Positions 1 through 64,000 of a stretch of 64,000 bases of DNA are shown here, piece by piece. The notes under the pieces are model-generated. The model was given only the letters and a program-made list of their open reading frames with translations, searched no databases and was not told the origin of the DNA. Made by a program: the position numbers and the translations under genes. Origin of the DNA: Fimbriimonadaceae bacterium (GTDB lineage Bacteria; Armatimonadota; Fimbriimonadia; Fimbriimonadales; Fimbriimonadaceae). The DNA is taken from assembly GCA_019638675.1 (NCBI GenBank), contig JAHBTE010000001.1, positions 1,892,605 to 1,956,604 of the forward strand, given 5' to 3'. Within the stretch, counting starts at the first letter, position 1. Each line of letters opens with the position of its first letter.

Positions 1-379
1 GCAGGGAAGCCACTCGGAGCGACTTTGGCTCCCGGGTCAGCAGGAGTTGGCGAAGGTGGGTGATGGTTAAGCCCGAGTCAATAATATCTTCGACGATCAC
101 AACGTGCTTGCCTTTAATATCGAAATCGTGGTCTTTTTTGATACGAACCGTGCCTGTGGTTTCACGTCCGCCATCCCAACTGCTGACCTGTATAAAGTCG
201 AACATCACGTCGCCTTTTAGCTCTCGCGCGAGATCAGCGAGGAACGGGAACGCGCCTTTGAGCACACAAAGCAAAACGATGGTTTCGTCTCCGACGTCTT
301 TACGAATCTCAGCAGCTATTTCTGAGACACGTACTTGAATTTGTTCGGCGGAAATCAGCGTTTCTAATTTGTGACTCAT
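1..379 (-). CDS. hpt: Hypoxanthine phosphoribosyltransferase, 3' end cut by the window
   Basis: Purine salvage enzyme that joins hypoxanthine or guanine to PRPP to give IMP or GMP in the cytoplasm. About 126 N-terminal residues are visible, read from the complement. They contain the HPRT loop I region (VLCVLKGAFPF-like), a flexible-loop region (SSWDGGRETTG) and the PRPP-binding motif VIVEDIIDSG followed by LTLTHL. The ATG at 379 overlaps the queD stop as ATGA, which suggests translational coupling. The C-terminus lies outside the window. Co-location with guaA fits a purine cluster. In some bacteria hpt sits beside tilS-ftsH, but here those genes are about 47 kb away. Confidence 0.93.
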   Translation of the reverse strand, partial: MSHKLETLISAEQIQVRVSEIAAEIRKDVGDETIVLLCVLKGAFPFLADLARELKGDVMFDFIQVSSWDGGRETTGTVRIKKDHDFDIKGKHVVIVEDIIDSGLTITHLRQLLLTREPKSLRVASL

Positions 380-813
380 GATAATTTGTGCGTGAGGGTG
401 ACGGTTGAGGTGGCGGTTTCAAAAATCGTGACTTGCAACTCGGAAATGTTGCTGTAAGGCTTCAGCGGCTCTGCTATTTTGCCAAGGAACCATGCGGCAA
501 GTTCTTCGGTAGTCGGGTGGAAGGGCACGAGAGAGAGCTTCATGCCTTGCGAAACGAGAAAATCGACCAGCGGCTGATCGTTCTCGTGAAGCATCGTCGA
601 GTGGTCAAGCTCATCAATGATCGGTTTGATAATCCGGGTGATATCGCCAAAATCGAACACCATTCCACCTTGATTGAGTGTGCCAGTGAGAGTCACACAA
701 ATGCGGTAGGAATGTCCATGCAGGTTTTGGCAACCTTCGGTGTGGTAACTCAACCGGTGACCCATCTCCCAGCGGTATTCCTTGGATATGGTTGTGGGAA
801 TCGGCTCAGTCAT
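376..813 (-). CDS. queD: 6-carboxy-tetrahydropterin synthase (QueD/PTPS family)
   Basis: Predicted to convert 7,8-dihydroneopterin triphosphate to 6-carboxy-5,6,7,8-tetrahydropterin, an early step to queuosine (7-deazaguanine) tRNA modification. The 145 residues match the usual length. Visible features are the zinc histidines H19, H32 and H34 in the CQNLHGHSY motif, the nucleophile C28 with the C-x3-HGH spacing typical of QueD, and the MVFDFGDI segment. The gene overlaps hpt by 4 bp downstream and the upstream gene by 4 bp, so it is probably in one operon. No other que genes are in the window, so a related pterin-synthase role cannot be excluded. Confidence 0.9.
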   Translation of the reverse strand: MTEPIPTTISKEYRWEMGHRLSYHTEGCQNLHGHSYRICVTLTGTLNQGGMVFDFGDITRIIKPIIDELDHSTMLHENDQPLVDFLVSQGMKLSLVPFHPTTEELAAWFLGKIAEPLKPYSNISELQVTIFETATSTVTLTHKLS

Positions 814-1565
814 CGGCGTTGAGGAATTGTGCCGGATGAACTGGTTGGGGCCTGGGCAAAATCGCGAAACTTTTGCTTGGTGAATGTTGAATTCATCCGG
901 TTGTAGAACAGGATCACCAGGTCTGCTTTCTTTGCAAGTGCCGGGTACTTATCGTATGCCGTCCAGAACACTTTATCGCCCGTGAACAAGGCTTGGGCAA
1001 ACATATTCAAGTCTTCTTCTTCGCTACTCGTCGAATATTCGCAAATAAAGCCTTTTTCGTGATACTTGGCACTGTGAGTTGTATTTGCTGTGCCTTCCCT
1101 CAGCGACTGAGTTCCGTCGCCTCGGTATTTGAATCCGCTCGGCAGTGCTGCAACCCATTCCGAGGTCGGGAATATCTTTGCGTAGTTGCGGAGGAGAATA
1201 CTGCTGAATTCGTGGTGGAAGGCTTCTTCTAGATAAGTATCACTAAATCCATTTCTTACTCCGCTGTTCGCCAAGTAGATCGCGTCGAGCGAGTTAGTGC
1301 CGCCGTATTCAATACCGTAAAAGGCAATTGATTTGGCGATGTAAACAGTTTTAAGGTTGCGGCTCAAAAAGTCGTTTGGATATTTAGGTAATGCCTTTTT
1401 AATTGCCGCTACGGATCGTTCCTTTTCTCGCTCATCGATCTTAACCGCCTTTGGTTTGATTTCCTCAGTCTGCCAGTAAGCAGGGAAGAAGCTGTCATCA
1501 ATATCCGAAACTATTTTGGGCTGTGAAAGCTGGGTTTGGAGAACCAGGTAAACGGCGGTAATCAT
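810..1565 (-). CDS. Putative zinc-metallopeptidase-like protein with incomplete HExxH
   Basis: The 251-residue protein shows a segment YLEEAFHHEFSSILLRNYAK (residues 111-130). It resembles the HEFxHIL motif of gluzincin-like putative metallopeptidases (Peptidase_Mx1-like proteins), followed by an EEDLNMFAQ segment and a helical tail like those families. The second zinc histidine of HExxH is replaced by Ser (H118-E119-F-S-S122), so catalysis is doubtful. The N-terminus is hydrophobic (VYLVLQTQL) but is not a clear signal peptide; a later start is possible. It lies 3 bp after guaA and overlaps queD, so it is probably co-transcribed with purine genes, with no obvious functional link. The family assignment is tentative. 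Confidence 0.6.
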   Translation of the reverse strand: MITAVYLVLQTQLSQPKIVSDIDDSFFPAYWQTEEIKPKAVKIDEREKERSVAAIKKALPKYPNDFLSRNLKTVYIAKSIAFYGIEYGGTNSLDAIYLANSGVRNGFSDTYLEEAFHHEFSSILLRNYAKIFPTSEWVAALPSGFKYRGDGTQSLREGTANTTHSAKYHEKGFICEYSTSSEEEDLNMFAQALFTGDKVFWTAYDKYPALAKKADLVILFYNRMNSTFTKQKFRDFAQAPTSSSGTIPQRR

Positions 1566-1568
1566 GGA

Positions 1569-3095
1569 CTATTCCCACTCAATTGTAGCTGGAGGCTTGG
1601 ATGTCAGGTCGTAGAGAACTCGGTTGACTCCATCCACTTCGTTGACGATGCGGTTGGAAACGTGCTCCAAGAAGTCAAAAGTAAATGGGAATGCCTGGGC
1701 GGTCATTGCATCTTCACTTGTTACGGCGCGTAATACGATTGGTTGCTCATAAGTACGCTCGTCACCCATAACGCCAACACTTCGCACATCAAGCAGTGCC
1801 GCGTAAGATTGCCAAATCCCTTTATTGAGCCCAGTTTTTAGCAGTTCTTCGCGGAAAATCCAGTCGGCATCCTGAACAATTTTCACCCGCTCGGGAGTGA
1901 CCTCTCCGAGAATCCGAACCCCAAGTCCAGGGCCAGGGAATGGTTCACGATCAACAACTTCGCTTGATAAGCCAAGCGCACGGCCGACTTCGCGGACTTC
2001 ATCCTTGAACAGCCAGCGGAGCGGTTCAATGACCTTGAGCTTCATCCAATCGGGTAATCCCCCGACGTTGTGGTGAGTTTTGATTTTGGAGGCGGTCGGA
2101 GAACCGGATTCGATTACGTCAGGATAAAGGGTGCCTTGAGCCAAAAAATCGTGAGCTTGCAAAACCGCCTTGTTTCGCTCAAAGCAGACAACAAAGTTTT
2201 CACCGATGATTTTTCGCTTGGCTTCTGGATCGGTAACACCTTTGAGCTCGCCAAAAAACTGGTCGTGTGCGTTGATAACAATAAGGTTGGGATGGAATGT
2301 TTTAGTGAAGGTTTCTCGAACTTGCTCCGCTTCGCCTTTGCGAAGAAGCCCGTGATCGACGAATACGCAAGTGGTTTGCGAACCTACACTTTCCGCTAGC
2401 AATGCCGCAACGACGGAGCTATCTACGCCTCCCGAAACCGCACACAAAACCTTTCCGTCTCCCACTTGCTCTCGAATTGATTTGAGAGTGTCTTCGATAA
2501 AGTTCTGCGGAGTCCAATCTCCTTTCAACTCGGCGATGTCGAATAAAAATTTCTTGAGCAGAGCTCGTCCATCGGTCGTATGAGTGACCTCTGGATGGAA
2601 CTGCACTCCGTACTTTTTCGCCGCGACATTTTCCATCGCCGCAACTGGGCAAGTCTCGGTATGCGCGGTGATTTGAAATCCAGGTGGAACGGCGGTAACT
2701 TTATCACCGTGAGACATCCAAACTTGGTCGTTGTTCAGCACAGAAACAAACGAACCTGGTTCAGTTTTACCAAGATGACGGCGACCATATTCGCGGGCCG
2801 GACTCTTTTCAACGTGTCCACCCATGCGCAAAGCCATGAGTTGCTGTCCGTAGCAAATCCCAAGAGTTGGGATGCCTTCCAGTACTGAGAAATCTAAATC
2901 GGGAGCATCGGCTCCTAACGTGCTTTTCGGGCCGCCAGAAAGGATCACTGCGCTGGGCTTGCGATCTCGAATGTGCTCGGCGGCAGATTGCCAAGGCACC
3001 ATCTCAGAATAACAGCCCTGTTCGCGCACTCGGCGCACGATGAGCTGGGTGTATTGCCCACCAAAATCAACAACGGAAACGAGTTGGTGCTCCAA
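1569..3095 (-). CDS. guaA: GMP synthase (glutamine-hydrolysing)
   Basis: Converts XMP to GMP using ATP and glutamine, the last step of de novo GMP synthesis. The N-terminal class I amidotransferase carries the triad C81 (GICYGQQ), H167 and E169 (GVQFHPEV). The ATP-pyrophosphatase domain has the PP-loop SGGVDSS at 221-227, and the C-terminal dimerisation domain follows. The 508-residue length is typical. The start is a TTG at 3095, chosen because DFGGQYTQLI must begin near residue 10; no strong Shine-Dalgarno is seen. It probably leads the operon guaA-metallopeptidase-queD-hpt. Confidence 0.98.
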   Translation of the reverse strand: MEHQLVSVVDFGGQYTQLIVRRVREQGCYSEMVPWQSAAEHIRDRKPSAVILSGGPKSTLGADAPDLDFSVLEGIPTLGICYGQQLMALRMGGHVEKSPAREYGRRHLGKTEPGSFVSVLNNDQVWMSHGDKVTAVPPGFQITAHTETCPVAAMENVAAKKYGVQFHPEVTHTTDGRALLKKFLFDIAELKGDWTPQNFIEDTLKSIREQVGDGKVLCAVSGGVDSSVVAALLAESVGSQTTCVFVDHGLLRKGEAEQVRETFTKTFHPNLIVINAHDQFFGELKGVTDPEAKRKIIGENFVVCFERNKAVLQAHDFLAQGTLYPDVIESGSPTASKIKTHHNVGGLPDWMKLKVIEPLRWLFKDEVREVGRALGLSSEVVDREPFPGPGLGVRILGEVTPERVKIVQDADWIFREELLKTGLNKGIWQSYAALLDVRSVGVMGDERTYEQPIVLRAVTSEDAMTAQAFPFTFDFLEHVSNRIVNEVDGVNRVLYDLTSKPPATIEWE

Positions 3096-3190
3096 GTGAG
3101 AAAGTATGTCCGAAGGTTCAATATCCCGGTAAGGACTCCAGGTTTTATCGCGTCACAAGAGTTGGCACGCCAGGTGCATATAAGCAGTCC

Positions 3191-3373
3191 ATGGCATCTG
3201 GCAGTAAGCAGAACAAACGGCTGATAACTGGAGGGTTGATTGTTCTGCTGATTGGGTCAGCGGTAGCGGCGCAAGCATCAGGTGGTTCAAATTCGGTAAC
3301 CCCAGAGCTAGCGGCCCCGATTATCCCGTTCGTTGCTTCGGTTGCGTTTGCCCTGAACCGCAAACGAGCTTAA
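3191..3373 (+). CDS. Small putative membrane protein (60 aa)
   Basis: Not recognised. A basic N-terminus (SGSKQNKR) is followed by a hydrophobic segment around residues 11-28, a Gly/Ser linker, a second hydrophobic segment around 40-54, and a basic end (NRKRA). This is compatible with two membrane helices. It is divergent from guaA, with 95 bp between starts, and is followed 33 bp later by a hairpin, which supports it as a real transcription unit. No strong ribosome binding site is seen before the ATG. The opposite strand is also open here but has no comparable pattern. Confidence 0.45.
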   Translation: MASGSKQNKRLITGGLIVLLIGSAVAAQASGGSNSVTPELAAPIIPFVASVAFALNRKRA

Positions 3374-3406
3374 AAGAATTTCCTTCTCAAATCCTCAAAT
3401 CCGGCT

Positions 3407-3430
3407 GGCTTCCTGTTCATTCAGGAGGCC
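3407..3430. terminator. Hairpin between convergent genes, probable terminator
   Basis: GGCTTCCTG (3407-3415) pairs with CAGGAGGCC (3422-3430) through a 6-nt loop, with one G-U wobble. It is followed on the plus strand by a short T-rich stretch (TTTCACTTT). It could end the small plus-strand gene and the minus-strand glycosyltransferase gene that stops at 3435. Confidence 0.5.
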
Positions 3431-3434
3431 GGTT

Positions 3435-4529
3435 TCACTTTAAGTCCAGCAGATTTTGATAAGCCGTGATTACCCGCTGTGTCATGTGTTCAAGCGTAAA
3501 TCTGGAATCGAAAGTAGCTTTTGCGTCGCGGCCAAGCTCTTGGCTCAGTTCTTTTTCTTCAAGCAATCGTTTGATTGCCGATTCAAAGTCAAGCGGATTC
3601 GGCTTTTCCGGGTCATCGGAGTAGATGAGCAAAGCGTTTTGATTGTGTGTGAGGATTTCAGGAATTCCGCCTGTGGCGTTTGCAATGATCGGTTTTCCGA
3701 TTGACATCGCTTCAACCACCGTCAGTCCAAACGCTTCTTTCCAAATACTTGGAACGATGACCGCATCCATCGCCAGCATGTGGTTGGCGACATCGGTTTT
3801 ATATCCTTCAAAAACTACACGGTTACTCAGAGTGAGTTGTGCGACGAGGTTACGAAGCTCTGTTTCGTGCGGCCCTTCTCCGAAGATATGAAGAACGACC
3901 TGCGGCAAATTGGATACTGCCCTTATTGCGACATTTTGCCCTTTGACCCAGTGCAGGCGTCCGAACACTCCGATATGGAAATGGGAGTCACTCAATGATT
4001 GTTTGGCTTCTGCTTGCGATAGGGTTGGCATGAGTGGTGGTGAACCGCTGAGAGCAAGCTGAATTTTGGCCGCCGGAATGCCATCGGCGATAAGGTGATC
4101 GCTCACGGTTTGTGAGATGGAAACAAACCCGTCGTATAGCCGGTTATAATGCTCTGCGCGCTTACCTTTGAACTTCACCGCAACATGCCGTGTCATCAAA
4201 TTCTTCGGTACTTTGGCTATTCGCGCGGCGAGTGCCGGAACAATGTAATCGGGAGAAAAATGGGTGACGATGAATTCCGGTTTCTCTCTCTTGTACAGCC
4301 TAATATGCGAGGCTAAGGCAATAGGATCGTACTTGGTCGCCAACCTGATATTGTGAGAGGGAACTTCCAAGTGTTGCGCTAGCGGAGACCCACTAGGAGC
4401 AGTAACGGAAACCGCCTGACTTTTGCGTGATAGCTCGCTGGTGAGAAAGGCGATGTACCGCTCAATGCCGCCCCAATCTTTGTGCATGGAGCTACCGATA
4501 TGGATGTGCGGCGGGAGTTTTTCGGACAC
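3435..4529 (-). CDS. GT4-family glycosyltransferase
   Basis: A retaining glycosyltransferase of the GT-B fold, 364 residues, probably using a nucleotide sugar to build a surface polysaccharide or glycolipid at the cytoplasmic face. The N-terminal acceptor domain starts with HIHIGSSMHKDWGGIERYI. The C-terminal donor domain has GRLHWVKGQ, the VVPSIW.EAFGLTVVEAMSIG region with the E-x7-E motif, and GGIPEIL. The start is a GTG at 4529. It lies 22 bp downstream of the kinase-like gene, so it probably belongs to the same minus-strand operon of sugar genes. Donor and acceptor cannot be told from sequence. Confidence 0.88.
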   Translation of the reverse strand: MSEKLPPHIHIGSSMHKDWGGIERYIAFLTSELSRKSQAVSVTAPSGSPLAQHLEVPSHNIRLATKYDPIALASHIRLYKREKPEFIVTHFSPDYIVPALAARIAKVPKNLMTRHVAVKFKGKRAEHYNRLYDGFVSISQTVSDHLIADGIPAAKIQLALSGSPPLMPTLSQAEAKQSLSDSHFHIGVFGRLHWVKGQNVAIRAVSNLPQVVLHIFGEGPHETELRNLVAQLTLSNRVVFEGYKTDVANHMLAMDAVIVPSIWKEAFGLTVVEAMSIGKPIIANATGGIPEILTHNQNALLIYSDDPEKPNPLDFESAIKRLLEEKELSQELGRDAKATFDSRFTLEHMTQRVITAYQNLLDLK

Positions 4530-4551
4530 CAGGTGCTAGTTTAGCGGGTGA

Positions 4552-5643
4552 TCAGGCGTGAATGCCGTGCTGAGTTTCCACAATTTGCTTAAGCGCATCA
4601 ATTTGTTGGAGCATCTGCTTTACTAAGTGGATTTGAGTCCGCGCTCTATCTAGGTTTTGATTTGGACGATGAGTTCGGAAATAAACGTCGCCATTCAGAA
4701 AGTCGGTTAGGAACCGGATACCAATTGTGAGAGTGATAACTGCACCGCAGTAAGGCATGGCATCCCATTCGGCGGGGTGAAGTGATTTGCCGGTTGTTTC
4801 AGCGAATCCCCGGATGATTGCGGCAAACTTCGATTGGTCAAAAACGACTTTGGTGAGGTCACGCTCATCTTCGGCGGCAGTGTTGCAAGCCGTGCGAATT
4901 AAATCACCGATATCGAACAACGCCGTGCCTGGCATTACTGTGTCCAAGTCAATAACGGTGAGCCCGGTGAGGGTTTCTTCGCAGAACAAAACGTTATTGA
5001 CCTTAGTATCGTTGTGAGTTACCCGAACTGCTTCGGGGTGGGTTTGAATCACCCCCATCAACTTTCCGGCGAGTTCACGGTGAGCTTGGACGAAGTCAAT
5101 TTCTTCTTTAGCTAGTTCTGCACGACCATCAACTGGATTCGCGAGTGCTTGGTCAAATTGGCTCAACCGGAAGAGTGTGTTGTGAAAATCCGGAATCGTG
5201 ATATGAAAATCGGACGGGTTCAGGTCGCTGAGATCGTTGAGAAACGTTCCAAAAGTCAGTGCGGCCTGGTACGCGATATCTGGATTAGGAACGATATCGA
5301 AGCTGGTTGAACCTTCAACATACTTATAGCACCGCCAATAGTGACCATCGTCATCCAAATAATAATCTTGCCCATCTTGACTCGGGATCAGGTGAAGATT
5401 TCCTGCGTAGTTCGGGCGCTTTTCCGCTAGGTGGTCTACAACCTTACGGATGTTCTTCATCATCTCCGGGGCGTTTGGAAAGACATTGGTATTGATATGT
5501 TGATGAATGTAACGGAGGGTTTCGCCACCCTCACGCACCACGGTCATATAAGTGCGATTGATGTGACCTTGTTCGATTTGAGTATCTTGCAAGAGTTGCC
5601 CTTTCGGCAAAAACTGCGGAGTAATCGGACTTAAGATCGCCAT
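4552..5643 (-). CDS. N-acetylhexosamine 1-kinase-like phosphotransferase
   Basis: Choline/aminoglycoside-kinase-fold phosphotransferase resembling NahK-type N-acetylhexosamine 1-kinases. The Brenner-type catalytic loop is THNDTKVNN (catalytic Asp about residue 212 from the chosen start) and the metal-binding motif is VIDLDTV (about 231-237). The frame is open up to 5754, but that extension overlaps the nucleotidyltransferase gene. The ATG at 5643, 19 bp after the upstream stop, leads straight into the domain and is preferred, giving 363 residues. The neighbouring nucleotidyltransferase suggests a sugar-to-sugar-1-phosphate-to-NDP-sugar salvage route. Substrate is inference; other small-molecule kinases share the fold. 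Confidence 0.8.
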   Translation of the reverse strand: MAILSPITPQFLPKGQLLQDTQIEQGHINRTYMTVVREGGETLRYIHQHINTNVFPNAPEMMKNIRKVVDHLAEKRPNYAGNLHLIPSQDGQDYYLDDDGHYWRCYKYVEGSTSFDIVPNPDIAYQAALTFGTFLNDLSDLNPSDFHITIPDFHNTLFRLSQFDQALANPVDGRAELAKEEIDFVQAHRELAGKLMGVIQTHPEAVRVTHNDTKVNNVLFCEETLTGLTVIDLDTVMPGTALFDIGDLIRTACNTAAEDERDLTKVVFDQSKFAAIIRGFAETTGKSLHPAEWDAMPYCGAVITLTIGIRFLTDFLNGDVYFRTHRPNQNLDRARTQIHLVKQMLQQIDALKQIVETQHGIHA

Positions 5644-5662
5644 ACCAATTTTCTCAATAACA

Positions 5663-6493
5663 TTACCAGAGACGTGGCGGAAGCAATCCGGATTCATGCA
5701 ATTGCTTGAGTCTGCTTTTGACAGAATCAATATCTTCTTTGAACGTGAGTCCAAACCATTCGGAATCGCTGAGCATTGTGTGCACAGTCAGGCTGGAATG
5801 ATTGATTTCGTGTTGCAAGAAGTCGGGCAAGGTAATTTCCGCCGATGTCTGGCTTTCTAGTTTTTCTTGCACGTATTGTGCCATGAGTTCAATTAGGGAG
5901 CGAGAGAGCAGAAAGCAGTTCATCGAAACTGGCGCATCAAGTGCGATGCTCATACTTTGACTATTAGCTTCGCCGATAGCATTGTCACCCTTACGAACGA
6001 TTTTGTGAGTCTCTTGAATATCAAGAAGTTGATCGCCCTCAATGGTGCATATTGCCCTTGAAACTCCACCATGCTCGGATAGTGTGTTCTTGAGCTGATA
6101 AGGAACCGTAGCGGCTTGAGGATTCATTAGCGAAAGCTTTTGGGTTGCGGCAAATGTTGCCGCTCCATAATAATCGTCCGCGTTAATGACGATTGCATGG
6201 TCTGTATTTAGGACAGGCAAGCAAGAGGCAACCGCATGCGCTGTTCCAGGAGGTTTCCCGCTTGGGGTTTCTTGCAAAACGATCTCTGTCGGGAAAGGTA
6301 ACCCTTTTACTGACTCTTGAGCCTGAGGCAGAACTTCTGACCGTGTGAGCAAAATCAGCCGATCCACGCCATTACGCATTGCATGGAAAAGTGAATAGTG
6401 AAATAGGCACTCGCCATGTGGGCCAAGGGGAAAGAATTGCTTTGGCCCACCAAATCTCGAACCAAGCCCACCTGCAAGAATGATTAGTGTCAT
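5663..6493 (-). CDS. Sugar-phosphate nucleotidyltransferase
   Basis: 276-residue NTP_transferase-family protein. It would form an NDP-sugar from NTP and a sugar 1-phosphate. The signature LAGGLGSRFGGPKQ is at residues 6-19, and a metal-binding acidic pair lies in VINADDYYG (about 104-112). It is shorter than GlmU and lacks a left-handed-helix acyltransferase domain. It sits 19 bp upstream of the kinase-like gene, so the two are probably translated from one mRNA and may act in sequence on the same sugar. The nucleotide and sugar specificity cannot be read from the sequence. Confidence 0.86.
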   Translation of the reverse strand: MTLIILAGGLGSRFGGPKQFFPLGPHGECLFHYSLFHAMRNGVDRLILLTRSEVLPQAQESVKGLPFPTEIVLQETPSGKPPGTAHAVASCLPVLNTDHAIVINADDYYGAATFAATQKLSLMNPQAATVPYQLKNTLSEHGGVSRAICTIEGDQLLDIQETHKIVRKGDNAIGEANSQSMSIALDAPVSMNCFLLSRSLIELMAQYVQEKLESQTSAEITLPDFLQHEINHSSLTVHTMLSDSEWFGLTFKEDIDSVKSRLKQLHESGLLPPRLW

Positions 6494-6511
6494 ATTTGGC
6501 GTGCAATCGCG

Positions 6512-6550
6512 TTCAGATTATGCTTCAAGTGTCCGATAATGAACTATACT
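6512..6550 (+). promoter_or_regulatory. Candidate sigma70-type promoter(s) for the GT-C gene
   Basis: TTCAGA (6512-6517) and GATAAT (6535-6540) are separated by 17 bp. A second -10-like box, TATACT, lies at 6545-6550. They are 24-35 bp before the ATG at 6575 in the divergent gap after 6493. The -35 match is only partial. Confidence 0.45.
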
Positions 6551-6574
6551 TTTCTGTTCTTTGAAGACGAGTAA

Positions 6575-8206
6575 ATGCCAATGGAATCCCAAAGACTCAG
6601 CATAAAATCGCCTCTCATTGGCAATATGCTCGCACTTTTTTGGTCAATTCTAACAGTATTTATTGTGGTGATGGTGCTCGGCTTAGGAGGGCATATTTTT
6701 AACGTAGATGAGCGAGAACTTCTTTATTCAGTAGCAGATAGATTCGCTGGCGTACCATCAACCTCGCTTGCATGGCCCGCTTCAACGATTCAGCTGTTAT
6801 TAGTGCCATTTTTGCTGCTAGCGGGATGTTTTGGCGTTCTTCAGGATCGTTCTCCGAGCGGGTTTACACGTGTCGTTTCTGATTTATATGGTGACCCTCA
6901 TCAATGGATGATATTTAGTCGTTTTTTGCTGCTCTTAGTATATTTTCTCCTTTGCTGGAACATTTGCAAAGTTGTGCTTAAGAAACTCAATCCTGCGGTC
7001 CTTCTACCATTGTTGGGGATTGCTTCAGCACCTATTTTCATGAAGCAAGGAATTATTTTTGGTGGTGACGTTCTTGGAATGCTCAGTTGTACTCTTGCTG
7101 CATGTATCCTGCTCACGAGTGAAGGAAGGCGCCCGGAAATAATTAAGAGCTCCATCTTACTGGGCATATCGATTGCTTCACGAGCGACTTTCGGGCTGTA
7201 TTTTCCTTTGTTCTTGATGTTAATTCTCCTTTTGTCAAGAAAAGATGAAGTCTGGAAAGACGAAGGGAGCGCAGTATTAAAGCGATTAATCTGGTGCGGA
7301 ACAATTGTTACCGCTTCATTTGTTGCAGTTTGTCCCTATGCATGGACTGATCCTCTTCGTATGGTGAAGTCCGTTCTTGGTAACGCTGGACGATCAGGTG
7401 AATCCGTCCAGCTTGCAGAAAGATTGACCGATGCTTTTTTTCAAATTGGGCCAGTTTTTTGGCTAATAGTTCTTGTAGCAGTCTTTTATGGCAGCTGGAA
7501 AGGCAAAACTATATCTTTCATTTGCCTCGGGTTTGGCCTTGCACTGCTTGCAGTTCTTTGCAAAGTAGGTGTTATATTTGATCGTTATTTCTTACTTCTT
7601 ATGCCTGCATTCTTTGCGGCGACCTTCACTTCAGGTGTTGAAGTGAAGTTTTCACAAATAAGAGTAGCGACAGCTTCTATTGCCCTGGGTAGCTTATTGC
7701 AGTTGACTGCTTTTGTATTACCAATATTAACCGGAGCAGTTGAGCGTAATCATCAAGAAAGAGCCTTCAGAAGCTATCTTTCTCAAATTGCAGAGACTGA
7801 AACTGTTTACGTTGATTTTGCGGTCATCCAGCACGTTGATATGCGGGTTTTTGCGACCGATTCACTTAACTCCCAAATTAAAATTACGGCGAACGGCTTG
7901 ATGAATACAGTAATTCGTGGTCAGGTTCCTAGAGCGAACTCATATGTCAGTACCTTTGGTGTCCCTTGGAACTTTGTTGAAGACGAACTTGCGTTACAGG
8001 CTAGGTTGAACGCAGTGGCCGTGCCAATTCGAAAAGGGGCGAGTGTTGAACTTTACGCAAATGATTCTTCAATGAATGAAAGATATAACTTGCCGGGATT
8101 ACCCAATGGTGAGAATCAAGGGCTAATAGTTTCTTCAATACCAATTCAAGAGTACGGATCACCCAAATTACGGATTGGCGATGAACTATTCTTATACGAG
8201 CGGTAG
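6575..8206 (+). CDS. Multi-spanning GT-C-type glycosyltransferase
   Basis: 543-residue integral membrane protein with about ten hydrophobic helices and a C-terminal soluble part of about 150 residues. The first periplasmic loop carries the acidic pair in FNVDERELL (about residues 43-51). That is the place of the catalytic Asp/Glu in GT-C enzymes that use polyprenyl-phosphate sugars, such as PMT/ArnT-like proteins. DNA here is more A+T-rich than the flanking housekeeping genes, which is common for surface-polysaccharide loci. Its stop abuts the stop of the convergent O-antigen ligase gene with no gap. Acceptor unknown. Confidence 0.72.
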   Translation: MPMESQRLSIKSPLIGNMLALFWSILTVFIVVMVLGLGGHIFNVDERELLYSVADRFAGVPSTSLAWPASTIQLLLVPFLLLAGCFGVLQDRSPSGFTRVVSDLYGDPHQWMIFSRFLLLLVYFLLCWNICKVVLKKLNPAVLLPLLGIASAPIFMKQGIIFGGDVLGMLSCTLAACILLTSEGRRPEIIKSSILLGISIASRATFGLYFPLFLMLILLLSRKDEVWKDEGSAVLKRLIWCGTIVTASFVAVCPYAWTDPLRMVKSVLGNAGRSGESVQLAERLTDAFFQIGPVFWLIVLVAVFYGSWKGKTISFICLGFGLALLAVLCKVGVIFDRYFLLLMPAFFAATFTSGVEVKFSQIRVATASIALGSLLQLTAFVLPILTGAVERNHQERAFRSYLSQIAETETVYVDFAVIQHVDMRVFATDSLNSQIKITANGLMNTVIRGQVPRANSYVSTFGVPWNFVEDELALQARLNAVAVPIRKGASVELYANDSSMNERYNLPGLPNGENQGLIVSSIPIQEYGSPKLRIGDELFLYER

Positions 8207-9505
8207 CTACGACTCTTCTGTTTGAAGCACTGTTCGAGTAACGCGATTTGGTGTTATTGTTCGCCTTCTTCCAACCGGAGAGATGAAGGCAATTCCGCCT
8301 GCAATACAGAATGAGTTCGAAAGGACGTCTGTGAGCTGAAGAAGGCTTGTTCCTTCAGTAAAAGATCTTAAGAAAAGTGATGCTGAAGCCACTATTATGA
8401 ATTTTCCAAGTAATTTGTTGGCTCCTCGACTGTTGACGAAATGCTGAATGCCCTTATAAACAATCGCTCCGAAAAGGACAAAGTAGCAAAGTAGTCCAAC
8501 TAAACCAGTCTGAAGAAGCATCGTAACATAGAGGCTATCTGCGCCACCTGAGCGGAATCCATAGCCAAAAATCTGCGAATTTTGCCACACTTCCAGGATC
8601 TGGCTAAAAATTTCTAAGCGTCCAGCGGTTGGGTCGTTTGTTTCAAATGTTCGTTTGAAAATGTTTCTTATGACTGGAAGATTGCTTAATGCACCACCAA
8701 AAAGTCCAAGGACAAGTGCAATGCCGATTGCTCCTAAAAATCCTCTGAGAGCGTACTTTTTAGGGTTCTCCGAAAGAGTCATGAGGAACAGTAGCAATAG
8801 AACCAATATTGTCGAAACCAAGGCTGAGCGACCTTGGGCAACCAACATCGTATAGGTGCCGCTGCCAATCAAAAGAGCTCGTACCCACATTTTGAGGTGT
8901 GGGTCAAGAAACGTAAAAATAACGACTATCGAGCCCATCAAAGAGCAGAGGTTAGGATGCAACCAGTTGTCAAAAGCACCCCGCGTTCCATTAAAGATGG
9001 TAAAGCCTTTTGCAAAATAGAAAAAGTTTGTGGCGATCGCAATGATCGCGGTTCCAACGATCAGCCATCTGATAACTTGCTCAATCGGTGGCTTTTTGCT
9101 GGTAGAAATGCATCTTGGAATAATGATGAACACTACAATCAAGCGCATTGCCAAAATCCCAACGTAAGCTAGAATTTGAAGCAAGCTGATAGAATTTGGC
9201 CTCAAATAAAACAGCCCGGGAATGCCAATTGCAACGATACTCAGTGAGAGTATTTGAAATGAGTTCAACTTCTTACTTGGCTTAATGTAGTACTCAGCAT
9301 AAATAGCGAGCATAGTAGCTATAAACCAAACCCCTACAAAGGCAAGTTCAGGTTCAATTCCAATTAATTGACAAGCGATAAACGCAAGCGGCATAACTAC
9401 AAAGAGCGTGCCTGCAACCATAGCAAACAAACTTTCTTTATTCTTTGCCGCCCCAATTTCGCCACGAATGTAGGGTGCGCCAACCAACGGCTTCATGTTA
9501 GCCAT
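8207..9505 (-). CDS. O-antigen ligase / polymerase-like membrane protein
   Basis: 432 residues with about 11-12 hydrophobic helices. The region MLVAQGRSALVSTILVLL followed by a large loop with GRLEIFSQILEVW and GYGFRSGG is characteristic of the Wzy_C (O-antigen ligase/polymerase) superfamily. Such proteins join or polymerise lipid-linked glycans on the outer face of the inner membrane. The start is the ATG at 9505; ATG at 9496 is an alternative. Convergent with the GT-C gene. Whether it acts as ligase, polymerase or protein O-oligosaccharyltransferase cannot be told. Confidence 0.83.
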   Translation of the reverse strand: MANMKPLVGAPYIRGEIGAAKNKESLFAMVAGTLFVVMPLAFIACQLIGIEPELAFVGVWFIATMLAIYAEYYIKPSKKLNSFQILSLSIVAIGIPGLFYLRPNSISLLQILAYVGILAMRLIVVFIIIPRCISTSKKPPIEQVIRWLIVGTAIIAIATNFFYFAKGFTIFNGTRGAFDNWLHPNLCSLMGSIVVIFTFLDPHLKMWVRALLIGSGTYTMLVAQGRSALVSTILVLLLLFLMTLSENPKKYALRGFLGAIGIALVLGLFGGALSNLPVIRNIFKRTFETNDPTAGRLEIFSQILEVWQNSQIFGYGFRSGGADSLYVTMLLQTGLVGLLCYFVLFGAIVYKGIQHFVNSRGANKLLGKFIIVASASLFLRSFTEGTSLLQLTDVLSNSFCIAGGIAFISPVGRRRTITPNRVTRTVLQTEES

Positions 9506-9540
9506 TGGGGGTCAACCTCGTGAGCGTGGGGGATTGCATC

Positions 9541-9648
9541 ATGCGTTCAGAGACTCGTAGACGAGATTACCAGATCACGCCAGGCTCAAACTTGGTTCAG
9601 AACCCGTTTGACTACATCAATTTTCGGGAGATTGAGACGGAGTCTTAA
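9541..9648 (+). CDS. Possible 35-residue small protein
   Basis: A short frame beginning MRSETRRRDYQ and ending REIETES. It has a G-rich ribosome-binding-like stretch (GTGGGGGAT) 6-8 nt before the ATG and is divergent from the ligase gene (35 bp between starts). It is charged and soluble-looking, and not recognised. The evidence is only the ribosome-site spacing and the compositional look, so chance is a real alternative. Confidence 0.25.
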   Translation: MRSETRRRDYQITPGSNLVQNPFDYINFREIETES

Positions 9649-9655
9649 ATGAAAA

Positions 9656-9678
9656 TGCCCGGCTGGGACGGTCGGGCA
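9656..9678 (-). terminator. Rho-independent terminator of the Cys-rich protein gene
   Basis: TGCCCG (9673-9678 read on the minus strand) and CGGGCA (9656-9661) form a GC-rich stem. On the minus strand it is followed by TTTTCATTT. It begins 28 bp after the stop of the minus-strand gene at 9707. Confidence 0.65.
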
Positions 9679-9706
9679 ACATGAGCAAGGTTTAGTTCTT
9701 TGTCAA

Positions 9707-10291
9707 CTATTGAGAATCTGATTCCCCAAGTTCTGGATCAGACTCAATTGGGAATACTACGCTGCCCATCAATTCAGTGGGTTCTTCTTTCTCTGGCGGG
9801 CAGACGGCTTTGCCCATTATTGGCGTATTTTCAGGAGCAGCTTCACCTTGCTCAACAATATTTGGGGGTGCCACATCCCCCATTACTTGAGGTGGCTCGG
9901 CAGCCGCTTCACCGATATCGGCGTTGGATTTGTAACCTGGATCTGGTTGAGTTTGATCTGGCTCCAAAACTTTGCCAACCATGCCAGAGTTTTCGGTTGG
10001 GCCGCATGCGGTCAGCGGCACCAAGGTCAGAGTTGCGGCCCCGGCTAACGCGACCCGCCTGAACCAGCCTTGCTTAGTTTTAAAACTTCCTTGCGGGCCA
10101 CTGACCATGCGGATGCACACGCGTCCGCTGGTGTTGCAGAGCAGTTGCTCAGCGTCGCCCGCCGACAATTCCGCGAGGTTGTGCACCGATTTTTCGCAGT
10201 GCGAGCAAAACCGCGACTGGTCATCGCCAGTCATTTCGTTCCAATCTTTAGGGCACGGCTTGGCAATTCGGACGTCGTTTTTGTCGGACAT
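9707..10291 (-). CDS. Membrane-anchored protein with N-terminal RFCSHC mini-domain and MG repeats
   Basis: 194 residues. The cytosolic N-terminus has a Cys-rich pattern, PCPKDWNEM...RFCSHCEKSVHNLAEL, with further Cys at LLCNTSGRVC. This type of mini-domain is seen in many uncharacterised Bacteroidota and Armatimonadota proteins and probably binds metal. A hydrophobic segment follows (VALAGAATLTLVPLTACG). The Pro/Glu-rich tail then has four repeats around an MxG or MG core (MVGKV, VMGDV, IMGKAV, LMGSVV). The ATG at 10291 is chosen because the domain starts directly after it. A TTG at 10327, 7 bp after the upstream stop, would add 12 residues. Function unknown. Confidence 0.75.
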   Translation of the reverse strand: MSDKNDVRIAKPCPKDWNEMTGDDQSRFCSHCEKSVHNLAELSAGDAEQLLCNTSGRVCIRMVSGPQGSFKTKQGWFRRVALAGAATLTLVPLTACGPTENSGMVGKVLEPDQTQPDPGYKSNADIGEAAAEPPQVMGDVAPPNIVEQGEAAPENTPIMGKAVCPPEKEEPTELMGSVVFPIESDPELGESDSQ

Positions 10292-10334
10292 GCAGAGTGA
10301 GTGTAGGCTTAAATCAAAAGAGTTCAAAAGATTT

Positions 10335-11231
10335 TTATTTGTCTGCTAAGCGAACAACGGAATCGTTCATCAATTGCGTGAAAGTGCCTGCTTCGTCGGC
10401 TTCATTGAGTTCAGGATAATAAGCACAATCGAAAACCTTTTCGCCCGCAAAAAATCGTTCGGCGACATCATCTTCGGTGAGGGCAACTCGGAGCGCAGGC
10501 ACAAGTTGAATGGTGCGAGAATCCAGATTGAGGTTTTCTGTGAGTTCCAATGGGGGATAAAACGCTGAGTTACAAGCTTCCAAGTGAACGGCGTTGTGCC
10601 TAACCGTTTCTAACTGCTGGGGTTGCTGGTGGATTGGGAGCAAGCCAGATTTATAGGCTCGTTCGCATTGGCGAACCGAATAACTGTGATATCTCATGCA
10701 CGGCGAGGGCCGAGCCGGATGCCCGACGCAGAGGCCATCGAGGTTCAGCGGGCACATTCGCGATTTCAGAATCTTTTCTTCAGTGGTTGACTTATCCCAC
10801 TCCGCCATGTATTCATCAATCCGGGTTAAGAGTTCAATTATTTCCTCCGGCTTGAGGCTTGCTTTGAGATACCGGGCGAGGGAGAGAACTTCGAGCGGCA
10901 CGGTGGCAACCCGGATCGCGCAACAGTAGTTGCATCCCTTTTTGCACTCGAAATTTGCCGCGTCGGGGTTTTGGTCGAGCAGGTTGCTGGTGTACCGGTG
11001 AACCTCTTGCACCGCATCTATCAGGCCACCAACCGTCGGGTTTTGGCGATAGATGTTCAGCAAATGGTATGCGCTTTGCAAATAGACAACCGCGAATTTG
11101 TTGAGCGATTCGGGGAGGTCGGCGGGCGGGAGAGGGATGTTGAACTCTTTGGCAAGTTCGTACCCTTTGAGTGTTTGTTCAGAACTGGTAAGCGTCGGGC
11201 GATCGTATCGCTGCTCTTGGTTCTGACCCAC
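10335..11231 (-). CDS. YkgJ-type Cys-cluster (zinc/iron-chelating) protein
   Basis: 298 residues. Central CKKGCNYCCAIRV gives the C-x3-C-x2-CC signature of the YkgJ/CxxCxxCC family. More Cys follow in CPLNLDGLCVGHPARPSPCMRY, as in that family, whose members are predicted to bind metal or an Fe-S cluster; the biochemical role is not established. The N-terminal 80 residues are helical with no membrane segment. It lies 43 bp upstream of the RFCSHC protein gene on the same strand, so two putative metal-binding Cys proteins may be co-transcribed. Confidence 0.85.
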   Translation of the reverse strand: MGQNQEQRYDRPTLTSSEQTLKGYELAKEFNIPLPPADLPESLNKFAVVYLQSAYHLLNIYRQNPTVGGLIDAVQEVHRYTSNLLDQNPDAANFECKKGCNYCCAIRVATVPLEVLSLARYLKASLKPEEIIELLTRIDEYMAEWDKSTTEEKILKSRMCPLNLDGLCVGHPARPSPCMRYHSYSVRQCERAYKSGLLPIHQQPQQLETVRHNAVHLEACNSAFYPPLELTENLNLDSRTIQLVPALRVALTEDDVAERFFAGEKVFDCAYYPELNEADEAGTFTQLMNDSVVRLADK

Positions 11232-11280
11232 TGGGCGAGTTTATCAGAACCAGGATCGAATATTTGTGAGTCGAAACCGA

Positions 11281-11577
11281 TTAGGAGTTTTTATCAAGTA
11301 CTTGAGGGCAATCTAAAGTCTTGAGCTGTGAACCATCACGGGGGAATTGTTTCGGTTGAGATCCATTCAGAATTGCTGGTGCATCTACACCCTTTCCAGT
11401 AGCTTGAATCTTTTCATGAGCTAGTTCAACAGTATGAAATTTTAAGTGCCAACGGCTAATCACAAGAGAGTTTGTTGCCTTAGGCGAACCTCTAAACAAC
11501 TCGCTTATATGGGTTACTGCCCAATTCAATACTTTCTTTAGCCAAATTCCCAGTTTCGTAATCCACGTAATTTCCAT
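11281..11577 (-). CDS. Small unknown protein A (98 aa), likely paralog of protein B
   Basis: Begins MEITWITKLGIWLKKVLNW, a Trp-rich amphipathic or membrane-surface helix. A variable middle and the motif QATGKGVDAPAIL follow (about residues 58-70). The gene at 12277-12522 has AAGKGVNAPVL in the corresponding place, plus a matching SP(P)K...SL stretch before it, so the two look like distant paralogs. The frame is open to 11604. The ATG at 11577 is preferred because it has a GGAAGG ribosome site and matches the start of B. Codon use and base content differ from neighbouring housekeeping genes. Not recognised; no function proposed beyond membrane association. Confidence 0.55.
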   Translation of the reverse strand: MEITWITKLGIWLKKVLNWAVTHISELFRGSPKATNSLVISRWHLKFHTVELAHEKIQATGKGVDAPAILNGSQPKQFPRDGSQLKTLDCPQVLDKNS

Positions 11578-11596
11578 GTAGAGCCTTCCAACACGA

Positions 11597-11689
11597 CCCC
11601 CCACAGACGCCTGGCATTTTACAAGGATAATCCTTGTTCACGATATTCTGTTTTCAGCTTTAGCGTTGTTCTTTTGGGGGAGAACAACG
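11597..11689 (-). promoter_or_regulatory. Structured leader of small gene A
   Basis: On the minus strand, CGTTGTTCT and AGAACAACG (11664-11689) form a perfect 9-bp stem around a C-rich loop, CCCCCAAA. About 60 nt further on, a G-run (TGTGGGGGGTCG, 11597-11602) can pair with the loop, shortly before GTGTTGGAAGG-CTCTAC-ATG. A 17-bp interrupted palindrome, ACAAGGAT-a-ATCCTTGT (11621-11637), lies between them. The same design with different stem bases precedes small gene B. Confidence 0.45.
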
Positions 11690-11786
11690 TATCTTTTTTT
11701 TCATTTTATGTCCCTGTGGAGCCAGTTCAGTGGCGCTACAATAACCAAGACGGGAATTTGCGCTTATCCGATGCTCTAATTTTGAA

Positions 11787-11999
11787 ATGATCAATAAATC
11801 AGGCGCAAAAAATCCTCTTAAGCCTCTCTTAGGCGCTGTTCGACAAGCGGAGAAAAGCCGAGACGTTGAGCAGGTTAAATCCGCACGGCAAAATCTTTAC
11901 GAAGTTGCCGCACGGATTAGAAGTCAGGTCCAGGAAGCGACTAAAGGCAAAAAGGGAATTGATAAGTGGCGCATGGTCAAGTCAGCGTTGGGCGGTTAA
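11787..11999 (+). CDS. Small basic helical protein (70 aa)
   Basis: The sequence is Lys/Arg-rich and predicted almost wholly helical (for example LLGAVRQAEKSRDVEQVKSA and VAARIRSQVQEATKG). It has no signal peptide or hydrophobic segment. It lies within the small-gene stretch and shares its TTAA stop region with the convergent gene ending at 11996. A -10-like TACAAT lies at 11737-11742. Not recognised. The composition would suit nucleic-acid or protein binding, but this is only compositional. Confidence 0.5.
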   Translation: MINKSGAKNPLKPLLGAVRQAEKSRDVEQVKSARQNLYEVAARIRSQVQEATKGKKGIDKWRMVKSALGG

Positions 12000-12217
12000 T
12001 TTAGATAGTTCATCCTTGGACCAATATATCTAAGTCTGCCTTCCTCATCAAAGAGAATTCGTATCGGTACATTATTATCTCTTCTGCTCCAATACTTAGT
12101 ATCAGCCAATGGAATTTGCATTGTTTCTCCATTGTCCAAAAAAAGTAACTGTCCGTTACGTCGTTCTATGCCAATTAAATCACTATAAAGTGCTTGAGGT
12201 ACAAATTTATCATTCAT
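11996..12217 (-). CDS. Small unknown protein (73 aa)
   Basis: Begins MNDKFVPQALYSDLIGIERR, with alternating polar and hydrophobic residues that suggest a small beta-rich fold (QLLFLDNGETMQIPLADTKYW, then IRILFDEEGRLRYIGPRM). No signal peptide or Cys. Its stop overlaps the convergent small gene by 4 bp. The local sequence is A+T-rich, unlike the neighbouring housekeeping genes. Not recognised. Confidence 0.5.
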   Translation of the reverse strand: MNDKFVPQALYSDLIGIERRNGQLLFLDNGETMQIPLADTKYWSRRDNNVPIRILFDEEGRLRYIGPRMNYLN

Positions 12218-12276
12218 GCTTATATTCTACCATGCGAATTTTGAAATTTTAAAAAGCTATCTTTTAAAAATCTTAA

Positions 12277-12522
12277 TTACTTTTGAACTTCGTGCGGCAA
12301 GGCAGACTGGGAATCTTCCTCAGATTTGACCGTCAATACTGGCGCATTTACACCTTTGCCTGCCGCTCTCGTGCGCCTATACTGGAATTTGCCACTCTTC
12401 AAATCGACATTTATTGCCAATTCTTCGAGAGAGTCCTTTGGTGGTGACGGGGCAGAGAAAACTGCCTTAACTTGCTTACAAATTTGTAAGAACCAATTCC
12501 ACGCGATACTCAGACTGTCCAT
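12277..12522 (-). CDS. Small unknown protein B (81 aa), likely paralog of protein A
   Basis: Begins MDSLSIAWNWFLQICKQVKAVF, an amphipathic Trp-containing helix, then SPPKDSLEELAINVDLKSG and the motif RAAGKGVNAPVLTV. Protein A has SPK..NSLVI and ATGKGVDAP at the same places. The frame is open to 12546. The ATG at 12522 is preferred because GGGAG lies 5 nt before it and TACATGGA is shared with gene A. Identity between A and B is low outside the motif, so paralogy is an inference from motif, order and shared leader. Function unknown. Confidence 0.55.
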   Translation of the reverse strand: MDSLSIAWNWFLQICKQVKAVFSAPSPPKDSLEELAINVDLKSGKFQYRRTRAAGKGVNAPVLTVKSEEDSQSALPHEVQK

Positions 12523-12539
12523 GTAACTCCCACACGTTC

Positions 12540-12618
12540 TCCCCATAAACGTGTTGTTACGAACGAATCTGTTCGGTTTGGTTAATTTGGTCTCCGAGCA
12601 CTATGGGGAAGTGCTCGG
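12540..12618 (-). promoter_or_regulatory. Structured leader of small gene B
   Basis: CCGAGCACT (12610-12618 on the minus strand) and AGTGCTCGG (12594-12602) form a perfect 9-bp stem with loop TCCCCAT. Forty-six nucleotides on, TATGGGGA (12540-12547) is fully complementary to the eight bases TCCCCATA of the loop and its 3' edge. It is followed by GAACGTGTGGGAG-TTAC-ATG. The stem bases differ completely from those of leader A, while pairing, C-rich loop and downstream G-run are kept. Confidence 0.45.
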
Positions 12619-12766
12619 TAATAAATCTGGTTGATTGGTTGTTCCTGCGGCTACCGCCTCTCGGTTAGTAGTCACAAATTATCATACGAAAAAAATGTAC
12701 AATTAGTCTCAAGCTCCAAGAATTTCCTACTTTTTTCCCTAAAGGAATCCTGCACCCCAATCTCGA

Positions 12767-12788
12767 AAAAAGCCACAAATGGCTTTTT
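12767..12788. terminator. Bidirectional terminator-like hairpin
   Basis: AAAAAGCCA (12767-12775), loop CAAA, TGGCTTTTT (12780-12788). The A and T tracts make it terminator-like on both strands. It could end a minus-strand transcript that includes tRNA-Thr. Confidence 0.55.
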
Positions 12789-12907
12789 CTAATTTTAACC
12801 GGGTGATTCGTACCCATTACCAGGAAGTTGATGACATCCTGCTTGCGCTTGCTGCTTCGACCGAGCCACGCTCAGGCGTAATCATCGCAGCAACCCAGCT
12901 TCTCTAA
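12779..12907 (+). CDS. Possible 42-residue protein or gene remnant
   Basis: The frame starts inside the hairpin at 12779 and reads MAFSNFNRVIRTHYQEVDD, ending GVIIAATQLL before a TAA. It looks protein-like, but it has no ribosome site and its ATG is within the terminator stem, so it may be a fragment of a decayed gene rather than an expressed one. Confidence 0.2.
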   Translation: MAFSNFNRVIRTHYQEVDDILLALAASTEPRSGVIIAATQLL

Positions 12908-13118
12908 CTGGAGAATCCGCCTCAAACGTCTTTAACTTATTTTGGTCAGGAAGTAGATTTGCATGAATAAGTCAGCTATGAGAAGCAGTGTAAAAAATAC
13001 TCCTTACATTTCTTAACATAAACAGATACCTTGGCTAATCGACAAGAGGTTAATTAAGATAATCGATTCTCTTAGCACTTGATGGAATAGGTCAGGCAAA
13101 TATTAGTAGTTTAAGGTC

Positions 13119-13193
13119 TGGAGCCACTTACCGGACTTGAACCGGTGACCTGCTGTTTACGAAACAGCTGCTCTACCGCTGAGCTAAAGTGGC
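13119..13193 (-). tRNA. tRNA-Thr (anticodon CGT)
   Basis: Read from the complement. The acceptor GCCACTT pairs with AAGTGGC, the D-arm is GCTC-AGCGGTA-GAGC, and the anticodon arm GCTGT-TTCGTAA-ACAGC has CGT at 34-36 (decodes ACG). A 5-nt variable loop and the T-arm ACCGG-TTCAAGT-CCGGT follow, and the 3' CCA is encoded. All stems pair fully. A -10-like CATAAT lies about 15 nt upstream on the minus strand (13208-13213). Confidence 0.95.
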
Positions 13194-13308
13194 CCTCGTG
13201 AGCCAACATTATGGCAAATCCCCGACCGGTGCGGCTAGGTTTGAGCATCAACTGGGGAATTGGGGGCAGTTCCACCCAGGAATTGGTCTCCCCAGCTAAA
13301 TCCGCCCG

Positions 13309-13314
13309 TATAAT
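13309..13314 (+). promoter_or_regulatory. -10 box of the hppD promoter
   Basis: A consensus TATAAT lies 21 bp before the hppD ATG. The best -35-like sequence, TTGGTC at 13283-13288, is 20 bp away and therefore weak. A ribosome site AAGGAAA follows 7-8 nt before the start. Confidence 0.5.
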
Positions 13315-13334
13315 GAATTCAAGGAAACTTTGAG

Positions 13335-14423
13335 ATGAGTACTGATTCATTTCCAATTCGGCGTGTCGACCATGTCCGCCACTTTGTGAACAACGCCCGC
13401 CAAGCCGCGTTCTTTTACCAACACACGTTTGGATTTTCGATCACCGGGTACCGAGGGCTGGAAACCGGCTCGCGCGACCAGGTGGATTATCTACTGGAGC
13501 AAAACAACATTCGCTTGGTGTTCAGCGCGCCAATGCGACCTGGCCACCCGATGGCGCCGTTGATTTCGGAGCATGGCGATTTTGTTCAGGACATCGCGTT
13601 CGAAGTAGACGATGTGGATTGGGCGTACAAAACCGCAGTCAGCCGGGGCGCAGAAGGGTTTATGGAACCAACCTGGCTTGAAGATAGCAACGGTCGGGTT
13701 CGCCAAGCCGCGATCCGCACTTACGGAAACGTCGTGCACAGTCTCATCAACCGCGACGAATTCAAAGGCGAGTTTATGCCTCAGTTCCGCGAAGAAAACG
13801 AACCAGGCGATCCGATTGGTTTGATCGAAGTTGATCACTGCGTCGGCAACGTCGAACTCGGAAAAATGAACTACTGGGTGAAGTGGTACGAAGATGTTCT
13901 TGGGTTCAAAAATCTCATCAGTTTTGATGACAACGACATCAGCACCGAATACACATCGCTGATGAGCAAGGTAATGGCGAGTGGCAATGGTCGCGTGAAG
14001 TTTCCGATTAACGAACCAGCTCCGGGCAAAAAGAAGTCACAGATCGACGAATATCTGGAGTTCTTTGGTGGCGCAGGCGTTCAGCACGTGGCAATGCTTA
14101 CCGACGACATCATTCACACGGTCAGCCGGTTGCGTGCGCGGGGAATTCCGTTCCTGAGCGTGCCCAAAACATACTACGATATGTTGCCAGATCGGGTTGG
14201 AACGATTGATGAAGACATCGAAGTGTTGAGTGATCTCGGGATTCTGGTTGACCGCGACGATGAGGGGTATCTGCTTCAAATCTTTACGAAGCCTGTCACC
14301 GACCGCCCAACGATTTTCTACGAAATTATTCATAGAAAAGGCGCGAAGAGCTTCGGTAAGGGCAACTTCAAGGCGTTGTTCGAATCGATTGAGCGCGAGC
14401 AGGCTCTGCGCGGAACGCTTTAG
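13335..14423 (+). CDS. hppD: 4-hydroxyphenylpyruvate dioxygenase
   Basis: Fe(II) enzyme that converts 4-hydroxyphenylpyruvate to homogentisate in tyrosine breakdown. The 362 residues form two vicinal-oxygen-chelate domains. The C-terminal one carries the 2-His-1-Glu iron site H168 (IEVDHCVGN), H251 (GVQHVAMLT) and E330 (FYEIIHRKG), followed by the conserved end FGKGNFKALFESIE. The start at 13335 follows AAGGAAA. It stands alone, with its own promoter and terminator and no hmgA or fahA nearby. Homogentisate for other uses, such as pigment or tocopherol-like products, cannot be excluded. Confidence 0.97.
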   Translation: MSTDSFPIRRVDHVRHFVNNARQAAFFYQHTFGFSITGYRGLETGSRDQVDYLLEQNNIRLVFSAPMRPGHPMAPLISEHGDFVQDIAFEVDDVDWAYKTAVSRGAEGFMEPTWLEDSNGRVRQAAIRTYGNVVHSLINRDEFKGEFMPQFREENEPGDPIGLIEVDHCVGNVELGKMNYWVKWYEDVLGFKNLISFDDNDISTEYTSLMSKVMASGNGRVKFPINEPAPGKKKSQIDEYLEFFGGAGVQHVAMLTDDIIHTVSRLRARGIPFLSVPKTYYDMLPDRVGTIDEDIEVLSDLGILVDRDDEGYLLQIFTKPVTDRPTIFYEIIHRKGAKSFGKGNFKALFESIEREQALRGTL

Positions 14424-14440
14424 GTTCTGATCGAGGGATT

Positions 14441-14474
14441 AACCCCTCCCAACCCTCCCCAGAATTGGGGAGGG
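14441..14474. repeat. Dispersed C-rich repeat, copy 1
   Basis: AACCCCTCCCAACCCTCCCC plus AGAATTGGGGAGGG. A copy with one difference lies at 19867-19900. The 3' half forms the hppD terminator stem. Confidence 0.8.
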
Positions 14475-14481
14475 TTTTTTT
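14451..14481 (+). terminator. Strong hppD terminator
   Basis: AACCCTCCCC (14451-14460), loop AGAATT, GGGGAGGGTT (14467-14476), then a run of T. The stem is perfect over 10 bp and lies 27 bp after the hppD stop. Confidence 0.85.
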
Positions 14482-14492
14482 GTATCGGGTGG

Positions 14493-14510
14493 CACGGGTT
14501 ACAACCCGTG
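14493..14510. repeat. Palindromic dispersed repeat CACGGGTTnCAACCCGTG, copy 1
   Basis: CACGGGTT-AC-AACCCGTG preceded by GGTGG. The same 18-mer with T instead of A occurs at 14653-14670 and 19943-19960. All copies are intergenic. Confidence 0.8.
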
Positions 14511-14534
14511 TATGTAGAAGTTTTTAGTTTCGCT

Positions 14535-14558
14535 TCTCCCCCCAAGCTTGGGGGGAGA
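14535..14558. repeat. 24-bp perfect palindrome
   Basis: TCTCCCCCC-AAGCTT-GGGGGGAGA reads the same on both strands. It lies between two copies of the CACGGGTT repeat in the 326-bp gap after hppD. As RNA it would form a very stable hairpin, but it has no T-run on either side. Confidence 0.85.
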
Positions 14559-14652
14559 TTAAGAGAGGGGTTGTTGGGTTCAAGATTTGCTCATCAACTC
14601 CTCCCGACCCGATTCTCGGACCACCCTCGGGACTTCTGAAAAGTTTGGGTGG

Positions 14653-14670
14653 CACGGGTTTCAACCCGTG
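14653..14670. repeat. Palindromic dispersed repeat, copy 2
   Basis: CACGGGTT-TC-AACCCGTG, preceded by GGTGG and followed by TGT, as in copies 1 and 3. Confidence 0.8.
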
Positions 14671-14692
14671 TGTATAAGAACCTCACCCCCAA

Positions 14693-14720
14693 CCCCCTCT
14701 CCATTAAAACGGAGAGGGGG
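14693..14720 (+). terminator. Terminator-like hairpin before the 14750 gene
   Basis: CCCCCTCTCC (14693-14702), loop ATTAAAAC, GGAGAGGGGG (14711-14720), then CTTTTCTTTTT. It is a perfect 10-bp stem with T-rich tail. It may be part of the repeat cluster rather than the end of a dedicated gene. Confidence 0.65.
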
Positions 14721-14749
14721 CTTTTCTTTTTAACCTTCATAATCAACCA

Positions 14750-15301
14750 GTGCAAGAAATGACTCTCGGGCAGGCGGCGATGGCGATTACCGTGGAACTT
14801 CTAAAAGAAACAGGTGAAGATGCAATCGCTTGGGAGCAACGCGCCAGTTCAATTCTCGTCAAGCCACACCAAGGGTTTGAAGCAACGCTTTACGATCAAG
14901 GCGACGACTTAATGATCTCCGCTGAGCGATGGCACACGCATTTCGATGATCCGGAGGAAGCGGCTTGGTGCATGCGCTGGCTGATGACCCCCATGACCCG
15001 AATTGTGCACGAGCTAAAGGGCGGAATCCTTGCCGCAGTTTGGGTGGAGCGTTACGCAGAAAACGGTTGGGAGGCGTTCGACCCGGCTTACTTTTTGAAT
15101 CCAGAGTATCCGCCCGATTGGGTTCTAGAACCGGGGCAGAAGTGGTACCGACGCACAATCCATCAGGCGGCTCTGCCGATGCCGATGGAAGTGGATGACG
15201 TCGAGTTGATTGATGGCTTGCCTGTTGGTTGGACAAGCGAAGTGGTGACGGTCGAAGTCGCAGAAAGCATGGGGCTTCAGCTATTTGAACCGGAAGATTG
15301 A
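14750..15301 (+). CDS. Hypothetical protein (183 aa)
   Basis: Not recognised. It is acidic, soluble, Trp-rich (16 or so aromatic positions such as AERWHTHFDDPEEAAWCMRW and PPDWVLEPGQKWYRR), with no signal peptide. The frame starts with GTG at 14750; an ATG at 14759 is an equally good start and neither has a strong ribosome site. It is convergent with the PAP2 gene, with a 25-bp overlap. The alpha/beta pattern is compatible with a chaperone-like or immunity-like small fold, but no assignment is made. Confidence 0.65.
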   Translation: MQEMTLGQAAMAITVELLKETGEDAIAWEQRASSILVKPHQGFEATLYDQGDDLMISAERWHTHFDDPEEAAWCMRWLMTPMTRIVHELKGGILAAVWVERYAENGWEAFDPAYFLNPEYPPDWVLEPGQKWYRRTIHQAALPMPMEVDDVELIDGLPVGWTSEVVTVEVAESMGLQLFEPED

Positions 15302-15969
15302 GGATTTTCTTCGATAATTTCCTCGACGGTTTCTTCAAGTTCTTCTAATTCTTCGCCCAAATGAAGCTCTTCGGCGATCCATCCACGTGATTCCCAGAGC
15401 ATTCTCAGCGCGCTGGTGATGATGACCGCCAATGCAAGGGCCGAAAGAACATCGGCGGGGTAGTGAACGCCGATATAAACGCGTGAGTACCCGACCATGA
15501 ACGCCCATGCGAACGCTAAATAACCCACCCACGCGTATTTGGTTTTGTACAGCATCCAAGCGAGCATCAGGGCCATCGCGAACGAGGTGGTGGAGTGTCC
15601 ACTGGGGAAGCTGCTATCGCCATAAGGAATGACGTCAAATGTTTCTCCCCACCAACCAGGAAGCCCGCCGGGCCAGCTAACCGGGTTCACAAAGTCGTAG
15701 TTTGTTGGTCGCTGACGTTCAAAAATATCTCGGAGTAGCAACCGAACTCCTCCGCAAACCACAAATGCCGCGAGTAAGGCGAGGCCAATCTTACGTGTCT
15801 TTTTGTAAGCGCACAGGCCGATCAGAACTGGAATCTGGATATGCCCATCACCTGTATAGGTGAAAAGCAACATGATGCGATCCAGCCAATCTCGGTGCAT
15901 ATCCACATGGATCACCCGCAAAAGGTCGCGGTCAATTTTCCAAAAAGACAGCAGGTTAAGGATCGACAT
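15277..15969 (-). CDS. PAP2-superfamily membrane phosphatase
   Basis: Type 2 phosphatidic acid phosphatase family, which removes phosphate from lipid phosphates such as undecaprenyl diphosphate, at the outer face of the inner membrane. Motif 1 is R80-x6-R87-P88 (Arg for the usual Lys), motif 2 is PSGH at 122-125, and motif 3 is SR162-163...H169...D173. There are about five membrane helices and an acidic, coiled C-terminal tail (EELEELEETVEEIIEE). It overlaps rqcH by 14 bp upstream, so the two are likely co-transcribed. The substrate cannot be decided; recycling of the lipid carrier is one option. Confidence 0.9.
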   Translation of the reverse strand: MSILNLLSFWKIDRDLLRVIHVDMHRDWLDRIMLLFTYTGDGHIQIPVLIGLCAYKKTRKIGLALLAAFVVCGGVRLLLRDIFERQRPTNYDFVNPVSWPGGLPGWWGETFDVIPYGDSSFPSGHSTTSFAMALMLAWMLYKTKYAWVGYLAFAWAFMVGYSRVYIGVHYPADVLSALALAVIITSALRMLWESRGWIAEELHLGEELEELEETVEEIIEENPQSSGSNS

Positions 15970-17563
15970 GGAGCGTTTTTTCTCGTTCGTAAACGGCTAA
16001 CCCAGGAGCCGAGCCGCGGGGTTTGCGAACGTATTTTTTGAGAGTGTAATCAACTGGGACGTGTGAAGAATGCTTGGCGACGCTGTTTTTCACGCTGACC
16101 GTCGCGGCAAAAATCAAATCGGGCATCTGCACCTTTTCTGGTTGGTTTTGGGTGAGCAACACAACGTGGGCGGAAGTTTGACCACGCACATGGAACCACC
16201 AGTCGTTGCCTTTGGCGATCTTATTTGTAAGAAAGTCGTTGCTCATGGCAGTGGTTCCGTAAAGCACGCGGTATCCGCCAGGGCTGAGGAGTTCTCGAAC
16301 CGGGAATCCTTGAAATGGGCGGTCTTCTTTAGCTTTTGGTGCACCGCTGACGTGAAGCCATTTGCGCTGCTGGGCGACTTCGCGGAGATTTTCAATCTCG
16401 CCGAGCGTAGTTGCCGATTGGAGTTGATCAAATACGGATTGTGCCTCGTTTAGATCGCGCTGGAGGCGAATTTGCTGACTCAAAACTTCAGAGCGTCGCT
16501 CCTTGGCGTGTTTCGCACGATTGAACAACCGGTTTGCATTTTCGATCGGGGTTTGATCCGGCAGAAGGGCAATCGTAATTGGATTACCTTCGTAATCGTA
16601 TGCTTCTAGCTTGGAGTCGCCAGTCTTAATTTGCCCTTGGTAGGCAAGGATGAGCTCACCCTGTTGCTGGATTTCATGACTCCGGTCGGCGAGTTCAATT
16701 GCTTCTTGGATTCCTGCGAGGGCCGTGTTGCGAGCATCAATCACCCTTTGAAGTTGGGCTGAGAGGGAAGTCCGCTTCGCTCGGAGTTCGTCGCCTTGCT
16801 CGCGTAGTGCGAATGCTTGTTCCAGCGCGATTGACATCGAAACTCGGGGAATGGAATCCACTGAAAAGGGAAAAGGATACGCACCGTATTCGTGAGAAAA
16901 GTGCGGATGGTAATCCCCGGTTTTCACCGCTGTCTGCACTTGCTCTAGCCTGATCTTTTCGCCGATCAACTCTCGTAAAAATGGAGAAACACCCTCGACT
17001 CCTTTCAAGTCGACCGTGGGATCAACTTCAAATAGCGATGGTTTAGGCTCGAATGGCGGCGGTTCATAGGCAATCCCGGGCCGGATTGGCCGCTTGGATT
17101 GTTTTGGAGAAATGTGTTTGGCACAAGCCAAGATTTTTCGGTGGCTATCCACCAAAATTACGTTGCTGTGCCTGCCCATCAGTTCGATTACCAACTGAAA
17201 GTCTCCTTCCGGCGCAGAAATTCCAATGTCAACAATCCGATCTAACCCACGTTGGCGGATAAACGCGATCCGACCTTCGCTCACAAATTTTCTCAGAGTC
17301 ATCGTTAGCGAAGTCGGATTTTTTGGTGACGATGGTCGTCTCGCGAGCAGGTGCATCCGAGCGAATTCTGGGTGCCAGATAATTACCAGGGGATTCTCAC
17401 CAGCAAGATCGTTGTCGGCAGAATTTTGGCTCCGATATAAACCCAGGATCAGGGTGTGGTCGTCAGTTTGGGCGATGCGTTGCAGGCGTGCGCCAACCAG
17501 CGGCTGAAGTTCATGAACAACCGCCGCCAAGCAGATAGCATCAAATGGGGTACGCCGCACCAT
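15956..17563 (-). CDS. rqcH: NFACT protein, RqcH/Rqc2 homolog
   Basis: Ribosome-associated quality-control factor. The family binds split 50S subunits carrying stalled peptidyl-tRNA and adds C-terminal alanine tails. The 535 residues have an NFACT-N domain (RRTPFDAICLAAVVHELQP), the conserved catalytic-type DR pair at D108-R109 (LDRIVDIGI), coiled coils around 260-420, and a C-terminal NFACT-R domain with NDWWFHVRGQTSAHVVL. The older name is fibronectin-binding protein FbpA. It lies in a minus-strand unit with a small membrane protein upstream (22 bp) and PAP2 downstream (overlap). Confidence 0.92.
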   Translation of the reverse strand: MVRRTPFDAICLAAVVHELQPLVGARLQRIAQTDDHTLILGLYRSQNSADNDLAGENPLVIIWHPEFARMHLLARRPSSPKNPTSLTMTLRKFVSEGRIAFIRQRGLDRIVDIGISAPEGDFQLVIELMGRHSNVILVDSHRKILACAKHISPKQSKRPIRPGIAYEPPPFEPKPSLFEVDPTVDLKGVEGVSPFLRELIGEKIRLEQVQTAVKTGDYHPHFSHEYGAYPFPFSVDSIPRVSMSIALEQAFALREQGDELRAKRTSLSAQLQRVIDARNTALAGIQEAIELADRSHEIQQQGELILAYQGQIKTGDSKLEAYDYEGNPITIALLPDQTPIENANRLFNRAKHAKERRSEVLSQQIRLQRDLNEAQSVFDQLQSATTLGEIENLREVAQQRKWLHVSGAPKAKEDRPFQGFPVRELLSPGGYRVLYGTTAMSNDFLTNKIAKGNDWWFHVRGQTSAHVVLLTQNQPEKVQMPDLIFAATVSVKNSVAKHSSHVPVDYTLKKYVRKPRGSAPGLAVYEREKTLHVDP

Positions 17564-17584
17564 GGCAGAAATAGATTGTAAACC

Positions 17585-17791
17585 TTATTCCTTTTTGCGC
17601 TCGGGCCAGACAAGGATGAGTATTGCCGCAACGAAGTCAATCGCGGCGACGGCGAGCAATAGCTTTGCCGATGGGCCAGCGACGACATCGAACATCACTA
17701 GGCTCAGGCAAACTATTCCAACAAGCAGGCATGCAAGCGAGGGAGCCAAGTGGCGACCCATCAGGAAAATAGCTTGGCATATGCAGTACAT
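17585..17791 (-). CDS. Small membrane protein (58-68 aa)
   Basis: Two hydrophobic segments (SLACLLVGIVCLSLVMFDVV and LLLAVAAIDFVAAILILVW) and a basic end PERKKE. The ATG at 17761 (MGRHLAPS) may be the true start, because the longer frame would overlap the divergent region. It ends 22 bp before the rqcH start. Not recognised. Confidence 0.5.
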   Translation of the reverse strand: MYCICQAIFLMGRHLAPSLACLLVGIVCLSLVMFDVVAGPSAKLLLAVAAIDFVAAILILVWPERKKE

Positions 17792-17803
17792 AATCTGCTT
17801 GGT

Positions 17804-18184
17804 ATGAAGCCAGAAACTGTTATTACCTGGAACAAAGCTTACTGCTGGGCGATGGTCGTATTTTATGTTTTATTGGCCTCGGCTTGCTTCACGGCGACCA
17901 CTGCGATCGACCTTGTGAAATCAAGCATGGCGGAAAGCGGCTACGATATTTCTCGAAATGACATCGAATTTCTTTACCAATTTCTCGGATATTACGGATT
18001 GTTAATGGCGGGTATGAACATAGGATTACTGTTTGTGCCCCGAACGAAAGCTTGGTGGCTGGCGCATTTGATTAACCATGCCGCGGGAATTATCAAGTGC
18101 TGTTGTATTCCCATCGCCGTCCCTATGATGGTGATGTGGCTACGCAAAGATGTTCAGGCTTTGTTTGATGAGGGAACGGAATGA
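17804..18184 (+). CDS. Small integral membrane protein, first of a tandem pair
   Basis: 127 residues with about four hydrophobic segments and the block LLFVPRTKAWWLAHLINHAAG. This block recurs in the next gene as LIFAPKTKFWWWAHLFHQIMG, so the two are tandem paralogs. The frame is open from 17750, but the ATG at 17804 (MKPETVITW) avoids the overlap with the divergent small gene. The stop overlaps the next start as ATGA. Function unknown. Confidence 0.7.
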   Translation: MKPETVITWNKAYCWAMVVFYVLLASACFTATTAIDLVKSSMAESGYDISRNDIEFLYQFLGYYGLLMAGMNIGLLFVPRTKAWWLAHLINHAAGIIKCCCIPIAVPMMVMWLRKDVQALFDEGTE

Positions 18185-18573
18185 ATCCACAAGCGACTCT
18201 TTCTTTGAATCGGTTCTACTGCGTGATGATGGCGGGTATTCAGTTAGGGGGCGTTGCGTTTGTTGCAATGATGGGCTCCCAATTTGCCACTATGCCTCCG
18301 CCTCAAAGCATCGACGGACTAGGCGCGCAACTGGTTGCTTTTTTTGCGATGCTGTTTATTCCGTTGCTCATGGGCGGTTTGTTTAGTACAGTTTTGATCT
18401 TTGCGCCAAAAACTAAATTCTGGTGGTGGGCGCACCTGTTTCACCAGATTATGGGGCTGGGCTCCTGCATATTCTTCGCAGTCCCTTTGATCATCTTTTG
18501 GTCGCGTGAGCCGCTCATGGAAATCTACTTTGGTCGAAAGCGAGTAAGTAGAAGAAAACGAAAACTAACATGA
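18181..18573 (+). CDS. Small integral membrane protein, second of a tandem pair
   Basis: 130 residues, about four hydrophobic segments, with the shared block TKFWWWAHLFHQIMG near the third helix and a strongly basic C-terminus (GRKRVSRRKRKLT). The start overlaps the previous stop by 4 bp, so expression is coupled and the proteins may form a hetero-oligomer. The duplication is visible; the role is not. Confidence 0.72.
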   Translation: MNPQATLSLNRFYCVMMAGIQLGGVAFVAMMGSQFATMPPPQSIDGLGAQLVAFFAMLFIPLLMGGLFSTVLIFAPKTKFWWWAHLFHQIMGLGSCIFFAVPLIIFWSREPLMEIYFGRKRVSRRKRKLT

Positions 18574-18656
18574 AAGAGTTTCTCTTTTTTGCTTTTTGAA
18601 TTCTGTATCAAATGGTTTTTAAGAGATAATTACAATTAGCAGATGAAGGGTGCTCA

Positions 18657-19340
18657 ATGAGATGTTTTCAGAGGTTATTGACAGTTTTTTTGGCTGGATT
18701 TTTTTGTATTGCTAACTGTGAGGTTCCTTTGCAAAAAGGATTGCAAGCAGATCTGAATAGCGAGGCCTCCAGAAGCAGGCTTGGGTTGGAAACTGTACTG
18801 AGTGAGGATTCAGATGCTCGCAAAATTCTGAAGATATTGGAGGAAACGCCGTCCTGGAACTATGGTTTGCGGAGCCTTAGTGGGCAGCCTGCTGGGTTAA
18901 TGTCTGAAAAAGAGCTGGCTAAAGAGTGGGAGTTGGTTATTGCGAACTCAAAGAAGATATCGAAGTTTAGTAATGAAGCGATAGCTAGAGCAATTTTGCT
19001 TTTTTGCCGTAGGCACTCTTATTCCGAGTATGGAGATTTAGAAATGTTTGGAGCTAAGAACCCTATTCTCCTTGTTGTCCGTTTTCTATTTCTTGCCCCA
19101 GATGTAGAAGCTGAGGACACGCCATTCTTTTGGGGTATGGCGAGAAACGATAAAGGGCAAGTACGCCGGCTTTGGCCTCTTAGTGTAAAAGGTAATAAAT
19201 TTACGTTGCTAAGTGAATCTTATTTTCTTTCAGGTTTTCACTCATATGATGCCATTGGTGAGTTTGCTTACTATTCCAAGCATTATGAACGTAGGCAATT
19301 AGTTCCCAAATGTGCTTGCTCAGGCCTTGATTGGAACTAG
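18657..19340 (+). CDS. Secreted hypothetical protein (227 aa)
   Basis: N-terminal signal-like sequence (MRCFQRLLTVFLAGFFCIA) with a Cys at position 22 in IANC. The lipobox is imperfect because Asn precedes the Cys, so an ordinary signal peptide is as likely. The rest is a soluble alpha/beta protein. AAGGGTG before the ATG is a fair ribosome site. Base composition is more A+T-rich than that of its neighbours. Not recognised. Confidence 0.7.
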   Translation: MRCFQRLLTVFLAGFFCIANCEVPLQKGLQADLNSEASRSRLGLETVLSEDSDARKILKILEETPSWNYGLRSLSGQPAGLMSEKELAKEWELVIANSKKISKFSNEAIARAILLFCRRHSYSEYGDLEMFGAKNPILLVVRFLFLAPDVEAEDTPFFWGMARNDKGQVRRLWPLSVKGNKFTLLSESYFLSGFHSYDAIGEFAYYSKHYERRQLVPKCACSGLDWN

Positions 19341-19361
19341 GCGAGTGTCGTATAGACACGT

Positions 19362-19850
19362 ATGTCAAAACCTATTCATCCCGGTGTTCGCATTGGCCAC
19401 GTTCATCTCAAGGTCGCTGACTTAGAGAGAGCGCTTGAATTTTACGTTGGAGTTCTCGGGTTCGAACTCACCCAGCGGTATGGTCGTGGCGCGGCATTTG
19501 TGAGTGCTGGCGGTTATCACCACCATATTGGATTAAACACTTGGGAAAGCAAAGGTGGCTCAGCCCCTGCGCCAGGAACGACTGGCCTCTATCACGTCGC
19601 AATTCTTTACCCAACCAGGCGAGAACTAGCGGATGCTCTTAGCCGATTGAACAACGCAGGAATTCAACTAGACGGAGCCGCAGATCATGGAGTCAGCGAA
19701 GCACTGTATTTGCGCGATCCCGATGGCAACGGTGTAGAGCTTTACTGGGATAAACCAGAATCAGAATGGCCCAAAACCGAAGACGGCGGGTTAGCAATGG
19801 TATCCGATCCGTTGGATTTAAGAGATCTGCTGACTGAAATTGAGCAATGA
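19362..19850 (+). CDS. VOC-family (glyoxalase/dioxygenase) protein, CatE-like
   Basis: 162 residues, two beta-alpha-beta-beta-beta modules. Expected metal ligands are the His in IGHVHLKV (about H15), the His in GLYHVAILY and the Glu in GNGVELYWDKP. The pattern HVHLKVADLERALEFY...LYLRDPDGNGVELY is typical of catechol-2,3-dioxygenase-like or related VOC proteins. Substrate unknown. It follows the secreted protein gene by 21 bp and is followed by a repeat cluster. Confidence 0.85.
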   Translation: MSKPIHPGVRIGHVHLKVADLERALEFYVGVLGFELTQRYGRGAAFVSAGGYHHHIGLNTWESKGGSAPAPGTTGLYHVAILYPTRRELADALSRLNNAGIQLDGAADHGVSEALYLRDPDGNGVELYWDKPESEWPKTEDGGLAMVSDPLDLRDLLTEIEQ

Positions 19851-19866
19851 TATGTTTTTGAGAATG

Positions 19867-19900
19867 AACCCCTCCCAACCCTCCCCAGAATTGGGAAGGG
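19867..19900. repeat. Dispersed C-rich repeat, copy 2
   Basis: Thirty-three of 34 bases match the copy at 14441-14474 (GGGAAGGG instead of GGGGAGGG). It follows the VOC gene as copy 1 follows hppD. Confidence 0.8.
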
Positions 19901-19942
19901 AAATTTGGACTGCTCCCTTCGTTAACTCCTCAACTAGAGTGG

Positions 19943-19960
19943 CACGGGTTTCAACCCGTG
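19943..19960. repeat. Palindromic dispersed repeat, copy 3
   Basis: CACGGGTT-TC-AACCCGTG preceded by AGTGG, identical over 18 bp to the copy at 14653-14670. As in the 14.4-kb cluster, it lies about 40 bp after a C-rich repeat. Confidence 0.8.
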
Positions 19961-20038
19961 TTGGTGAATCAATTAATTTCACTTGAGCCAATCTAACCTG
20001 GGGACGAATGAACCCGACTGGTAACCTACATCTGCGAC

Positions 20039-21133
20039 ATGGCAATCACCGAAGCACAAATCCTCGAAGCTCTTAAATCAGTGGAAGACCCTGATCTTCA
20101 CCGTGATATTGTGAGCCTCGGATTTGTGAAAAATGTGGTGATTGAAGGCTCCAAAGTGAGCCTGACCGTTGAACTCACCACCCCAGCTTGCCCAGTCAAA
20201 GATATCCTAGAGGCGCAGGCTCGGGAAGCGGTTGCTTCAGTTGATGGAGTTACTGAAGTTGATCTGACCATGACGGCGCAGGTGCGCGAGCGACCCAACC
20301 CAGCCGACACCTTGCCAAACGTCAAACAGATCATCGCCATCGCATCTGGCAAAGGTGGAGTAGGGAAGAGCACGGTAACTGTAAATCTAGCCGTTGCGCT
20401 TGCCGAACAAGGCGCCCGGGTTGGCATTATGGATGCGGATGTCTATGGTCCAAGCATCCCTATGATGACGGGCACGTTGGGGCAGTATCCGCTGACCCAA
20501 GATTCCAAGATCATTCCGATAGAGCGGTTTGGTGTCGCTATGATGAGTTTGGGTTATTTACTTCAAGAGGGCCAAGCTCCACTTTGGCGCGGGCCAATGG
20601 TTGCCGGAACGGTCAAGCAACTTCTAAACGATGTGAAATGGGGTCACCTTGATTACTTGCTTGTTGACTTGCCGCCGGGAACAGGTGATGCACCAATGAC
20701 TTTGGCTCAACAAGTGCCTCTTACCGGAGTCGTTATTGTTACAACCCCACACAACGTGGCGGCCAATATTGCGGGAAGCTGTGCTTCCCTCTTCCGACGC
20801 CTGAATACGCCTGTTCTCGGTGTTATTGAAAATATGGGAGCTATGGTTCTGCCGAATGGAGAAACCATGAGGATTTTTGCCGGAAAGTCTGGGGATGAAC
20901 TCGCAGAAGAACTGGGCGTTCCATACCTCGGTGCAGTACCAATGAGCCAGGAAATTAGCTACTCATCGGATGTCGGCGTGCCAGTGATGAAATCTTTACC
21001 GGAAGGAGATCAGGCTAGTGCGTTCCGCACCATTGCGGGCGAGGTCGCTCGGCAAGCAAGCGTTGTAGCTGTAAGCCGGAACCTCCCTTCTGAAGAGGGG
21101 CAGAGCTTGAACTTTGTCCCGAGCCAAGGTTAG
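20039..21133 (+). CDS. mrp: Mrp/ApbC-type ATPase with MIP18 domain
   Basis: Iron-sulfur cluster carrier family. The N-terminal MIP18/DUF59 domain (residues 1-85, Cys at TPACPVKD) is followed by a deviant-Walker P-loop ATPase (SGKGGVGKST at 103-112, then DADVYGPSIP). The C-terminal CxxC that bridges a cluster in classic members (ENMSYFxCPxC) is replaced by ENMGAMVLPNGE, so cluster binding may differ, as in some actinobacterial homologs. 364 residues. It is convergent with the M48 gene, with an unusually long 119-bp overlap. Confidence 0.93.
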   Translation: MAITEAQILEALKSVEDPDLHRDIVSLGFVKNVVIEGSKVSLTVELTTPACPVKDILEAQAREAVASVDGVTEVDLTMTAQVRERPNPADTLPNVKQIIAIASGKGGVGKSTVTVNLAVALAEQGARVGIMDADVYGPSIPMMTGTLGQYPLTQDSKIIPIERFGVAMMSLGYLLQEGQAPLWRGPMVAGTVKQLLNDVKWGHLDYLLVDLPPGTGDAPMTLAQQVPLTGVVIVTTPHNVAANIAGSCASLFRRLNTPVLGVIENMGAMVLPNGETMRIFAGKSGDELAEELGVPYLGAVPMSQEISYSSDVGVPVMKSLPEGDQASAFRTIAGEVARQASVVAVSRNLPSEEGQSLNFVPSQG

Positions 21134-21944
21134 GCCAACCTGCATTCCAAGTTACATCTGCGGCGGTGACAAAGGTTGTTACCTTTCTTGGGCGCATCGG
21201 TGGGAACTTGCGTTTGTCCGCTTTGATTTTCTGCTCAAGGCTTTGAATTCGTTTCTCGGTATCCGGGTGAGAACTCAGGATTTCGGGTGGCTTGCTGCCT
21301 TTGCTTTCGGCAATGATGATTTTGAAAACGTCAATCATTCCTTGTGGGTTGTAGCCTGCGTTCGTCATCAGGTCGTAGCCAACGTTATCTGATTCTGTTT
21401 CATGCTTACGACTGTAAGTTAATCCAACAAGAACGCTGTCCAACATATCGGCAGCGTTAAGAATGTCGCCGTTAGCCTGAAGAATGGTGAGAACCACCAG
21501 AATTCCAACTTTCCGCTTGAGGTTATCGGCATATTGGCTTGCCCAGTGTTGGTTTCGGATGTGGGTGAGTTCGTGCCCGAGAATTCCAATGACCTCATCT
21601 TCGGTCTTCATCTTGTCCAGAAGGCCGGTGTAGAAAAAGATCGGTCCACCAGGGAGAGCAAACGCATTGATTTCTTTAGAATCGATGACATCGAATGTGT
21701 ATTCAAATGGCTTATCTTTTTTTTCCTTTGCAGGAATTTGTGAGACTAATATCGCACCCAAGCGGCGGAGTTCCTTAACTCGGGGGTCGGAATCGGGCAA
21801 AACCTTTTCTTCTTTCCGTATTTGGGCGGCTGCTTCTTTCCCAAGCTCGATTTGTTGTTGCATGCTCGGACGGAATGGATCGGCCTGCAACGGAGTTGAT
21901 AATGCCATTGCCGCAAATACAGGAACGAGCCAGCGTGTTTTCAT
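21015..21944 (-). CDS. M48-family metallopeptidase, exported
   Basis: Zinc peptidase of the HtpX/BepA/YcaL type. A signal peptide (MKTRWLVPVFAAMALSTPLQA) starts at the ATG 21944; the frame is open further upstream, but no domain begins there. HELTHIRNQH supplies HExxH, KHETESDNVGYD the third ligand Glu, and SSHPDTEKRIQ the conserved late His. The last 45 residues or so, rich in Ser/Gln/Arg, lie in the overlap with mrp and look unlike the family. They may result from a lost original stop codon. Likely acts in periplasmic or outer-membrane protein quality control. Confidence 0.87.
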   Translation of the reverse strand: MKTRWLVPVFAAMALSTPLQADPFRPSMQQQIELGKEAAAQIRKEEKVLPDSDPRVKELRRLGAILVSQIPAKEKKDKPFEYTFDVIDSKEINAFALPGGPIFFYTGLLDKMKTEDEVIGILGHELTHIRNQHWASQYADNLKRKVGILVVLTILQANGDILNAADMLDSVLVGLTYSRKHETESDNVGYDLMTNAGYNPQGMIDVFKIIIAESKGSKPPEILSSHPDTEKRIQSLEQKIKADKRKFPPMRPRKVTTFVTAADVTWNAGWPNLGSGQSSSSAPLQKGGSGLQLQRLLAERPRPQWCGTH

Positions 21945-22116
21945 GCTGATTCTGACGACTTGCCTGAACCCAAAGTTGCCTGAGTTAGGGAGAACGGATT
22001 GAATATTTACAGTATTTTTATCAGTTATTTTGAGTTGCTTGAACGGAAAGAAGGGGATAGCGGTTCTTTCGCTTTTCCTGTGAGAAAGGGATTGTAACCG
22101 GAGGATTTGAGCAACT

Positions 22117-22503
22117 ATGAAGAGTAGAAAGAATTCAGGTTTCACGCTAGTTGAAATCATGATTGTCGTTTTGATCATCGGCATTTTGCTTGCGATCGCA
22201 GTTCCCAACTTTGTAAAGGCACGACAAAACAGCCGTGTTCAAACCGTTGTTGGTAACTTGAAGCAAATCGAAGCAGCTAAAGAGCAATGGGCTATGGATA
22301 CCGGTGCAGCATCTAACGCATCACCAACCACCGCTAACTTGACTCCAACCTACATGAAGAAGTGGCCAAGCGGACCAGTTGGAACTGGCGCTGACTACGT
22401 TCCTAACGACATGGCAACTCTGCCAACATTCAAGGGACAAAGCGCAACTCTGTTCCAAGATCCTGCCACCAAAGATGCAGCTATCGCTGCTGCTGGCCTG
22501 TAA
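22117..22503 (+). CDS. Type IV prepilin-like protein
   Basis: 128 residues. The class III signal peptide cuts at G8|F9, with the required E13 (G|FTLVE), followed by the hydrophobic stalk IMIVVLIIGILLAIAVP and NFVKARQNSRVQ. The small globular domain has KQIEAAKEQWAMDTG, a pattern seen in many Armatimonadota and planctomycete pseudopilins. It has its own terminator, so it is probably strongly expressed apart from the minor pilins that follow; it may be the major subunit. GGAGG lies about 12 nt before the ATG. Confidence 0.92.
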   Translation: MKSRKNSGFTLVEIMIVVLIIGILLAIAVPNFVKARQNSRVQTVVGNLKQIEAAKEQWAMDTGAASNASPTTANLTPTYMKKWPSGPVGTGADYVPNDMATLPTFKGQSATLFQDPATKDAAIAAAGL

Positions 22504-22535
22504 GCCAAAAGCTCCAGCCAAATCTTTCGGATACT

Positions 22536-22569
22536 CGCTCTCTTACCTAGCGTAAGAGGGCGATTTTTT
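22536..22569 (+). terminator. Terminator of the prepilin gene
   Basis: CGCTCTCTTAC (22536-22546), loop CTAGC, GTAAGAGGGCG (22552-22562) with one G-U pair, then ATTTTTT. It lies 33 bp after the stop. Confidence 0.85.
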
Positions 22570-22619
22570 ATGCAGATTCCCCTGTCATTCAACCGAGAAT
22601 ATCTATAGACAAACTCGTA

Positions 22620-22693
22620 ACCGTACTGGGATAGCCAGTCGGCGCAGATGGAAAAACCCTTCAGGGTTTACGTGCGTCACGGTGAAGATAATC
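22620..22693 (+). promoter_or_regulatory. Possible structured 5' leader that hides the ribosome site of the minor-pilin operon
   Basis: Three paired regions can form at once. P1 is ACCGT (22620-22624) with ACGGT (22679-22683). P2 is ACTGG/CCAGT (22625-22629, 22635-22639). P3 is CGCA/TGCG (22643-22646, 22673-22676) capped by AAACCC-TTCA-GGGTTT (22654-22669). The 3' strand of P1 overlaps GGTGAAG, the ribosome site 5-11 nt before ATG 22694. The layout is riboswitch- or thermometer-like, but no known class was recognised. Confidence 0.4.
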
Positions 22694-23173
22694 ATGCGAA
22701 GTAATAAAGTTAGAGGTCATACATTAATGGAAGCCATGTTTTCGGCTTTCTTGGCCCTCGTGTGCGCGCTCATCTTTACCGCTACTGTTCCATTTGCAAA
22801 CTTCACTCGTGGAAAAGCCGACAACCTAAACGCGGCGACCAGTCTCGCTCAAAAAACCGCGGAATCGATTCGAGGTGGTGGTTACGCAAACTCCAGCGTA
22901 CAACGACTAGCCGACGACGGGAAGGTTCAAAGCTCTACCGCAGTGAACATCAGTGGATTTTCATTCGGCACGGCTGGCGAATCAGCTCTCGAATTTACAA
23001 GTGTTGACGCGGCTAACGTCGATAGCCCGGCGGCAGTTTTGCCAAACGGCCGAGGTTTTATCAAATCGGAGCAGGTGTCGCCGGATCTGCGGCGGGTCAC
23101 CGTGATCATCGCATGGCAAGAAAAGAGCGTTTGGAAAAGCGTTCGGCTCGCCACGCTCATCGCTAATTTATGA
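22694..23173 (+). CDS. Minor prepilin (PilV/GspI-like)
   Basis: 160 residues. The prepilin motif is G8|HTLMEA with E13; His at +1 is unusual because Phe or Met is the rule. The stalk is FSAFLALVCALIFTATVPFAN. The GTG at 22682 also opens the frame, but the ATG at 22694 has the better-spaced GGTGAAG. The stop overlaps the next start as ATGA. Most likely an initiation or tip minor subunit of a type IV pilus or type II secretion pseudopilus. Confidence 0.82.
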   Translation: MRSNKVRGHTLMEAMFSAFLALVCALIFTATVPFANFTRGKADNLNAATSLAQKTAESIRGGGYANSSVQRLADDGKVQSSTAVNISGFSFGTAGESALEFTSVDAANVDSPAAVLPNGRGFIKSEQVSPDLRRVTVIIAWQEKSVWKSVRLATLIANL

Positions 23174-23814
23174 CGGAAAAGAGTATGCAGAAAAGAATTC
23201 GATCTCGAAAAGCTGGCTTCACGCTTGCGGAAGTTGTTGTAGGTTCTATGATTTCTACAATAGTTTTGACTTCAGCCGTGAGTTTGCTGATTGCTTGTGC
23301 TGGCGCATGGGCTCGAGGCGAAAACCTGATGGACGGCGAAAACGATACTCGCCAGGCAGTACGTGTAATTTCCGATGAACTTCGCCAGGCGATGTTGGTG
23401 ACAATCGACGCAGATGGACGGGGAATTACCTATCGACACCCTAACAAGGATGTCAACGGAAACTTTTCGGTTCCTGTGGTTTGGGACGGTGTCAGCCGCC
23501 GAATTTATCTGAACGGCACTAACCTCATTTTGCGGGGAACAGGTGGAGTTGAACGCGTAGTCGCACGGAACGTTCTGACTGTTGACCCGTTCATGCTCAG
23601 CACCACAACGGTGCAGAGAAAGATGCGCCACACCAGCCAAGGCGCAGAAGTTGCTCCTAGTTATCGAATTTTTACCGCAAGCTCCACTGGCCTGGTCAAT
23701 GAAGTCATTGTTCAGGTTGTTACTGGAACCAAAGGTGGAAGAGCAGGCGAATCGTTGAGGACGAGGAAACGGGAACGAGTTGTTTTACGCAATGTGCCGG
23801 AGTTGATCAAGTGA
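23170..23814 (+). CDS. Minor prepilin (PilW/GspJ-like)
   Basis: 214 residues. Signal cut at G16|FTLAEVVVG with Glu at +5, stalk SMISTIVLTSAVSLLIACAGAW, then a globular part with NDTRQAVRVISDELRQAM, typical of PilW/GspJ-like subunits. Start and stop overlap the neighbouring genes by 4 bp, so the operon is coupled. The N-terminal extension before the cut (16 residues, basic) is long but acceptable. Confidence 0.85.
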   Translation: MTEKSMQKRIRSRKAGFTLAEVVVGSMISTIVLTSAVSLLIACAGAWARGENLMDGENDTRQAVRVISDELRQAMLVTIDADGRGITYRHPNKDVNGNFSVPVVWDGVSRRIYLNGTNLILRGTGGVERVVARNVLTVDPFMLSTTTVQRKMRHTSQGAEVAPSYRIFTASSTGLVNEVIVQVVTGTKGGRAGESLRTRKRERVVLRNVPELIK

Positions 23815-25802
23815 GGGCAAAACAAGAATCGGTGAAAGATATGAAACCCAAACGCAGACACTCAAAGAAGCGGGGCGTCGCCCTGTTAGTTACCTTTGGT
23901 TTGATGATGGTGATCACCATTGCTGCGACCAGCTACATTGATCGCGCAACTATGTCGATCCGCCTTGCTGGCCACAACACCAAAGAAGTGCAGACAACGC
24001 ATCTCTGTGATGCTGGGATTCAGGCCGTTATGCTCCAACTTTGGAGACCATTCAAACAAAGCCAAATCTTTATTGATATGGATTCTCAGCTTGTTGGGGC
24101 CGCCGATGCGACACCTAAAGGAAGCCAATCAGGCCAGCTACCGTCAGTTGGACGCTATGCAGCAGGTGTTGTTGCTTTTTGGACGCCAGCGGGAGACACA
24201 TACTCTCGAATGGTTAAAATCCGCTCGATCGGTTGGATTGATCAGAACAATAACTCCATCGCGGACGCTGGTGAACCACGGAAAACTGTCGAGGTCATCG
24301 CAGAATTTCGATTGGCACGTAGTCGCGTTTTTGACTACACGTATTTCATCAACAACTACGGTTGGATGAGTGGGTTCAGCCCGAGTAACTTGATCGTTAA
24401 CGGCGATATGCGCTCCAATGCCGACTTCGACTTCTTGAACGGTTCTGGAACAATCAACGGTTCAGTTGTTGCGAGTCTCAACGAAAAGTTGACTCCCGCC
24501 GCGGCTGGTTTGGTTAACCATACGCCAATCAAGATGACTGACTCAAGTTACGCGTCGCTTTACAATAACGCTTCTACACCGCACCGAACTCGGATGCGAC
24601 AGCCTTACGATCCGGCAAGACACGGAGCAATTGGCAGTGCTGAATTCGAAAAATGGCGCGACTTGGTGTTCTTTAGCGAGGCGCAACTTGCCAACAACCG
24701 AATCTTTGGTGCGGCAATCGAAGACTCGAAAGGCTCAAGAGGATGGGTCAACACTGGTGGTGCTTCTACCGAATCCATGCTTGATTCTCGACCGACCGAA
24801 GAGATCATCATGCCTGACCTGCGTGACTTTGGCAACGTCACAGACGCGGCTGATTCAGGTGGAAAACGGTTTGCTAAGAGCAAAGCATACACAGACGATA
24901 AGGCTACGTATTCCGATGGAACCGCGAATCCTAACTACTCAGGAAACGCAGGATCTCAAGCCGAATTTATCTCCGGACAGCCAAACGTGAACTACAAAGG
25001 TGCTTACGTGGACGTCTGGGATGCTTCGCTGAACAACGGCAATGGAGCGTACAAACGAGTGAGCTCAAACGGCGTTGTTAATGGCAGTGCACTTCTTATT
25101 GGAACCGATGCGAAGCCAATCCGAATCCACGGGCCAGTTGCTTTCAATGGCGACGTTGCAGTTTCCGGAACGATTCAGGGCCAAGGCACGATGTATTCAA
25201 AACGAAACATCCACGTTATCGGCTCTTTCAAATACAAGAATCCTCCGAACTTCACTGGTTCAAACATGAACTCAATCGAAGCCGCCGCTGAAAAGGCAGA
25301 CTTCGTTGGATTAGCGGCGAGCCAGTCGATCATCATGGGCGACACCACAACCTTTGGTTCAAACCCGCTTCAGTACATGACTCCTCCCTTCACTAAGGGT
25401 CGTTATGACGATAACGGGAACTTGATTCCTGCTTATAACGCAAACGAAGTCGATAGTTGGGGAATTAAGAAGTACCAATCGCTCCTTGAATTCGATAATG
25501 CGACCAAGGCGGCCTATAAAGCCGCGGCGGCTGGTGGCGTGAACCAAATTGATGCGGTTCTATACACTAACTTCGTTGGTGGTGGAAACGTTGGTACAGC
25601 CGGCGGCGGCATGACCCTCAACGGAACGATCATCAGCCGAGACGAGGCGATTGTTACGTGGAGTTTGCCAATCCGCATGAATTACGACAACCGTATCCGC
25701 GAACGCGAAGTTACGAAGCAACCTTTGATCGACCTTGATCTTCCGCGTAGCCCGACCATTTTGCGCAGCACCTGGCAAGACAAAGGATTCCGAGTGGACT
25801 AA
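23811..25802 (+). CDS. Large PilX-like pilus-associated protein
   Basis: 663 residues. A basic N-terminus is followed by RGVALLVTFGLMMVITIAATSYI, the pattern of PilX_N/GspK-like proteins (no Gly-Phe-Thr-Leu cut site), then a long Asn/Gly/Ser-rich beta region with NGDMRSNADFDFLNGSGTINGS- and HGPVAFNGDVAVSGTIQGQGTMYS-like repeats resembling bacterial polymer-forming or beta-helix segments. GTG 23811 overlaps the previous stop; ATG 23841 is an alternative. Being four times PilX length, it may act as a surface-exposed adhesin carried by the pilus. That is inference. Confidence 0.72.
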   Translation: MRAKQESVKDMKPKRRHSKKRGVALLVTFGLMMVITIAATSYIDRATMSIRLAGHNTKEVQTTHLCDAGIQAVMLQLWRPFKQSQIFIDMDSQLVGAADATPKGSQSGQLPSVGRYAAGVVAFWTPAGDTYSRMVKIRSIGWIDQNNNSIADAGEPRKTVEVIAEFRLARSRVFDYTYFINNYGWMSGFSPSNLIVNGDMRSNADFDFLNGSGTINGSVVASLNEKLTPAAAGLVNHTPIKMTDSSYASLYNNASTPHRTRMRQPYDPARHGAIGSAEFEKWRDLVFFSEAQLANNRIFGAAIEDSKGSRGWVNTGGASTESMLDSRPTEEIIMPDLRDFGNVTDAADSGGKRFAKSKAYTDDKATYSDGTANPNYSGNAGSQAEFISGQPNVNYKGAYVDVWDASLNNGNGAYKRVSSNGVVNGSALLIGTDAKPIRIHGPVAFNGDVAVSGTIQGQGTMYSKRNIHVIGSFKYKNPPNFTGSNMNSIEAAAEKADFVGLAASQSIIMGDTTTFGSNPLQYMTPPFTKGRYDDNGNLIPAYNANEVDSWGIKKYQSLLEFDNATKAAYKAAAAGGVNQIDAVLYTNFVGGGNVGTAGGGMTLNGTIISRDEAIVTWSLPIRMNYDNRIREREVTKQPLIDLDLPRSPTILRSTWQDKGFRVD

Positions 25803-26258
25803 ATGAAGAACATCACAAAACGACTATTCACAATCATGCTCGCAGTGTTTGCGGCTGGCCAATGCTTTGCACCGATTGAAGGAAAACCAGACGGTAAAAA
25901 CTATCACGGTGAACTGAGTCAGCAAGAGCTTTCTCGATTGCAGGGAAGTGGCGTGATCAACAGCCAAGGCGGAGAAGCTGAATCAGTTCCACAGAGCAGT
26001 TCGCAAGGGTATCAAAACGATCCCAATGCCGCTGGAGTACTCGCCGGCGCCGCACAGGAATCGAACGGCGCAAAAAGCGCGATGAATAGTGATCCTGCGT
26101 TGGAAAGTCTAAAACTTGCTAACCAAGATGCTCAAGCACCGAAGCCAAAGCCAGGATTCAATGTGATGCTTGTTGGGTTACTGATTATTGTCGGTCTTGC
26201 CTCTGCATATGGAATCAGGACTTACCTCGGTAAGGTCATTCCGAATAGCCCGGTGTAG
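25803..26258 (+). CDS. Exported, C-terminally anchored hypothetical protein in the pilin operon
   Basis: 151 residues. Signal-like N-terminus (MKNITKRLFTIMLAVFAAGQCFA), a Ser/Gln/Gly/Asn-rich disordered middle, and a hydrophobic helix near the end (FNVMLVGLLIIVGLASAYGI). ATG follows the previous TAA directly. It is last in the minor-pilin operon and is followed by a terminator, so a role in pilus assembly or anchoring is suggested only by context. Confidence 0.65.
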   Translation: MKNITKRLFTIMLAVFAAGQCFAPIEGKPDGKNYHGELSQQELSRLQGSGVINSQGGEAESVPQSSSQGYQNDPNAAGVLAGAAQESNGAKSAMNSDPALESLKLANQDAQAPKPKPGFNVMLVGLLIIVGLASAYGIRTYLGKVIPNSPV

Positions 26259-26280
26259 TAAAACAAGTCTGTTCGGTAGA

Positions 26281-26315
26281 GAAGGGTTCAAATGAATTTG
26301 AACCCTTCTTATTTT
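26281..26315 (+). terminator. Terminator of the minor-pilin operon
   Basis: GAAGGGTTCAAAT (26281-26293), loop GA, ATTTGAACCCTTC (26296-26308), then TTATTTTTT. Perfect 13-bp stem. Confidence 0.9.
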
Positions 26316-26361
26316 TTGTCGCCAAGCCGTATGGCGGTATTTCAATTCCTCGTCACGTAGA

Positions 26362-27546
26362 ATGATGGAAATGGCGGATTACGCAACGAGCGGTCGTTTT
26401 GGAGAATTCGGCGGAAGATACGTTCCGGAAACCCTTGTGCCTGCGCTTGATGAACTTGAGCAAGAATTCAATCGTGCTTGGCAAGACAAATCATTCCTGG
26501 CTGAGTTCCGCCGGCTTTTGCGGGATTACGTCGGTCGCCCAACGCCGCTAACCGAAGCACCTAGACTTTCGGAATTGACTGGCTATCAAGTTTCAATTAA
26601 ACGCGAGGATTTAAACCATACAGGTGCCCATAAAATCAACAACGCTCTCGGGCAGTGCTTGTTGGCAAAGCAAATGGGCAAAAAGCGGATTATCGCCGAA
26701 ACTGGAGCCGGACAGCATGGAGTTGCTACTGCCACGATCTGCGCGATGCTCGACATGGAGTGCGTGGTCTATATGGGTGAGGAAGACTGCGAACGCCAGA
26801 AACTCAATGTTTTTAGAATGAAGCTTTTAGGTGCAAAGGTTGTCCCGGTTTCTAGCGGCACGAAAACACTAAAAGATGCCCTGAATGAAGCAATGCGGGA
26901 TTGGGTCACCAACGTTCGAGATACCCATTACGTGATCGGCACCGCCGCAGGCCCGCACCCCTATCCTTACATGGTACGGGAGTTCCAATCTGTGATCGGT
27001 ATCGAAGCCCGAGAGCAGTACTTAGAGCGTCACAAGTGCTTGCCGGATGTCGGCATCGCTTGCGTAGGCGGTGGATCGAATGCGATCGGATTTTTCCACG
27101 CTTTTGTCGGCGATTCCACGATGAAGCTCTATGGAGTTGAAGCGGGCGGTTTAGGAGTCGAAACTGGTCGGCACGCGGCTCCACTCAGCGCAGGAAGGCC
27201 AGGGGTTTTGCACGGTTCGTACAGCTATTTAATGCAAGACGAAGATGGGCAGATCATGGCGACGGAATCAGTGTCTGCTGGATTGGATTACCCAGGCGTG
27301 GGAGCAGAGCATTCCTTCCTCAAGGATTCTGGTCGAGTGGAATACCTTGCGGTTACAGATAACGAGGCGCTAAACGCCTTCCGGTGGCTTGCCGAAAATG
27401 AGGGTTTGATTCCTGCGTTTGAATCTGCACATGCGTTCGGATTGCTTCAACGTGGGCTGTGGGCTCCGGGAACCAGAGTTTTAGTCAACCTCAGCGGCAG
27501 AGGCGACAAAGATATGGAGCGCGCCTCACAACTTTTGGAACTGTAA
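26362..27546 (+). CDS. trpB: Tryptophan synthase beta chain
   Basis: PLP enzyme that condenses indole and serine to tryptophan. 394 residues, TrpB1-type. PLP lysine K91 is in [14 protein letters not shown]; the phosphate loop is GGGSNAIG; the N-terminus [13 protein letters not shown] is diagnostic. No trpA or other trp gene is adjacent, which is unusual because trpBA are commonly paired. No leader peptide or attenuator was seen in the 100-bp upstream gap. Three in-frame ATGs (26362, 26365, 26371) are possible starts. Confidence 0.97.
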
Positions 27547-27550
27547 GCGG

Positions 27551-28423
27551 CTACTCGCCCGAGCCTTGTCTCAGTTCTGAGGGAAGGAACCCTGTGTATT
27601 CGCGGCAGGCGGTTCGCATAGCTTGCGATGATCCGAATCCGCAGTGCTCGGCAATTTCGTTGATCGTTTGCTTCGATTCCAAAAGCTGTTTGAGCGCAAT
27701 TTCCGTGCGGCAGCGATCCACGAATTCGGGGAATCCAATTTCGGTTGCGGCTCGGAACACGCGTGACAAGTGGAATGGGGAATAGCCCGCTAGTCTTGCC
27801 GCTTCCGTCAGGCTCCAACCTCTTTGGGGTTCTGCTTTGATGGATAGCAGAAGTTCGTTGATCGGTTTAGTGACACCATCAGGAATGTTGCAGAAGGCAA
27901 AAGTTTCGCGGCCCTGATTCAATCCAAATGTTGCGAGGTTAAGCCAAGCTGAAGTGAGTCTTGGGTCAAGTTCACCCGATTCCAACATTCCAAGCAAAGC
28001 GTTTGTGAATGCTCGGAATATCCGGCACTCTTGCGGTGGATGCCAAGCCGCCTGGGGAGCCGTGAGGTTAGGATTTACAATTGTATGGGCGATTACCAGA
28101 GCCGTTTTTTCCCAATGACCGATAATCCACTTCTGTTCGCCCCGCCCAAAGGCGATTTGCGTATCTGAGCCAGAAGGAACGAACAAAGTTGACTGAGGCC
28201 CAACAAGGATCGGTTTTTCTTTTCCGCTGAATACAAAGGCACACCCTTGTATCGAATGAAAAATTTGATGGCCTTTTTGAACTTGGAGGGAATTTACGTA
28301 AGTCGGAGTCGTAGGCTGACCAACCATCTGATTGATGGTTGGAAGATCTGGTGATACAGACCGATTGCTTACTTCTCTTAACTCGACCACGAGATGCCCT
28401 TCCTTCTGTTGATCTGATTTCAT
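27551..28423 (-). CDS. AraC-family transcriptional regulator
   Basis: 290 residues. The N-terminal half is cupin-like (FHSIQGCAFVFSGKEKPI), for ligand sensing. The C-terminal AraC domain has two helix-turn-helix units (LTEAARLAGYSPFHLSRVFRA, then INEIAEHCGFGSSQAMRTACREY). It is divergent from asd, with a 126-bp gap, and convergent with trpB. The target is unknown; autoregulation or control of asd is possible by position only. Confidence 0.9.
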   Translation of the reverse strand: MKSDQQKEGHLVVELREVSNRSVSPDLPTINQMVGQPTTPTYVNSLQVQKGHQIFHSIQGCAFVFSGKEKPILVGPQSTLFVPSGSDTQIAFGRGEQKWIIGHWEKTALVIAHTIVNPNLTAPQAAWHPPQECRIFRAFTNALLGMLESGELDPRLTSAWLNLATFGLNQGRETFAFCNIPDGVTKPINELLLSIKAEPQRGWSLTEAARLAGYSPFHLSRVFRAATEIGFPEFVDRCRTEIALKQLLESKQTINEIAEHCGFGSSQAMRTACREYTGFLPSELRQGSGE

Positions 28424-28549
28424 TATAGGGAATTAATTTCTAACGCAATGGCTTTCTAATTGGTCTAGTAATAAAACTTTTCAATTTTTGATTCCATCTT
28501 GTGATCGGAAGTCCCCGGTATAGGCTACGGTTCAACTCACAATAACGGC

Positions 28550-29590
28550 ATGCAGAAGGAATTGAGCGTAGCCGTAATTGGTGCAACCGGAGCGGTAGGA
28601 ACCGAGATCGTTGAACTTATAGAACGACGCGGATGGCAACTCAAGCACCTCCTCCTTTATGGCAGCTCAAGGTCAGCGGGTTCAGAAATTAAGTTCAAGA
28701 ACTCAAGTATTACTGTAAAGGCTCTTGAAATAGCTAACTACGAGGCAGTCGATATTGCTCTTTTTGCGGCAGATTCGAATATCGCAAAAGAATGGAGTCC
28801 GAAGTTTATTCAAACAGGTGCTTTTGTAGTTGACAATTCAAGTGCTTTTCGTATGGATCACACTGTTCCTTTAATTATACCAGAAATTAATTTAGATGCC
28901 GTGACCGCCGACACACGATTAGTTGCAAACCCTAACTGTTGCACAATTATTATGCTAATGGTGGTTGCTCCTCTAAGAAAGTTTGGCAAGATAAAAAGGA
29001 TTATTGTTAGTACATACCAAAGCGCAAGCGGAGCAGGTCGAGACGCAATGAATGAGCTTGAACTGAGTACAAAAGCCGCTGTTTCTGGTGAGGAGTATCA
29101 GCACACTGTTCTGCCGCATCCTTATGCTTTTAACTTGTTCAGCCACAATACCCCGATCGGGGAGGATGGCTATAATGGTGAGGAATCAAAGGTTATCCAG
29201 GAAACTAAAAAGATTTTAGATGATCCTGATATTTTAGTGAACCCAACTTGCATACGGGTTCCGGTGATGCGGGCTCATAGCGAATCTATTACGATTGAGT
29301 TCGAAGGTAATGCACCTTCGGTCGCTGATGTTCAGCAAGCCTTGTCAGAATTCCCGGGTGTTAAGGTTGTAGATGATCGCGAAGGGAACTATTTTCCTAT
29401 GCCGATTGATGCAAGCGGTCAGGATGATGTGTTGGTCGGTCGGATTCGGCAAGATATCTCAAATCCGTCCGCAATTTCGCTCTTTTGCAGTGGCGACCAA
29501 CTCCTGAAAGGAGCCGCACTTAATGCGGTTCAAATTGCGGAAGCGGTATTCGGAATCAAGCCTGAATTAAGCCCAGCGGTGAGTGTTTAA
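28550..29590 (+). CDS. asd: Aspartate-semialdehyde dehydrogenase
   Basis: Reduces aspartyl phosphate to aspartate semialdehyde for lysine, threonine, methionine and diaminopimelate. 346 residues. NADP-binding GATGAVG at 11-17, catalytic C130 in ANPNCCTI, and conserved histidine in VMRAHSE. The C-terminus runs 35 bp into the convergent DUF1501 gene. The codon use is more A+T-rich than in neighbouring genes. Confidence 0.96.
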   Translation: MQKELSVAVIGATGAVGTEIVELIERRGWQLKHLLLYGSSRSAGSEIKFKNSSITVKALEIANYEAVDIALFAADSNIAKEWSPKFIQTGAFVVDNSSAFRMDHTVPLIIPEINLDAVTADTRLVANPNCCTIIMLMVVAPLRKFGKIKRIIVSTYQSASGAGRDAMNELELSTKAAVSGEEYQHTVLPHPYAFNLFSHNTPIGEDGYNGEESKVIQETKKILDDPDILVNPTCIRVPVMRAHSESITIEFEGNAPSVADVQQALSEFPGVKVVDDREGNYFPMPIDASGQDDVLVGRIRQDISNPSAISLFCSGDQLLKGAALNAVQIAEAVFGIKPELSPAVSV

Positions 29591-30869
29591 GCCCGGGGAA
29601 GATTTCTTTGACTGAGGGTGTGCCGAGTCGCTTGAGTGCGATTTCTGCAAGAACGTCGCGATAATCGGTAGTCACTGGCAAGTCACCGGGGCCGGAGAGT
29701 TTGTCTGGAATCAGGCCGGGCCAATCTGCATAAACTATGCCGCCGTTGACCCCACCACCAAGAACAAGCATGCATCCACCTGCGCCGTGGTCAGTTCCTA
29801 GGCCAGAGTTTTCTGCAACGCGCCGACCGAATTCAGATTGCACGCAGATCGTGACGCGGTTCATTTCGTTACCCAAGTCGTTCTGAAATGCCTTAATGCT
29901 GTTGGCTAAATCAGCAAGAAGCTCCGTTAGCCATCCGCTGGTGGATCCCTGCGTGACGTGGCTATCCCAGCCTGTGCTATCCAAACAGCAGACTTCAAGT
30001 CCAACATCTTGTTTGATCAAGAACGCCGCTTCTCGGAATGCCTTGCCGAGCTGGGAGTCAGGATATTTTGCGCTTGGTTCTGGTTTGTAGCCTCTCGGAT
30101 CGAATTCGTTGAGCATCGCGAGAACTTCTAGCGTCTCACGGCCTGCAGCGACCATTTCATCATTGCCGCGAGCATAGAGAGCACGGAGATCACTCATCCA
30201 ATCAGCATCTTCACGTTGCAATCTGTAATCCGCGAGTTCTGAAATCGCAAGCGCACCGGTTGTTCCGCTCAAGCTGTCGGGCATTGTGCTGCTGAACGCA
30301 ACCGCTCGTAGTGGTGTTCCCGTGGAGCCACTGGCATTCAAATGCCGAGCAAGCCAACCGCCGGAAACGCGACCAGTTTCGTTCTTTAAGCCGAGCTCCA
30401 TGGTTGACATCGCCTGAAAATGCGAATGAGTGGAATCATGCGATCCAACTGCGTGGATAACCGCCATTCTGCCTTCCCGGAATTCAGGGAGTAGCGAAAG
30501 CATCGCCGGGTTGAGCCCGAAGAATCCATCAAGATCGGCAAGCTTTTCTGGATCAGCCTTTGCAGCTTTTGGTTTTGCAATTGCTAGCGATGGGCGGAAT
30601 TTGTAGTAGCTGTCTTCGCCATAAGGCGTGACGACGTTGAGTGCATCCGCTCCGCCGCGCAGAAAGACCGAAATGAATACGTTTCCGTTTCGGCGATCAG
30701 ATCGAAGTGTGGCTTGGGCAAGTGCCGATTTTGCTCCCGCCCACCAGACTCCACCTGCTACCAAACTAGCCACTCCGGCAAAAAGCTGTCGCCGATTCAT
30801 GGTTTGGCGTTTCGGCTGGTCAAGACGACCATCTCCGTCGCAATAAGTCCAATTATCTTTTATCGCCAT
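29556..30869 (-). CDS. DUF1501 exported protein
   Basis: 437 residues. A twin-arginine-like signal (NRRQLFAGVASLVAGG, Ala-rich, ending ALAQA) begins near residue 24; GGAG-TTCCA before ATG 30869 supports the longer start, which overlaps the DUF1800 stop by 10 bp. The body shows the family signatures FLRGGADALNVVTPYG, HSHFQAMSTMELG and STGWDSHVTQG of DUF1501, a sulfatase/alkaline-phosphatase-fold related group of unknown activity that is nearly always paired with DUF1800. Confidence 0.9.
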   Translation of the reverse strand: MAIKDNWTYCDGDGRLDQPKRQTMNRRQLFAGVASLVAGGVWWAGAKSALAQATLRSDRRNGNVFISVFLRGGADALNVVTPYGEDSYYKFRPSLAIAKPKAAKADPEKLADLDGFFGLNPAMLSLLPEFREGRMAVIHAVGSHDSTHSHFQAMSTMELGLKNETGRVSGGWLARHLNASGSTGTPLRAVAFSSTMPDSLSGTTGALAISELADYRLQREDADWMSDLRALYARGNDEMVAAGRETLEVLAMLNEFDPRGYKPEPSAKYPDSQLGKAFREAAFLIKQDVGLEVCCLDSTGWDSHVTQGSTSGWLTELLADLANSIKAFQNDLGNEMNRVTICVQSEFGRRVAENSGLGTDHGAGGCMLVLGGGVNGGIVYADWPGLIPDKLSGPGDLPVTTDYRDVLAEIALKRLGTPSVKEIFPGLKHSPLGLIQA

Positions 30870-32293
30870 TGGAACTCCGGACTTGCAATCGCAAGTGCAA
30901 TTTGGTCGGTCAACTCACGTTTTGGAGTTGCAGATGCTAATGACTGAATGGATGGTGCGCTGTTCGAAATTCGGAAAATAGCTTGTAAGCCTTGGTCGCT
31001 TGGTAGTTCGCTGGTCAGTTTTTTCGCATCGATAGTCGTGCCTTTCAGTCCATTAGAGGCAACCTCGCTAGCAAAATTCCAACGAGCTAACAAGGAACTT
31101 GTCCATGCGGCCGTGTCTACCGGGAAGCCATCGGGCATTGGCCATAAATTCAGCGGTTGCCCCATCGCCTCCAACGATTTTCTAACTGGATCACCTGCAT
31201 CAGTCGCCGCGTCTAACGCCCTGAGTGAAGAAACAAGAAAGTCCAGCGGTCGCTTCACAACTTTCGTTCGAGTCGATTTGAATTCCTCGAATATGATTTT
31301 CATGATGCTTGGAATGTCGCCTTCAGTTGCAAGGAACTCCGATGCCACTCTTTCTTGAACTCCCTGAGTGGGGTTGCCCAGAAAATACGTACACAGTTTT
31401 CGGCTGATGTGCTTGGCTGTGCTGGGGTGCCGCGCGACAATGCTGACAACTCGTTCCCCGTCTTCAACCCCGCCGCCGGCTGGAATGACTTCGCCGAGCA
31501 CTTTCTTTTCTTTGGAATCGTGGAGATCGGCTCGGAAAAGAAAAGCTCCTTTTTTCTTGAGGAATCCTCGTTCTTCGGACCAACCGGTAAAGCAACGCGC
31601 AACTTCCATCACGTCGGCTTGGGTGTATCCACCGTCTACTCCGAGCGAATGCAGTTCAAGCAATTCCCGTGCATAGTTTTCGTTGGGATGGGCGGCGTTG
31701 GAGTTCTGCTGATCAAGATAAATCAGCATTGCAGTTGACTTTGCCGATGCCATCAGCATCTCAGGAAATTTGCCGAGCACGTGTTTTCGGATGACTTCGC
31801 GATCATCATGCGGACGGCGATACGCCGACAATCCCTTTTTGCTAAAGATATTGAAATGGTTCGACCAAAAATCAGCCATCCGTTCTCGAAGTTGCCAATC
31901 GCTGTAAACCGCTTTGAGGATCGTGGCTTGCTGAAGCTGGGCGATGATTGCTTCCATCGGCCAGTCACGCAGATCCCAAGGGCCGAGGTGGTTGATTTCT
32001 AATCGCTCTAGCCTGAATTTCAAATGATCTGGTTCAGATTCATTAGGCTGAAGTTGGTTTTTGAACCACTCGTCCACGCCTTGATCTCGGATTACAGCTA
32101 AGGAATGAGTCGAGGGGCCGAAACCAAACCGATTGAGAACCGCCACATGAAGGTCGTCCTCTGCCGTAGGTGGCGTAATCGGCTCCGAAGTCAATGCGTA
32201 GGCTCGGTTCGCTAGCGGATTACATCCGGTCAAGCTGGTTGCAGTCGCGACCCCAGCCGCGAGAGCGAATGCTTCTCGGCGAGTAAGCTTCAT
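30860..32293 (-). CDS. DUF1800 exported protein
   Basis: 477 residues. N-terminal signal with KLTRREAFALAAGVATATSLTGC, i.e. a Tat-like RR and a lipobox-like LTGC, so it may be a lipoprotein. The family pattern includes HVAVLNRFGFGPS, RMADFWSNHFNIF, ENYARELLELHSLGVDGGYTQ and VARCFTGWS. Function of DUF1800 is unknown. AGGAG six bases before the ATG. Forms an operon with the upstream four-helix membrane protein and downstream DUF1501. Confidence 0.9.
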   Translation of the reverse strand: MKLTRREAFALAAGVATATSLTGCNPLANRAYALTSEPITPPTAEDDLHVAVLNRFGFGPSTHSLAVIRDQGVDEWFKNQLQPNESEPDHLKFRLERLEINHLGPWDLRDWPMEAIIAQLQQATILKAVYSDWQLRERMADFWSNHFNIFSKKGLSAYRRPHDDREVIRKHVLGKFPEMLMASAKSTAMLIYLDQQNSNAAHPNENYARELLELHSLGVDGGYTQADVMEVARCFTGWSEERGFLKKKGAFLFRADLHDSKEKKVLGEVIPAGGGVEDGERVVSIVARHPSTAKHISRKLCTYFLGNPTQGVQERVASEFLATEGDIPSIMKIIFEEFKSTRTKVVKRPLDFLVSSLRALDAATDAGDPVRKSLEAMGQPLNLWPMPDGFPVDTAAWTSSLLARWNFASEVASNGLKGTTIDAKKLTSELPSDQGLQAIFRISNSAPSIQSLASATPKRELTDQIALAIASPEFQWR

Positions 32294-32302
32294 CGTTGTC
32301 TC

Positions 32303-32818
32303 CTAGCTGTTAGCCGCATCCCAAGGAGTAACTGGGTTGCGGCGCGTGAGGAAGCCGTTCACAAAGAGGCCAATCGATGCAAATACGAACAACGGTGCGA
32401 ATACAAACCAACCAACGAACGGGATGTTGGCGGCTCCCACAACAAGCCCAGCCGCTCGAGTCACACTGCCGTAGTGGCTTACGTCGGTAGCAGTGTTTTT
32501 GATGCGGTCACTTGCTAATCGCACAATTCCTGCGGCACCCAATGCCGAGCAAGCGAGCAATGCAAACAAGCTGAATAGGGCAAGAAGCTTAGTTCCAGGG
32601 TTTGGCAGGTTAGCCATTACAACAATGACTAAGATTGCCGGAAGCGTAATTGAGGCACCAGCTAGGAGGGTTCTGCCAGGCAAAGTTTCGATTCGGTTCG
32701 CCATTTTCGCGCTGTGAACTGGAAGCAGAAGCGTCACCAGCACAAGAGCCGCTAGAAGTGAAAAACTCAGTAATGCAATTGCACCAAAAACCATCAGGAC
32801 GTCGCCGATTGTTGTCAT
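32303..32818 (-). CDS. Four-helix membrane protein upstream of DUF1800
   Basis: 171 residues with about four to five hydrophobic helices (LLSFSLLAALVLVTLLLPV, ITLPAILVIVVMANL, LLALFSLFALLACSALGAAG, PLFVFASIGLFVNGF). AAGGAG nine bases before ATG 32818 makes a strong ribosome site. It ends 9 bp before DUF1800. Not recognised. Possibly membrane partner of the DUF1800/DUF1501 pair by context. Confidence 0.7.
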   Translation of the reverse strand: MTTIGDVLMVFGAIALLSFSLLAALVLVTLLLPVHSAKMANRIETLPGRTLLAGASITLPAILVIVVMANLPNPGTKLLALFSLFALLACSALGAAGIVRLASDRIKNTATDVSHYGSVTRAAGLVVGAANIPFVGWFVFAPLFVFASIGLFVNGFLTRRNPVTPWDAANS

Positions 32819-32912
32819 TGTCAGGAATCTCCTTGTGAGGCAGTGTAAAGACGATTGGAGACATCGCCAAAGAGTTATTTTTTCTCGGGAGTTTTGGCCC
32901 CTACTGAATTAG

Positions 32913-32931
32913 GGCGATGGTCGCCTTTTTT
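32913..32931 (+). terminator. Terminator-like hairpin in the leader of the GT39-like gene
   Basis: GGCGA-TGG-TCGCC followed by six T on the plus strand. No plus-strand gene precedes it, so it could be an attenuator of the gene at 33007 or the end of a short RNA starting after 32819. The stem is only 5 bp. Confidence 0.4.
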
Positions 32932-33006
32932 AGTCTGAAGTCCTGACCGAACATTTGAGAACCGTATGGGAACTCCCATTGCGGTCGGAGTGCTAACATT
33001 GAACGG

Positions 33007-34947
33007 ATGTTGGGCTTGATCATCACCGGGATTTTTTGCTTCGCGGTTACTTTGGGTTTCCGCAAGTTGCTGAACCGATGGATGGGCGGGCTTGACCCTC
33101 AAGAAGCATTTGGTGTTTCGGGATTAGTCGGCCTCGGCTTAGTTGGCACGGTTACGATTATTTTAGGATTGATCCCCAAGTTTTTGATGCCGGGCATGGC
33201 GATTGTTGGTGTCGGGGTTTTAGCACTCGCGGTTTGGGGATTTAAGGAATTCGGTAAGCCTACGATTCAAGCAGTTAAACCGGGAGGAACCCAGTTCATT
33301 GCCGTGGCTGGCTTAGTGGTTTTATTCTTATTGCCGTTAGTGGCATCTCTTGCTCCAAGTACCTCGATGGATTGGGATTCGCTCGCTTACCACTTGGCAG
33401 TTCCGAAGATTTGGCTCGCAGAAGGGCAAGTCACCTGGATTCAAACCATTCACCACAGTAATTTTCCGTTCGCTCTGGATTCTCTCTATTTGTATGGCTT
33501 GACTTGGGGCGGAGAAGCGGGTGCGAAAGCATTCAACTTCTTTATCTTGTTGATGGGTTGCCGCGCCTTGTTCGGAATGGCTCGGCGGTGGTCGGGTGAA
33601 CGTACTGCAATTTGGGCGGCATTTGCGTTGGCCGGAGCACCTGTCGTTCTTTGGGAATCGGGCACTGCTTATATTGATGTTGGACACGGTTTGTTTGCAG
33701 GCCTTGGCGTATTGTATGTCGCGGAAATGGTGAGCCGCCTAAAGCTGGGAGAAGAATTAGAAGGCCTGCCGATTCTAGCCGCCCTCAGCTGGGGGCTTGC
33801 GATGGGAACGAAACTCACCGGGTTGCAGACGTTTTTCGTAGCTGGATTCTTGTTCCTTGTTTTCGGATTCAAAAATATTGGGAGGGTAGCAAAGCCTGCT
33901 GGCTTAGTCGCGGGAGTAGCATTGCTCATTGCATTGCCATGGTTCATAAAAAGTGCGAGCTTTACAGGAAACCCTGTGTTTCCATTCTTCTATGAAAAGC
34001 TAGGCGGTAAAGGCTGGGATCAGTGGCGGGCTGACATCTACAAAAACGAGCAACAAACCTTTGGGGTTGGAAGAACCGAGACCGGACGGGACATCAAGCA
34101 GATTGGTCACGCAATATTAGGATTGGGTTACCAGCCAGGGCGGTATGTAAATCCTGGTCAGACAAAGGGGTTGGGGCTCCCGACCGGAGCGATTGGAATT
34201 GTTCCAATTCTTGTGTTTATCTTCTGGGCCGTGAGCGGCAAAATGCGCCCCCAAGAGCGATTCGTGGTTGCATGGGTTGGCCTCAGTATGCTTCTATGGT
34301 TCTTCCTGAGCCAGCAGAGTCGTTATCTTACATTTCTGGTAGTTCCGGCGGCGGTACTTGCGGCAGGAGGAGTAGAACGTCTGAAACTCGGCAAAATCCT
34401 GGCTGGGGTAGTCGGATTGCAAGCCTTGGTTTCCGCCGGTATTTTGTGGAACACACAAACCCCGGATCAGCTGAGAGTTGCCACCGGGCAGGTCTCGGCA
34501 GAGGCGTTCCGAAATTCAGCCGTTGGTTTTAGCCCAATTGCAAAAATCATCAATGAGGATGATTCGGTGACGGAAGTTGCTTTGTTTGACGAAGTCTTTG
34601 GTTATCTGCTCGATAAAAAGTATTTCTGGGCGAACCCAGGTCATAGCGACCGGATTCCATTCGAGAGAATGTCGACGGGGGCTGAATTGGCGGATGAGTT
34701 AAAGGCTCAAAACGTAAGTCATGTCCTCCTTGGATTCCCTCCTGGCACGACTAGGGAGTCATTGCAAACATTTCTGGAATCGGCTGGAATCATTGAAGGG
34801 ATGGGTTGGACAGTCGAAGAAAGAACCGCCATGCTGGAAAATCGGGAAGTCGCATGGAAAGTTCTGTTGGCCGAAGCAATAAGAGATGGCCGACTTAGCT
34901 TAACCACTGAGCCAAGTATGCGCGGATTGCTTTTCCGTGTGAACTAA
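33007..34947 (+). CDS. GT39/GT-C-like membrane glycosyltransferase
   Basis: 646 residues with about 12 hydrophobic helices and a C-terminal soluble domain of about 150 residues. The first large loop holds MDWDSLAYHLAVPKIWLAEGQ, with acidic residues in the place of the catalytic Asp of PMT/GT39 proteins, followed by SNFPFALDSLYLYGL. This suggests transfer from a polyprenyl-phosphate sugar outside the membrane. It shares its TAA with the convergent glgA stop (CTAA). Acceptor unknown. Confidence 0.72.
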   Translation: MLGLIITGIFCFAVTLGFRKLLNRWMGGLDPQEAFGVSGLVGLGLVGTVTIILGLIPKFLMPGMAIVGVGVLALAVWGFKEFGKPTIQAVKPGGTQFIAVAGLVVLFLLPLVASLAPSTSMDWDSLAYHLAVPKIWLAEGQVTWIQTIHHSNFPFALDSLYLYGLTWGGEAGAKAFNFFILLMGCRALFGMARRWSGERTAIWAAFALAGAPVVLWESGTAYIDVGHGLFAGLGVLYVAEMVSRLKLGEELEGLPILAALSWGLAMGTKLTGLQTFFVAGFLFLVFGFKNIGRVAKPAGLVAGVALLIALPWFIKSASFTGNPVFPFFYEKLGGKGWDQWRADIYKNEQQTFGVGRTETGRDIKQIGHAILGLGYQPGRYVNPGQTKGLGLPTGAIGIVPILVFIFWAVSGKMRPQERFVVAWVGLSMLLWFFLSQQSRYLTFLVVPAAVLAAGGVERLKLGKILAGVVGLQALVSAGILWNTQTPDQLRVATGQVSAEAFRNSAVGFSPIAKIINEDDSVTEVALFDEVFGYLLDKKYFWANPGHSDRIPFERMSTGAELADELKAQNVSHVLLGFPPGTTRESLQTFLESAGIIEGMGWTVEERTAMLENREVAWKVLLAEAIRDGRLSLTTEPSMRGLLFRVN

Positions 34948-36392
34948 GCCTTCTTTAGTTTAGTTTTGGGTTTGCGGTCGGCAATTGCCAGCTTGTAGAG
35001 GTCTTGATAGACCTTCGCGCTTTTTGCCCAACTGAAGTCAGAAATCATTCCCGCGGTGACTATGGAATTCCAAAGCATTTTGTCCCGAAAAGCTGTACAG
35101 GCACGTTCGACTGCATCTGCCAAATCCACAGGGGTCTTTTCTACAAAGACAAATCCGTTGTGATCTTCAAAAACTGTGTCGGCTAATCCGCCTGTGTGTC
35201 GAACGATAGGAACCGTTCCGTACCGCATGGCAAACATTTGACCAAGTCCGCACGGCTCGAACGCACTGGGCATGAGGAACGCATCGCATCCAGAATAAAT
35301 GCGCTGGGCAAGATCGGCATCGAAAACTTCAAAGAACTTCACGCGACCTAGATAAAGAGCTTCCAGTCTTCGCAGTTCTCCCGCCGCCCAGGGGTCACCT
35401 AGTCCTTGGACGACCAGTGAGGCTCCTGCTGAAATCATGCGATCTACTGCGCCCAAAAGCAGGTCGAATCCCTTTTGTTCACTCAGCCGCGTCACCATTC
35501 CGATGATTGGGCCAGAAAGGTTGTTGTTCAGGTCAGCCTCTTTAATTAGTTTTTGGCGGCAAACGCTTTTGCCGGAAAGGTCTGCGGCAGAGTAGTTAGC
35601 CGAGATTTCTGGGTCAGTGGCTGGGTTCCAAACTTCAGTATCGATGCCATTCAGAATGCCGTGGAGCCGGCCGTGAGCGTGTAAGTGCCGCATGTGCCCG
35701 TCAAGACGGCAACCGTATTCAGGAGTTTGAATTTCGTGCGCGTAATTCGGGCTGACTGTATTGATTTGATCGGCGAACACGGCTCCCGTTTTTAAGAAGT
35801 TCACCGCGCCGTATGCTTCGCAATATTCAGGATGATAGTAAGAATGCGGCAGTCCGATTTCGTCCAGCGTGTCGAACCCAAATTCTCCTTGGTATGCAAG
35901 GTTATGGATAGTGAAAACGCTAGCGACTTTATCCCAAGCCCCTGATTTGTGAACTCGCAATACGGCAGGAATAAAACCTGTATGCCAATCATGGCAGTGG
36001 ACGACATCTGGAATCCAGTTGGTTTCTTGACACGCTTCAATTGCCGCCTGGGCAAAAAATAGATAATCCTCTCGCTGGAAAGAATAAATTTCTGAGCTTT
36101 GCTGAGCACGAGCAAAATTTGATTCCGGGGAATCAACTGACCAGATCGTTAAGCCATCAAATTTGATTTCCTTTAACGAGCTTGTAACAAACCGCGAATT
36201 ATTGACTCGCACAAAAAATGGGTTGACAATATCTTTGGAATTTTCAGATGGAAGCAAACCGTAGCCGGGAACAAAAATAACGACTTCGTGACCGAGTTCT
36301 TGCAATGCTTTTGGAAGAGAGCCAGCGACATCAGCGAGTCCACCCACCTTTGCAAAGGGCGAGAGTTCGGCGGTGACGAAGAGAATTTTCAT
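34944..36392 (-). CDS. glgA: Glycogen synthase
   Basis: GT5 enzyme that extends alpha-1,4-glucan from ADP-glucose. 482 residues. The N-terminal KVGGL motif (K15) binds ADP-glucose; VHCHDWHTGFIPAVL and VTRLSEQKGFDLLL are conserved; EPCGLGQMFAMRYGTVPIVR holds the catalytic Glu region. No other glg gene is close. It may be co-transcribed with the EVE-domain gene that ends 22 bp upstream. Confidence 0.96.
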   Translation of the reverse strand: MKILFVTAELSPFAKVGGLADVAGSLPKALQELGHEVVIFVPGYGLLPSENSKDIVNPFFVRVNNSRFVTSSLKEIKFDGLTIWSVDSPESNFARAQQSSEIYSFQREDYLFFAQAAIEACQETNWIPDVVHCHDWHTGFIPAVLRVHKSGAWDKVASVFTIHNLAYQGEFGFDTLDEIGLPHSYYHPEYCEAYGAVNFLKTGAVFADQINTVSPNYAHEIQTPEYGCRLDGHMRHLHAHGRLHGILNGIDTEVWNPATDPEISANYSAADLSGKSVCRQKLIKEADLNNNLSGPIIGMVTRLSEQKGFDLLLGAVDRMISAGASLVVQGLGDPWAAGELRRLEALYLGRVKFFEVFDADLAQRIYSGCDAFLMPSAFEPCGLGQMFAMRYGTVPIVRHTGGLADTVFEDHNGFVFVEKTPVDLADAVERACTAFRDKMLWNSIVTAGMISDFSWAKSAKVYQDLYKLAIADRKPKTKLKKA

Positions 36393-36414
36393 GCTTGTGG
36401 ATATGGTTGGCGGA

Positions 36415-36879
36415 TTAGTTCCGCTTTGCCAGGGCCATGATAATGTTCCACTCTTTTTCCGTGACGGGCATTACGGATAAACGCTGACCCTTACGGGTTA
36501 CGAGCATTTCTTCTAAACCTGTAGTTTCCTTGAGTTGAGCAAGTGTGATGATTTCTTTGAATTCCTCGACGAATTCAACGTCGGGGGCAAGCCAACGTGA
36601 GCCATCCTTGGGAGCTTTTTCATCGTAGTAGTGCGATTTCGGGTCGAACTGGGTGGGGTCAGGGTAAGCGGCTTTGGCAATACGCATTGTGCCGACGATT
36701 CCGGCTGGCGTGGTGCTGGAATGGTAGAAAAATGCCATGTCGCCGACTTTCATATCGTCGCGGAAGAAATTCCGAACAGTGTAGTTGCGGCAACCCTCCC
36801 AAATGTCTGGGCCATTTTTAGCTTTTAGGTGCCCAATTCCATAGACATCAGGTTCGGATTTCATCAGCCAGTAGCGCAT
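36415..36879 (-). CDS. EVE-domain protein
   Basis: 154 residues, almost all EVE domain (PUA-like fold). The motif is YWLMKSEPDVYGI...WEGCRNYTVRNFFRDDMKVGDMAFFYHS. EVE domains bind modified bases such as 5-methyl or hydroxymethyl cytosine in nucleic acids, and some tRNA modifications. Stand-alone short EVE proteins are widespread and unlinked to a known pathway here. No restriction or defense gene is nearby. Confidence 0.92.
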   Translation of the reverse strand: MRYWLMKSEPDVYGIGHLKAKNGPDIWEGCRNYTVRNFFRDDMKVGDMAFFYHSSTTPAGIVGTMRIAKAAYPDPTQFDPKSHYYDEKAPKDGSRWLAPDVEFVEEFKEIITLAQLKETTGLEEMLVTRKGQRLSVMPVTEKEWNIIMALAKRN

Positions 36880-37030
36880 ACCAAGGTAGGTTTACCAGTT
36901 TTATACGTGGTTTCACGGGAAATTACTTTCTTGGACAATTTTTTGAACCTCCAAAACCAGGCATCAAAGCAAGGGAGCAGCGAGGGCGCGTTTTGCCACC
37001 CGTGGTTGGTTTGGTGTTCGAGGTTAAACA

Positions 37031-37456
37031 ATGAACAAATTGGAAATTACGGTTGGCGTCATTTTGCTGATGTCAACTGCGGTGGTAGCCACTCCCATGC
37101 TGTCTGGCTATGCATCAACGCAATCATATACAGATGAAGTTGTAAGAGGAAGTCTTGCAGAAAATCTTATTGCTGCCCCAGAAGACGATCCGGTTACAAC
37201 TCCTGGTAAGCCATCTTGCCGATGCGCAAAGAACGCTCAGGTGCAAGAGTTCACCAAGATTTACAACTATGCGTCCGACATGATGTCCTGCATCATGCTC
37301 GACCCAATGGAGCCGAATAGCAAGGGCATTGCTACTCATCGCAAAACTATTTGCGAAAACGGCTCTTATTGGACTTGCACGTACGAGTCTGGTCAAGGCT
37401 GCACTGATGTCGAAGACTTCAAGCCAACATGTCCTGAGGGAAGTTGTATTCCTTAA
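37031..37456 (+). CDS. Secreted Cys-rich hypothetical protein
   Basis: 141 residues. An N-terminal hydrophobic segment (ITVGVILLMSTAVVATPML) acts as signal or anchor. The mature part has eight Cys at about 63, 65, 87, 108, 116, 124, 134 and 139, which suggests four disulfides. GAGG lies seven bases before the ATG. It is followed after 19 bp by a prepilin gene, so it may be a pilus-associated or exported partner. Not recognised. Confidence 0.65.
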   Translation: MNKLEITVGVILLMSTAVVATPMLSGYASTQSYTDEVVRGSLAENLIAAPEDDPVTTPGKPSCRCAKNAQVQEFTKIYNYASDMMSCIMLDPMEPNSKGIATHRKTICENGSYWTCTYESGQGCTDVEDFKPTCPEGSCIP

Positions 37457-37475
37457 GGAAGCGAGTTAGCTAGAA

Positions 37476-38120
37476 ATGAAAACTGCTCGCAACAAATCCT
37501 TGGGCTTTTCGCTCATCGAATTGATGGTGGTTGTAGCAATCGCCACTATTCTCATTGGCGTGGTCATGCCGGTTTTGGCAAAAGCCAAAACCGCAGCCCG
37601 TAAAACCGATGATTTAGTTCGAATGAAGCAAATTGGTTTAGCGGCAACGCTATACCGAGATGACTATGACGGAGAAATCACACGTGGAATAGATGTCCTC
37701 GTGGAAAGTGGCCGATTAGAGAAATACATGGCGTCACTTACAGCCGATCCAACGTCCAAAGGCATAGGGAACATTGTTGCGAGCCAAACAGATTTGTTTA
37801 TGGGAATTGGGGGTGATCTCACGCTTCCCTATAAAAACAGCACGATTGGACTCCGAGAATATAGAATAGGAGAAAACGCGGATCGGTTTCTTCTTGAGGG
37901 GCCAGCAGGTGGTTGGCTACTTGACTTTACACAAATGACCAAGCAAAACAGCGAAGACTACATAGACAGTACTGGAACCTACCGCAGGTTGTGTTTTGAC
38001 ACCTCTGTGGTTACTCGCAAACCAAGAATGTCGGATTGTGGTCTTGGCGAATGCAGAATGTTGGTAACATTTTTTGTAGACGATCATCAGGAGTTCACAG
38101 AGTGGATAAAACAGTTGTAG
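37476..38120 (+). CDS. Prepilin-like protein with G|FSLIE signal
   Basis: 214 residues. Cut site G10|F11 with E15 (LG|FSLIELMVVVAIATILIGVVMP), then KAKTAARKTDDLVRMKQIGLAATLYRDDYDGE. This resembles the pattern of planctomycete/Armatimonadota pseudopilins in which KQIGLA..LY.DDYDG is common. A few Cys are near the end (C184-C198 region). It overlaps the next gene by 19 bp. Probably a secreted or surface pseudopilin with unknown partner. Confidence 0.85.
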   Translation: MKTARNKSLGFSLIELMVVVAIATILIGVVMPVLAKAKTAARKTDDLVRMKQIGLAATLYRDDYDGEITRGIDVLVESGRLEKYMASLTADPTSKGIGNIVASQTDLFMGIGGDLTLPYKNSTIGLREYRIGENADRFLLEGPAGGWLLDFTQMTKQNSEDYIDSTGTYRRLCFDTSVVTRKPRMSDCGLGECRMLVTFFVDDHQEFTEWIKQL

Positions 38121-38515
38121 GATTGGTTTTCGGCGTTATCTGCTTTGTTTTAAGGCAAAGCTTTGTGCTGATCCTTGCCAAGATGGATGGAGTTACGATT
38201 CCTTTCCATGCGCTGTTCAATACCTGGAGCCTAACGGTGGTTTCGGTCACAGCTCTTCTGACTTTTTTCATCACTTTCATGACATTCCGGGCAAAACACC
38301 CGATCATTGTTGGAATTGTTGCTGCCATTGTTGGAACATTAGTGTTCCTTCCCGGCTTGTTACCGGATTTGGTGAGCTCAGACTTAGTAGCTCTCCAGAT
38401 TGTGTTCGTAGACTGGCTAGTCACCGGAACCCTTGCAGCCTATCCTTGCTTCTATCTTCTCGGTCTATTTGAGAAGAAGAAGGGAACTAAGCCAAACAGG
38501 CTAAGATCAATCTAA
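38102..38515 (+). CDS. Membrane protein downstream of the prepilin
   Basis: 137 residues from GTG 38102 (VDKTVVGLVFGV), chosen because AGGAG lies eight bases before it; the frame itself is open from 38036. About four hydrophobic helices (LVFGVICFVLRQSFVLIL, SLTVVSVTALLTFFITFM, PIIVGIVAAIVGTLVFLPG, ALQIVFVDWLVTGTLAAYPCF). Its start lies inside the prepilin gene, so the two are coupled. Not recognised. Confidence 0.7.
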   Translation: MDKTVVGLVFGVICFVLRQSFVLILAKMDGVTIPFHALFNTWSLTVVSVTALLTFFITFMTFRAKHPIIVGIVAAIVGTLVFLPGLLPDLVSSDLVALQIVFVDWLVTGTLAAYPCFYLLGLFEKKKGTKPNRLRSI

Positions 38516-38531
38516 CCATTTCTAATCAAAT

Positions 38532-38577
38532 CGTGGCCCGGTCAAACTTATTGAGTGACCGGGCCACGTTGCATTTT
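38532..38577 (+). terminator. Terminator after the 37.0-38.5 kb operon
   Basis: CGTGGCCCGGTCA (38532-38544), 11-nt loop, TGACCGGGCCACG (38556-38568), then TTGCATTTT. Perfect 13-bp stem. Confidence 0.8.
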
Positions 38578-38673
38578 CGTATTGATAGAGTCAGCTCATG
38601 ATTGGATTCAAATGATATTCCAACTATCTTTAACCTGAAACCACCTCAATAGCCCGGGATGCCGAAACTAGGC

Positions 38674-38702
38674 TTGGCATCAACCGTCTTTTACATTAGA
38701 AT
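38674..38702 (+). promoter_or_regulatory. Sigma70-type promoter of the Gly-rich protein
   Basis: TTGGCA (38674-38679), 17-bp spacer, TAGAAT (38697-38702). The ATG is at 38714, only 11 nt past the -10 box, so the transcript would have a leader of a few bases and no Shine-Dalgarno. Confidence 0.75.
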
Positions 38703-38713
38703 AGGTTCACAAA

Positions 38714-40003
38714 ATGAAAAAATTCCTTCCTTTCCTTGTAGCCGGCTTAATGGCAGTGGCTACACCAACCATTTCTCAAGCCCAGCTTGGAAAGGGTGGT
38801 GGTTCAGGTGGCGGTTCGGGCGGAGGCTCGGGTGGCGGACACGGTAACGGCAACGGCGGCGGACGCGGTGGTGGAGAGAATCCTCCCCCTAGTCGCGGCG
38901 GTGGCGGTGGAGGCGGCGGAGAGCAAACTCCCCCTCCAAGCAAAGGCGGCGGTGGCTCCGGTGGCGGAAGCGGTGGTGGTAACCAATCGCCCCCTCCCGG
39001 TAAAGGTGGCGGATCCGGTGGTGGCAGCGGCGGAGGCAACCAGTCTCCTCCTCCAAGCCGAGGCGGCGGAAGCGGTGGCTCCGGCGGCGGTCAACAATCT
39101 CCTCCTCCTGTAAGAGGCGGTGGCTCTGGCGGATCTGATGGCGGTGGCGTTATCGGACGTGGCGGAAACAATGGCGAACGTGGCGGTGGTCAAGACCGAG
39201 AAAATCCTCCAACCGTAACTGGTCGCGATCGTGGTGAAAACTCCCGAAGTGGAAATGTCACTTACGGTGGTTCTAATAACCAAATTTCGAAGAGCCGAAG
39301 TGGTCAAGATTTTGCGCCTCCTCCAATCGTGCGAGGCGGTAACCCGCAAACTCGAGAAGCAAACGCTGAGAATCGAGTGACGCGAAATGTGCCGAATAAC
39401 TATCGGCAAGGTTATTACCAGTACAACAATAACTGGCGCGATGACTACTACTGGTACCCACACTACCAGTTCAGTTACAACGACCGATGTGTGCCATCAC
39501 CATGGTACGGCTATGCAAACATGCCTGGCTATATCAACATCATTCGGGTGAATTTCGACTTCATCAGTTTTGAATGGCGCAGTGGTTCAACTTACCGCTG
39601 GCAATACGACAACTACCGAAACGATTGGGGTTGGAACAACAACTACAATCGCGACTACATCGATGATGCAGTTGATGACATCTACGATGCATTCCGACGC
39701 GGTCGAGTGCGTTACATGGAATCGTTGATTCCAGATCGCGACTGGGTCAGCGTGGATATGGGTCGGTATGCGCAGTACAGCCTGCGTGGAGATGATTTCT
39801 ATGATCTGATCCGCGACCTGGTAGAAGGTACGCAAACCCTTGATTACCGCATCCGCGAAGTCAAGAACAACCGAGGTCGAGTCACGGTCTATGCTGAACA
39901 CGTTTACCGCGATCCTTGGGGACGACAACGAACTCAGCGACACTACTACGGCCTACAAGAAGGTCGGCGTGGCTACCAAATCGTAGCGTTCAAGGTCGAC
40001 TAA
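38714..40003 (+). CDS. Gly/Pro-rich secreted protein with Tyr/Asp/Asn-rich C-terminal domain
   Basis: 429 residues. Signal peptide MKKFLPFLVAGLMAVATPTISQAQ. Residues about 25-175 are GGGS-like low complexity interrupted by PPP[S/G/V][R/K]GGG units (about five). The C-terminal 200 residues are rich in Tyr, Asn, Asp and Arg (YQYNNNWRDDYYWYPHYQF) and end in a more regular domain (RGDDFYDLIRDLVEGTQTLDYRIREV). It may be a wall, matrix or sheath protein. Not recognised. Confidence 0.75.
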   Translation: MKKFLPFLVAGLMAVATPTISQAQLGKGGGSGGGSGGGSGGGHGNGNGGGRGGGENPPPSRGGGGGGGGEQTPPPSKGGGGSGGGSGGGNQSPPPGKGGGSGGGSGGGNQSPPPSRGGGSGGSGGGQQSPPPVRGGGSGGSDGGGVIGRGGNNGERGGGQDRENPPTVTGRDRGENSRSGNVTYGGSNNQISKSRSGQDFAPPPIVRGGNPQTREANAENRVTRNVPNNYRQGYYQYNNNWRDDYYWYPHYQFSYNDRCVPSPWYGYANMPGYINIIRVNFDFISFEWRSGSTYRWQYDNYRNDWGWNNNYNRDYIDDAVDDIYDAFRRGRVRYMESLIPDRDWVSVDMGRYAQYSLRGDDFYDLIRDLVEGTQTLDYRIREVKNNRGRVTVYAEHVYRDPWGRQRTQRHYYGLQEGRRGYQIVAFKVD

Positions 40004-40015
40004 TCCTTAGGAATG

Positions 40016-40050
40016 AAAATCCCCACCTGAAATCAGGTGGGGATTTTTTT
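40016..40050. terminator. Bidirectional terminator
   Basis: AAAATCCCCACCTGA (40016-40030), AA, TCAGGTGGGGATTTT (40033-40047), then T to 40050. It ends the Gly-rich gene and also the minus-strand gene that stops at 40049. Confidence 0.9.
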
Positions 40051-41008
40051 ATGGCTCGGGCGGCTTGCTGTAATCAGTCGGCTGATCGACAGTGGGTGGC
40101 GCCTGAGGAGGATTCTGCCCAACGTGTGGCATGTGAGCATCAAACTCTCGCGGATAAGGTGAGTAGCCATCTGCTTTATTAATCGGCTCAACCAAATGAA
40201 CATTGGCTAAGTCTCGATAAATCAACATGGAAGTAATGGAAAGCCATGGCTGGACAAAAAAGAATCCAACACAGCAGGCCAGAAAACCAACAACATTTAG
40301 GATTGAGTAGGCAATTAAATAAAGAACAATCTTGAAGAAATTCTGCGATGCAAGAGTCGCAGATTTCATAATTGCTTCACCTGGCGGAAGGTCTTCGATC
40401 AATACAGCGATTGGAGCCATAAAGAAAAACGCCCAAGCGATAATATAAAGCAGAAATCCAATTGCATAAATTCCCATGAATTGGGAGAGAACATAAAAGA
40501 TATCCGCACTGCTTGAGTTCGACCTCAGTGTCGACATGTTGTTCATCAACACAGGAAGTGCGATTGCAATTACTGGAACCATGACCAGTATGGGAAGAAC
40601 CCCCGTTATAGCAAGTGGGCCGAATTTTCTGAAGACATGAAATCCTTCCGCAACGTCAGGGATTTCGCGTCGCATTGCGGTGCGGCCCATGCTCATCATG
40701 CCTGCCATTGTGCACGTCATAGTCGCTTGCTGTAAAAGCATACTGATGACGCCACCAATAATAGAAATAACAATAATTGACTCAAATGATAAGTTATTAC
40801 CGCCGCCAAACATGATAACTGTTTGCGGAATGTTTCCGACCTGACCGACAACCATCAAAATGATGAGTCCGATGAGCGAATACGCCATCAGCGGGATGGG
40901 CGCAAGCTTCATGATATCCAGCGCTTCGCTGAAGACGGCAAAGTCGAACCTTCCGCGTGGAGGATGCGGTGCTCTCGGCTGGTACTGATAGGTTGGAGGT
41001 GTACTCAT
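40049..41008 (-). CDS. Multi-spanning membrane protein (DUF975/YciC-like)
   Basis: 319 residues, Pro-rich ends and about six hydrophobic helices. IPDVAEGFHVFRKFGPLAI and LIEDLPPGEAIMKSATLASQNFFKIVLYLIAYSILN resemble the repeated helix pattern of DUF975 or YciC-like membrane proteins of unknown function. The terminator hairpins flank it on both sides, so it is a single-gene unit downstream of gyrA. Confidence 0.68.
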   Translation of the reverse strand: MSTPPTYQYQPRAPHPPRGRFDFAVFSEALDIMKLAPIPLMAYSLIGLIILMVVGQVGNIPQTVIMFGGGNNLSFESIIVISIIGGVISMLLQQATMTCTMAGMMSMGRTAMRREIPDVAEGFHVFRKFGPLAITGVLPILVMVPVIAIALPVLMNNMSTLRSNSSSADIFYVLSQFMGIYAIGFLLYIIAWAFFFMAPIAVLIEDLPPGEAIMKSATLASQNFFKIVLYLIAYSILNVVGFLACCVGFFFVQPWLSITSMLIYRDLANVHLVEPINKADGYSPYPREFDAHMPHVGQNPPQAPPTVDQPTDYSKPPEP

Positions 41009-41017
41009 GGGAGTAAT

Positions 41018-41054
41018 AAAAAATGCATCCCCAAGAACCGGGGATGCATTTTTT
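41018..41054 (-). terminator. gyrA terminator
   Basis: AAAAAATGCATCCCC (41018-41032), 7-nt loop, GGGGATGCATTTTTT (41040-41054). On the minus strand the hairpin follows the gyrA stop at 41058 and is followed by T-rich sequence. Confidence 0.85.
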
Positions 41055-41057
41055 TAT

Positions 41058-43547
41058 TTATTCTTCGTCGATCAACTCCATTTGATCAACTTCTTCGCCA
41101 GCTGGATTGTCTCCCTCATCTGGATCATCAACCAATCGCGCAATCGAAGCAATTAGATGGCCTTCTTTGAGGTTGATGAGCTTGACACCTTGGGCTACAC
41201 GCTTGACTAAGCGGATATCCTTCACCTTGATACGGATTCCTTGGCCACCAGTGGTGAGAACGACGAGCTTATCGACATCATCAACAATCTCAGCCGAAAC
41301 AATCCGTCCGGTTTTTTCGGTGCAGTTCATGGTGAGAATTCCAGAACCGCCGCGAGTTTGTTTTCGGTACTCCTCTAGCTCGGTGCGCTTACCGTATCCG
41401 TTTTCGCCGACAACTAAAAGAGTCGCGCCTTCGCGGACGATGTCGGCCCCAACAATATAATCGCTTTCATCTTTCAGCCGAATTGCACGTACGCCACCAG
41501 CGGCTCGTGAACGAGAAGTCGCATCGGTTTCCTTGAAGCGGATGGACATTCCGTTGTGAGTCACGATCATGATGTCGTTTTGACCAGCAGAGGTAAGAAC
41601 CCAGCCGAGTTCGTCGCCGTCTTCGATATCGAATGCCCTCAAACCGTTTGATCGAAGGTTAGCGAAGGAATCCATTGGGGTTCGCTTGACTTCACCGTAC
41701 TTAGTGATCATGGTGAGGAAGCCTTCACCCTTGATATCTTTCACGCTGACGGTTGCGGTTACTCGTTCTTCGCTTTCAATCGCGATGTAGTTAATAACTG
41801 GCATACCACGGCTGTAGCGTGACGTTTCCGGCAGATCGTAAGCTCGCAGTTTGTAAACGCGTCCACGGTTGGTGAAGAACAGAATGAAGTGATGGGTGTT
41901 CACCTGGAAGAGGTGAGCTGGCTCATCATCCTGCTTCATAACCGATTTCAGACCTTTGCCACCGCGTTTTTGTTGACGGTAAGCATCTACGGAGATTCGC
42001 TTGATGTAGCCATCTCGGCTAATGCTGACAATGGCTTCCTCTTCTGGAATGAGGTCTTCTTCGCTGAAATCGCCCGCTTCGCGTGGAATGATCTTCGTGC
42101 GTCGCTCATCACCATACTTATCGCGCATGGTGGTGACTTCTTCGTTCAAGATCGCAAGCAGTCGCTTCTCATCCGTAAGGATGTTCATCAAGTCTTGAAC
42201 CTTCAGCAGAGCGGCTTTGTAGTCGGCTTCCAGCTGAGCCTGGTCAAGTTGAGTAAGTCGGCGCAGTTGCATGCTCAAAACCGCGCGGGCTTGAGCGGGC
42301 GACATATCAAATTTACGAACCAAGGTGACCAAAGCTTCGTTTTGGTCAGCCGCAGAGCGGATCGCCGCAATGATTTCATCGAGGAACCGCCGCGTGATTT
42401 GATAACCTTCTTGAAGGTGAACGGTTTCTAATGCGCGATAAAGTTCGTAGCGTGTGCGCCGAATAATAATTGTTCGGCGGTGACGGATATATTCATCCAG
42501 CAAAGTCAGTAGCGGGCTGACTCGTGGAGCACCGTCAATCAGGCTGAGCATGGTGCAACCGAAAGTTGTTCGTAAAGCTGTGTGCTTGAGTAGATAGTTC
42601 AGCGCACGATTCGGGTTGACATCGCGGCGGAATTCAACTTCGACGCGCATCCCGCGCTTATCGGAATAATCTTGAACATCGGTGATGCCATCAAACTTTT
42701 TGAGCTTGGCTAAGCGAGCAATGTTTTCAACCAAGTTCTTCTTGTTGACTTGGTAAGGCAACTCAGTGATGACAATTTTGCTCTTGCCCATGTCCGATGG
42801 TTCGATCATGGTTTTGGCTTGCATCACAACCGATCCACGGCCAGATTCGTAGGCGTCGCGGATTCCTTTCTTACCCATGATCAATCCATAAGTGGGGAAG
42901 TCAGGGCCCGGAAGAACTTCCATGATTTCCTCAAGGGTGCATTCGGGATTTTCAATTCTCATCAAAATCGCGTTGCAGACCTCGGTGAGGTTATGTGGAG
43001 GCATTGATGTTGCCATACCAACTGCGATCCCTTGAGTTCCGTTGCAAAGCAGGTTAGGGAACTTGCCCGGAAGATACATCGGCTCGTTGACGACGTTTGA
43101 GTAGTTGCGCATCCACTCGACGGAGTCTTTTTCAAGGTCTTCCAGAAGCTCCATCGCAATCGGAGCGAGGCGGCATTCGGTATATCGCATCGCAGCCGGT
43201 GGGTCGCCGTCAATTGATCCGTAGTTGCCCTGACCGGTTATCAGCGGATACCGCATAGTAAATGGTTGAGCCATACGTACTAGCGTTGGATAAATAACTG
43301 CTTCACCGTGTGGGTGGTAATCGCCACTGGTTTGACCGCAGACTTTAGCGCACTTTGTAAAGCCGCTATCAGGGGTCATGTTGAGCTCGCGCATTGCGTA
43401 AACAATGCGGCGCTGAACGGGCTTCATTCCGTCGCGCACATCGGGGAGCGCACGCGAAATGATAACGCTCATCGCGTAGTTCACATAACTTTTGGCGAGT
43501 TCCTCATCAATAGGAACGGACGGGATAGTTGGATCCTGATCAGGCAC
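41058..43547 (-). CDS. gyrA: DNA gyrase subunit A
   Basis: Catalytic subunit of the type IIA topoisomerase that adds negative supercoils with GyrB. 829 residues. Start region SYVNYAMSVIISRALPDVRDG, active Tyr Y122 in MRYTECRL, and a GyrA-box-like QKRGGKG (about 525) within the C-terminal beta-pinwheel, which favours gyrase over ParC. The start is GTG at 43547. gyrB and dnaA are not adjacent, so no origin is inferred. The fluoroquinolone region looks normal (HPHGEAVIYP). Confidence 0.97.
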   Translation of the reverse strand: MPDQDPTIPSVPIDEELAKSYVNYAMSVIISRALPDVRDGMKPVQRRIVYAMRELNMTPDSGFTKCAKVCGQTSGDYHPHGEAVIYPTLVRMAQPFTMRYPLITGQGNYGSIDGDPPAAMRYTECRLAPIAMELLEDLEKDSVEWMRNYSNVVNEPMYLPGKFPNLLCNGTQGIAVGMATSMPPHNLTEVCNAILMRIENPECTLEEIMEVLPGPDFPTYGLIMGKKGIRDAYESGRGSVVMQAKTMIEPSDMGKSKIVITELPYQVNKKNLVENIARLAKLKKFDGITDVQDYSDKRGMRVEVEFRRDVNPNRALNYLLKHTALRTTFGCTMLSLIDGAPRVSPLLTLLDEYIRHRRTIIIRRTRYELYRALETVHLQEGYQITRRFLDEIIAAIRSAADQNEALVTLVRKFDMSPAQARAVLSMQLRRLTQLDQAQLEADYKAALLKVQDLMNILTDEKRLLAILNEEVTTMRDKYGDERRTKIIPREAGDFSEEDLIPEEEAIVSISRDGYIKRISVDAYRQQKRGGKGLKSVMKQDDEPAHLFQVNTHHFILFFTNRGRVYKLRAYDLPETSRYSRGMPVINYIAIESEERVTATVSVKDIKGEGFLTMITKYGEVKRTPMDSFANLRSNGLRAFDIEDGDELGWVLTSAGQNDIMIVTHNGMSIRFKETDATSRSRAAGGVRAIRLKDESDYIVGADIVREGATLLVVGENGYGKRTELEEYRKQTRGGSGILTMNCTEKTGRIVSAEIVDDVDKLVVLTTGGQGIRIKVKDIRLVKRVAQGVKLINLKEGHLIASIARLVDDPDEGDNPAGEEVDQMELIDEE

Positions 43548-43660
43548 GGTTGAATTCCAGACGAACGATAAGATTTGAGAGCCGCACTGTGCGCGGTTTT
43601 CGGGTCAATTTTACCTGGGAAAAGTATTGTGCCTTAGGTTCAGCACTAGTTCAAATGGCA

Positions 43661-44026
43661 TCAAGCGAGGGGATCAGGTTCTGCCTCGACATGGATGCCG
43701 ATTGTGGCAATGATTTCCGCCGCTTTTTCACACTCCGATTGACTGGCTCGGTGCACCGAGCATTGTCCGTAATGGTCAATCTCCCACGTTTCGATATACG
43801 CTTCTTCTGCGTCGCAACCAGTGGCAATCATCAGGATTGCAACGACTTCCAAATAGGTGTTGGTTTCGTTGTTAAAAACAGTCACTAGCCAACCGCCGCC
43901 CGTTTTATCGCTTTGGCTAGAAATTAATTCTGGCTCGGCAACTGGAGAGCTGTTTTCCCAGATTGGCGGTTCAACCACCGCAGTGTGACTGACCGTCAGG
44001 GCGCCGAGGTTTGTCAGTCGTTCCAC
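43661..44026 (-). CDS. Divergent ClpS-like adaptor, second of a tandem pair
   Basis: 121 residues. A 45-residue N-terminal extension is followed by a ClpS-like core: WLVTVFNNETNTYLEVVAILMIATGCDAEEAYIETWEIDHYGQCSVHRAS. N52/N53 and H85 are in the places of the N-degron pocket residues, but E54 and the missing Pro-Met after the loop differ from classic ClpS (NDDYTPM). It lacks the C-terminal YxxExAExK. It overlaps its paralog by 13 bp. It could recognise different N-termini, or be a regulator; clpA is not nearby. Confidence 0.78.
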   Translation of the reverse strand: MERLTNLGALTVSHTAVVEPPIWENSSPVAEPELISSQSDKTGGGWLVTVFNNETNTYLEVVAILMIATGCDAEEAYIETWEIDHYGQCSVHRASQSECEKAAEIIATIGIHVEAEPDPLA

Positions 44027-44301
44027 TCTGGCAACACCTCCGTTTTGACACCAACGGATTCGATCAATTTGGCGGCACGATTACACTCGATTTGGCTTGA
44101 AAAGTGGACATTGGCCTGACCGAAGTGGTGGGCTTCCCACATTTCAATCGCCGCTTCCTCAGCATCGCATCCCGTCGCCTGCATCAAGATCATTACAACC
44201 ACGTCCATCGGCGTGTAATCATTGTTGAAGATCACCGTTCGGAATCGCTCCTGCTGGAGCTTGGGTAGTTGATCGGGAAGAAGTTCAGGTCGGAGGCTCA
44301 T
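44014..44301 (-). CDS. clpS: ClpS-like N-end-rule adaptor
   Basis: 95 residues. TVIFNNDYTPMDVVVMILMQATGCDAEEAAIEMWEAHHFGQANVHF matches ClpS: N26/N27/D28 and H58 for binding the alpha-amino group of N-degrons, and the TPM loop. ClpS delivers substrates to ClpA/ClpC. It overlaps the YfhO-like gene by 4 bp and its paralog by 13 bp. The last part (SQIECNRAAKLIESVG) is like the family but shorter. Confidence 0.85.
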   Translation of the reverse strand: MSLRPELLPDQLPKLQQERFRTVIFNNDYTPMDVVVMILMQATGCDAEEAAIEMWEAHHFGQANVHFSSQIECNRAAKLIESVGVKTEVLPEWND

Positions 44302-46631
44302 GGCTCAGTGCTTTCGGCTTCTTCTGATTGTACGGGATTTTCGGTTAGCTGTTGCTTTCTCACCGGGATCAAGTCCGGTTTAACGGCAAAAATGAGGGCA
44401 AAAACCGCAAGGATGTATAGGAACACGGGCGATTTTGATCCAGGTGGGATGTAAACGAATGAAAGGTTTTGTGACCCTTCCTTCAATTCAACTTCTATCC
44501 ATGTTTCGCCGCTGATCGGTAGCGGGCCGCTGTTATCAAATGCGATCCAGCCAGGGATGTTGCGGTAACGCGCGGTGAGTTTTCCTGGCCCGGTGGCCGT
44601 TACTTTGAACCCTTGAGTATTGAGTTCTGTGATTTGGGCGTCTTGCTGAGGGCTAGAAAGTAACCCCGGCCCAGCAAGATGATAAATAAAATATCCTTCC
44701 TTGAGTTCGGTGGGTTCGGATAGCTGGGGCAACTGAAGCCTCGACCAAAGTTCGGTGACGCCCGCTTCGGAGAGTTTCGCGGGATCAAATTTGTTTTTAA
44801 TGAACATCATGTTGCCGTTGATCGGCGGGGCCGCATCTTCGGTATTGATGTCCCGGAGCAGGGCAACCGTATCACGGTGGAGCAGAGAATCGTAACCGCC
44901 GATGTCCTGCATCCGATTGATCGTGGCTGTATTGGGTGGCATGAGCGCAGTTGTCGCGCGGAAGAAATCCCACGGGCCGTTTACAAACGCACGCCGGGTT
45001 TGTAATTCGGTTGCCTGAGGCTTTGGCGGCGGCGTGCTAAATGGCAAAATCTGCGTCTGTGCAAGGATTAAGTGGGCCAGCAAAGCCAAACCAGTTCCGA
45101 GCCATAACTGCGCTTTTTTTGCCCACATAAACCAGGCTCCCGCGCTGAGAGCAATGGAAACGAGAATCAGAGGCAGAGTCGCAACCAGTCGCCGTGCGAC
45201 GGATTGGGCAACTGAATCGCCGGGAATCCACGTTGGTAGGCTTCCGAGTGTGTTGACGTAGAGAATCGTGGCTACACAAACCGCAAGCAAAACAAAAAAG
45301 CTGGTTGCTTTTTCTTTAGGGTTAGTGTCGCTCGAATCTCGGGGGATGGCGATTGCCGCCAAGGTGCAAGCCGCGATCACAAACAGGATTCCCGCTCGAC
45401 CAGGCGAACCAGTTGCACTGAATCCAGGGATGTTGAAGTAGAGCAGTGCGTTCAGTCCGGTTCCAAGCGCCAAAGCTAATCCAAAAAGTCCGATTGCAAT
45501 CACTGGAGCGGTCGCTTTGAGGTCGATCCGACGACGAATCATTAATAACGCAAGCAGAATGGGAACGGTCAAGTAAATGGCGGACTCGGCATAGTTTCCT
45601 CCCGCTTTAACTCTCATCGGCCAAGTGTTGGGAATGACGCTTTCTTCAGATTCTTCTTCGGGAACTCCCGGCGCGCCAAGCAATCCGGGTGCAACCAAAC
45701 CGATGAGTTCATACGACTTCACGCTTGAGGCTTGATAAGCGGCAAATCCTTCGGCGGTTGGGGCACCTGCACGGTGCGAATACTGACTGAAACTCTGCAC
45801 TGGACTCAATTGGCAGAGCGAAGCGGCTAATCCAAGAAAAACTGCACCGATCGCGAGAGCAGAACCCCAGATGTGGTTTCTAGATTTCCAATTGCCAATT
45901 GCGGCCCAAATCAACCCTGCAATAAGAAGGGCGAGCAAACCATACAGAGTGAACTGCAAATGCCCGCCTGTGCAGAGCATAGCCACCGATCCACCTAGAG
46001 TGATGAAACTGGCAAAGGTGTATTTATTGATAGAGCGGTGCAGGCAGGCCAGAGCGACGGGAATCCAGCAACAGGTCGTCATCACGCTGGGCAGAGCCGT
46101 CCACGCGATGGCAAATGGACTGAGAGCGAAGGCCGCAGCACCAAACACCGCTCCCGGTTCACCCGCGCCAAGTCGCTTCGCAAGGGCCCGAACACCTAAT
46201 GCCCCTATTGCTAAATGAATCCAAGCAAGCAAGGAAATAGCTAGACCAGTCGGAATTCCTAGCTCACCAAAAAGAAAATGCAACGGGTAGAAGGGGGCTG
46301 ATTGTGAATTAGCCGCGAGTGGAGTTCCACCGAGTTGGTAAGGATTCCAACCTGGGTGTTTTCCGGTTCGATGAGTTTCAAAAACTAAATCCCGCCATCC
46401 GTAAAACTGGAGTGCGCCATCTGCCTGCAAGATATCCCAAGCCCGGTTCGATTCTTGAGTTTCCCAAGTGGGAACCATTTTCGAGATTTGGTCGAACGGG
46501 CCGATGACTTTGCCTGTGAAAACCGCGGGCCATAGCGCAATAAGGGGCACCAAAACGAGGAATAACACAATCGCCCAGTTGGGGATGCTGATACTTGGCT
46601 TAGTAGGCTGCGGAGTTTCTTCCACGTTCAA
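44298..46631 (-). CDS. YfhO-like membrane protein
   Basis: 777 residues, about 12 hydrophobic helices in the first 500 residues and a C-terminal periplasmic region (LTARYRNIPGWIAFDNSGPLPI is YfhO-like). The N-terminal FDQISKMVPTWE and GWNPYQLGGTPLAANSQSAPFYPLHFLF patterns are typical of YfhO-family (Bacterial membrane protein YfhO) GT-C-like proteins with proposed roles in glycosylation. It is in an operon TPR-YfhO-clpS-clpS. No catalytic residues are assigned with confidence. Confidence 0.78.
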   Translation of the reverse strand: MNVEETPQPTKPSISIPNWAIVLFLVLVPLIALWPAVFTGKVIGPFDQISKMVPTWETQESNRAWDILQADGALQFYGWRDLVFETHRTGKHPGWNPYQLGGTPLAANSQSAPFYPLHFLFGELGIPTGLAISLLAWIHLAIGALGVRALAKRLGAGEPGAVFGAAAFALSPFAIAWTALPSVMTTCCWIPVALACLHRSINKYTFASFITLGGSVAMLCTGGHLQFTLYGLLALLIAGLIWAAIGNWKSRNHIWGSALAIGAVFLGLAASLCQLSPVQSFSQYSHRAGAPTAEGFAAYQASSVKSYELIGLVAPGLLGAPGVPEEESEESVIPNTWPMRVKAGGNYAESAIYLTVPILLALLMIRRRIDLKATAPVIAIGLFGLALALGTGLNALLYFNIPGFSATGSPGRAGILFVIAACTLAAIAIPRDSSDTNPKEKATSFFVLLAVCVATILYVNTLGSLPTWIPGDSVAQSVARRLVATLPLILVSIALSAGAWFMWAKKAQLWLGTGLALLAHLILAQTQILPFSTPPPKPQATELQTRRAFVNGPWDFFRATTALMPPNTATINRMQDIGGYDSLLHRDTVALLRDINTEDAAPPINGNMMFIKNKFDPAKLSEAGVTELWSRLQLPQLSEPTELKEGYFIYHLAGPGLLSSPQQDAQITELNTQGFKVTATGPGKLTARYRNIPGWIAFDNSGPLPISGETWIEVELKEGSQNLSFVYIPPGSKSPVFLYILAVFALIFAVKPDLIPVRKQQLTENPVQSEEAESTEP

Positions 46632-46643
46632 ACAGACTGATTT

Positions 46644-46988
46644 TTAGCAGTAAACGGTTTGCTGTTTTGCTTTTTCATGCCCAGGATTTTGCCGCAGGAT
46701 TTCGTTGAAGTTTGCGCAGGCTTCGTCTTGCATCCCGAGCATCATCTGAGTCATTGCAAGATCGTAGCGGCTATCTAGGTGCGTGGGATGAGCTTTTACG
46801 ACAGCTTCTAATGCGGCGATGCTACCATCGAAATCACCTTCGAATCCGATGACAACTCCGAGTTGCCAAGCTGCATTTGCATGGCCCGGTTGCATTTGCA
46901 GAACCCGGTTAAAGCAATCCTTTGCTTCTGAGTATCGGCCTTCGCAACGAGCCTCAAACCCCTGTTCGTAAATTTCATCCACGCTCAT
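46644..46988 (-). CDS. TPR-repeat protein
   Basis: 114 residues made of about three tetratricopeptide repeats (YEQGFEARCEGRYSEAKDCFNRVLQMQPGHANA, then WQLGVVIGFEGDFDGSIAALEAVVKAHPTHLDS, then a third). It acts as a protein-protein scaffold. No signal peptide. It is the first gene before the YfhO-like gene, 12 bp apart, and lies 81 bp after ftsH. Confidence 0.8.
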   Translation of the reverse strand: MSVDEIYEQGFEARCEGRYSEAKDCFNRVLQMQPGHANAAWQLGVVIGFEGDFDGSIAALEAVVKAHPTHLDSRYDLAMTQMMLGMQDEACANFNEILRQNPGHEKAKQQTVYC

Positions 46989-47069
46989 AATCGAATCAGT
47001 CTGACCATATTACCGAAAAAAAACTTGCGGTGTTTGCAGAACTTTTTTATATTCGAATTACGTCAGGCC

Positions 47070-49004
47070 CTAAGCTGTGCCAGGTTCAAGTTTGCCTGGT
47101 GAAACTTGGCCGGAACCGGGAACTGATTCCGATTCTGAGGTTTCAACTGATGGTGCTGAGCCCCCATCGCGTGGAGGAAGCTTTTCACCCGACATTACGA
47201 GCAAGAATTCTTCACGATCAAGAGTTTCAAATTCCAACAGAGCATTAGCCACGTCATCCAGCTTTTGGCGATTCGCTTCAAGCAGAGCTCGGGCCCGTGC
47301 AAGAGATTCGTCAACGATACGTTTAACCTCTTCGTCGATTTGCTTTGCGATTTCTTCGCTGTAGTCAGAATCCGATTGAATTTCCCGACCCAAGAATGGG
47401 TTGCTGTTACTTCGTCCAAGAGCCAAGGTTCCAAGTTTTTCGCTCATTCCGAACTTGGTGACCATTGCCCGAGCGATTCGAGTTACTCGTTGGAGGTCGC
47501 TCGTTGCCCCTGTCCATCGTTGGTTATAAACGATTTCTTCAGCAAGCAAACCACCTAAACACACGCAGATGTCGTCGAGCAACTCTTGCATAGAGGTGTG
47601 ATAGCTGTCGGTTTCTGGTAGCGACCAGGTTGAACCAAGTGAGTGGCCTCGTGGGAGAATCGTTACTTTGTGAACTGGATCTGCATATTCAAGCAGTTCG
47701 CCAACGATGGCGTGACCAGCCTCATGGTAAGCGGTGATCGCTTGCTCTTTCTTATCCATGACTCGGCTCTTACGAGCTGGGCCGCCGATCACTCGGTCGA
47801 GAGCCTCTTCCAAGTCATCTCTTAAAATTTTTGTATGACCGCGTCGTGCGGCAAGCAGGGCACCTTCGTTTAAAGTGTTGGCAAGGTCAGCCCCGGTGAA
47901 GCCCGGGCTTCGTTTTGCAAGTGCTTTGAGGTTGACTTCGGAACTCAGCGGTTTGCCTTTTGCGTGGACTTCAAGAATCTTTTCTCGACCAATGGCATCT
48001 GGCGCATCAATGTAAATCTTTCGGTCAAAGCGACCAGGTCGCATGATAGCTTCATCAAGAACGTCGGCCCGGTTGGTTGCCGCGATAATCACGACGCCTG
48101 AGTTGACTTCAAAGCCGTCCATTTCAACCAGAAGCTGGTTCAGGGTTTGCTCACGTTCATCGTTACCGCCACCAACACCAGTACCTCGCTGGCGACCGAC
48201 CGCATCGATTTCGTCAATGAACACAAGGCAAGGGCGATGCGCTTTCGCAGTTTCAAACAAATCGCGAACCCGCGATGCACCCACCCCAACAAACATTTCA
48301 ACGAATTCGGAACCAGAAATATGGAAGAAGGGAACTCCGGCTTCACCAGCGATTGCACGGGCGAGGTGAGTTTTACCAACACCTGGAGGGCCAACCATCA
48401 AGACTCCCTTAGGAATCTTCGCGCCAAGCGAAATGTATCGCTTCGTGTTTTTGAGAAAGTCAACGACTTCGAAAAGTTCTTCTTTGGCTTCGTCGATCCC
48501 GGCAACGTCTTCAAAGGTGACTTTCGGAGTGTTTTCTCCGGCTCTGCGGGCACGCGAACGACCAAAACTCATCGCTTGGTTGCCGCTTGCCTGTGCCTGG
48601 CGGCTCATGAAGTACCAAATAAGCCCTACTATGAGAAGCAGGGGGAGGAATGAAAGAAATACGGTGAGGAATTGAGCACTAGGAGGTGGGCTGAGGAGTT
48701 TGTTATCAACCTTGTTTTGCTCCATATACGCCATAAGGTTTGCGGCGCTATCTGTGGTGGCTGGGCCAGCGTTGACAACAAATTCTTTCTTTGAATCCTT
48801 AAACTTACCACGGATAGTTGTGCCTTCCCATTCAACCTTCGGCTCAATGGCTTGTGCGGCGATTTCATTCTTAAAGCCTAAAACAGTAAGTTCTTTGGGC
48901 GCCTCGAATCCGAATGCAGGCGACTTTACGACCAAGGCGTTCATGAGAACAATGATCAGCAAAAACGCTGCTGCGACGACGACTATATAACGAGCACCTT
49001 TCAA
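47070..49004 (-). CDS. ftsH: ATP-dependent zinc metalloprotease FtsH
   Basis: Membrane-anchored AAA+ hexameric protease that degrades misfolded membrane and regulatory proteins. 644 residues with two N-terminal helices flanking a periplasmic domain (about 10-27, 111-133). Walker A GPPGVGKT at 205-212, FIDEIDAVG Walker B, SRH with [18 protein letters not shown], and zinc site HEAGH at 427-431. The start is TTG at 49004 with AGGTGA six bases before it. tilS upstream (66 bp) fits the conserved tilS-ftsH order. Confidence 0.97.
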
Positions 49005-49070
49005 TTTTTCACCTGGTGATGGATCACCTTCAGTTCAATTACGTCTGGCGTGTCGCCGACGTTCCTGACA

Positions 49071-50462
49071 TTATGACCCTCTCAGGTCTTCTAGCGGTTC
49101 CAATCTTATCCTTAAGGCCCGCTGGGTTGCTTCGGTGATCTTGACTCGGTCTGCGAGTCTGACCCCTGGTAACCATACTGGCCCAAGCATATCCATTATT
49201 ATCGGCAATCTTTGCTTGGCAGCCTTGGTTAATTTTGCTTTTGTGAGAAGATCAGCAACTTTTCTCGATTTATCTTCTCCCAGCGGCACCATCATGTCAC
49301 CCGATTGCAAAGATCGGAAATGCAGACCGCCGCTCGTTTTGCCTTGATCCAAGACAATATCTAGCGAATTATTGTGTCTCAGATAATCAGATGGAGAAAC
49401 CGATTCGGCTGTCAGTTTCCAACCAAATATTTCGCTTTCTGTCTCCCCAGGAACGGTGAGAGGAAATCGAAATGGCTCTTCCGGCTGCAAATCTCGAATA
49501 TGAATCGAGTCGCTGTCGATTTCGACAACGACTTGAGTATCAGGGATAGTGATTGATCCCGTTTCCGAGGTTTTCAACCATTGAGAAAGGGTTTCTATGT
49601 GATGGAACTCTAATTCGCCACCAATGTACTGCGTTGCTAATCTAAGAGCCCGACGAACAAGCACTTCGGGGGCATGTTCAAGCTTAGATTTGTCGAATGC
49701 GACTTCGCAGTCGCTGGAAAGAAACCTGAGGTTGCCGTTCAATGGGATTTCAGCTTGTTCCAGAATTCCTGCCGCCATTCCGTTGAGGAAGTGGTCTTCG
49801 TTTCGAGCGGTATCTGCAAGTCGAGCAACGGCGTCTCCAAATTGAGGATTGATACTTTCAAATTCAGGGATGATGCGGCGGCGGAGCCTTACCCGAGTAA
49901 AGACTTCGTCGAAGTTGCCCGGGTCATCGTGGAACCAGAAGTCGTTTTCTTCACAGAATGCGCGACTTTCCGATCGGCGGAAAGGGAGTAGGGGCCTTAC
50001 AATTCCATCGCGCGATGGATGAATACCTGCAAGCCCGCTGAGCCCACTTCCCCGAGTCATGTGCATTAAAACGGTTTCGATGTGGTCATCAAGCGTGTGA
50101 CCCGTCGCAATAAAGTGGCATCCGGTTTGGTTTGCTGACTGCCGGAAAAACATTTGCCGAGCGGTTCGGCCAGCCTCTTCAATGCCGACTTTCATGTGTT
50201 TCGCGATGCCCGGAACGTCAGCTTTGCCCGTTAGGAATGGGATTCCTAGCCGCTCCGCAAACTCTTCACATTTAAGTTGTTCGGCATCGCCTTCCGGCCT
50301 CATTCCGTGATGAAGATGGGCGGCGACCACATCCACTCCGGCGCACTTAAGCAAGTAGAGCAAACACGTGCTATCCGCACCGCCGCTGTAACCCACCAAA
50401 ACCGATGCCCCGGGGGGGATCAGTTGTGAGGATTCTAAGTGGGCGATAAACCGCTCAAGCAC
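49071..50462 (-). CDS. tilS: tRNA(Ile)-lysidine synthetase
   Basis: Modifies C34 of tRNA-Ile(CAU) to lysidine using ATP and lysine, so that it reads AUA. 463 residues. PP-loop SGGADS at 26-31, MHMTRGSGLSGLAGIHPSRDG is the conserved lysidine-synthetase segment, and a C-terminal substrate-binding domain (TilS_C) follows. GTG start at 50462. No tRNA-Ile in the window. Confidence 0.95.
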   Translation of the reverse strand: MLERFIAHLESSQLIPPGASVLVGYSGGADSTCLLYLLKCAGVDVVAAHLHHGMRPEGDAEQLKCEEFAERLGIPFLTGKADVPGIAKHMKVGIEEAGRTARQMFFRQSANQTGCHFIATGHTLDDHIETVLMHMTRGSGLSGLAGIHPSRDGIVRPLLPFRRSESRAFCEENDFWFHDDPGNFDEVFTRVRLRRRIIPEFESINPQFGDAVARLADTARNEDHFLNGMAAGILEQAEIPLNGNLRFLSSDCEVAFDKSKLEHAPEVLVRRALRLATQYIGGELEFHHIETLSQWLKTSETGSITIPDTQVVVEIDSDSIHIRDLQPEEPFRFPLTVPGETESEIFGWKLTAESVSPSDYLRHNNSLDIVLDQGKTSGGLHFRSLQSGDMMVPLGEDKSRKVADLLTKAKLTKAAKQRLPIIMDMLGPVWLPGVRLADRVKITEATQRALRIRLEPLEDLRGS

Positions 50463-50525
50463 TGGTTGATCTTACTGCCTAGGGAGATTCAAACCCAGGG
50501 ATTGCACCGGTAGACTTGAACCACT

Positions 50526-51914
50526 ATGCGGAGGGTTTCAATTGCACCGATCAAAGATCGTCTCCAGCGATTGGCCGTCCTTGTTCAATCATTGGGGCAT
50601 AAAAAGGCTGCGCCCGAAGTTCGTGAAGAACTCAAAGACGACCGAGCGGAAGACTTAGCCGACAACATCGCGCGTATGGATACCGAAGATGCAGTTGCGC
50701 TTCTTCAGGCGATGGATGTTATTCAAGCGGGGAACGTTATGGTGGAGCTTCCCACCGAAACGGCCCGCGAGATCGTTGACGAACTTCCGGATGACGTTGT
50801 GGCTTCCTATCTGGACGTTCTGCCGATGGACGACGCAATTGATTTGCGTGAAGAAGTTGGCGAAGAACGCTTTGAAGCTCTTCTCGAGATCATTCCCGAT
50901 GAGGATGCGGCAGAAATCCGCCGCTTGCTCGCCTATCCAGAAGATTCTGTAGGGCGGCTAATCACCGAGCACTTCTTTAGCGTGACGCCGGATATGACGG
51001 TGAAGGACATTCTCAAGGATCTACGCCAGGCAGGAGATGAGAAGTACGAAACAGTCAACGATATTTACGTTCTCAATGAATACGGCTACTTAGTTGGTGT
51101 TACCAGCCTTCGCCGTGTATTGCGTGTGCCCCAGGCCACACAGGTTGAAGAAATCATGCGAACCGATCCGGTATCGGTTACCGCAACTCTTGATGAAGAA
51201 TCTGCCGCTCGTATGATGGCGCGCTACGGCTTTTATGCCTTGCCTGTTCTTGATGAAGAAGGCCGAATGGTTGGGCTCTTCACTGGAGACGACGCGCAAA
51301 CAATTCTGCGTGAAGCGGAAACCGAAGATGTTCTTGCAGTTTCAGCGGTCAGCGGCGATGCTGAGCCTTATTATTCACTGAGTCCTTGGGATTTGTACAA
51401 GCGGCGTTTTCCTTGGCTGGTGGCATTGTTCGTGGCCGAAACCCTTACGGGTGCGGTCATGCGACACTACGCTCAAGTAGGCTCGGATTTGAACGTGGCT
51501 CCGCTCATGTTCTTTGTTCCGTTGGTCATCGGCGCGGGGGGGAACAGCGGCGCCCAGGTAACAACGACCATCACCCGTGCCTTAGCCCTTGATGAAGTGA
51601 AAACAGGAGATGTTTTTGCTGTTATGGGTAAAGAGGTGTTGGTCGCCCTGATGATCGGACTCAGCCTTGGAATTCTTGGATTCTGCCGGGCTTATTTCGG
51701 TTGGCGGACGGGAATAGATTTAAGTTTAGTCGTTGGTTTCGCTTTACCTGCAATCGTGATTTGGGCGACTTCAATCGGGAGCGTCCTGCCGCTCGCAGCA
51801 AAACGGCTTGGTGCCGATCCCGCAGTTATGAGCGCACCGTTTATTACAACTTTCGTTGATGCAACTGGGCTGATCATCTATTTTCAGATCGCCCTTATGC
51901 TCATGCACAAATAA
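50526..51914 (+). CDS. mgtE: MgtE-family magnesium transporter
   Basis: Mg2+ channel/transporter with an N-terminal superhelical MgtE_N domain (DRAEDLADNIARMDTEDAVALLQ), two CBS domains (TPDMTVKDILKDLRQAG and MRTDPVSVTATLDEE), a plug helix and five membrane helices (VAPLMFFVPLVIGAGGNSGAQ motif in the pore). 462 residues. It is divergent from tilS, 63 bp between starts. The cytosolic domains normally close the pore at high Mg2+. Confidence 0.95.
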   Translation: MRRVSIAPIKDRLQRLAVLVQSLGHKKAAPEVREELKDDRAEDLADNIARMDTEDAVALLQAMDVIQAGNVMVELPTETAREIVDELPDDVVASYLDVLPMDDAIDLREEVGEERFEALLEIIPDEDAAEIRRLLAYPEDSVGRLITEHFFSVTPDMTVKDILKDLRQAGDEKYETVNDIYVLNEYGYLVGVTSLRRVLRVPQATQVEEIMRTDPVSVTATLDEESAARMMARYGFYALPVLDEEGRMVGLFTGDDAQTILREAETEDVLAVSAVSGDAEPYYSLSPWDLYKRRFPWLVALFVAETLTGAVMRHYAQVGSDLNVAPLMFFVPLVIGAGGNSGAQVTTTITRALALDEVKTGDVFAVMGKEVLVALMIGLSLGILGFCRAYFGWRTGIDLSLVVGFALPAIVIWATSIGSVLPLAAKRLGADPAVMSAPFITTFVDATGLIIYFQIALMLMHK

Positions 51915-52007
51915 ACTTTTTGGCTATCGAATCGTCTGTTATTCTAGAAAACGGCACTTTTTTCGCGTGATTTCGTGTAGAACGGGCCAGGAATTGCATT
52001 CATCATT

Positions 52008-53291
52008 ATGAAAGCCATGAAATTGAGATTATTGAGAGTTGGAGTTCTTGCCACTTTGGCGGCTTCGACTGTAATTGCGTTCGCCCAAGCAAAAGATACG
52101 GACGTCATGACTCCGGAATCAAAAGCTGATGTTTTGGCGAAATTGGAACGAACCCTAACCTCAGCGGCGTTTGTGCCGGGCGTTGACTTTAAGCAATGGC
52201 CCGAGCGCGTTAAAGAGCGACAAGACAAGATTGATGCAGCTAAAACCGTGAATGAATTTACGGTTGAAATGAACAGCATCATTTCTAACTACGGTTTCAG
52301 CCACATTGTTCTATTCCCACCGAGCTACGGCGTGGCCCGCACCACTCAGCAACGAGCTGGAATTGGAATTCGAATCGAAATCGAAAAAGAAGGAATTCGC
52401 GTCACCGATATCTTCCCAGAAAGTCCAGCCGCAGATGTCGGGCTTCAAGCAGGAGATTTGATAATCGAATCTGATGGTAAACCCACTCGCGCAGTCGCTG
52501 ACTTGGCTGGAGTTGAAGGTCAAGAATCTAACATCACCTACATGCGGGGAACCGAAAAACGCTCGGTGAAAGTCACTCGAAGGCTTTACAAAACGGTTAT
52601 CCCGGAAACAGTGACTTGGAGAGATAACGTGGCAGTAGTAAAAATTCCTACGTTTGACCAAGGCTACAACGCGGAGAATATTGAGTCAATTATGAGCGAT
52701 GTAAATAGCCGCGCAAAAGGCATCATCCTTGACCTTCGAGGCAATGGTGGTGGACGAGTTATCAACCTTCAGCATCTGGCTTCATTCTTCCTGGATCGAG
52801 AAAAACAGCCGATGGGTACGTTTATCGGTCGCCCACAAATGATGGCGTTTGAAGCAAAAAATGGCCCTTCTAAAGATTTGGCTTGGATCGCCGCAAGCAC
52901 ACCAGATAATCAACGAACAAGAGCAACCAAGAACAAAGCTGACATCTTGTTTAAGATTCCTGTATCCGTTTTAGTTGACGGTGGTTCTGGAAGCGCAAGC
53001 GAAATCATGGCCGCAGCTTTGCGTGAGCAACTCAATGCAAAAATCTATGGACGCAAGTCGGCAGGTGCAGTTCTCGCATCAGTGATCATCCCCTTGCGAG
53101 ACGAATCTCAGTTCTGGGTTCAGTTCCCAGTGACTGACTACATCACTATCAACGGTCATCGCCTTGAAGGGAATGGAATTGTGCCAGACGTTGAAACGAA
53201 ACCAAAAGTATTCGGTCAACCTGATACAGCCGTTGATATGGCGGTCGCCAACCTCAAAGGCAAAGCTCTGATAGACAAACTCGCAGGCTAA
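52008..53291 (+). CDS. S41 C-terminal processing peptidase with PDZ domain
   Basis: 427 residues: signal peptide (LRLLRVGVLATLAASTVIAFAQA), PDZ domain (about 114-190), and S41 catalytic domain with the Ser-Lys dyad S329 (GGSGSASEIMAAALRE) and K350 (YGRKSAGA). It degrades or processes periplasmic proteins with hydrophobic C-termini. ATG 52008 or 52017 (MKLRLL) can start it. Its stop overlaps that of the convergent gene as CTAA. Confidence 0.92.
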   Translation: MKAMKLRLLRVGVLATLAASTVIAFAQAKDTDVMTPESKADVLAKLERTLTSAAFVPGVDFKQWPERVKERQDKIDAAKTVNEFTVEMNSIISNYGFSHIVLFPPSYGVARTTQQRAGIGIRIEIEKEGIRVTDIFPESPAADVGLQAGDLIIESDGKPTRAVADLAGVEGQESNITYMRGTEKRSVKVTRRLYKTVIPETVTWRDNVAVVKIPTFDQGYNAENIESIMSDVNSRAKGIILDLRGNGGGRVINLQHLASFFLDREKQPMGTFIGRPQMMAFEAKNGPSKDLAWIAASTPDNQRTRATKNKADILFKIPVSVLVDGGSGSASEIMAAALREQLNAKIYGRKSAGAVLASVIIPLRDESQFWVQFPVTDYITINGHRLEGNGIVPDVETKPKVFGQPDTAVDMAVANLKGKALIDKLAG

Positions 53292-54550
53292 GGCATTTTT
53301 GAGACAGGAACCTGCTTGGTTCCTTTGGGAGCAATCTCGTAAGGGATTGCTCCCGTTTTTCTTGAATAGGTTGTCACGGTTTTTGGCAAGGATTCGCCGC
53401 GAACTGTTTTTGGCTGAGATTCGACCTTAAGAACAAATCCATCCTTTTTGGCAACCGCAATATTTAATTCGAACACTGATGTTTTTGCCCTGATCCAATC
53501 GGCTGATTCAGATGCTCCTGTGCCCGAGCTAGTGGAAATCGTTGTGTAGTCGTTTAAGAGCAGGCGGTATGGGTTTCGCCCTAGAATGAGTGATCTGAGA
53601 TTCGCTTCAATTCGACTGCCTGTACGTGCGACATAGTCAATGAGTTCGGCCCCGGTTGCGGTGCCCGAGTACGTGGTTTTCATTTTCTTGTCGTACAGCT
53701 TAAGGTCACGTCCGTTGTAAGTCCAGGTCGCAAGATCGTCGGACTGATAAACGAGATTTGGCGTGTAAATTACAGAAACTTTTCCAGCGGTGGAGTTAGA
53801 AACATAACCTAAATATTTTGGTTTATCGTAATTGGCAAAAAGAGAGTTCAGTGCATTTTCTGCTTCTGGGCTCGTTGTTTTTCCTCTCCCCAACATATCG
53901 TCAAATTGAACGACTTCATAGCTTCCTTTAATGCTCGCAGGACTTTGCAGTTTGATACCGTTCTCGTATTTGATATGCCACTTGATAACGCCGCTAAGGT
54001 TAACAAAAGTAAAGTTTGCGGGCCGAAGTGAAGACTTTGGAAACTCGATTTCGGTCGTCCCATCATCTTGTTTGTATTTGAGGCTTGTCCGACCATTTTT
54101 TGTGGTGGCCGTCCATTTTGTATTAGAAATGTCTAGCCTTTCTCGTAAGGTGTCGAAACCGTTTTGGGTTGCAAGAATGATTAGAAATTCATCAATCTTG
54201 GGAGTAGTTTTGTTGACTAGTTCTGTTAGATTAGAGGCTTGGGCGGTTGACTGGATGTATTGCCCAGTTTTGGGTCGATAGATGACGCAGACTCCATCTT
54301 CTTTGCCGAGATCATAATAATAGACTTCTTCAAACGTGAATGCAGGATTTGCCTTAACCGTGAGCTTCCACTGGTTAGGGCGTAGAACGTCCAGGATGTA
54401 TTCCGTTTTTAACGCGCCGTTTGGCGTGAAAACTTCCGAAGTAGCGAGGATTCTTTCTGCCTTGATATGCGCTTGATTTTCATCCATGCCGTCAAATAAG
54501 AACGGCACTGGTCGAAAAACGAGCGATGCGATAGAAGCGGAGATAATCAT
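53288..54550 (-). CDS. Exported protein with two LolA-like halves
   Basis: 420 residues. Weak N-terminal hydrophobic segment (IISASIASLVFRPVPFLF). The N-terminal half (NQWKLTVKANPAFTFEEVYYYDLG, GQYIQSTAQ) and C-terminal half (AGKVSVIYTPNLVYQSDDLATWTYNGRDLKLYDKK) share the pattern of outer-membrane-lipoprotein-sorting (LolA/DUF2092-like) beta sheets, so the gene looks internally duplicated. It is transcribed with the transporter permease (6 bp gap), but no role in transport is known. Tentative family assignment. Confidence 0.6.
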   Translation of the reverse strand: MIISASIASLVFRPVPFLFDGMDENQAHIKAERILATSEVFTPNGALKTEYILDVLRPNQWKLTVKANPAFTFEEVYYYDLGKEDGVCVIYRPKTGQYIQSTAQASNLTELVNKTTPKIDEFLIILATQNGFDTLRERLDISNTKWTATTKNGRTSLKYKQDDGTTEIEFPKSSLRPANFTFVNLSGVIKWHIKYENGIKLQSPASIKGSYEVVQFDDMLGRGKTTSPEAENALNSLFANYDKPKYLGYVSNSTAGKVSVIYTPNLVYQSDDLATWTYNGRDLKLYDKKMKTTYSGTATGAELIDYVARTGSRIEANLRSLILGRNPYRLLLNDYTTISTSSGTGASESADWIRAKTSVFELNIAVAKKDGFVLKVESQPKTVRGESLPKTVTTYSRKTGAIPYEIAPKGTKQVPVSKMP

Positions 54551-54555
54551 TTTGT

Positions 54556-55431
54556 TTACGGTTTGCCCAATCCAGCTGGGGCACGGCTTTTTCCTGCGAT
54601 GCCTGCCAAAGCGATAAGAGTCACCAGATAGGGAAGTGCTTGCCAGAATTCTCCGGGAATAACTTGCCCAAAAAGTGGCTGCCCTTGTAATTGTAGCTGT
54701 AAAGAATCGAAAAGCCCAAACAAAACGGCGGCAATCAGGGTGGGCCAGGGTCGCCAGCCGCCTAAAATCAGAGCGGCTAAAGCGATATAGCCGCGTCCAG
54801 AAGTCATGCCGTCACTGAAGCTCCCCGCGTTCGTGACGATCAAAGCTCCGGCAAGACCTGTGAGTAATCCAGTGCCGAGTAATGCTTGCAAACGAACCTT
54901 TCCTGGCTTGATTCCCATTTGACGAGATTTATCGGGATCGTTTCCAACTGCGTAGAGTCGCAATCCACCTCTCGTAGATTTGAGAATCCACCAAATTGCG
55001 ATGACGGCTGTCCAAGCGCATAGCCAATAAACATAGATGGAAAATGCCGCCATCTGCTTAGAACCAAGCTCGGGGAAAGTTTTAGAAATGAGCGATGTAC
55101 CACCAGCGCACAGCGCGTTGATTCCCATTCCGCTGATAATGTGGTCAATGCGATAAGTTTGCGTCAGCGTCCAGTGGAGCATGGCAAGTAGGGTCGCGAC
55201 GAAAATACCAGCGGTTAACCCGAGAATTGGATTCTGACTTGCTTGAGCAATGTAGCCAGTAGCGCATGCAGCGGCAAGCATTTTGCCTTCCAGCCCAATG
55301 TTGATCACGCCTGAACGTTCACTGCAAAGTCCGCCTAGTGCCCCGAGAATGAGAGGCGCACTGAACGTGAGCGTACTCGTGAGCAAACTCCCAAACGAAA
55401 TCGCGGCGACCAAATAGGTGAGATCAATCAT
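54556..55431 (-). CDS. ABC transporter permease, BmpC/YufQ-like
   Basis: 292 residues from ATG 55431 (MIDLTYLVAAISFG), chosen since the extended frame adds non-membrane residues. About eight helices and the branched-chain/nucleoside permease pattern (GALGGLCSERSGVINIGLEGKML) shared with RbsC-like permeases. The start overlaps the previous gene by 8 bp. With the second permease and the two-domain ATPase it forms an importer resembling nucleoside (BmpDEFG, NupPQ) transporters. No substrate-binding protein is encoded in the operon. Confidence 0.88.
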   Translation of the reverse strand: MIDLTYLVAAISFGSLLTSTLTFSAPLILGALGGLCSERSGVINIGLEGKMLAAACATGYIAQASQNPILGLTAGIFVATLLAMLHWTLTQTYRIDHIISGMGINALCAGGTSLISKTFPELGSKQMAAFSIYVYWLCAWTAVIAIWWILKSTRGGLRLYAVGNDPDKSRQMGIKPGKVRLQALLGTGLLTGLAGALIVTNAGSFSDGMTSGRGYIALAALILGGWRPWPTLIAAVLFGLFDSLQLQLQGQPLFGQVIPGEFWQALPYLVTLIALAGIAGKSRAPAGLGKP

Positions 55432-56434
55432 GCGACGGCTCCTTTCGGTAGCGGAATGAAGCAAATACAATCACTAGAATCCCGAGCAGAATAAATGAAA
55501 GACCCTTCGGTACTCCGGTAAGGCTAAGCACGGTTGTGGATTTGCCAATGATGCCGAACAGTAATCCTGAACCAAGCAAGGCAAGTGGTGAACCGCCAGC
55601 TAGCAAAGCGACTCCGAGTGCATCGAATCCGTAGCCGGGTGAAAAGCCGGAATAGAATCGATTTTCGTAAGCGAGGACTTGTAGGGCACCGGCTAAACCC
55701 GCAATAGCACCGCTGGTTGTCATCGAACGCACGATGACTTTTTCAATTTGAATTCCGGCAAACTTTGCCGCTTTTGAATTTGCGCCGGTGGCGTTGAGTT
55801 CATAACCGCCTACTGTTCTTTTGAGATACCACCACAACGCTAAGGCGACGGCGATTGCAAATAACAAGGCAATGTTTAACCGGAACGGCCCGTTTTGAAC
55901 AAGGTTTGGAAGTTTTGCCGCTTCGGCAATGTAAGCCGTGGTTGGGCTTTGACTTTCGGGATCTTTGAGGACACCTTTAACCAGGAAAACGCTCAGGAAA
56001 AATGCGATGTTGTTCAGCATGATCGTGGTGATGACTTCGTGACCACCTCGGTATGCCTTGATCAATCCAACGGGGAGTGCCCAAAGCCCGCCAGCGAGCG
56101 TGCCCACAACAATCGCAAGCGGAATGGTCAGCGGCCCGAAGTTCTGAAGCGCAACTGCTACGGAAGCCATCGCGCCAACCACGAATTGTCCGTCCGCACC
56201 AATGTTAAACAAACCTGCTTTCAATGCGAGAAAAACACTGCATCCGAGGAGAAGAAGAGGAGTTGTTTCGCGTAGAATATCGCGCCATCCAGCCGGAGTA
56301 GTAAGCGCTTTTTGAATAACCGTCTGGAGTGCATCAGATGGGACAGCACCAGCAACGATAAGTGCACCGATAACTACTCCAAACCCCGCCAGAGCTAGCA
56401 GAATCTGCTTCCAACTCATGTGAAAAGCCTTCAC
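55424..56434 (-). CDS. ABC transporter permease, YufP/BmpD-like
   Basis: 336 residues, about nine helices. GLFNIGADGQFVVGAMASV matches the BPD_transp_2 signature of simple-sugar and nucleoside permeases. GTG start at 56434 overlaps the ATPase stop by 4 bp (GTGA). Functions with the other permease as the membrane heterodimer. Confidence 0.9.
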   Translation of the reverse strand: MKAFHMSWKQILLALAGFGVVIGALIVAGAVPSDALQTVIQKALTTPAGWRDILRETTPLLLLGCSVFLALKAGLFNIGADGQFVVGAMASVAVALQNFGPLTIPLAIVVGTLAGGLWALPVGLIKAYRGGHEVITTIMLNNIAFFLSVFLVKGVLKDPESQSPTTAYIAEAAKLPNLVQNGPFRLNIALLFAIAVALALWWYLKRTVGGYELNATGANSKAAKFAGIQIEKVIVRSMTTSGAIAGLAGALQVLAYENRFYSGFSPGYGFDALGVALLAGGSPLALLGSGLLFGIIGKSTTVLSLTGVPKGLSFILLGILVIVFASFRYRKEPSHD

Positions 56435-57924
56435 TCTGCCCCCACCATCATGCGTCCAATTGCGCTACGGTCTTGGCGCAATTCGGCTGGAACCTCGGCG
56501 ATTTCTCCGTGGTTCATCACCAGGATGCGGTCGCAGTAGGTCATCAACTCATCCAGGTCAAAACTGACAACGAGAACCGTTGCTCCTTCGCGGGTTGCTT
56601 TGATGAGGCCATCGTAAACGAGACCAGCGACATATAAGTCAATGCCGCGAGTCGGCTGAAAAGCCAGGACGACTTGCGGAGATTCTTGCAGTGAGCGTGC
56701 GGCGACGACTTTCTGTTGGTTCCCACCGGAAAGGTCGCGGAACCTCTGGTTCACGTTGTCGAACTTGGTCGGAAAGGTTTCTGTTACGTTCTTCGCAAGT
56801 TCAGCCTGAGTGTTGCGGTTGATGGAACGACCAGCGAGCACCCGATTTGTTCTCTGCAACCCCAGAATCGCGTTATCCGCGATTGACCAATCTTCGATGA
56901 CAGCTTCGTTGTGCCGGTCTTCAGCGATCAATCTGATCCCCGCTTGAATTCGCTCGGCGGTCGAAGCATTTGTCAGGTTTTGATTGCCCAGATAGATTTC
57001 GCCGGAGGAGTGCCGTGTCCCCATCAAGGCATAGAACAGTTCCCGTTGACCGTTGCCATCCACTCCTGCTATGCCTACCAATTCGCCAGATTTGAGTTCA
57101 AATGAAGCGTCTTTGACTGCATCGTTGCCTTTATCTCCTTTCACCACGAGGTTTCTAACGGCCAATAGGGTTTCGCCGGGATTGCAGGGGATTGGCGAAT
57201 GTTCGGTAACCGCTTGACCAACCATTTTTTCTGCCAGCTCGGCGGGGTTGGTTTGTGAAACAGGGCAAGAGTCAATTAGTTTTCCTCCGCGCAGAACCGT
57301 GACTTCGTCGCAATGCTCCATCACTTCGGGAAGCCTGTGAGTGACAACCAAAACCGTCGCTCCTTGTTCGGTGAGTTCGTGCAGTTTGGCGTAGAGTAAA
57401 TCTGCATCATCGGGTGCGAGCATCGCGGTCGGCTCGTCCAGAATCAGGATTTTTGCGTTTCGCCAAAGCAATTTCAGGATCTCTAATTTCTGGCCTTGGC
57501 TTGGCGAAATTTCTGATGCTTCCTCGTGCCAATTAAATTGAAATCCCATTTGCTTGGCGAGTTCATTCGCCCGGGATTCGGCGGCGGCGTACGAAATCAC
57601 TGGGCCGGGTTCTGCCCCGAGCACAAGGTTTTGCAGGCACGTCAGTTCGGGAATGATGCTGTAATGCTGGCTGACCATTCCAATGCCTGCGGCGATGGCT
57701 TCTTTCGAGTCTCGAAATGAAACAGGTTCGCCGTTGAGCTTAATTTGCCCCTCGGAAGCTTGATGCGCTCCATACAAGACCTTCATCAAGGTTGTTTTGC
57801 CCGCGCCGTTTTCGCCTACAATCGCATGAATGTGGCCAGATTGAACTGTGAGGTCTACGTCTCTCAGGGCTTCGACAGAACCAAATAGCTTTGTGATGCC
57901 AATCATCTGAACGGCGTGAGTCAA
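56431..57924 (-). CDS. ABC transporter ATPase with two nucleotide-binding domains
   Basis: 497 residues. The first ABC unit has Walker A GENGAGKT at 37-44 and the deviant signature ISPSQGQKLEILKLL. The second has a degenerate Walker A (GVDGNGQRELFYAL) and the signature LSGGNQQKVVAARSL. This is the RbsA/YufO-type dual ATPase of ribose and nucleoside importers. TTG start at 57924 overlaps the dehydrogenase stop. The asymmetry of the sites is usual for this class. Confidence 0.93.
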   Translation of the reverse strand: MTHAVQMIGITKLFGSVEALRDVDLTVQSGHIHAIVGENGAGKTTLMKVLYGAHQASEGQIKLNGEPVSFRDSKEAIAAGIGMVSQHYSIIPELTCLQNLVLGAEPGPVISYAAAESRANELAKQMGFQFNWHEEASEISPSQGQKLEILKLLWRNAKILILDEPTAMLAPDDADLLYAKLHELTEQGATVLVVTHRLPEVMEHCDEVTVLRGGKLIDSCPVSQTNPAELAEKMVGQAVTEHSPIPCNPGETLLAVRNLVVKGDKGNDAVKDASFELKSGELVGIAGVDGNGQRELFYALMGTRHSSGEIYLGNQNLTNASTAERIQAGIRLIAEDRHNEAVIEDWSIADNAILGLQRTNRVLAGRSINRNTQAELAKNVTETFPTKFDNVNQRFRDLSGGNQQKVVAARSLQESPQVVLAFQPTRGIDLYVAGLVYDGLIKATREGATVLVVSFDLDELMTYCDRILVMNHGEIAEVPAELRQDRSAIGRMMVGAE

Positions 57925-58805
57925 GTATGAGACTCCTTATTAACCAAAACATCAAATAAAGCGGCGGTGGTTTCTTCTTCGCGACCACTGGCTGTGAGTT
58001 CTGCAAGCAGGGCATCCACCAATGCGGTGCCGGGAATAGGCATATTCATTTCTGCGGCGGATTCTTGGCAGTAACCGAAGTCTTTGCGCTGATTTTTGAC
58101 GCTGAATCCAGGTGACCAATCTTTGGCAATCACTTTTGGGCCGTAGTTATCAAACGCCCAACTGCCGGCAGCGCCAGTGGAAAGTAGATCGCGCGTCGTT
58201 TGCAAATCTAATCCGGCTCGTTCAGCAAAAGCTAGTGATTCGCACAACCCGAGTAATGCACCGCCCACGGCAATTTGATTTGCCATCTTCATCATCTGCC
58301 CCTGGCCCGATTCTCCGACATGAGCAATGCGTTTGCCGTATGCCTCTAAGACTGGCTTCACGGTTTCAAAAGCAGATTCTGTTCCTCCGCAAAAGATAGT
58401 CAGGGTTCCAGCCTGGGCACCCATCGAGCCGCCCGTGATTGGAGCATCTACAAACTCAACCTGGTGCGATTTGCAGTAGTTGAACAGATTCCTGGCTCCG
58501 GCTGGAGAAATTGTGCTGTGGTCAACAATGGTTGCCCCTGGTTTGCAGTTTTCAAGAAGGCGACCAACTATTTCGGTTACGTCACCAGTTCGGCCTAAAC
58601 ATAGGGCGATAATGTCGCAAGTTTGAGCGACTTGCTCAGGAGATTCGGCCAGGGTTGCGCCACACGAAACGGCATGAGCCTCTTTGCCGGACGTTCGGTT
58701 CCACACAAGCGTGTTGAATCCTTTTGAAGCTAAGTGACCAGCCATCGGACTGCCCATTGTGCCAAGTCCGATAAATCCAATTTGAAGGTGGTCAGGTGCC
58801 GCCAT
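57921..58805 (-). CDS. NAD-dependent beta-hydroxyacid dehydrogenase (HIBADH/GarR-like)
   Basis: 294 residues. Rossmann motif GFIGLGTMGSPMAGHLASKG near the N-terminus, substrate-binding DAPITGGSMGAQAGTL, catalytic Lys in GQGQMMKMANQIAVGG. Family enzymes oxidise 3-hydroxyisobutyrate, tartronate semialdehyde or similar. It is first in the operon with the nucleoside-type ABC transporter (4-bp overlap), suggesting that it acts on a product or substrate of the import, but which one is unknown. Confidence 0.9.
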   Translation of the reverse strand: MAAPDHLQIGFIGLGTMGSPMAGHLASKGFNTLVWNRTSGKEAHAVSCGATLAESPEQVAQTCDIIALCLGRTGDVTEIVGRLLENCKPGATIVDHSTISPAGARNLFNYCKSHQVEFVDAPITGGSMGAQAGTLTIFCGGTESAFETVKPVLEAYGKRIAHVGESGQGQMMKMANQIAVGGALLGLCESLAFAERAGLDLQTTRDLLSTGAAGSWAFDNYGPKVIAKDWSPGFSVKNQRKDFGYCQESAAEMNMPIPGTALVDALLAELTASGREEETTAALFDVLVNKESHT

Positions 58806-58865
58806 GCGCGTACCGTTTTACCCGTTTTGGAGGCAGCAAAGCGGACAGTTTCCTAGTCCAATTTC

Positions 58866-59477
58866 ATGCAGAGCGGTATCCTGATTAGCATCAAAATGCA
58901 TGACCAAGTAGGATCAGAACCAATCGAAGAAAATGGTGCCGGAGTTCCGCCCGAGAATGCAGTCGAAGAAACAACCGCTCCGGAAAGCAAACCAACGGAA
59001 GAATCTTCGGAAACGGAAGATGTTATCGCAAAACTAAAGGCTGAGGTCGTAGCCCTTAATGATGCTCTCATGCGCACGATGGCGGAATCGCAAAATATCC
59101 AACGCCGCTTGCGTAATCAAATGGAGCAAGACCGGAAGTATGCGAACGAAAGTTTGATGAAAGAAATGATCCCGGTTTTGGATAACTTTGATCGCTCCAT
59201 CGCCGCCGCTCAGCGAGGAGCAAGCCCCGAAGCAGTCATTGATGGAGTCGTCGCGGTTGATAAGAGCCTTCGGCGAGCATTGGAGCAGTTTGGACTTACA
59301 CGCTTAGAAGTCGTTGGAAAGCCGTTTGATCCCGTTATTCACGAAGCGATCGTCGCCGTAGAAACTACCGAAATCGCTCCCGACACCGTCACCGATGAAC
59401 TTGAGGCGGGATACATCTTAGCCGACCGCGTGGTTCGCCCGGCTAGGGTTCGAGTGAGCAAAGCTCCCGAGGCATAA
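58866..59477 (+). CDS. grpE: Nucleotide exchange factor GrpE
   Basis: Releases ADP from DnaK in the heat-shock chaperone cycle. 203 residues (193 if the start is the ATG at 58896). Acidic N-terminus, a coiled-coil (ALMRTMAESQNIQRRLRNQ), and the C-terminal beta domain with GLTRLEVVGKPFDPVIHEAI and GYILADRVVRPARVRVSK. No ribosome site decides the start. It is divergent from the dehydrogenase and followed directly by glmM. dnaK and dnaJ are not in the window. Confidence 0.94.
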   Translation: MQSGILISIKMHDQVGSEPIEENGAGVPPENAVEETTAPESKPTEESSETEDVIAKLKAEVVALNDALMRTMAESQNIQRRLRNQMEQDRKYANESLMKEMIPVLDNFDRSIAAAQRGASPEAVIDGVVAVDKSLRRALEQFGLTRLEVVGKPFDPVIHEAIVAVETTEIAPDTVTDELEAGYILADRVVRPARVRVSKAPEA

Positions 59478-60860
59478 ATGGGCAAGTATTTTGGAACCGA
59501 TGGAGTTCGCGGGGTAGCGAACCAAAAGCTCACTCCCGAACTTGCGTTCCAAATCGGGCAGGCCGCCGGGCGATGGCTCATGAAACAGCCGGATTTGCCG
59601 AAATCCGCTGTTCTCGGTCGCGACACTCGTCGCTCTGGCCCGATGCTGGGCGCTGCGCTAGCCGCAGGATTTTGCAGCGCGGGAGTGAATGTGAATTCAA
59701 TGGGAATCGTTCCCACTGGATGCGTGACGTACATCGCTCGCACCGGGGAATACGGCATGGGAGCAGTAATTTCTGCGAGCCACAATCCAGCGCCAGATAA
59801 CGGGATCAAAATGATCGCCGCCACTGGAAAAAAGGTTTCGGCGGAAGTTGAAGCATTTATTGAGGAACACCTTGAATTAGGTTTGGATTCTCGTCCAGTC
59901 GGTGGGGAAGTCGGAGCGTTGACGCAAGACCGCTCGGCGGTTGAAGAGTATTTGAACTGGCTCGTTGAAATGGTTCCAGAACGGCTAGAGGGAATGACGG
60001 TTGCTATTGATGGTTCTCAAGGCGCGGCGTTTGAACTTGGCGTCACAGTTTTTGAACGGCTCGGAGCAAAGGTAATCACAACTGGTTGCACTCCCGACGG
60101 GATGAACATCAATTTTGAATGCGGGGCCACACATCCGGCAACGATTCAAGCCCTTGCCCAAGAATCACAAGCTACTTTTGGGGTTGCTTACGATGGAGAT
60201 GCAGACCGAGCCGTGTTTAGCGACGATCAAGGTCGTTTAATCAATGGCGACCGCACGATGGCGATTTGGTGCGCTTACTGGAAGTCGCAGGGCCAACTCA
60301 ACCCACCGTATGTGGTCGGCACTGTGATGTCGAACGGCGGTTTTGAAGAGTACATGCGCCATTCGGGAATTGAGCTCGTCCGAGTAGATGTTGGCGATAA
60401 GTACGTTTCGGCCAAACTCACTGAACTCAGCGGGAAAGTGGGCGGTGAGCAAAGCGGACACATCATTTTCTCTGACCACGTTCCTACTGGCGATGGATTA
60501 GTCACGGCTCTCCAATTTGCTCGGGTTCTTAAACGAGAAGGCAAGACAGCCGCTGAACTCTACGAAAGTTTTGATAACTGGCCGCAGGTTTTGGTGAACT
60601 TAGAAGTCGACCGGAAAGATGGCTGGGAAGCCAATGAACGGCTGAAAGCTGAAATTGGAGATGCGAATTCAAGACTTAGTTCCCATGGCCGGCTAAACGT
60701 CCGGGCAAGCGGTACTCAGCCGATTCTGCGCGTGATGGTCGAAGCGAGCGACGCAGGGTTGCGGGATGAGGTTGCCGATCGGTTGGTCAGTGAGTTTTTA
60801 GATGAATTGGGGGGCAAAGTCTACAGCCGTGTAGACTTAACTCATGCTCTGGGCGATTGA
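59478..60860 (+). CDS. glmM: Phosphoglucosamine mutase
   Basis: Interconverts glucosamine-6-phosphate and glucosamine-1-phosphate for UDP-GlcNAc, feeding peptidoglycan and lipopolysaccharide. 460 residues. Phosphoserine S101 in the ISASHNP motif, metal loop DGDADR, and sugar-binding GGEQSGH; the N-terminus KYFGTDGVRG is diagnostic for GlmM. ATG immediately follows the grpE stop. It overlaps coaX by 17 bp. Confidence 0.96.
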   Translation: MGKYFGTDGVRGVANQKLTPELAFQIGQAAGRWLMKQPDLPKSAVLGRDTRRSGPMLGAALAAGFCSAGVNVNSMGIVPTGCVTYIARTGEYGMGAVISASHNPAPDNGIKMIAATGKKVSAEVEAFIEEHLELGLDSRPVGGEVGALTQDRSAVEEYLNWLVEMVPERLEGMTVAIDGSQGAAFELGVTVFERLGAKVITTGCTPDGMNINFECGATHPATIQALAQESQATFGVAYDGDADRAVFSDDQGRLINGDRTMAIWCAYWKSQGQLNPPYVVGTVMSNGGFEEYMRHSGIELVRVDVGDKYVSAKLTELSGKVGGEQSGHIIFSDHVPTGDGLVTALQFARVLKREGKTAAELYESFDNWPQVLVNLEVDRKDGWEANERLKAEIGDANSRLSSHGRLNVRASGTQPILRVMVEASDAGLRDEVADRLVSEFLDELGGKVYSRVDLTHALGD

Positions 60861-61623
60861 CATCGGCAACACTCAAACCGTCGTTGGAATTCATGACGGA
60901 ACGAAGTGGGTTGCAACGTGGCGGCACGATACGGATTCTGAGCGCACGGAAGATGAAATGGCTGGATTACTCAAGCCATTATTAGATTTATCCGATTTGA
61001 GTTTTGGTCAAGCGGATGGAATGATCGTAGCAAGCGTGGTTCCACCCGTTGATACAAATTGGGAGAGGTTCGGAACCAAGTACCTCAACTGCAAACCATT
61101 GTTTTTGCGAAACGGCGAGCAGGTTGGACTTCCGGTTACTTACGAACCGCCAAGTGCGGTGGGGGCCGACAGAATCGCCAATGCAATCGGAGCACTCGCC
61201 AAACACAATCCGCCTGTTGTCGTGGTTGACTTTGGAACAGCGACGACTTTCGACTGCGTGGACGCCAGCGGAGCATACACCGGCGGTTCGATCATGCCAG
61301 GAATCTTGGTGAGCTTATCTTCATTAGTTGGTCGTACGGCAAAACTCCCCGCGATCGCGATTGAAGCGCCGGCGAAGGCGGTAGGGAAGAACACAGTCGA
61401 ATCCCTTCAATCCGGTGTGGTGTTGGGGTACGCCGAAGCAATTGATGGCCTGGCCCGGCGTATCAAGGCAGAGTTAGGCGAAAACACCACTATTCTTGCC
61501 ACAGGGGGATTAGGTCGCGTGTTTGTAGATTTGTGCGACATGATTGACACGTACGATCCGGTGCTCACACTAGACGGTTTGAGGCTTGCCTGGGATACAC
61601 ACTCAGGTCGCGTCAGCCAGTAG
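60844..61623 (+). CDS. coaX: Type III pantothenate kinase
   Basis: First step of coenzyme A synthesis, not inhibited by CoA. 259 residues. N-terminal AIDIGNTQTVVGI phosphate loop, DFGTATTFDCV and GGSIMPGI motifs. It is coupled to glmM (17-bp overlap) and convergent with the HhH gene (21-bp overlap). Confidence 0.94.
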   Translation: MLWAIDIGNTQTVVGIHDGTKWVATWRHDTDSERTEDEMAGLLKPLLDLSDLSFGQADGMIVASVVPPVDTNWERFGTKYLNCKPLFLRNGEQVGLPVTYEPPSAVGADRIANAIGALAKHNPPVVVVDFGTATTFDCVDASGAYTGGSIMPGILVSLSSLVGRTAKLPAIAIEAPAKAVGKNTVESLQSGVVLGYAEAIDGLARRIKAELGENTTILATGGLGRVFVDLCDMIDTYDPVLTLDGLRLAWDTHSGRVSQ

Positions 61624-62475
61624 TTTCTTGATTTCTGAACTGAAACGCTCCGGGTCACGGACGACTCTTTGACCAAAGTAAGTTAAGCCTAAATTGAATT
61701 TCACTCCGCTCACCTTTGCTAGGCGGGCATATTTGTTGATCTTTCCTGCGACCACCCAGTCGGCGGCTTTTTCCATGTTTGGCTCAGGAACAACATATTC
61801 TGTGATGGCTCGCAACCATCGGTCAACTGGTTGAATGTAAATGCGGTCGGCAGGGTGAATATCTCGTTCAAGGTTGTAGAGAAAAGCAATGTCGCGGACA
61901 AAGGTAGATGTACTTTTAGGGCCAACTCCTCTGATATCAACGATTCGCAAAAACTGTGGCTCTAGTCGATCTGAATTGTCTACTCCATCCACTAGCCATG
62001 TCGCGATGGAGCCACTCTTATCTTCTCGATAGATTTCTTGAGCGAGTTCCAATATCCCTTGGACGAGCCCGCGATTTTGGGTTTCATTGCTTTTGCGGCT
62101 CTTGGATTGGCATTCTGCTTCGTACGCTTCCCATAACTGTGTCCCGTCTGGTTGCTCAAGCAGTTCTTGTATCGACTGGGTTTCGAGCACTTGATTCAGC
62201 GCTTTGAGAGCGGTTCGGCTACATTCGTCGCGATCTTTTCCTCGCCGAGCGAAGCCGTAGTAACCCAAAAACACCTGAAGGGAAGATAGTGGATTGTCTA
62301 ACTCGGTTTGCCATTCCTCTAAAGTCGCTAATTCCTTTTTTGTCGCTTTCTGAAGTTGCGGAATCAAAAAGTTCGAAACATATTTATCGCAATACTGACC
62401 GGCAATCAGTTGATAGAGTTGTATAGCCTTGGAGTCGAGAGGAGGGATGTCTCGGTTTTGCGATGCTGGTTCCAT
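61603..62475 (-). CDS. Putative helix-hairpin-helix GPD-type DNA glycosylase-like protein
   Basis: 291 residues from the ATG 62475 (TTG at 62481 would add two). DIRGVGPKSTSTFVRDIAF forms an HhH motif whose K189 aligns by eye with the catalytic Lys of endonuclease III (LPGVGRKTA), and D220 in IQPVDRWLRAI aligns with its catalytic Asp (VDTH). There is no Cys cluster for an Fe-S site. The N-terminal 150 residues are unrecognised. This could be a divergent glycosylase or a structural relative; the alignment is visual only. Confidence 0.5.
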   Translation of the reverse strand: MEPASQNRDIPPLDSKAIQLYQLIAGQYCDKYVSNFLIPQLQKATKKELATLEEWQTELDNPLSSLQVFLGYYGFARRGKDRDECSRTALKALNQVLETQSIQELLEQPDGTQLWEAYEAECQSKSRKSNETQNRGLVQGILELAQEIYREDKSGSIATWLVDGVDNSDRLEPQFLRIVDIRGVGPKSTSTFVRDIAFLYNLERDIHPADRIYIQPVDRWLRAITEYVVPEPNMEKAADWVVAGKINKYARLAKVSGVKFNLGLTYFGQRVVRDPERFSSEIKKLLADAT

Positions 62476-62486
62476 TTTCAAAAGTG

Positions 62487-62518
62487 AAAGGCCCTGAGTG
62501 ATTGAACTCAGAGCCTTT
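62487..62518 (-). terminator. Terminator of the pseudo-caspase gene
   Basis: On the minus strand, AAAGGCTCTGAGT pairs with ACTCAGGGCCTTT over 13 positions with one U-G pair and a 6-nt loop, followed by CACTTTTG. It lies 12 bp after the stop at 62530. Confidence 0.65.
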
Positions 62519-62529
62519 GTGATGAGATT

Positions 62530-63894
62530 TTAGAACCGGCTGTCTCGTGCCATGTTTGTGAGAACAGGCAAAGTTGGAGTTTGAACCGAACCACCGATGC
62601 TTGCGGAATCCGAACCGCGTCGCATCGTGTAGAAAACATTCCAACAGAAGTCGGAGATGGGAACCTCGTTGGTAAAGAACGATTGCAAGGTCTTGGTAAA
62701 TGCGTAGGTGTAAAGCCCGATTTGCTTGCCACCAGTAACGATGCTGGTGATTTGACCGCCAGGGATGGTTGCGTAAGCTTCGCTGACTGTACCGCGCATC
62801 AGGCGTTCCTGACCAAAATAGTTTCCGCCTTCCATAGTGCGGTTAGATTGGGTGAACATATAGATGCTTGCACCTTTATCACTTAAAGGTCGTAGGATGT
62901 CCATCTTCTCTACCATCTTGGAAGTGTCGGTATGGAATTCAGCATCAACGCCTGCAAGATAATCTCGTCCACCTAGGTGGGCGGTTACTCCAGTGAAGTA
63001 GATCACCACGGTTGCGTCGTTGGGAATAGATTCTGCGAGTGCTTTTGCCGCACTCCGAATTTGGTTAGCTGTGACATCAATTAAGGTGACCACTTTTTCA
63101 GCTTCGTAGCCGCCGAATTGCGTGAGGGCGCCTCGAACCGCTTCAGCGTCACTACCTGCAAAAGGAATTGCGGCATCTTTATCAGCCGATTTTGAGTTAC
63201 CAATGATCAGCGCATATTTCGTTTCGACCGTAGTAACCGGTCCTTCACCAAAGATTCCTTCTAAGTTGGTGTGTTCACCAGCTTTGACCTTAATGATTTG
63301 GCCTTTCGTGTCGCCAGCCGCTGTTCCACCAGGTGCATTTACATTTGAACCACCAGTGTTGCGTTGTCCGCCAGTGCTAGCTCCAGTTGCCTGATCTTCT
63401 GGCTGAACAAAAGAGGCATCCACCTTCCAGTTTGGAGTTAGACCTTTTAGGGCCGCTTTCGCATCTTTGTCTCCCTGGAGGTCGTACACTTTACCGAGAG
63501 ACTTGAGCAGTTCGGGGCTGATTTGATTCTTATCTTGAATCAAAGACTGCATTTCGTTTGCTGCGAGGGAGAGATACTGACTCTTTTCCTCTTCGGTTGC
63601 TGCGTTCTTGCCCATTTGATACGCTGCGTAAGCAGCAGCGAAGTTGGGAGAATACAAAGAGCCGTTTCGCCAGTACCGAGGTTCTGTGATTGGCCCCGGC
63701 AACCGGGTTGAAGTATTGGAATCATCAGCACGCGAAGCCAAAGCGGCTACGAAAGAATCACGAGCAACGCTCCACTCGCCATTTCTGGCTGCTTTCAAGC
63801 CGTTTTCGTAATCGGACTGCCAGTCAGCAAATGCGGCAATCGCCACGACTGCCGCTCCAAGCACGAAAAAGAATTTGAATGATTGTTTACCCAT
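62530..63894 (-). CDS. Exported protein with degenerate caspase-like domain
   Basis: 454 residues. Signal peptide (FKFFFVLGAAVVAIAAFA), a TPR-like helical region (ARNGEWSVARDSFVAAL...), a Gly/Ala linker, then a caspase/C14-fold domain from about 226 (TKYALIIGNSKSADKDAAIPFAGSDAEAVRGAL). In active members YFSGHG carries the catalytic His and DACHSG the Cys. Here the places read YFTGVTAHLGG (299-309) and IYMFTQSNRTMEGG (344-357), with no Cys, so it is probably a pseudo-protease. An adjacent upstream gene continues past the window. Confidence 0.75.
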   Translation of the reverse strand: MGKQSFKFFFVLGAAVVAIAAFADWQSDYENGLKAARNGEWSVARDSFVAALASRADDSNTSTRLPGPITEPRYWRNGSLYSPNFAAAYAAYQMGKNAATEEEKSQYLSLAANEMQSLIQDKNQISPELLKSLGKVYDLQGDKDAKAALKGLTPNWKVDASFVQPEDQATGASTGGQRNTGGSNVNAPGGTAAGDTKGQIIKVKAGEHTNLEGIFGEGPVTTVETKYALIIGNSKSADKDAAIPFAGSDAEAVRGALTQFGGYEAEKVVTLIDVTANQIRSAAKALAESIPNDATVVIYFTGVTAHLGGRDYLAGVDAEFHTDTSKMVEKMDILRPLSDKGASIYMFTQSNRTMEGGNYFGQERLMRGTVSEAYATIPGGQITSIVTGGKQIGLYTYAFTKTLQSFFTNEVPISDFCWNVFYTMRRGSDSASIGGSVQTPTLPVLTNMARDSRF

Positions 63895-63905
63895 GAGTTT
63901 CGTTC

Positions 63906-64000
63906 TTAGTTCCCCGGTTTGAACGTGATGCCCAGCCCAATATCCATCTTGCCGGATTCAAATGCTCTGGCAAAGTTGAGGTCGATAGAGTATGGCTTAC
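63906..64000 (-). CDS. C-terminal end of a gene cut by the window edge
   Basis: Thirty-one codons of frame end DIGLGITFKPGN before a TAA at 63906-63908, preceded by KPYSIDLNFARAFESGKM. The alternating pattern resembles the last strands of an outer-membrane beta-barrel. It stops 11 bp before the pseudo-caspase start, so the two are probably in one operon. Identity cannot be decided from the fragment. Confidence 0.5.
   Translation of the reverse strand, partial: KPYSIDLNFARAFESGKMDIGLGITFKPGN

Follow-up and report, generated by a model that had tools for sequence, protein, structure and literature searches.

Does the sequence between a hairpin and the gene behind it form an RNA element that controls that gene? 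The stretch of DNA analysed here (the window; 64 kb of the 2.85-Mb genome G000) raises this question twice, because its minus strand carries two small genes, A and B, each preceded by a hairpin. A first-pass annotation had located both ORFs and both hairpins and had assigned the two proteins a common motif; re-reading of the sequence found the coordinates and sequences correct and A[TA]GKGV[DN]AP common to both. We favor a cis-acting pseudoknotted leader of a lineage-specific small-gene family, controlling translation, and give this reading somewhat better than even odds (about 0.55). The evidence now includes a helix beside the G-run (P2), a further hairpin (HP3), and a third copy in the sister species G081, all additional to the annotation. 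Feature positions are collected in Table 1.

A and B both belong to a lineage-specific family of small genes. Their proteins are ~24% identical (pairwise BLASTP, E = 3e-4 in one single comparison). Neither matched an entry in Pfam, NCBIfam or PHROGs, and the G081 protein had no match in NCBIfam or PHROGs (Pfam was run for A and B only). At the gathering threshold Rfam recognised only tRNA in the window, and a search of 11200-13100 with E up to 10 returned chance matches only. AlphaFold models built from three sequences, of low confidence (mean pLDDT 55 for A and 65 for B), predict an N-terminal amphipathic helix (residues 3-28 in A, 3-22 in B), a beta-hairpin (37-46/51-60 and 31-40/45-54, respectively) and a disordered tail. 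The best Foldseek match, the XisI-like protein 2nlv, was not significant (E 0.077, probability 0.89, TM 0.39; query model pLDDT 65), and the XisI likeness is without sequence support.

The hairpin before each gene, HP1, has a perfect 9-bp stem, as described, and on its own it folds with z = -6.2 in A and z = -7.5 in B. Pairing is kept between the two copies as claimed, but the statement that the stem bases differ almost completely slightly overstates the case, as two-sided changes affect 5 of 9 pairs. The G081 stem (GUUGUUCU/AGGGCAAC) keeps eight pairs, two A-to-G changes turning into G-U pairs, and the best fold of the whole G081 leader is one without HP1. A downstream G-run is complementary to the HP1 loop, as also noted before; the match covers 6 bp in A and 7 bp in B, and 5 bp of complementarity are retained in G081. 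In B the loop UCCCCAU is the exact complement (7/7) of AUGGGGA, the loop of HP3. Since the G-run of B is itself a 7-nt hairpin loop, the arrangement there can be a kissing loop, beyond an H-type pseudoknot. A scan for hairpin pairs (stems of at least 8 bp, loops with at least 7 complementary nt) found the B pair to be unique on the minus strand of the window, and no such pair arose in 60 dinucleotide shuffles. Looser cut-offs also returned a pair on the plus strand (44988-45035, GCACGCCGG and GGCGGCGT) with 6 complementary loop nt, possibly a product of chance in GC-rich sequence. Separately, an anti-HP1 pairing of a conserved upstream AGGxACA with the 5' arm of HP1 is visible by eye in G081 and A and weak in B.

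Further helices occupy the sequence behind HP1. RNAalifold, unprompted, found the 5-bp helix P2 between a strand just after HP1 and a strand adjoining the G-run (ACAGA/UCUGU in A, ACUGA/UCAGU in G081, AUUAA/UUUAU with one mismatch in B); at its centre, A and G081 differ by an A-U to U-A exchange. The hairpin HP2 is situated between the P2 strands and shows one A-U to G-C exchange between the same two copies. HP3 folds weakly in A (z = -0.35), and in B its stem overlaps P2 by three bases; as it has zero two-sided changes, its support is positional and energetic only. Pairing of the 5' end with the start-codon region (P1; UGUAG or UGUGACU with CUACA, UUACA or AGUUACA) could form in each of the three copies but is inconsistently predicted, and because it is absent from the minimum-energy fold of B, we treat it as tentative. 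A Shine-Dalgarno sequence follows the leader in every copy (GGAAGG in A and G081, GGGAG in B), 4-8 nt before the start.

Table 1. Positions of the two small genes, their neighbour and the leader elements (window coordinates unless marked L034)
Feature	Copy	Position	Strand	Remarks
Gene	A	11281-11577	(-)	98-aa orphan small protein, motif ATGKGVDAP
Gene	B	12277-12522	(-)	81-aa paralogue of A, motif AAGKGVNAP
ORF		11996-12217	(-)	73 aa, 60 nt downstream of B, possibly co-transcribed, no family match
HP1	A	11689-11664	(-)	CGTTGTTCT-CCCCCAAA-AGAACAACG, 9 bp; loop CCCCCAAA at 11680-11673
HP1	B	12618-12594	(-)	CCGAGCACT-TCCCCAT-AGTGCTCGG, 9 bp; loop UCCCCAU at 12609-12603
P2, 5' strand	A	11647-11651	(-)	ACAGA
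P2, 5' strand	B	12582-12586	(-)	AUUAA; 4/5 pairs with UUUAU at 12549-12545
HP2	A	11621-11637	(-)	ACAAGGA-UUA-UCCUUGU
HP2	B	12560-12575	(-)	CGAAC-AGAUUC-GUUCG, read from sequence; shifted relative to A in the alignment, which is uncertain here for B
HP3 region	A	11588-11614	(-)	CCAGGCG...CGUGUUGG, weak; contains P2 3' strand UCUGU (11607-11603) and G-run (11602-11597)
HP3	B	12532-12554	(-)	8-bp hairpin ACACGUUU-AUGGGGA-GAACGUGU; loop 7/7 complementary to HP1 loop
P1, 5' strand (tentative)	A	11728-11741	(-)	UUGUAGCGCC..., can pair with start region GGCUCUACA
P1, 5' strand (tentative)	B	12664-12677	(-)	UGUGACU with AGUUACA at start codon; pairing probability < 0.1
Shine-Dalgarno	A	11584-11589	(-)	GGAAGG, from sequence
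Shine-Dalgarno	B	12527-12531	(-)	GGGAG, from sequence
In-frame upstream GTG	A	11604-11577	(-)	24-27 nt before start (all copies)
In-frame upstream ATG	B	12546-12522	(-)	
In-frame upstream GTG	G081	L034 9856-9885	(+)	

How far the structure is conserved can be judged from the third copy, which lies in G081 at the same tRNA-Thr locus as in G000. Identity between A and G081 is 85% in HP1, 72% in the leader from HP1 to the Shine-Dalgarno, 57% in the coding sequence and 55% in the 3' flank, the leader being better conserved than the coding sequence. The comparison of leaders suggested in the first-pass annotation gave none of the results named there as refuting (missing hairpin, missing covariation, lost pairing): this one relative from outside the genome keeps HP1, the loop/G-run pairing, P2 and HP2 through compensatory or wobble changes. 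When every possible 5-bp helix was screened for 2 or more two-sided changes, only HP1 and P2 passed, and 3.8% of column shuffles gave any such helix. With all helices taken together, 91.8% of cells over the three copies are paired and 10/29 pairs have two-sided changes; slid structures reached at most 53% paired and 0/500 shuffles attained the whole-structure values, a test in which related sequences can beat shuffles even without structure. As the alignment has three rows, two of them from one genome, which is too few for R-scape-type significance, the covariation is suggestive rather than proven. A leader of conserved structure is nevertheless present in each copy, directly before the Shine-Dalgarno, and this structured leader is probably real and lineage-restricted.

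We propose that each mRNA has a structured 5' leader of ~110 nt that would fold into a pseudoknot. The C-rich HP1 loop would pair with the G-run ~60-75 nt downstream, adjoining P2, which encloses HP2, and the G-run could also occupy the HP3 loop, as a kissing loop in B. Two topologies are conceivable on these pairings. In one, the G-run would pair from within the HP3 loop, as fits B best; in the other, it would continue P2 in a pseudoknot with HP2 inside, as fits A and G081 best. Both can coexist in A and G081, and they may be the two states of a switch or local variants of a single fold. Because the leader ends directly at the Shine-Dalgarno, once folded it would extend into the 30S loading zone; the Shine-Dalgarno, a good one, is placed 4-8 nt from the start, which would bring the 3' side of HP3 and the G-run within reach of an initiating 30S. 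Folding, in a leader presumably transcribed with its gene (a promoter search gave none that was well supported), would thereby act in cis to tune, and most likely repress, initiation on the ORF behind it. Candidate triggers are a metabolite, temperature, a trans RNA and the mini-protein itself. Since all three copies combine the RNA with the ORF, autoregulation by the mini-protein, one form of the joint action of RNA and protein suggested in the first-pass annotation, is an attractive candidate. The pseudoknot controlling translation that had been suggested for this locus fits in that the element ends at the Shine-Dalgarno and covers the would-be 30S loading zone; from three sequences it is not proven. 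Counting against it are the weak HP3 in A, the position of HP1 outside the best G081 fold, and the mismatch in P2 and its overlap with HP3 in B.

The G-run might instead be conserved for another reason. HP1 would then be a real mRNA-stabilising or processing hairpin, the G-run would be kept as coding or ribosome-binding sequence with translation starting in or next to it, and its pairing with the loop would be incidental. An in-frame start codon does open the HP3-loop G-run in all copies (GTG in A and G081, ATG in B), its frame to the annotated start is kept (27/27/24 nt in A/G081/B) despite two indels between A and G081, and G-runs are common near start sites. These codons may be alternative starts, and conservation of the G-run could be partly coding. 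However, a good Shine-Dalgarno precedes the downstream starts, whereas the upstream ones have no good one in B and G081, and incidental pairing leaves unexplained both P2 beside the G-run and the 7/7 loop-loop match in B. We regard this as a doubtful explanation with a real minority chance.

It is unlikely that the RNA has a function of its own as a small pseudoknotted molecule bound to the mini-protein whose gene directly follows it (as an RNP or autoregulatory pair), with the RNA better conserved than the protein; if true, this would be an RNA-plus-protein two-part cassette of a sort not described before. Quite improbable, too, is a cassette like type I toxin-antitoxin systems, in which a membrane-active mini-protein would be held in check by an antisense or trans RNA pairing with the exposed C- and G-loops, while the leader, by pairing with itself, would silence the mRNA. 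The proteins are small and basic with amphipathic N-terminal helices (hydrophobic moment 0.44-0.60), the paralogues are tandem and lineage-restricted, and the plus strand at 11663-11690 shows HP1 of A with eight T in a row behind it, which resembles a terminator for an antisense RNA of gene A. But this T-run is found in neither B nor G081. Unlike type I toxins, which are short, hydrophobic and usually transmembrane, the A and B proteins lack a transmembrane segment (19-residue Kyte-Doolittle maximum 0.27-0.83) and match no toxin family in Pfam, NCBIfam or PHROGs, and proteins of 81-98 aa with a predicted beta-hairpin are unlike the known examples.

The preferred pseudoknotted leader is an RNA element new in itself and of a known kind, the pseudoknot or kissing-loop leader, outside described families. 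In the repZ/repY leader of IncB/IncI-alpha plasmids, a C/G-rich hairpin loop pairs just upstream of the start site to form a translation-controlling pseudoknot, which activates synthesis of the replication protein under the control of an antisense RNA and of leader translation. By analogy, the C-rich HP1 loop is complementary to a stretch just before the start site, but none of the other parts is seen at A and B, which lie in the chromosome beside tRNA-Thr and an HPPD-like gene, with no replication gene and no plasmid relative. The ColE1 RNA I/RNA II kissing complex with Rop offers fully complementary 7-nt loops, as in B, and a small protein encoded nearby; there, however, the pairing joins two RNAs and Rop is a helical hairpin, whereas here the pairing would be intramolecular and the protein is predicted to be a helix plus beta-hairpin. 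In the cobalamin (btuB) riboswitch, a kissing loop connects the aptamer with the ribosome-binding-site part. According to Lussier 2015, as cited in PMC11162775, this contact between loops matters for sensing the ligand and for the regulation of btuB. The A and B leaders differ in having no cobalamin core, no B12 gene downstream and no Rfam match, and they are much smaller. In the guanidine-II riboswitch (mini-ykkC), translation is proposed to be controlled by a kissing contact between the loops of two hairpins upstream of the Shine-Dalgarno (PMC7544219). HP1 and HP3 appear to share this layout, with loops 7/7 complementary in B and a weaker HP3 in A; the likeness is one of layout only. The guanidine-II loops are ligand-binding tetraloops, in contrast to loops of 7-12 nt pairing over 5-7 bp here; P2 and HP2 lie between the paired loops, Rfam gave no match, and the downstream gene is an orphan instead of a guanidine transporter or enzyme.

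The element is narrowly distributed. Across 291 genomes of the phylum, the RNA model (R1) and the protein profile recovered no more than three copies, namely A, B and the one in G081. Searches with the profile and with single proteins found no further relative in the taxonomic family (85 genomes), the phylum (291), genome contigs (two scans), viral contigs, plasmids or phages, and most of the genus is without the gene family. Among the weak protein matches in the taxonomic family that were listed with sequence, all lay in unrelated sequence, and an R1 match in G240 (E = 0.007) was a CTCCCCCAGGAG-type repeat on the wrong strand at the end of an unrelated gene. Species-restricted structured RNAs are expected to be numerous and hard to prove (PMC6429828), and the A and B leaders are a concrete, testable example of a structured RNA confined to few species. 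If confirmed, they would found a new structured-leader family on an orphan, fast-evolving small protein, with an RNA fold more constrained than the protein, and would offer a tractable pair for studying the way in which RNA-level control is acquired or kept by a young gene, and whether a small protein reads its own leader.

The history of the locus can be followed in G081, where the copy is flanked on one side by tRNA-Thr and the HPPD-like gene and on the other by a remnant of a downstream CxxCxxCC-type gene. Protein A and its G081 counterpart are 43% identical (NG86 dN 0.45, dS 1.58; identity by codon position 0.55/0.73/0.50), against 99% for the HPPD-like protein (dS about 0.3-0.4). Its low dN relative to dS, set beside this slow neighbour, indicates that the A protein is under coding constraint and either evolves fast or forms with the G081 protein a pair of replaced alleles or paralogues, not simple orthologues. 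It is very unlikely that the hairpins work at the DNA level, as signals for the recombination or mobility of a small mobile cassette with the mini-gene as cargo. B and its neighbours (~1.35 kb) are present in G000 and missing from G081 at the same tRNA-Thr locus, and divergence within the A/G081 pair (dS 1.6) exceeds that of most flanking genes (dS 0.3-0.7), but the genome has only two copies and no repeat of the tRNA 3' end, the ORFs between 6 and 18 kb include no transposase or integrase, and the element always lies directly upstream of a coding start. Integrase-mediated insertion at the tRNA was considered and rejected, as the tRNA 3' end is not duplicated.

Other parts of the locus also differ between the species. 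In G000, ~330 nt separate tRNA-Thr from a terminator-like hairpin, AAAAAGCCA...TGGCTTTTTT (window 12767-13118, minus strand), whereas in G081 a terminator-like hairpin lies directly 3' of tRNA-Thr; nothing in Rfam matched the 12767-13118 stretch, and 41 genomes of the taxonomic family gave no long match to it. The CxxCxxCC-type gene (zinc- or iron-binding-like) is open over 298 codons in G000 (window 10335-11231, minus strand), and only ~48 codons are still recognisable in G081 (L034 10261-10410, plus strand). Its place in G081 is occupied by two small paralogous ORFs (L034 10640-10854 and 10997-11212, plus strand; 33% identical over 55 aa, E 9e-7), which suggests a hotspot of small-gene turnover beside this tRNA-Thr.
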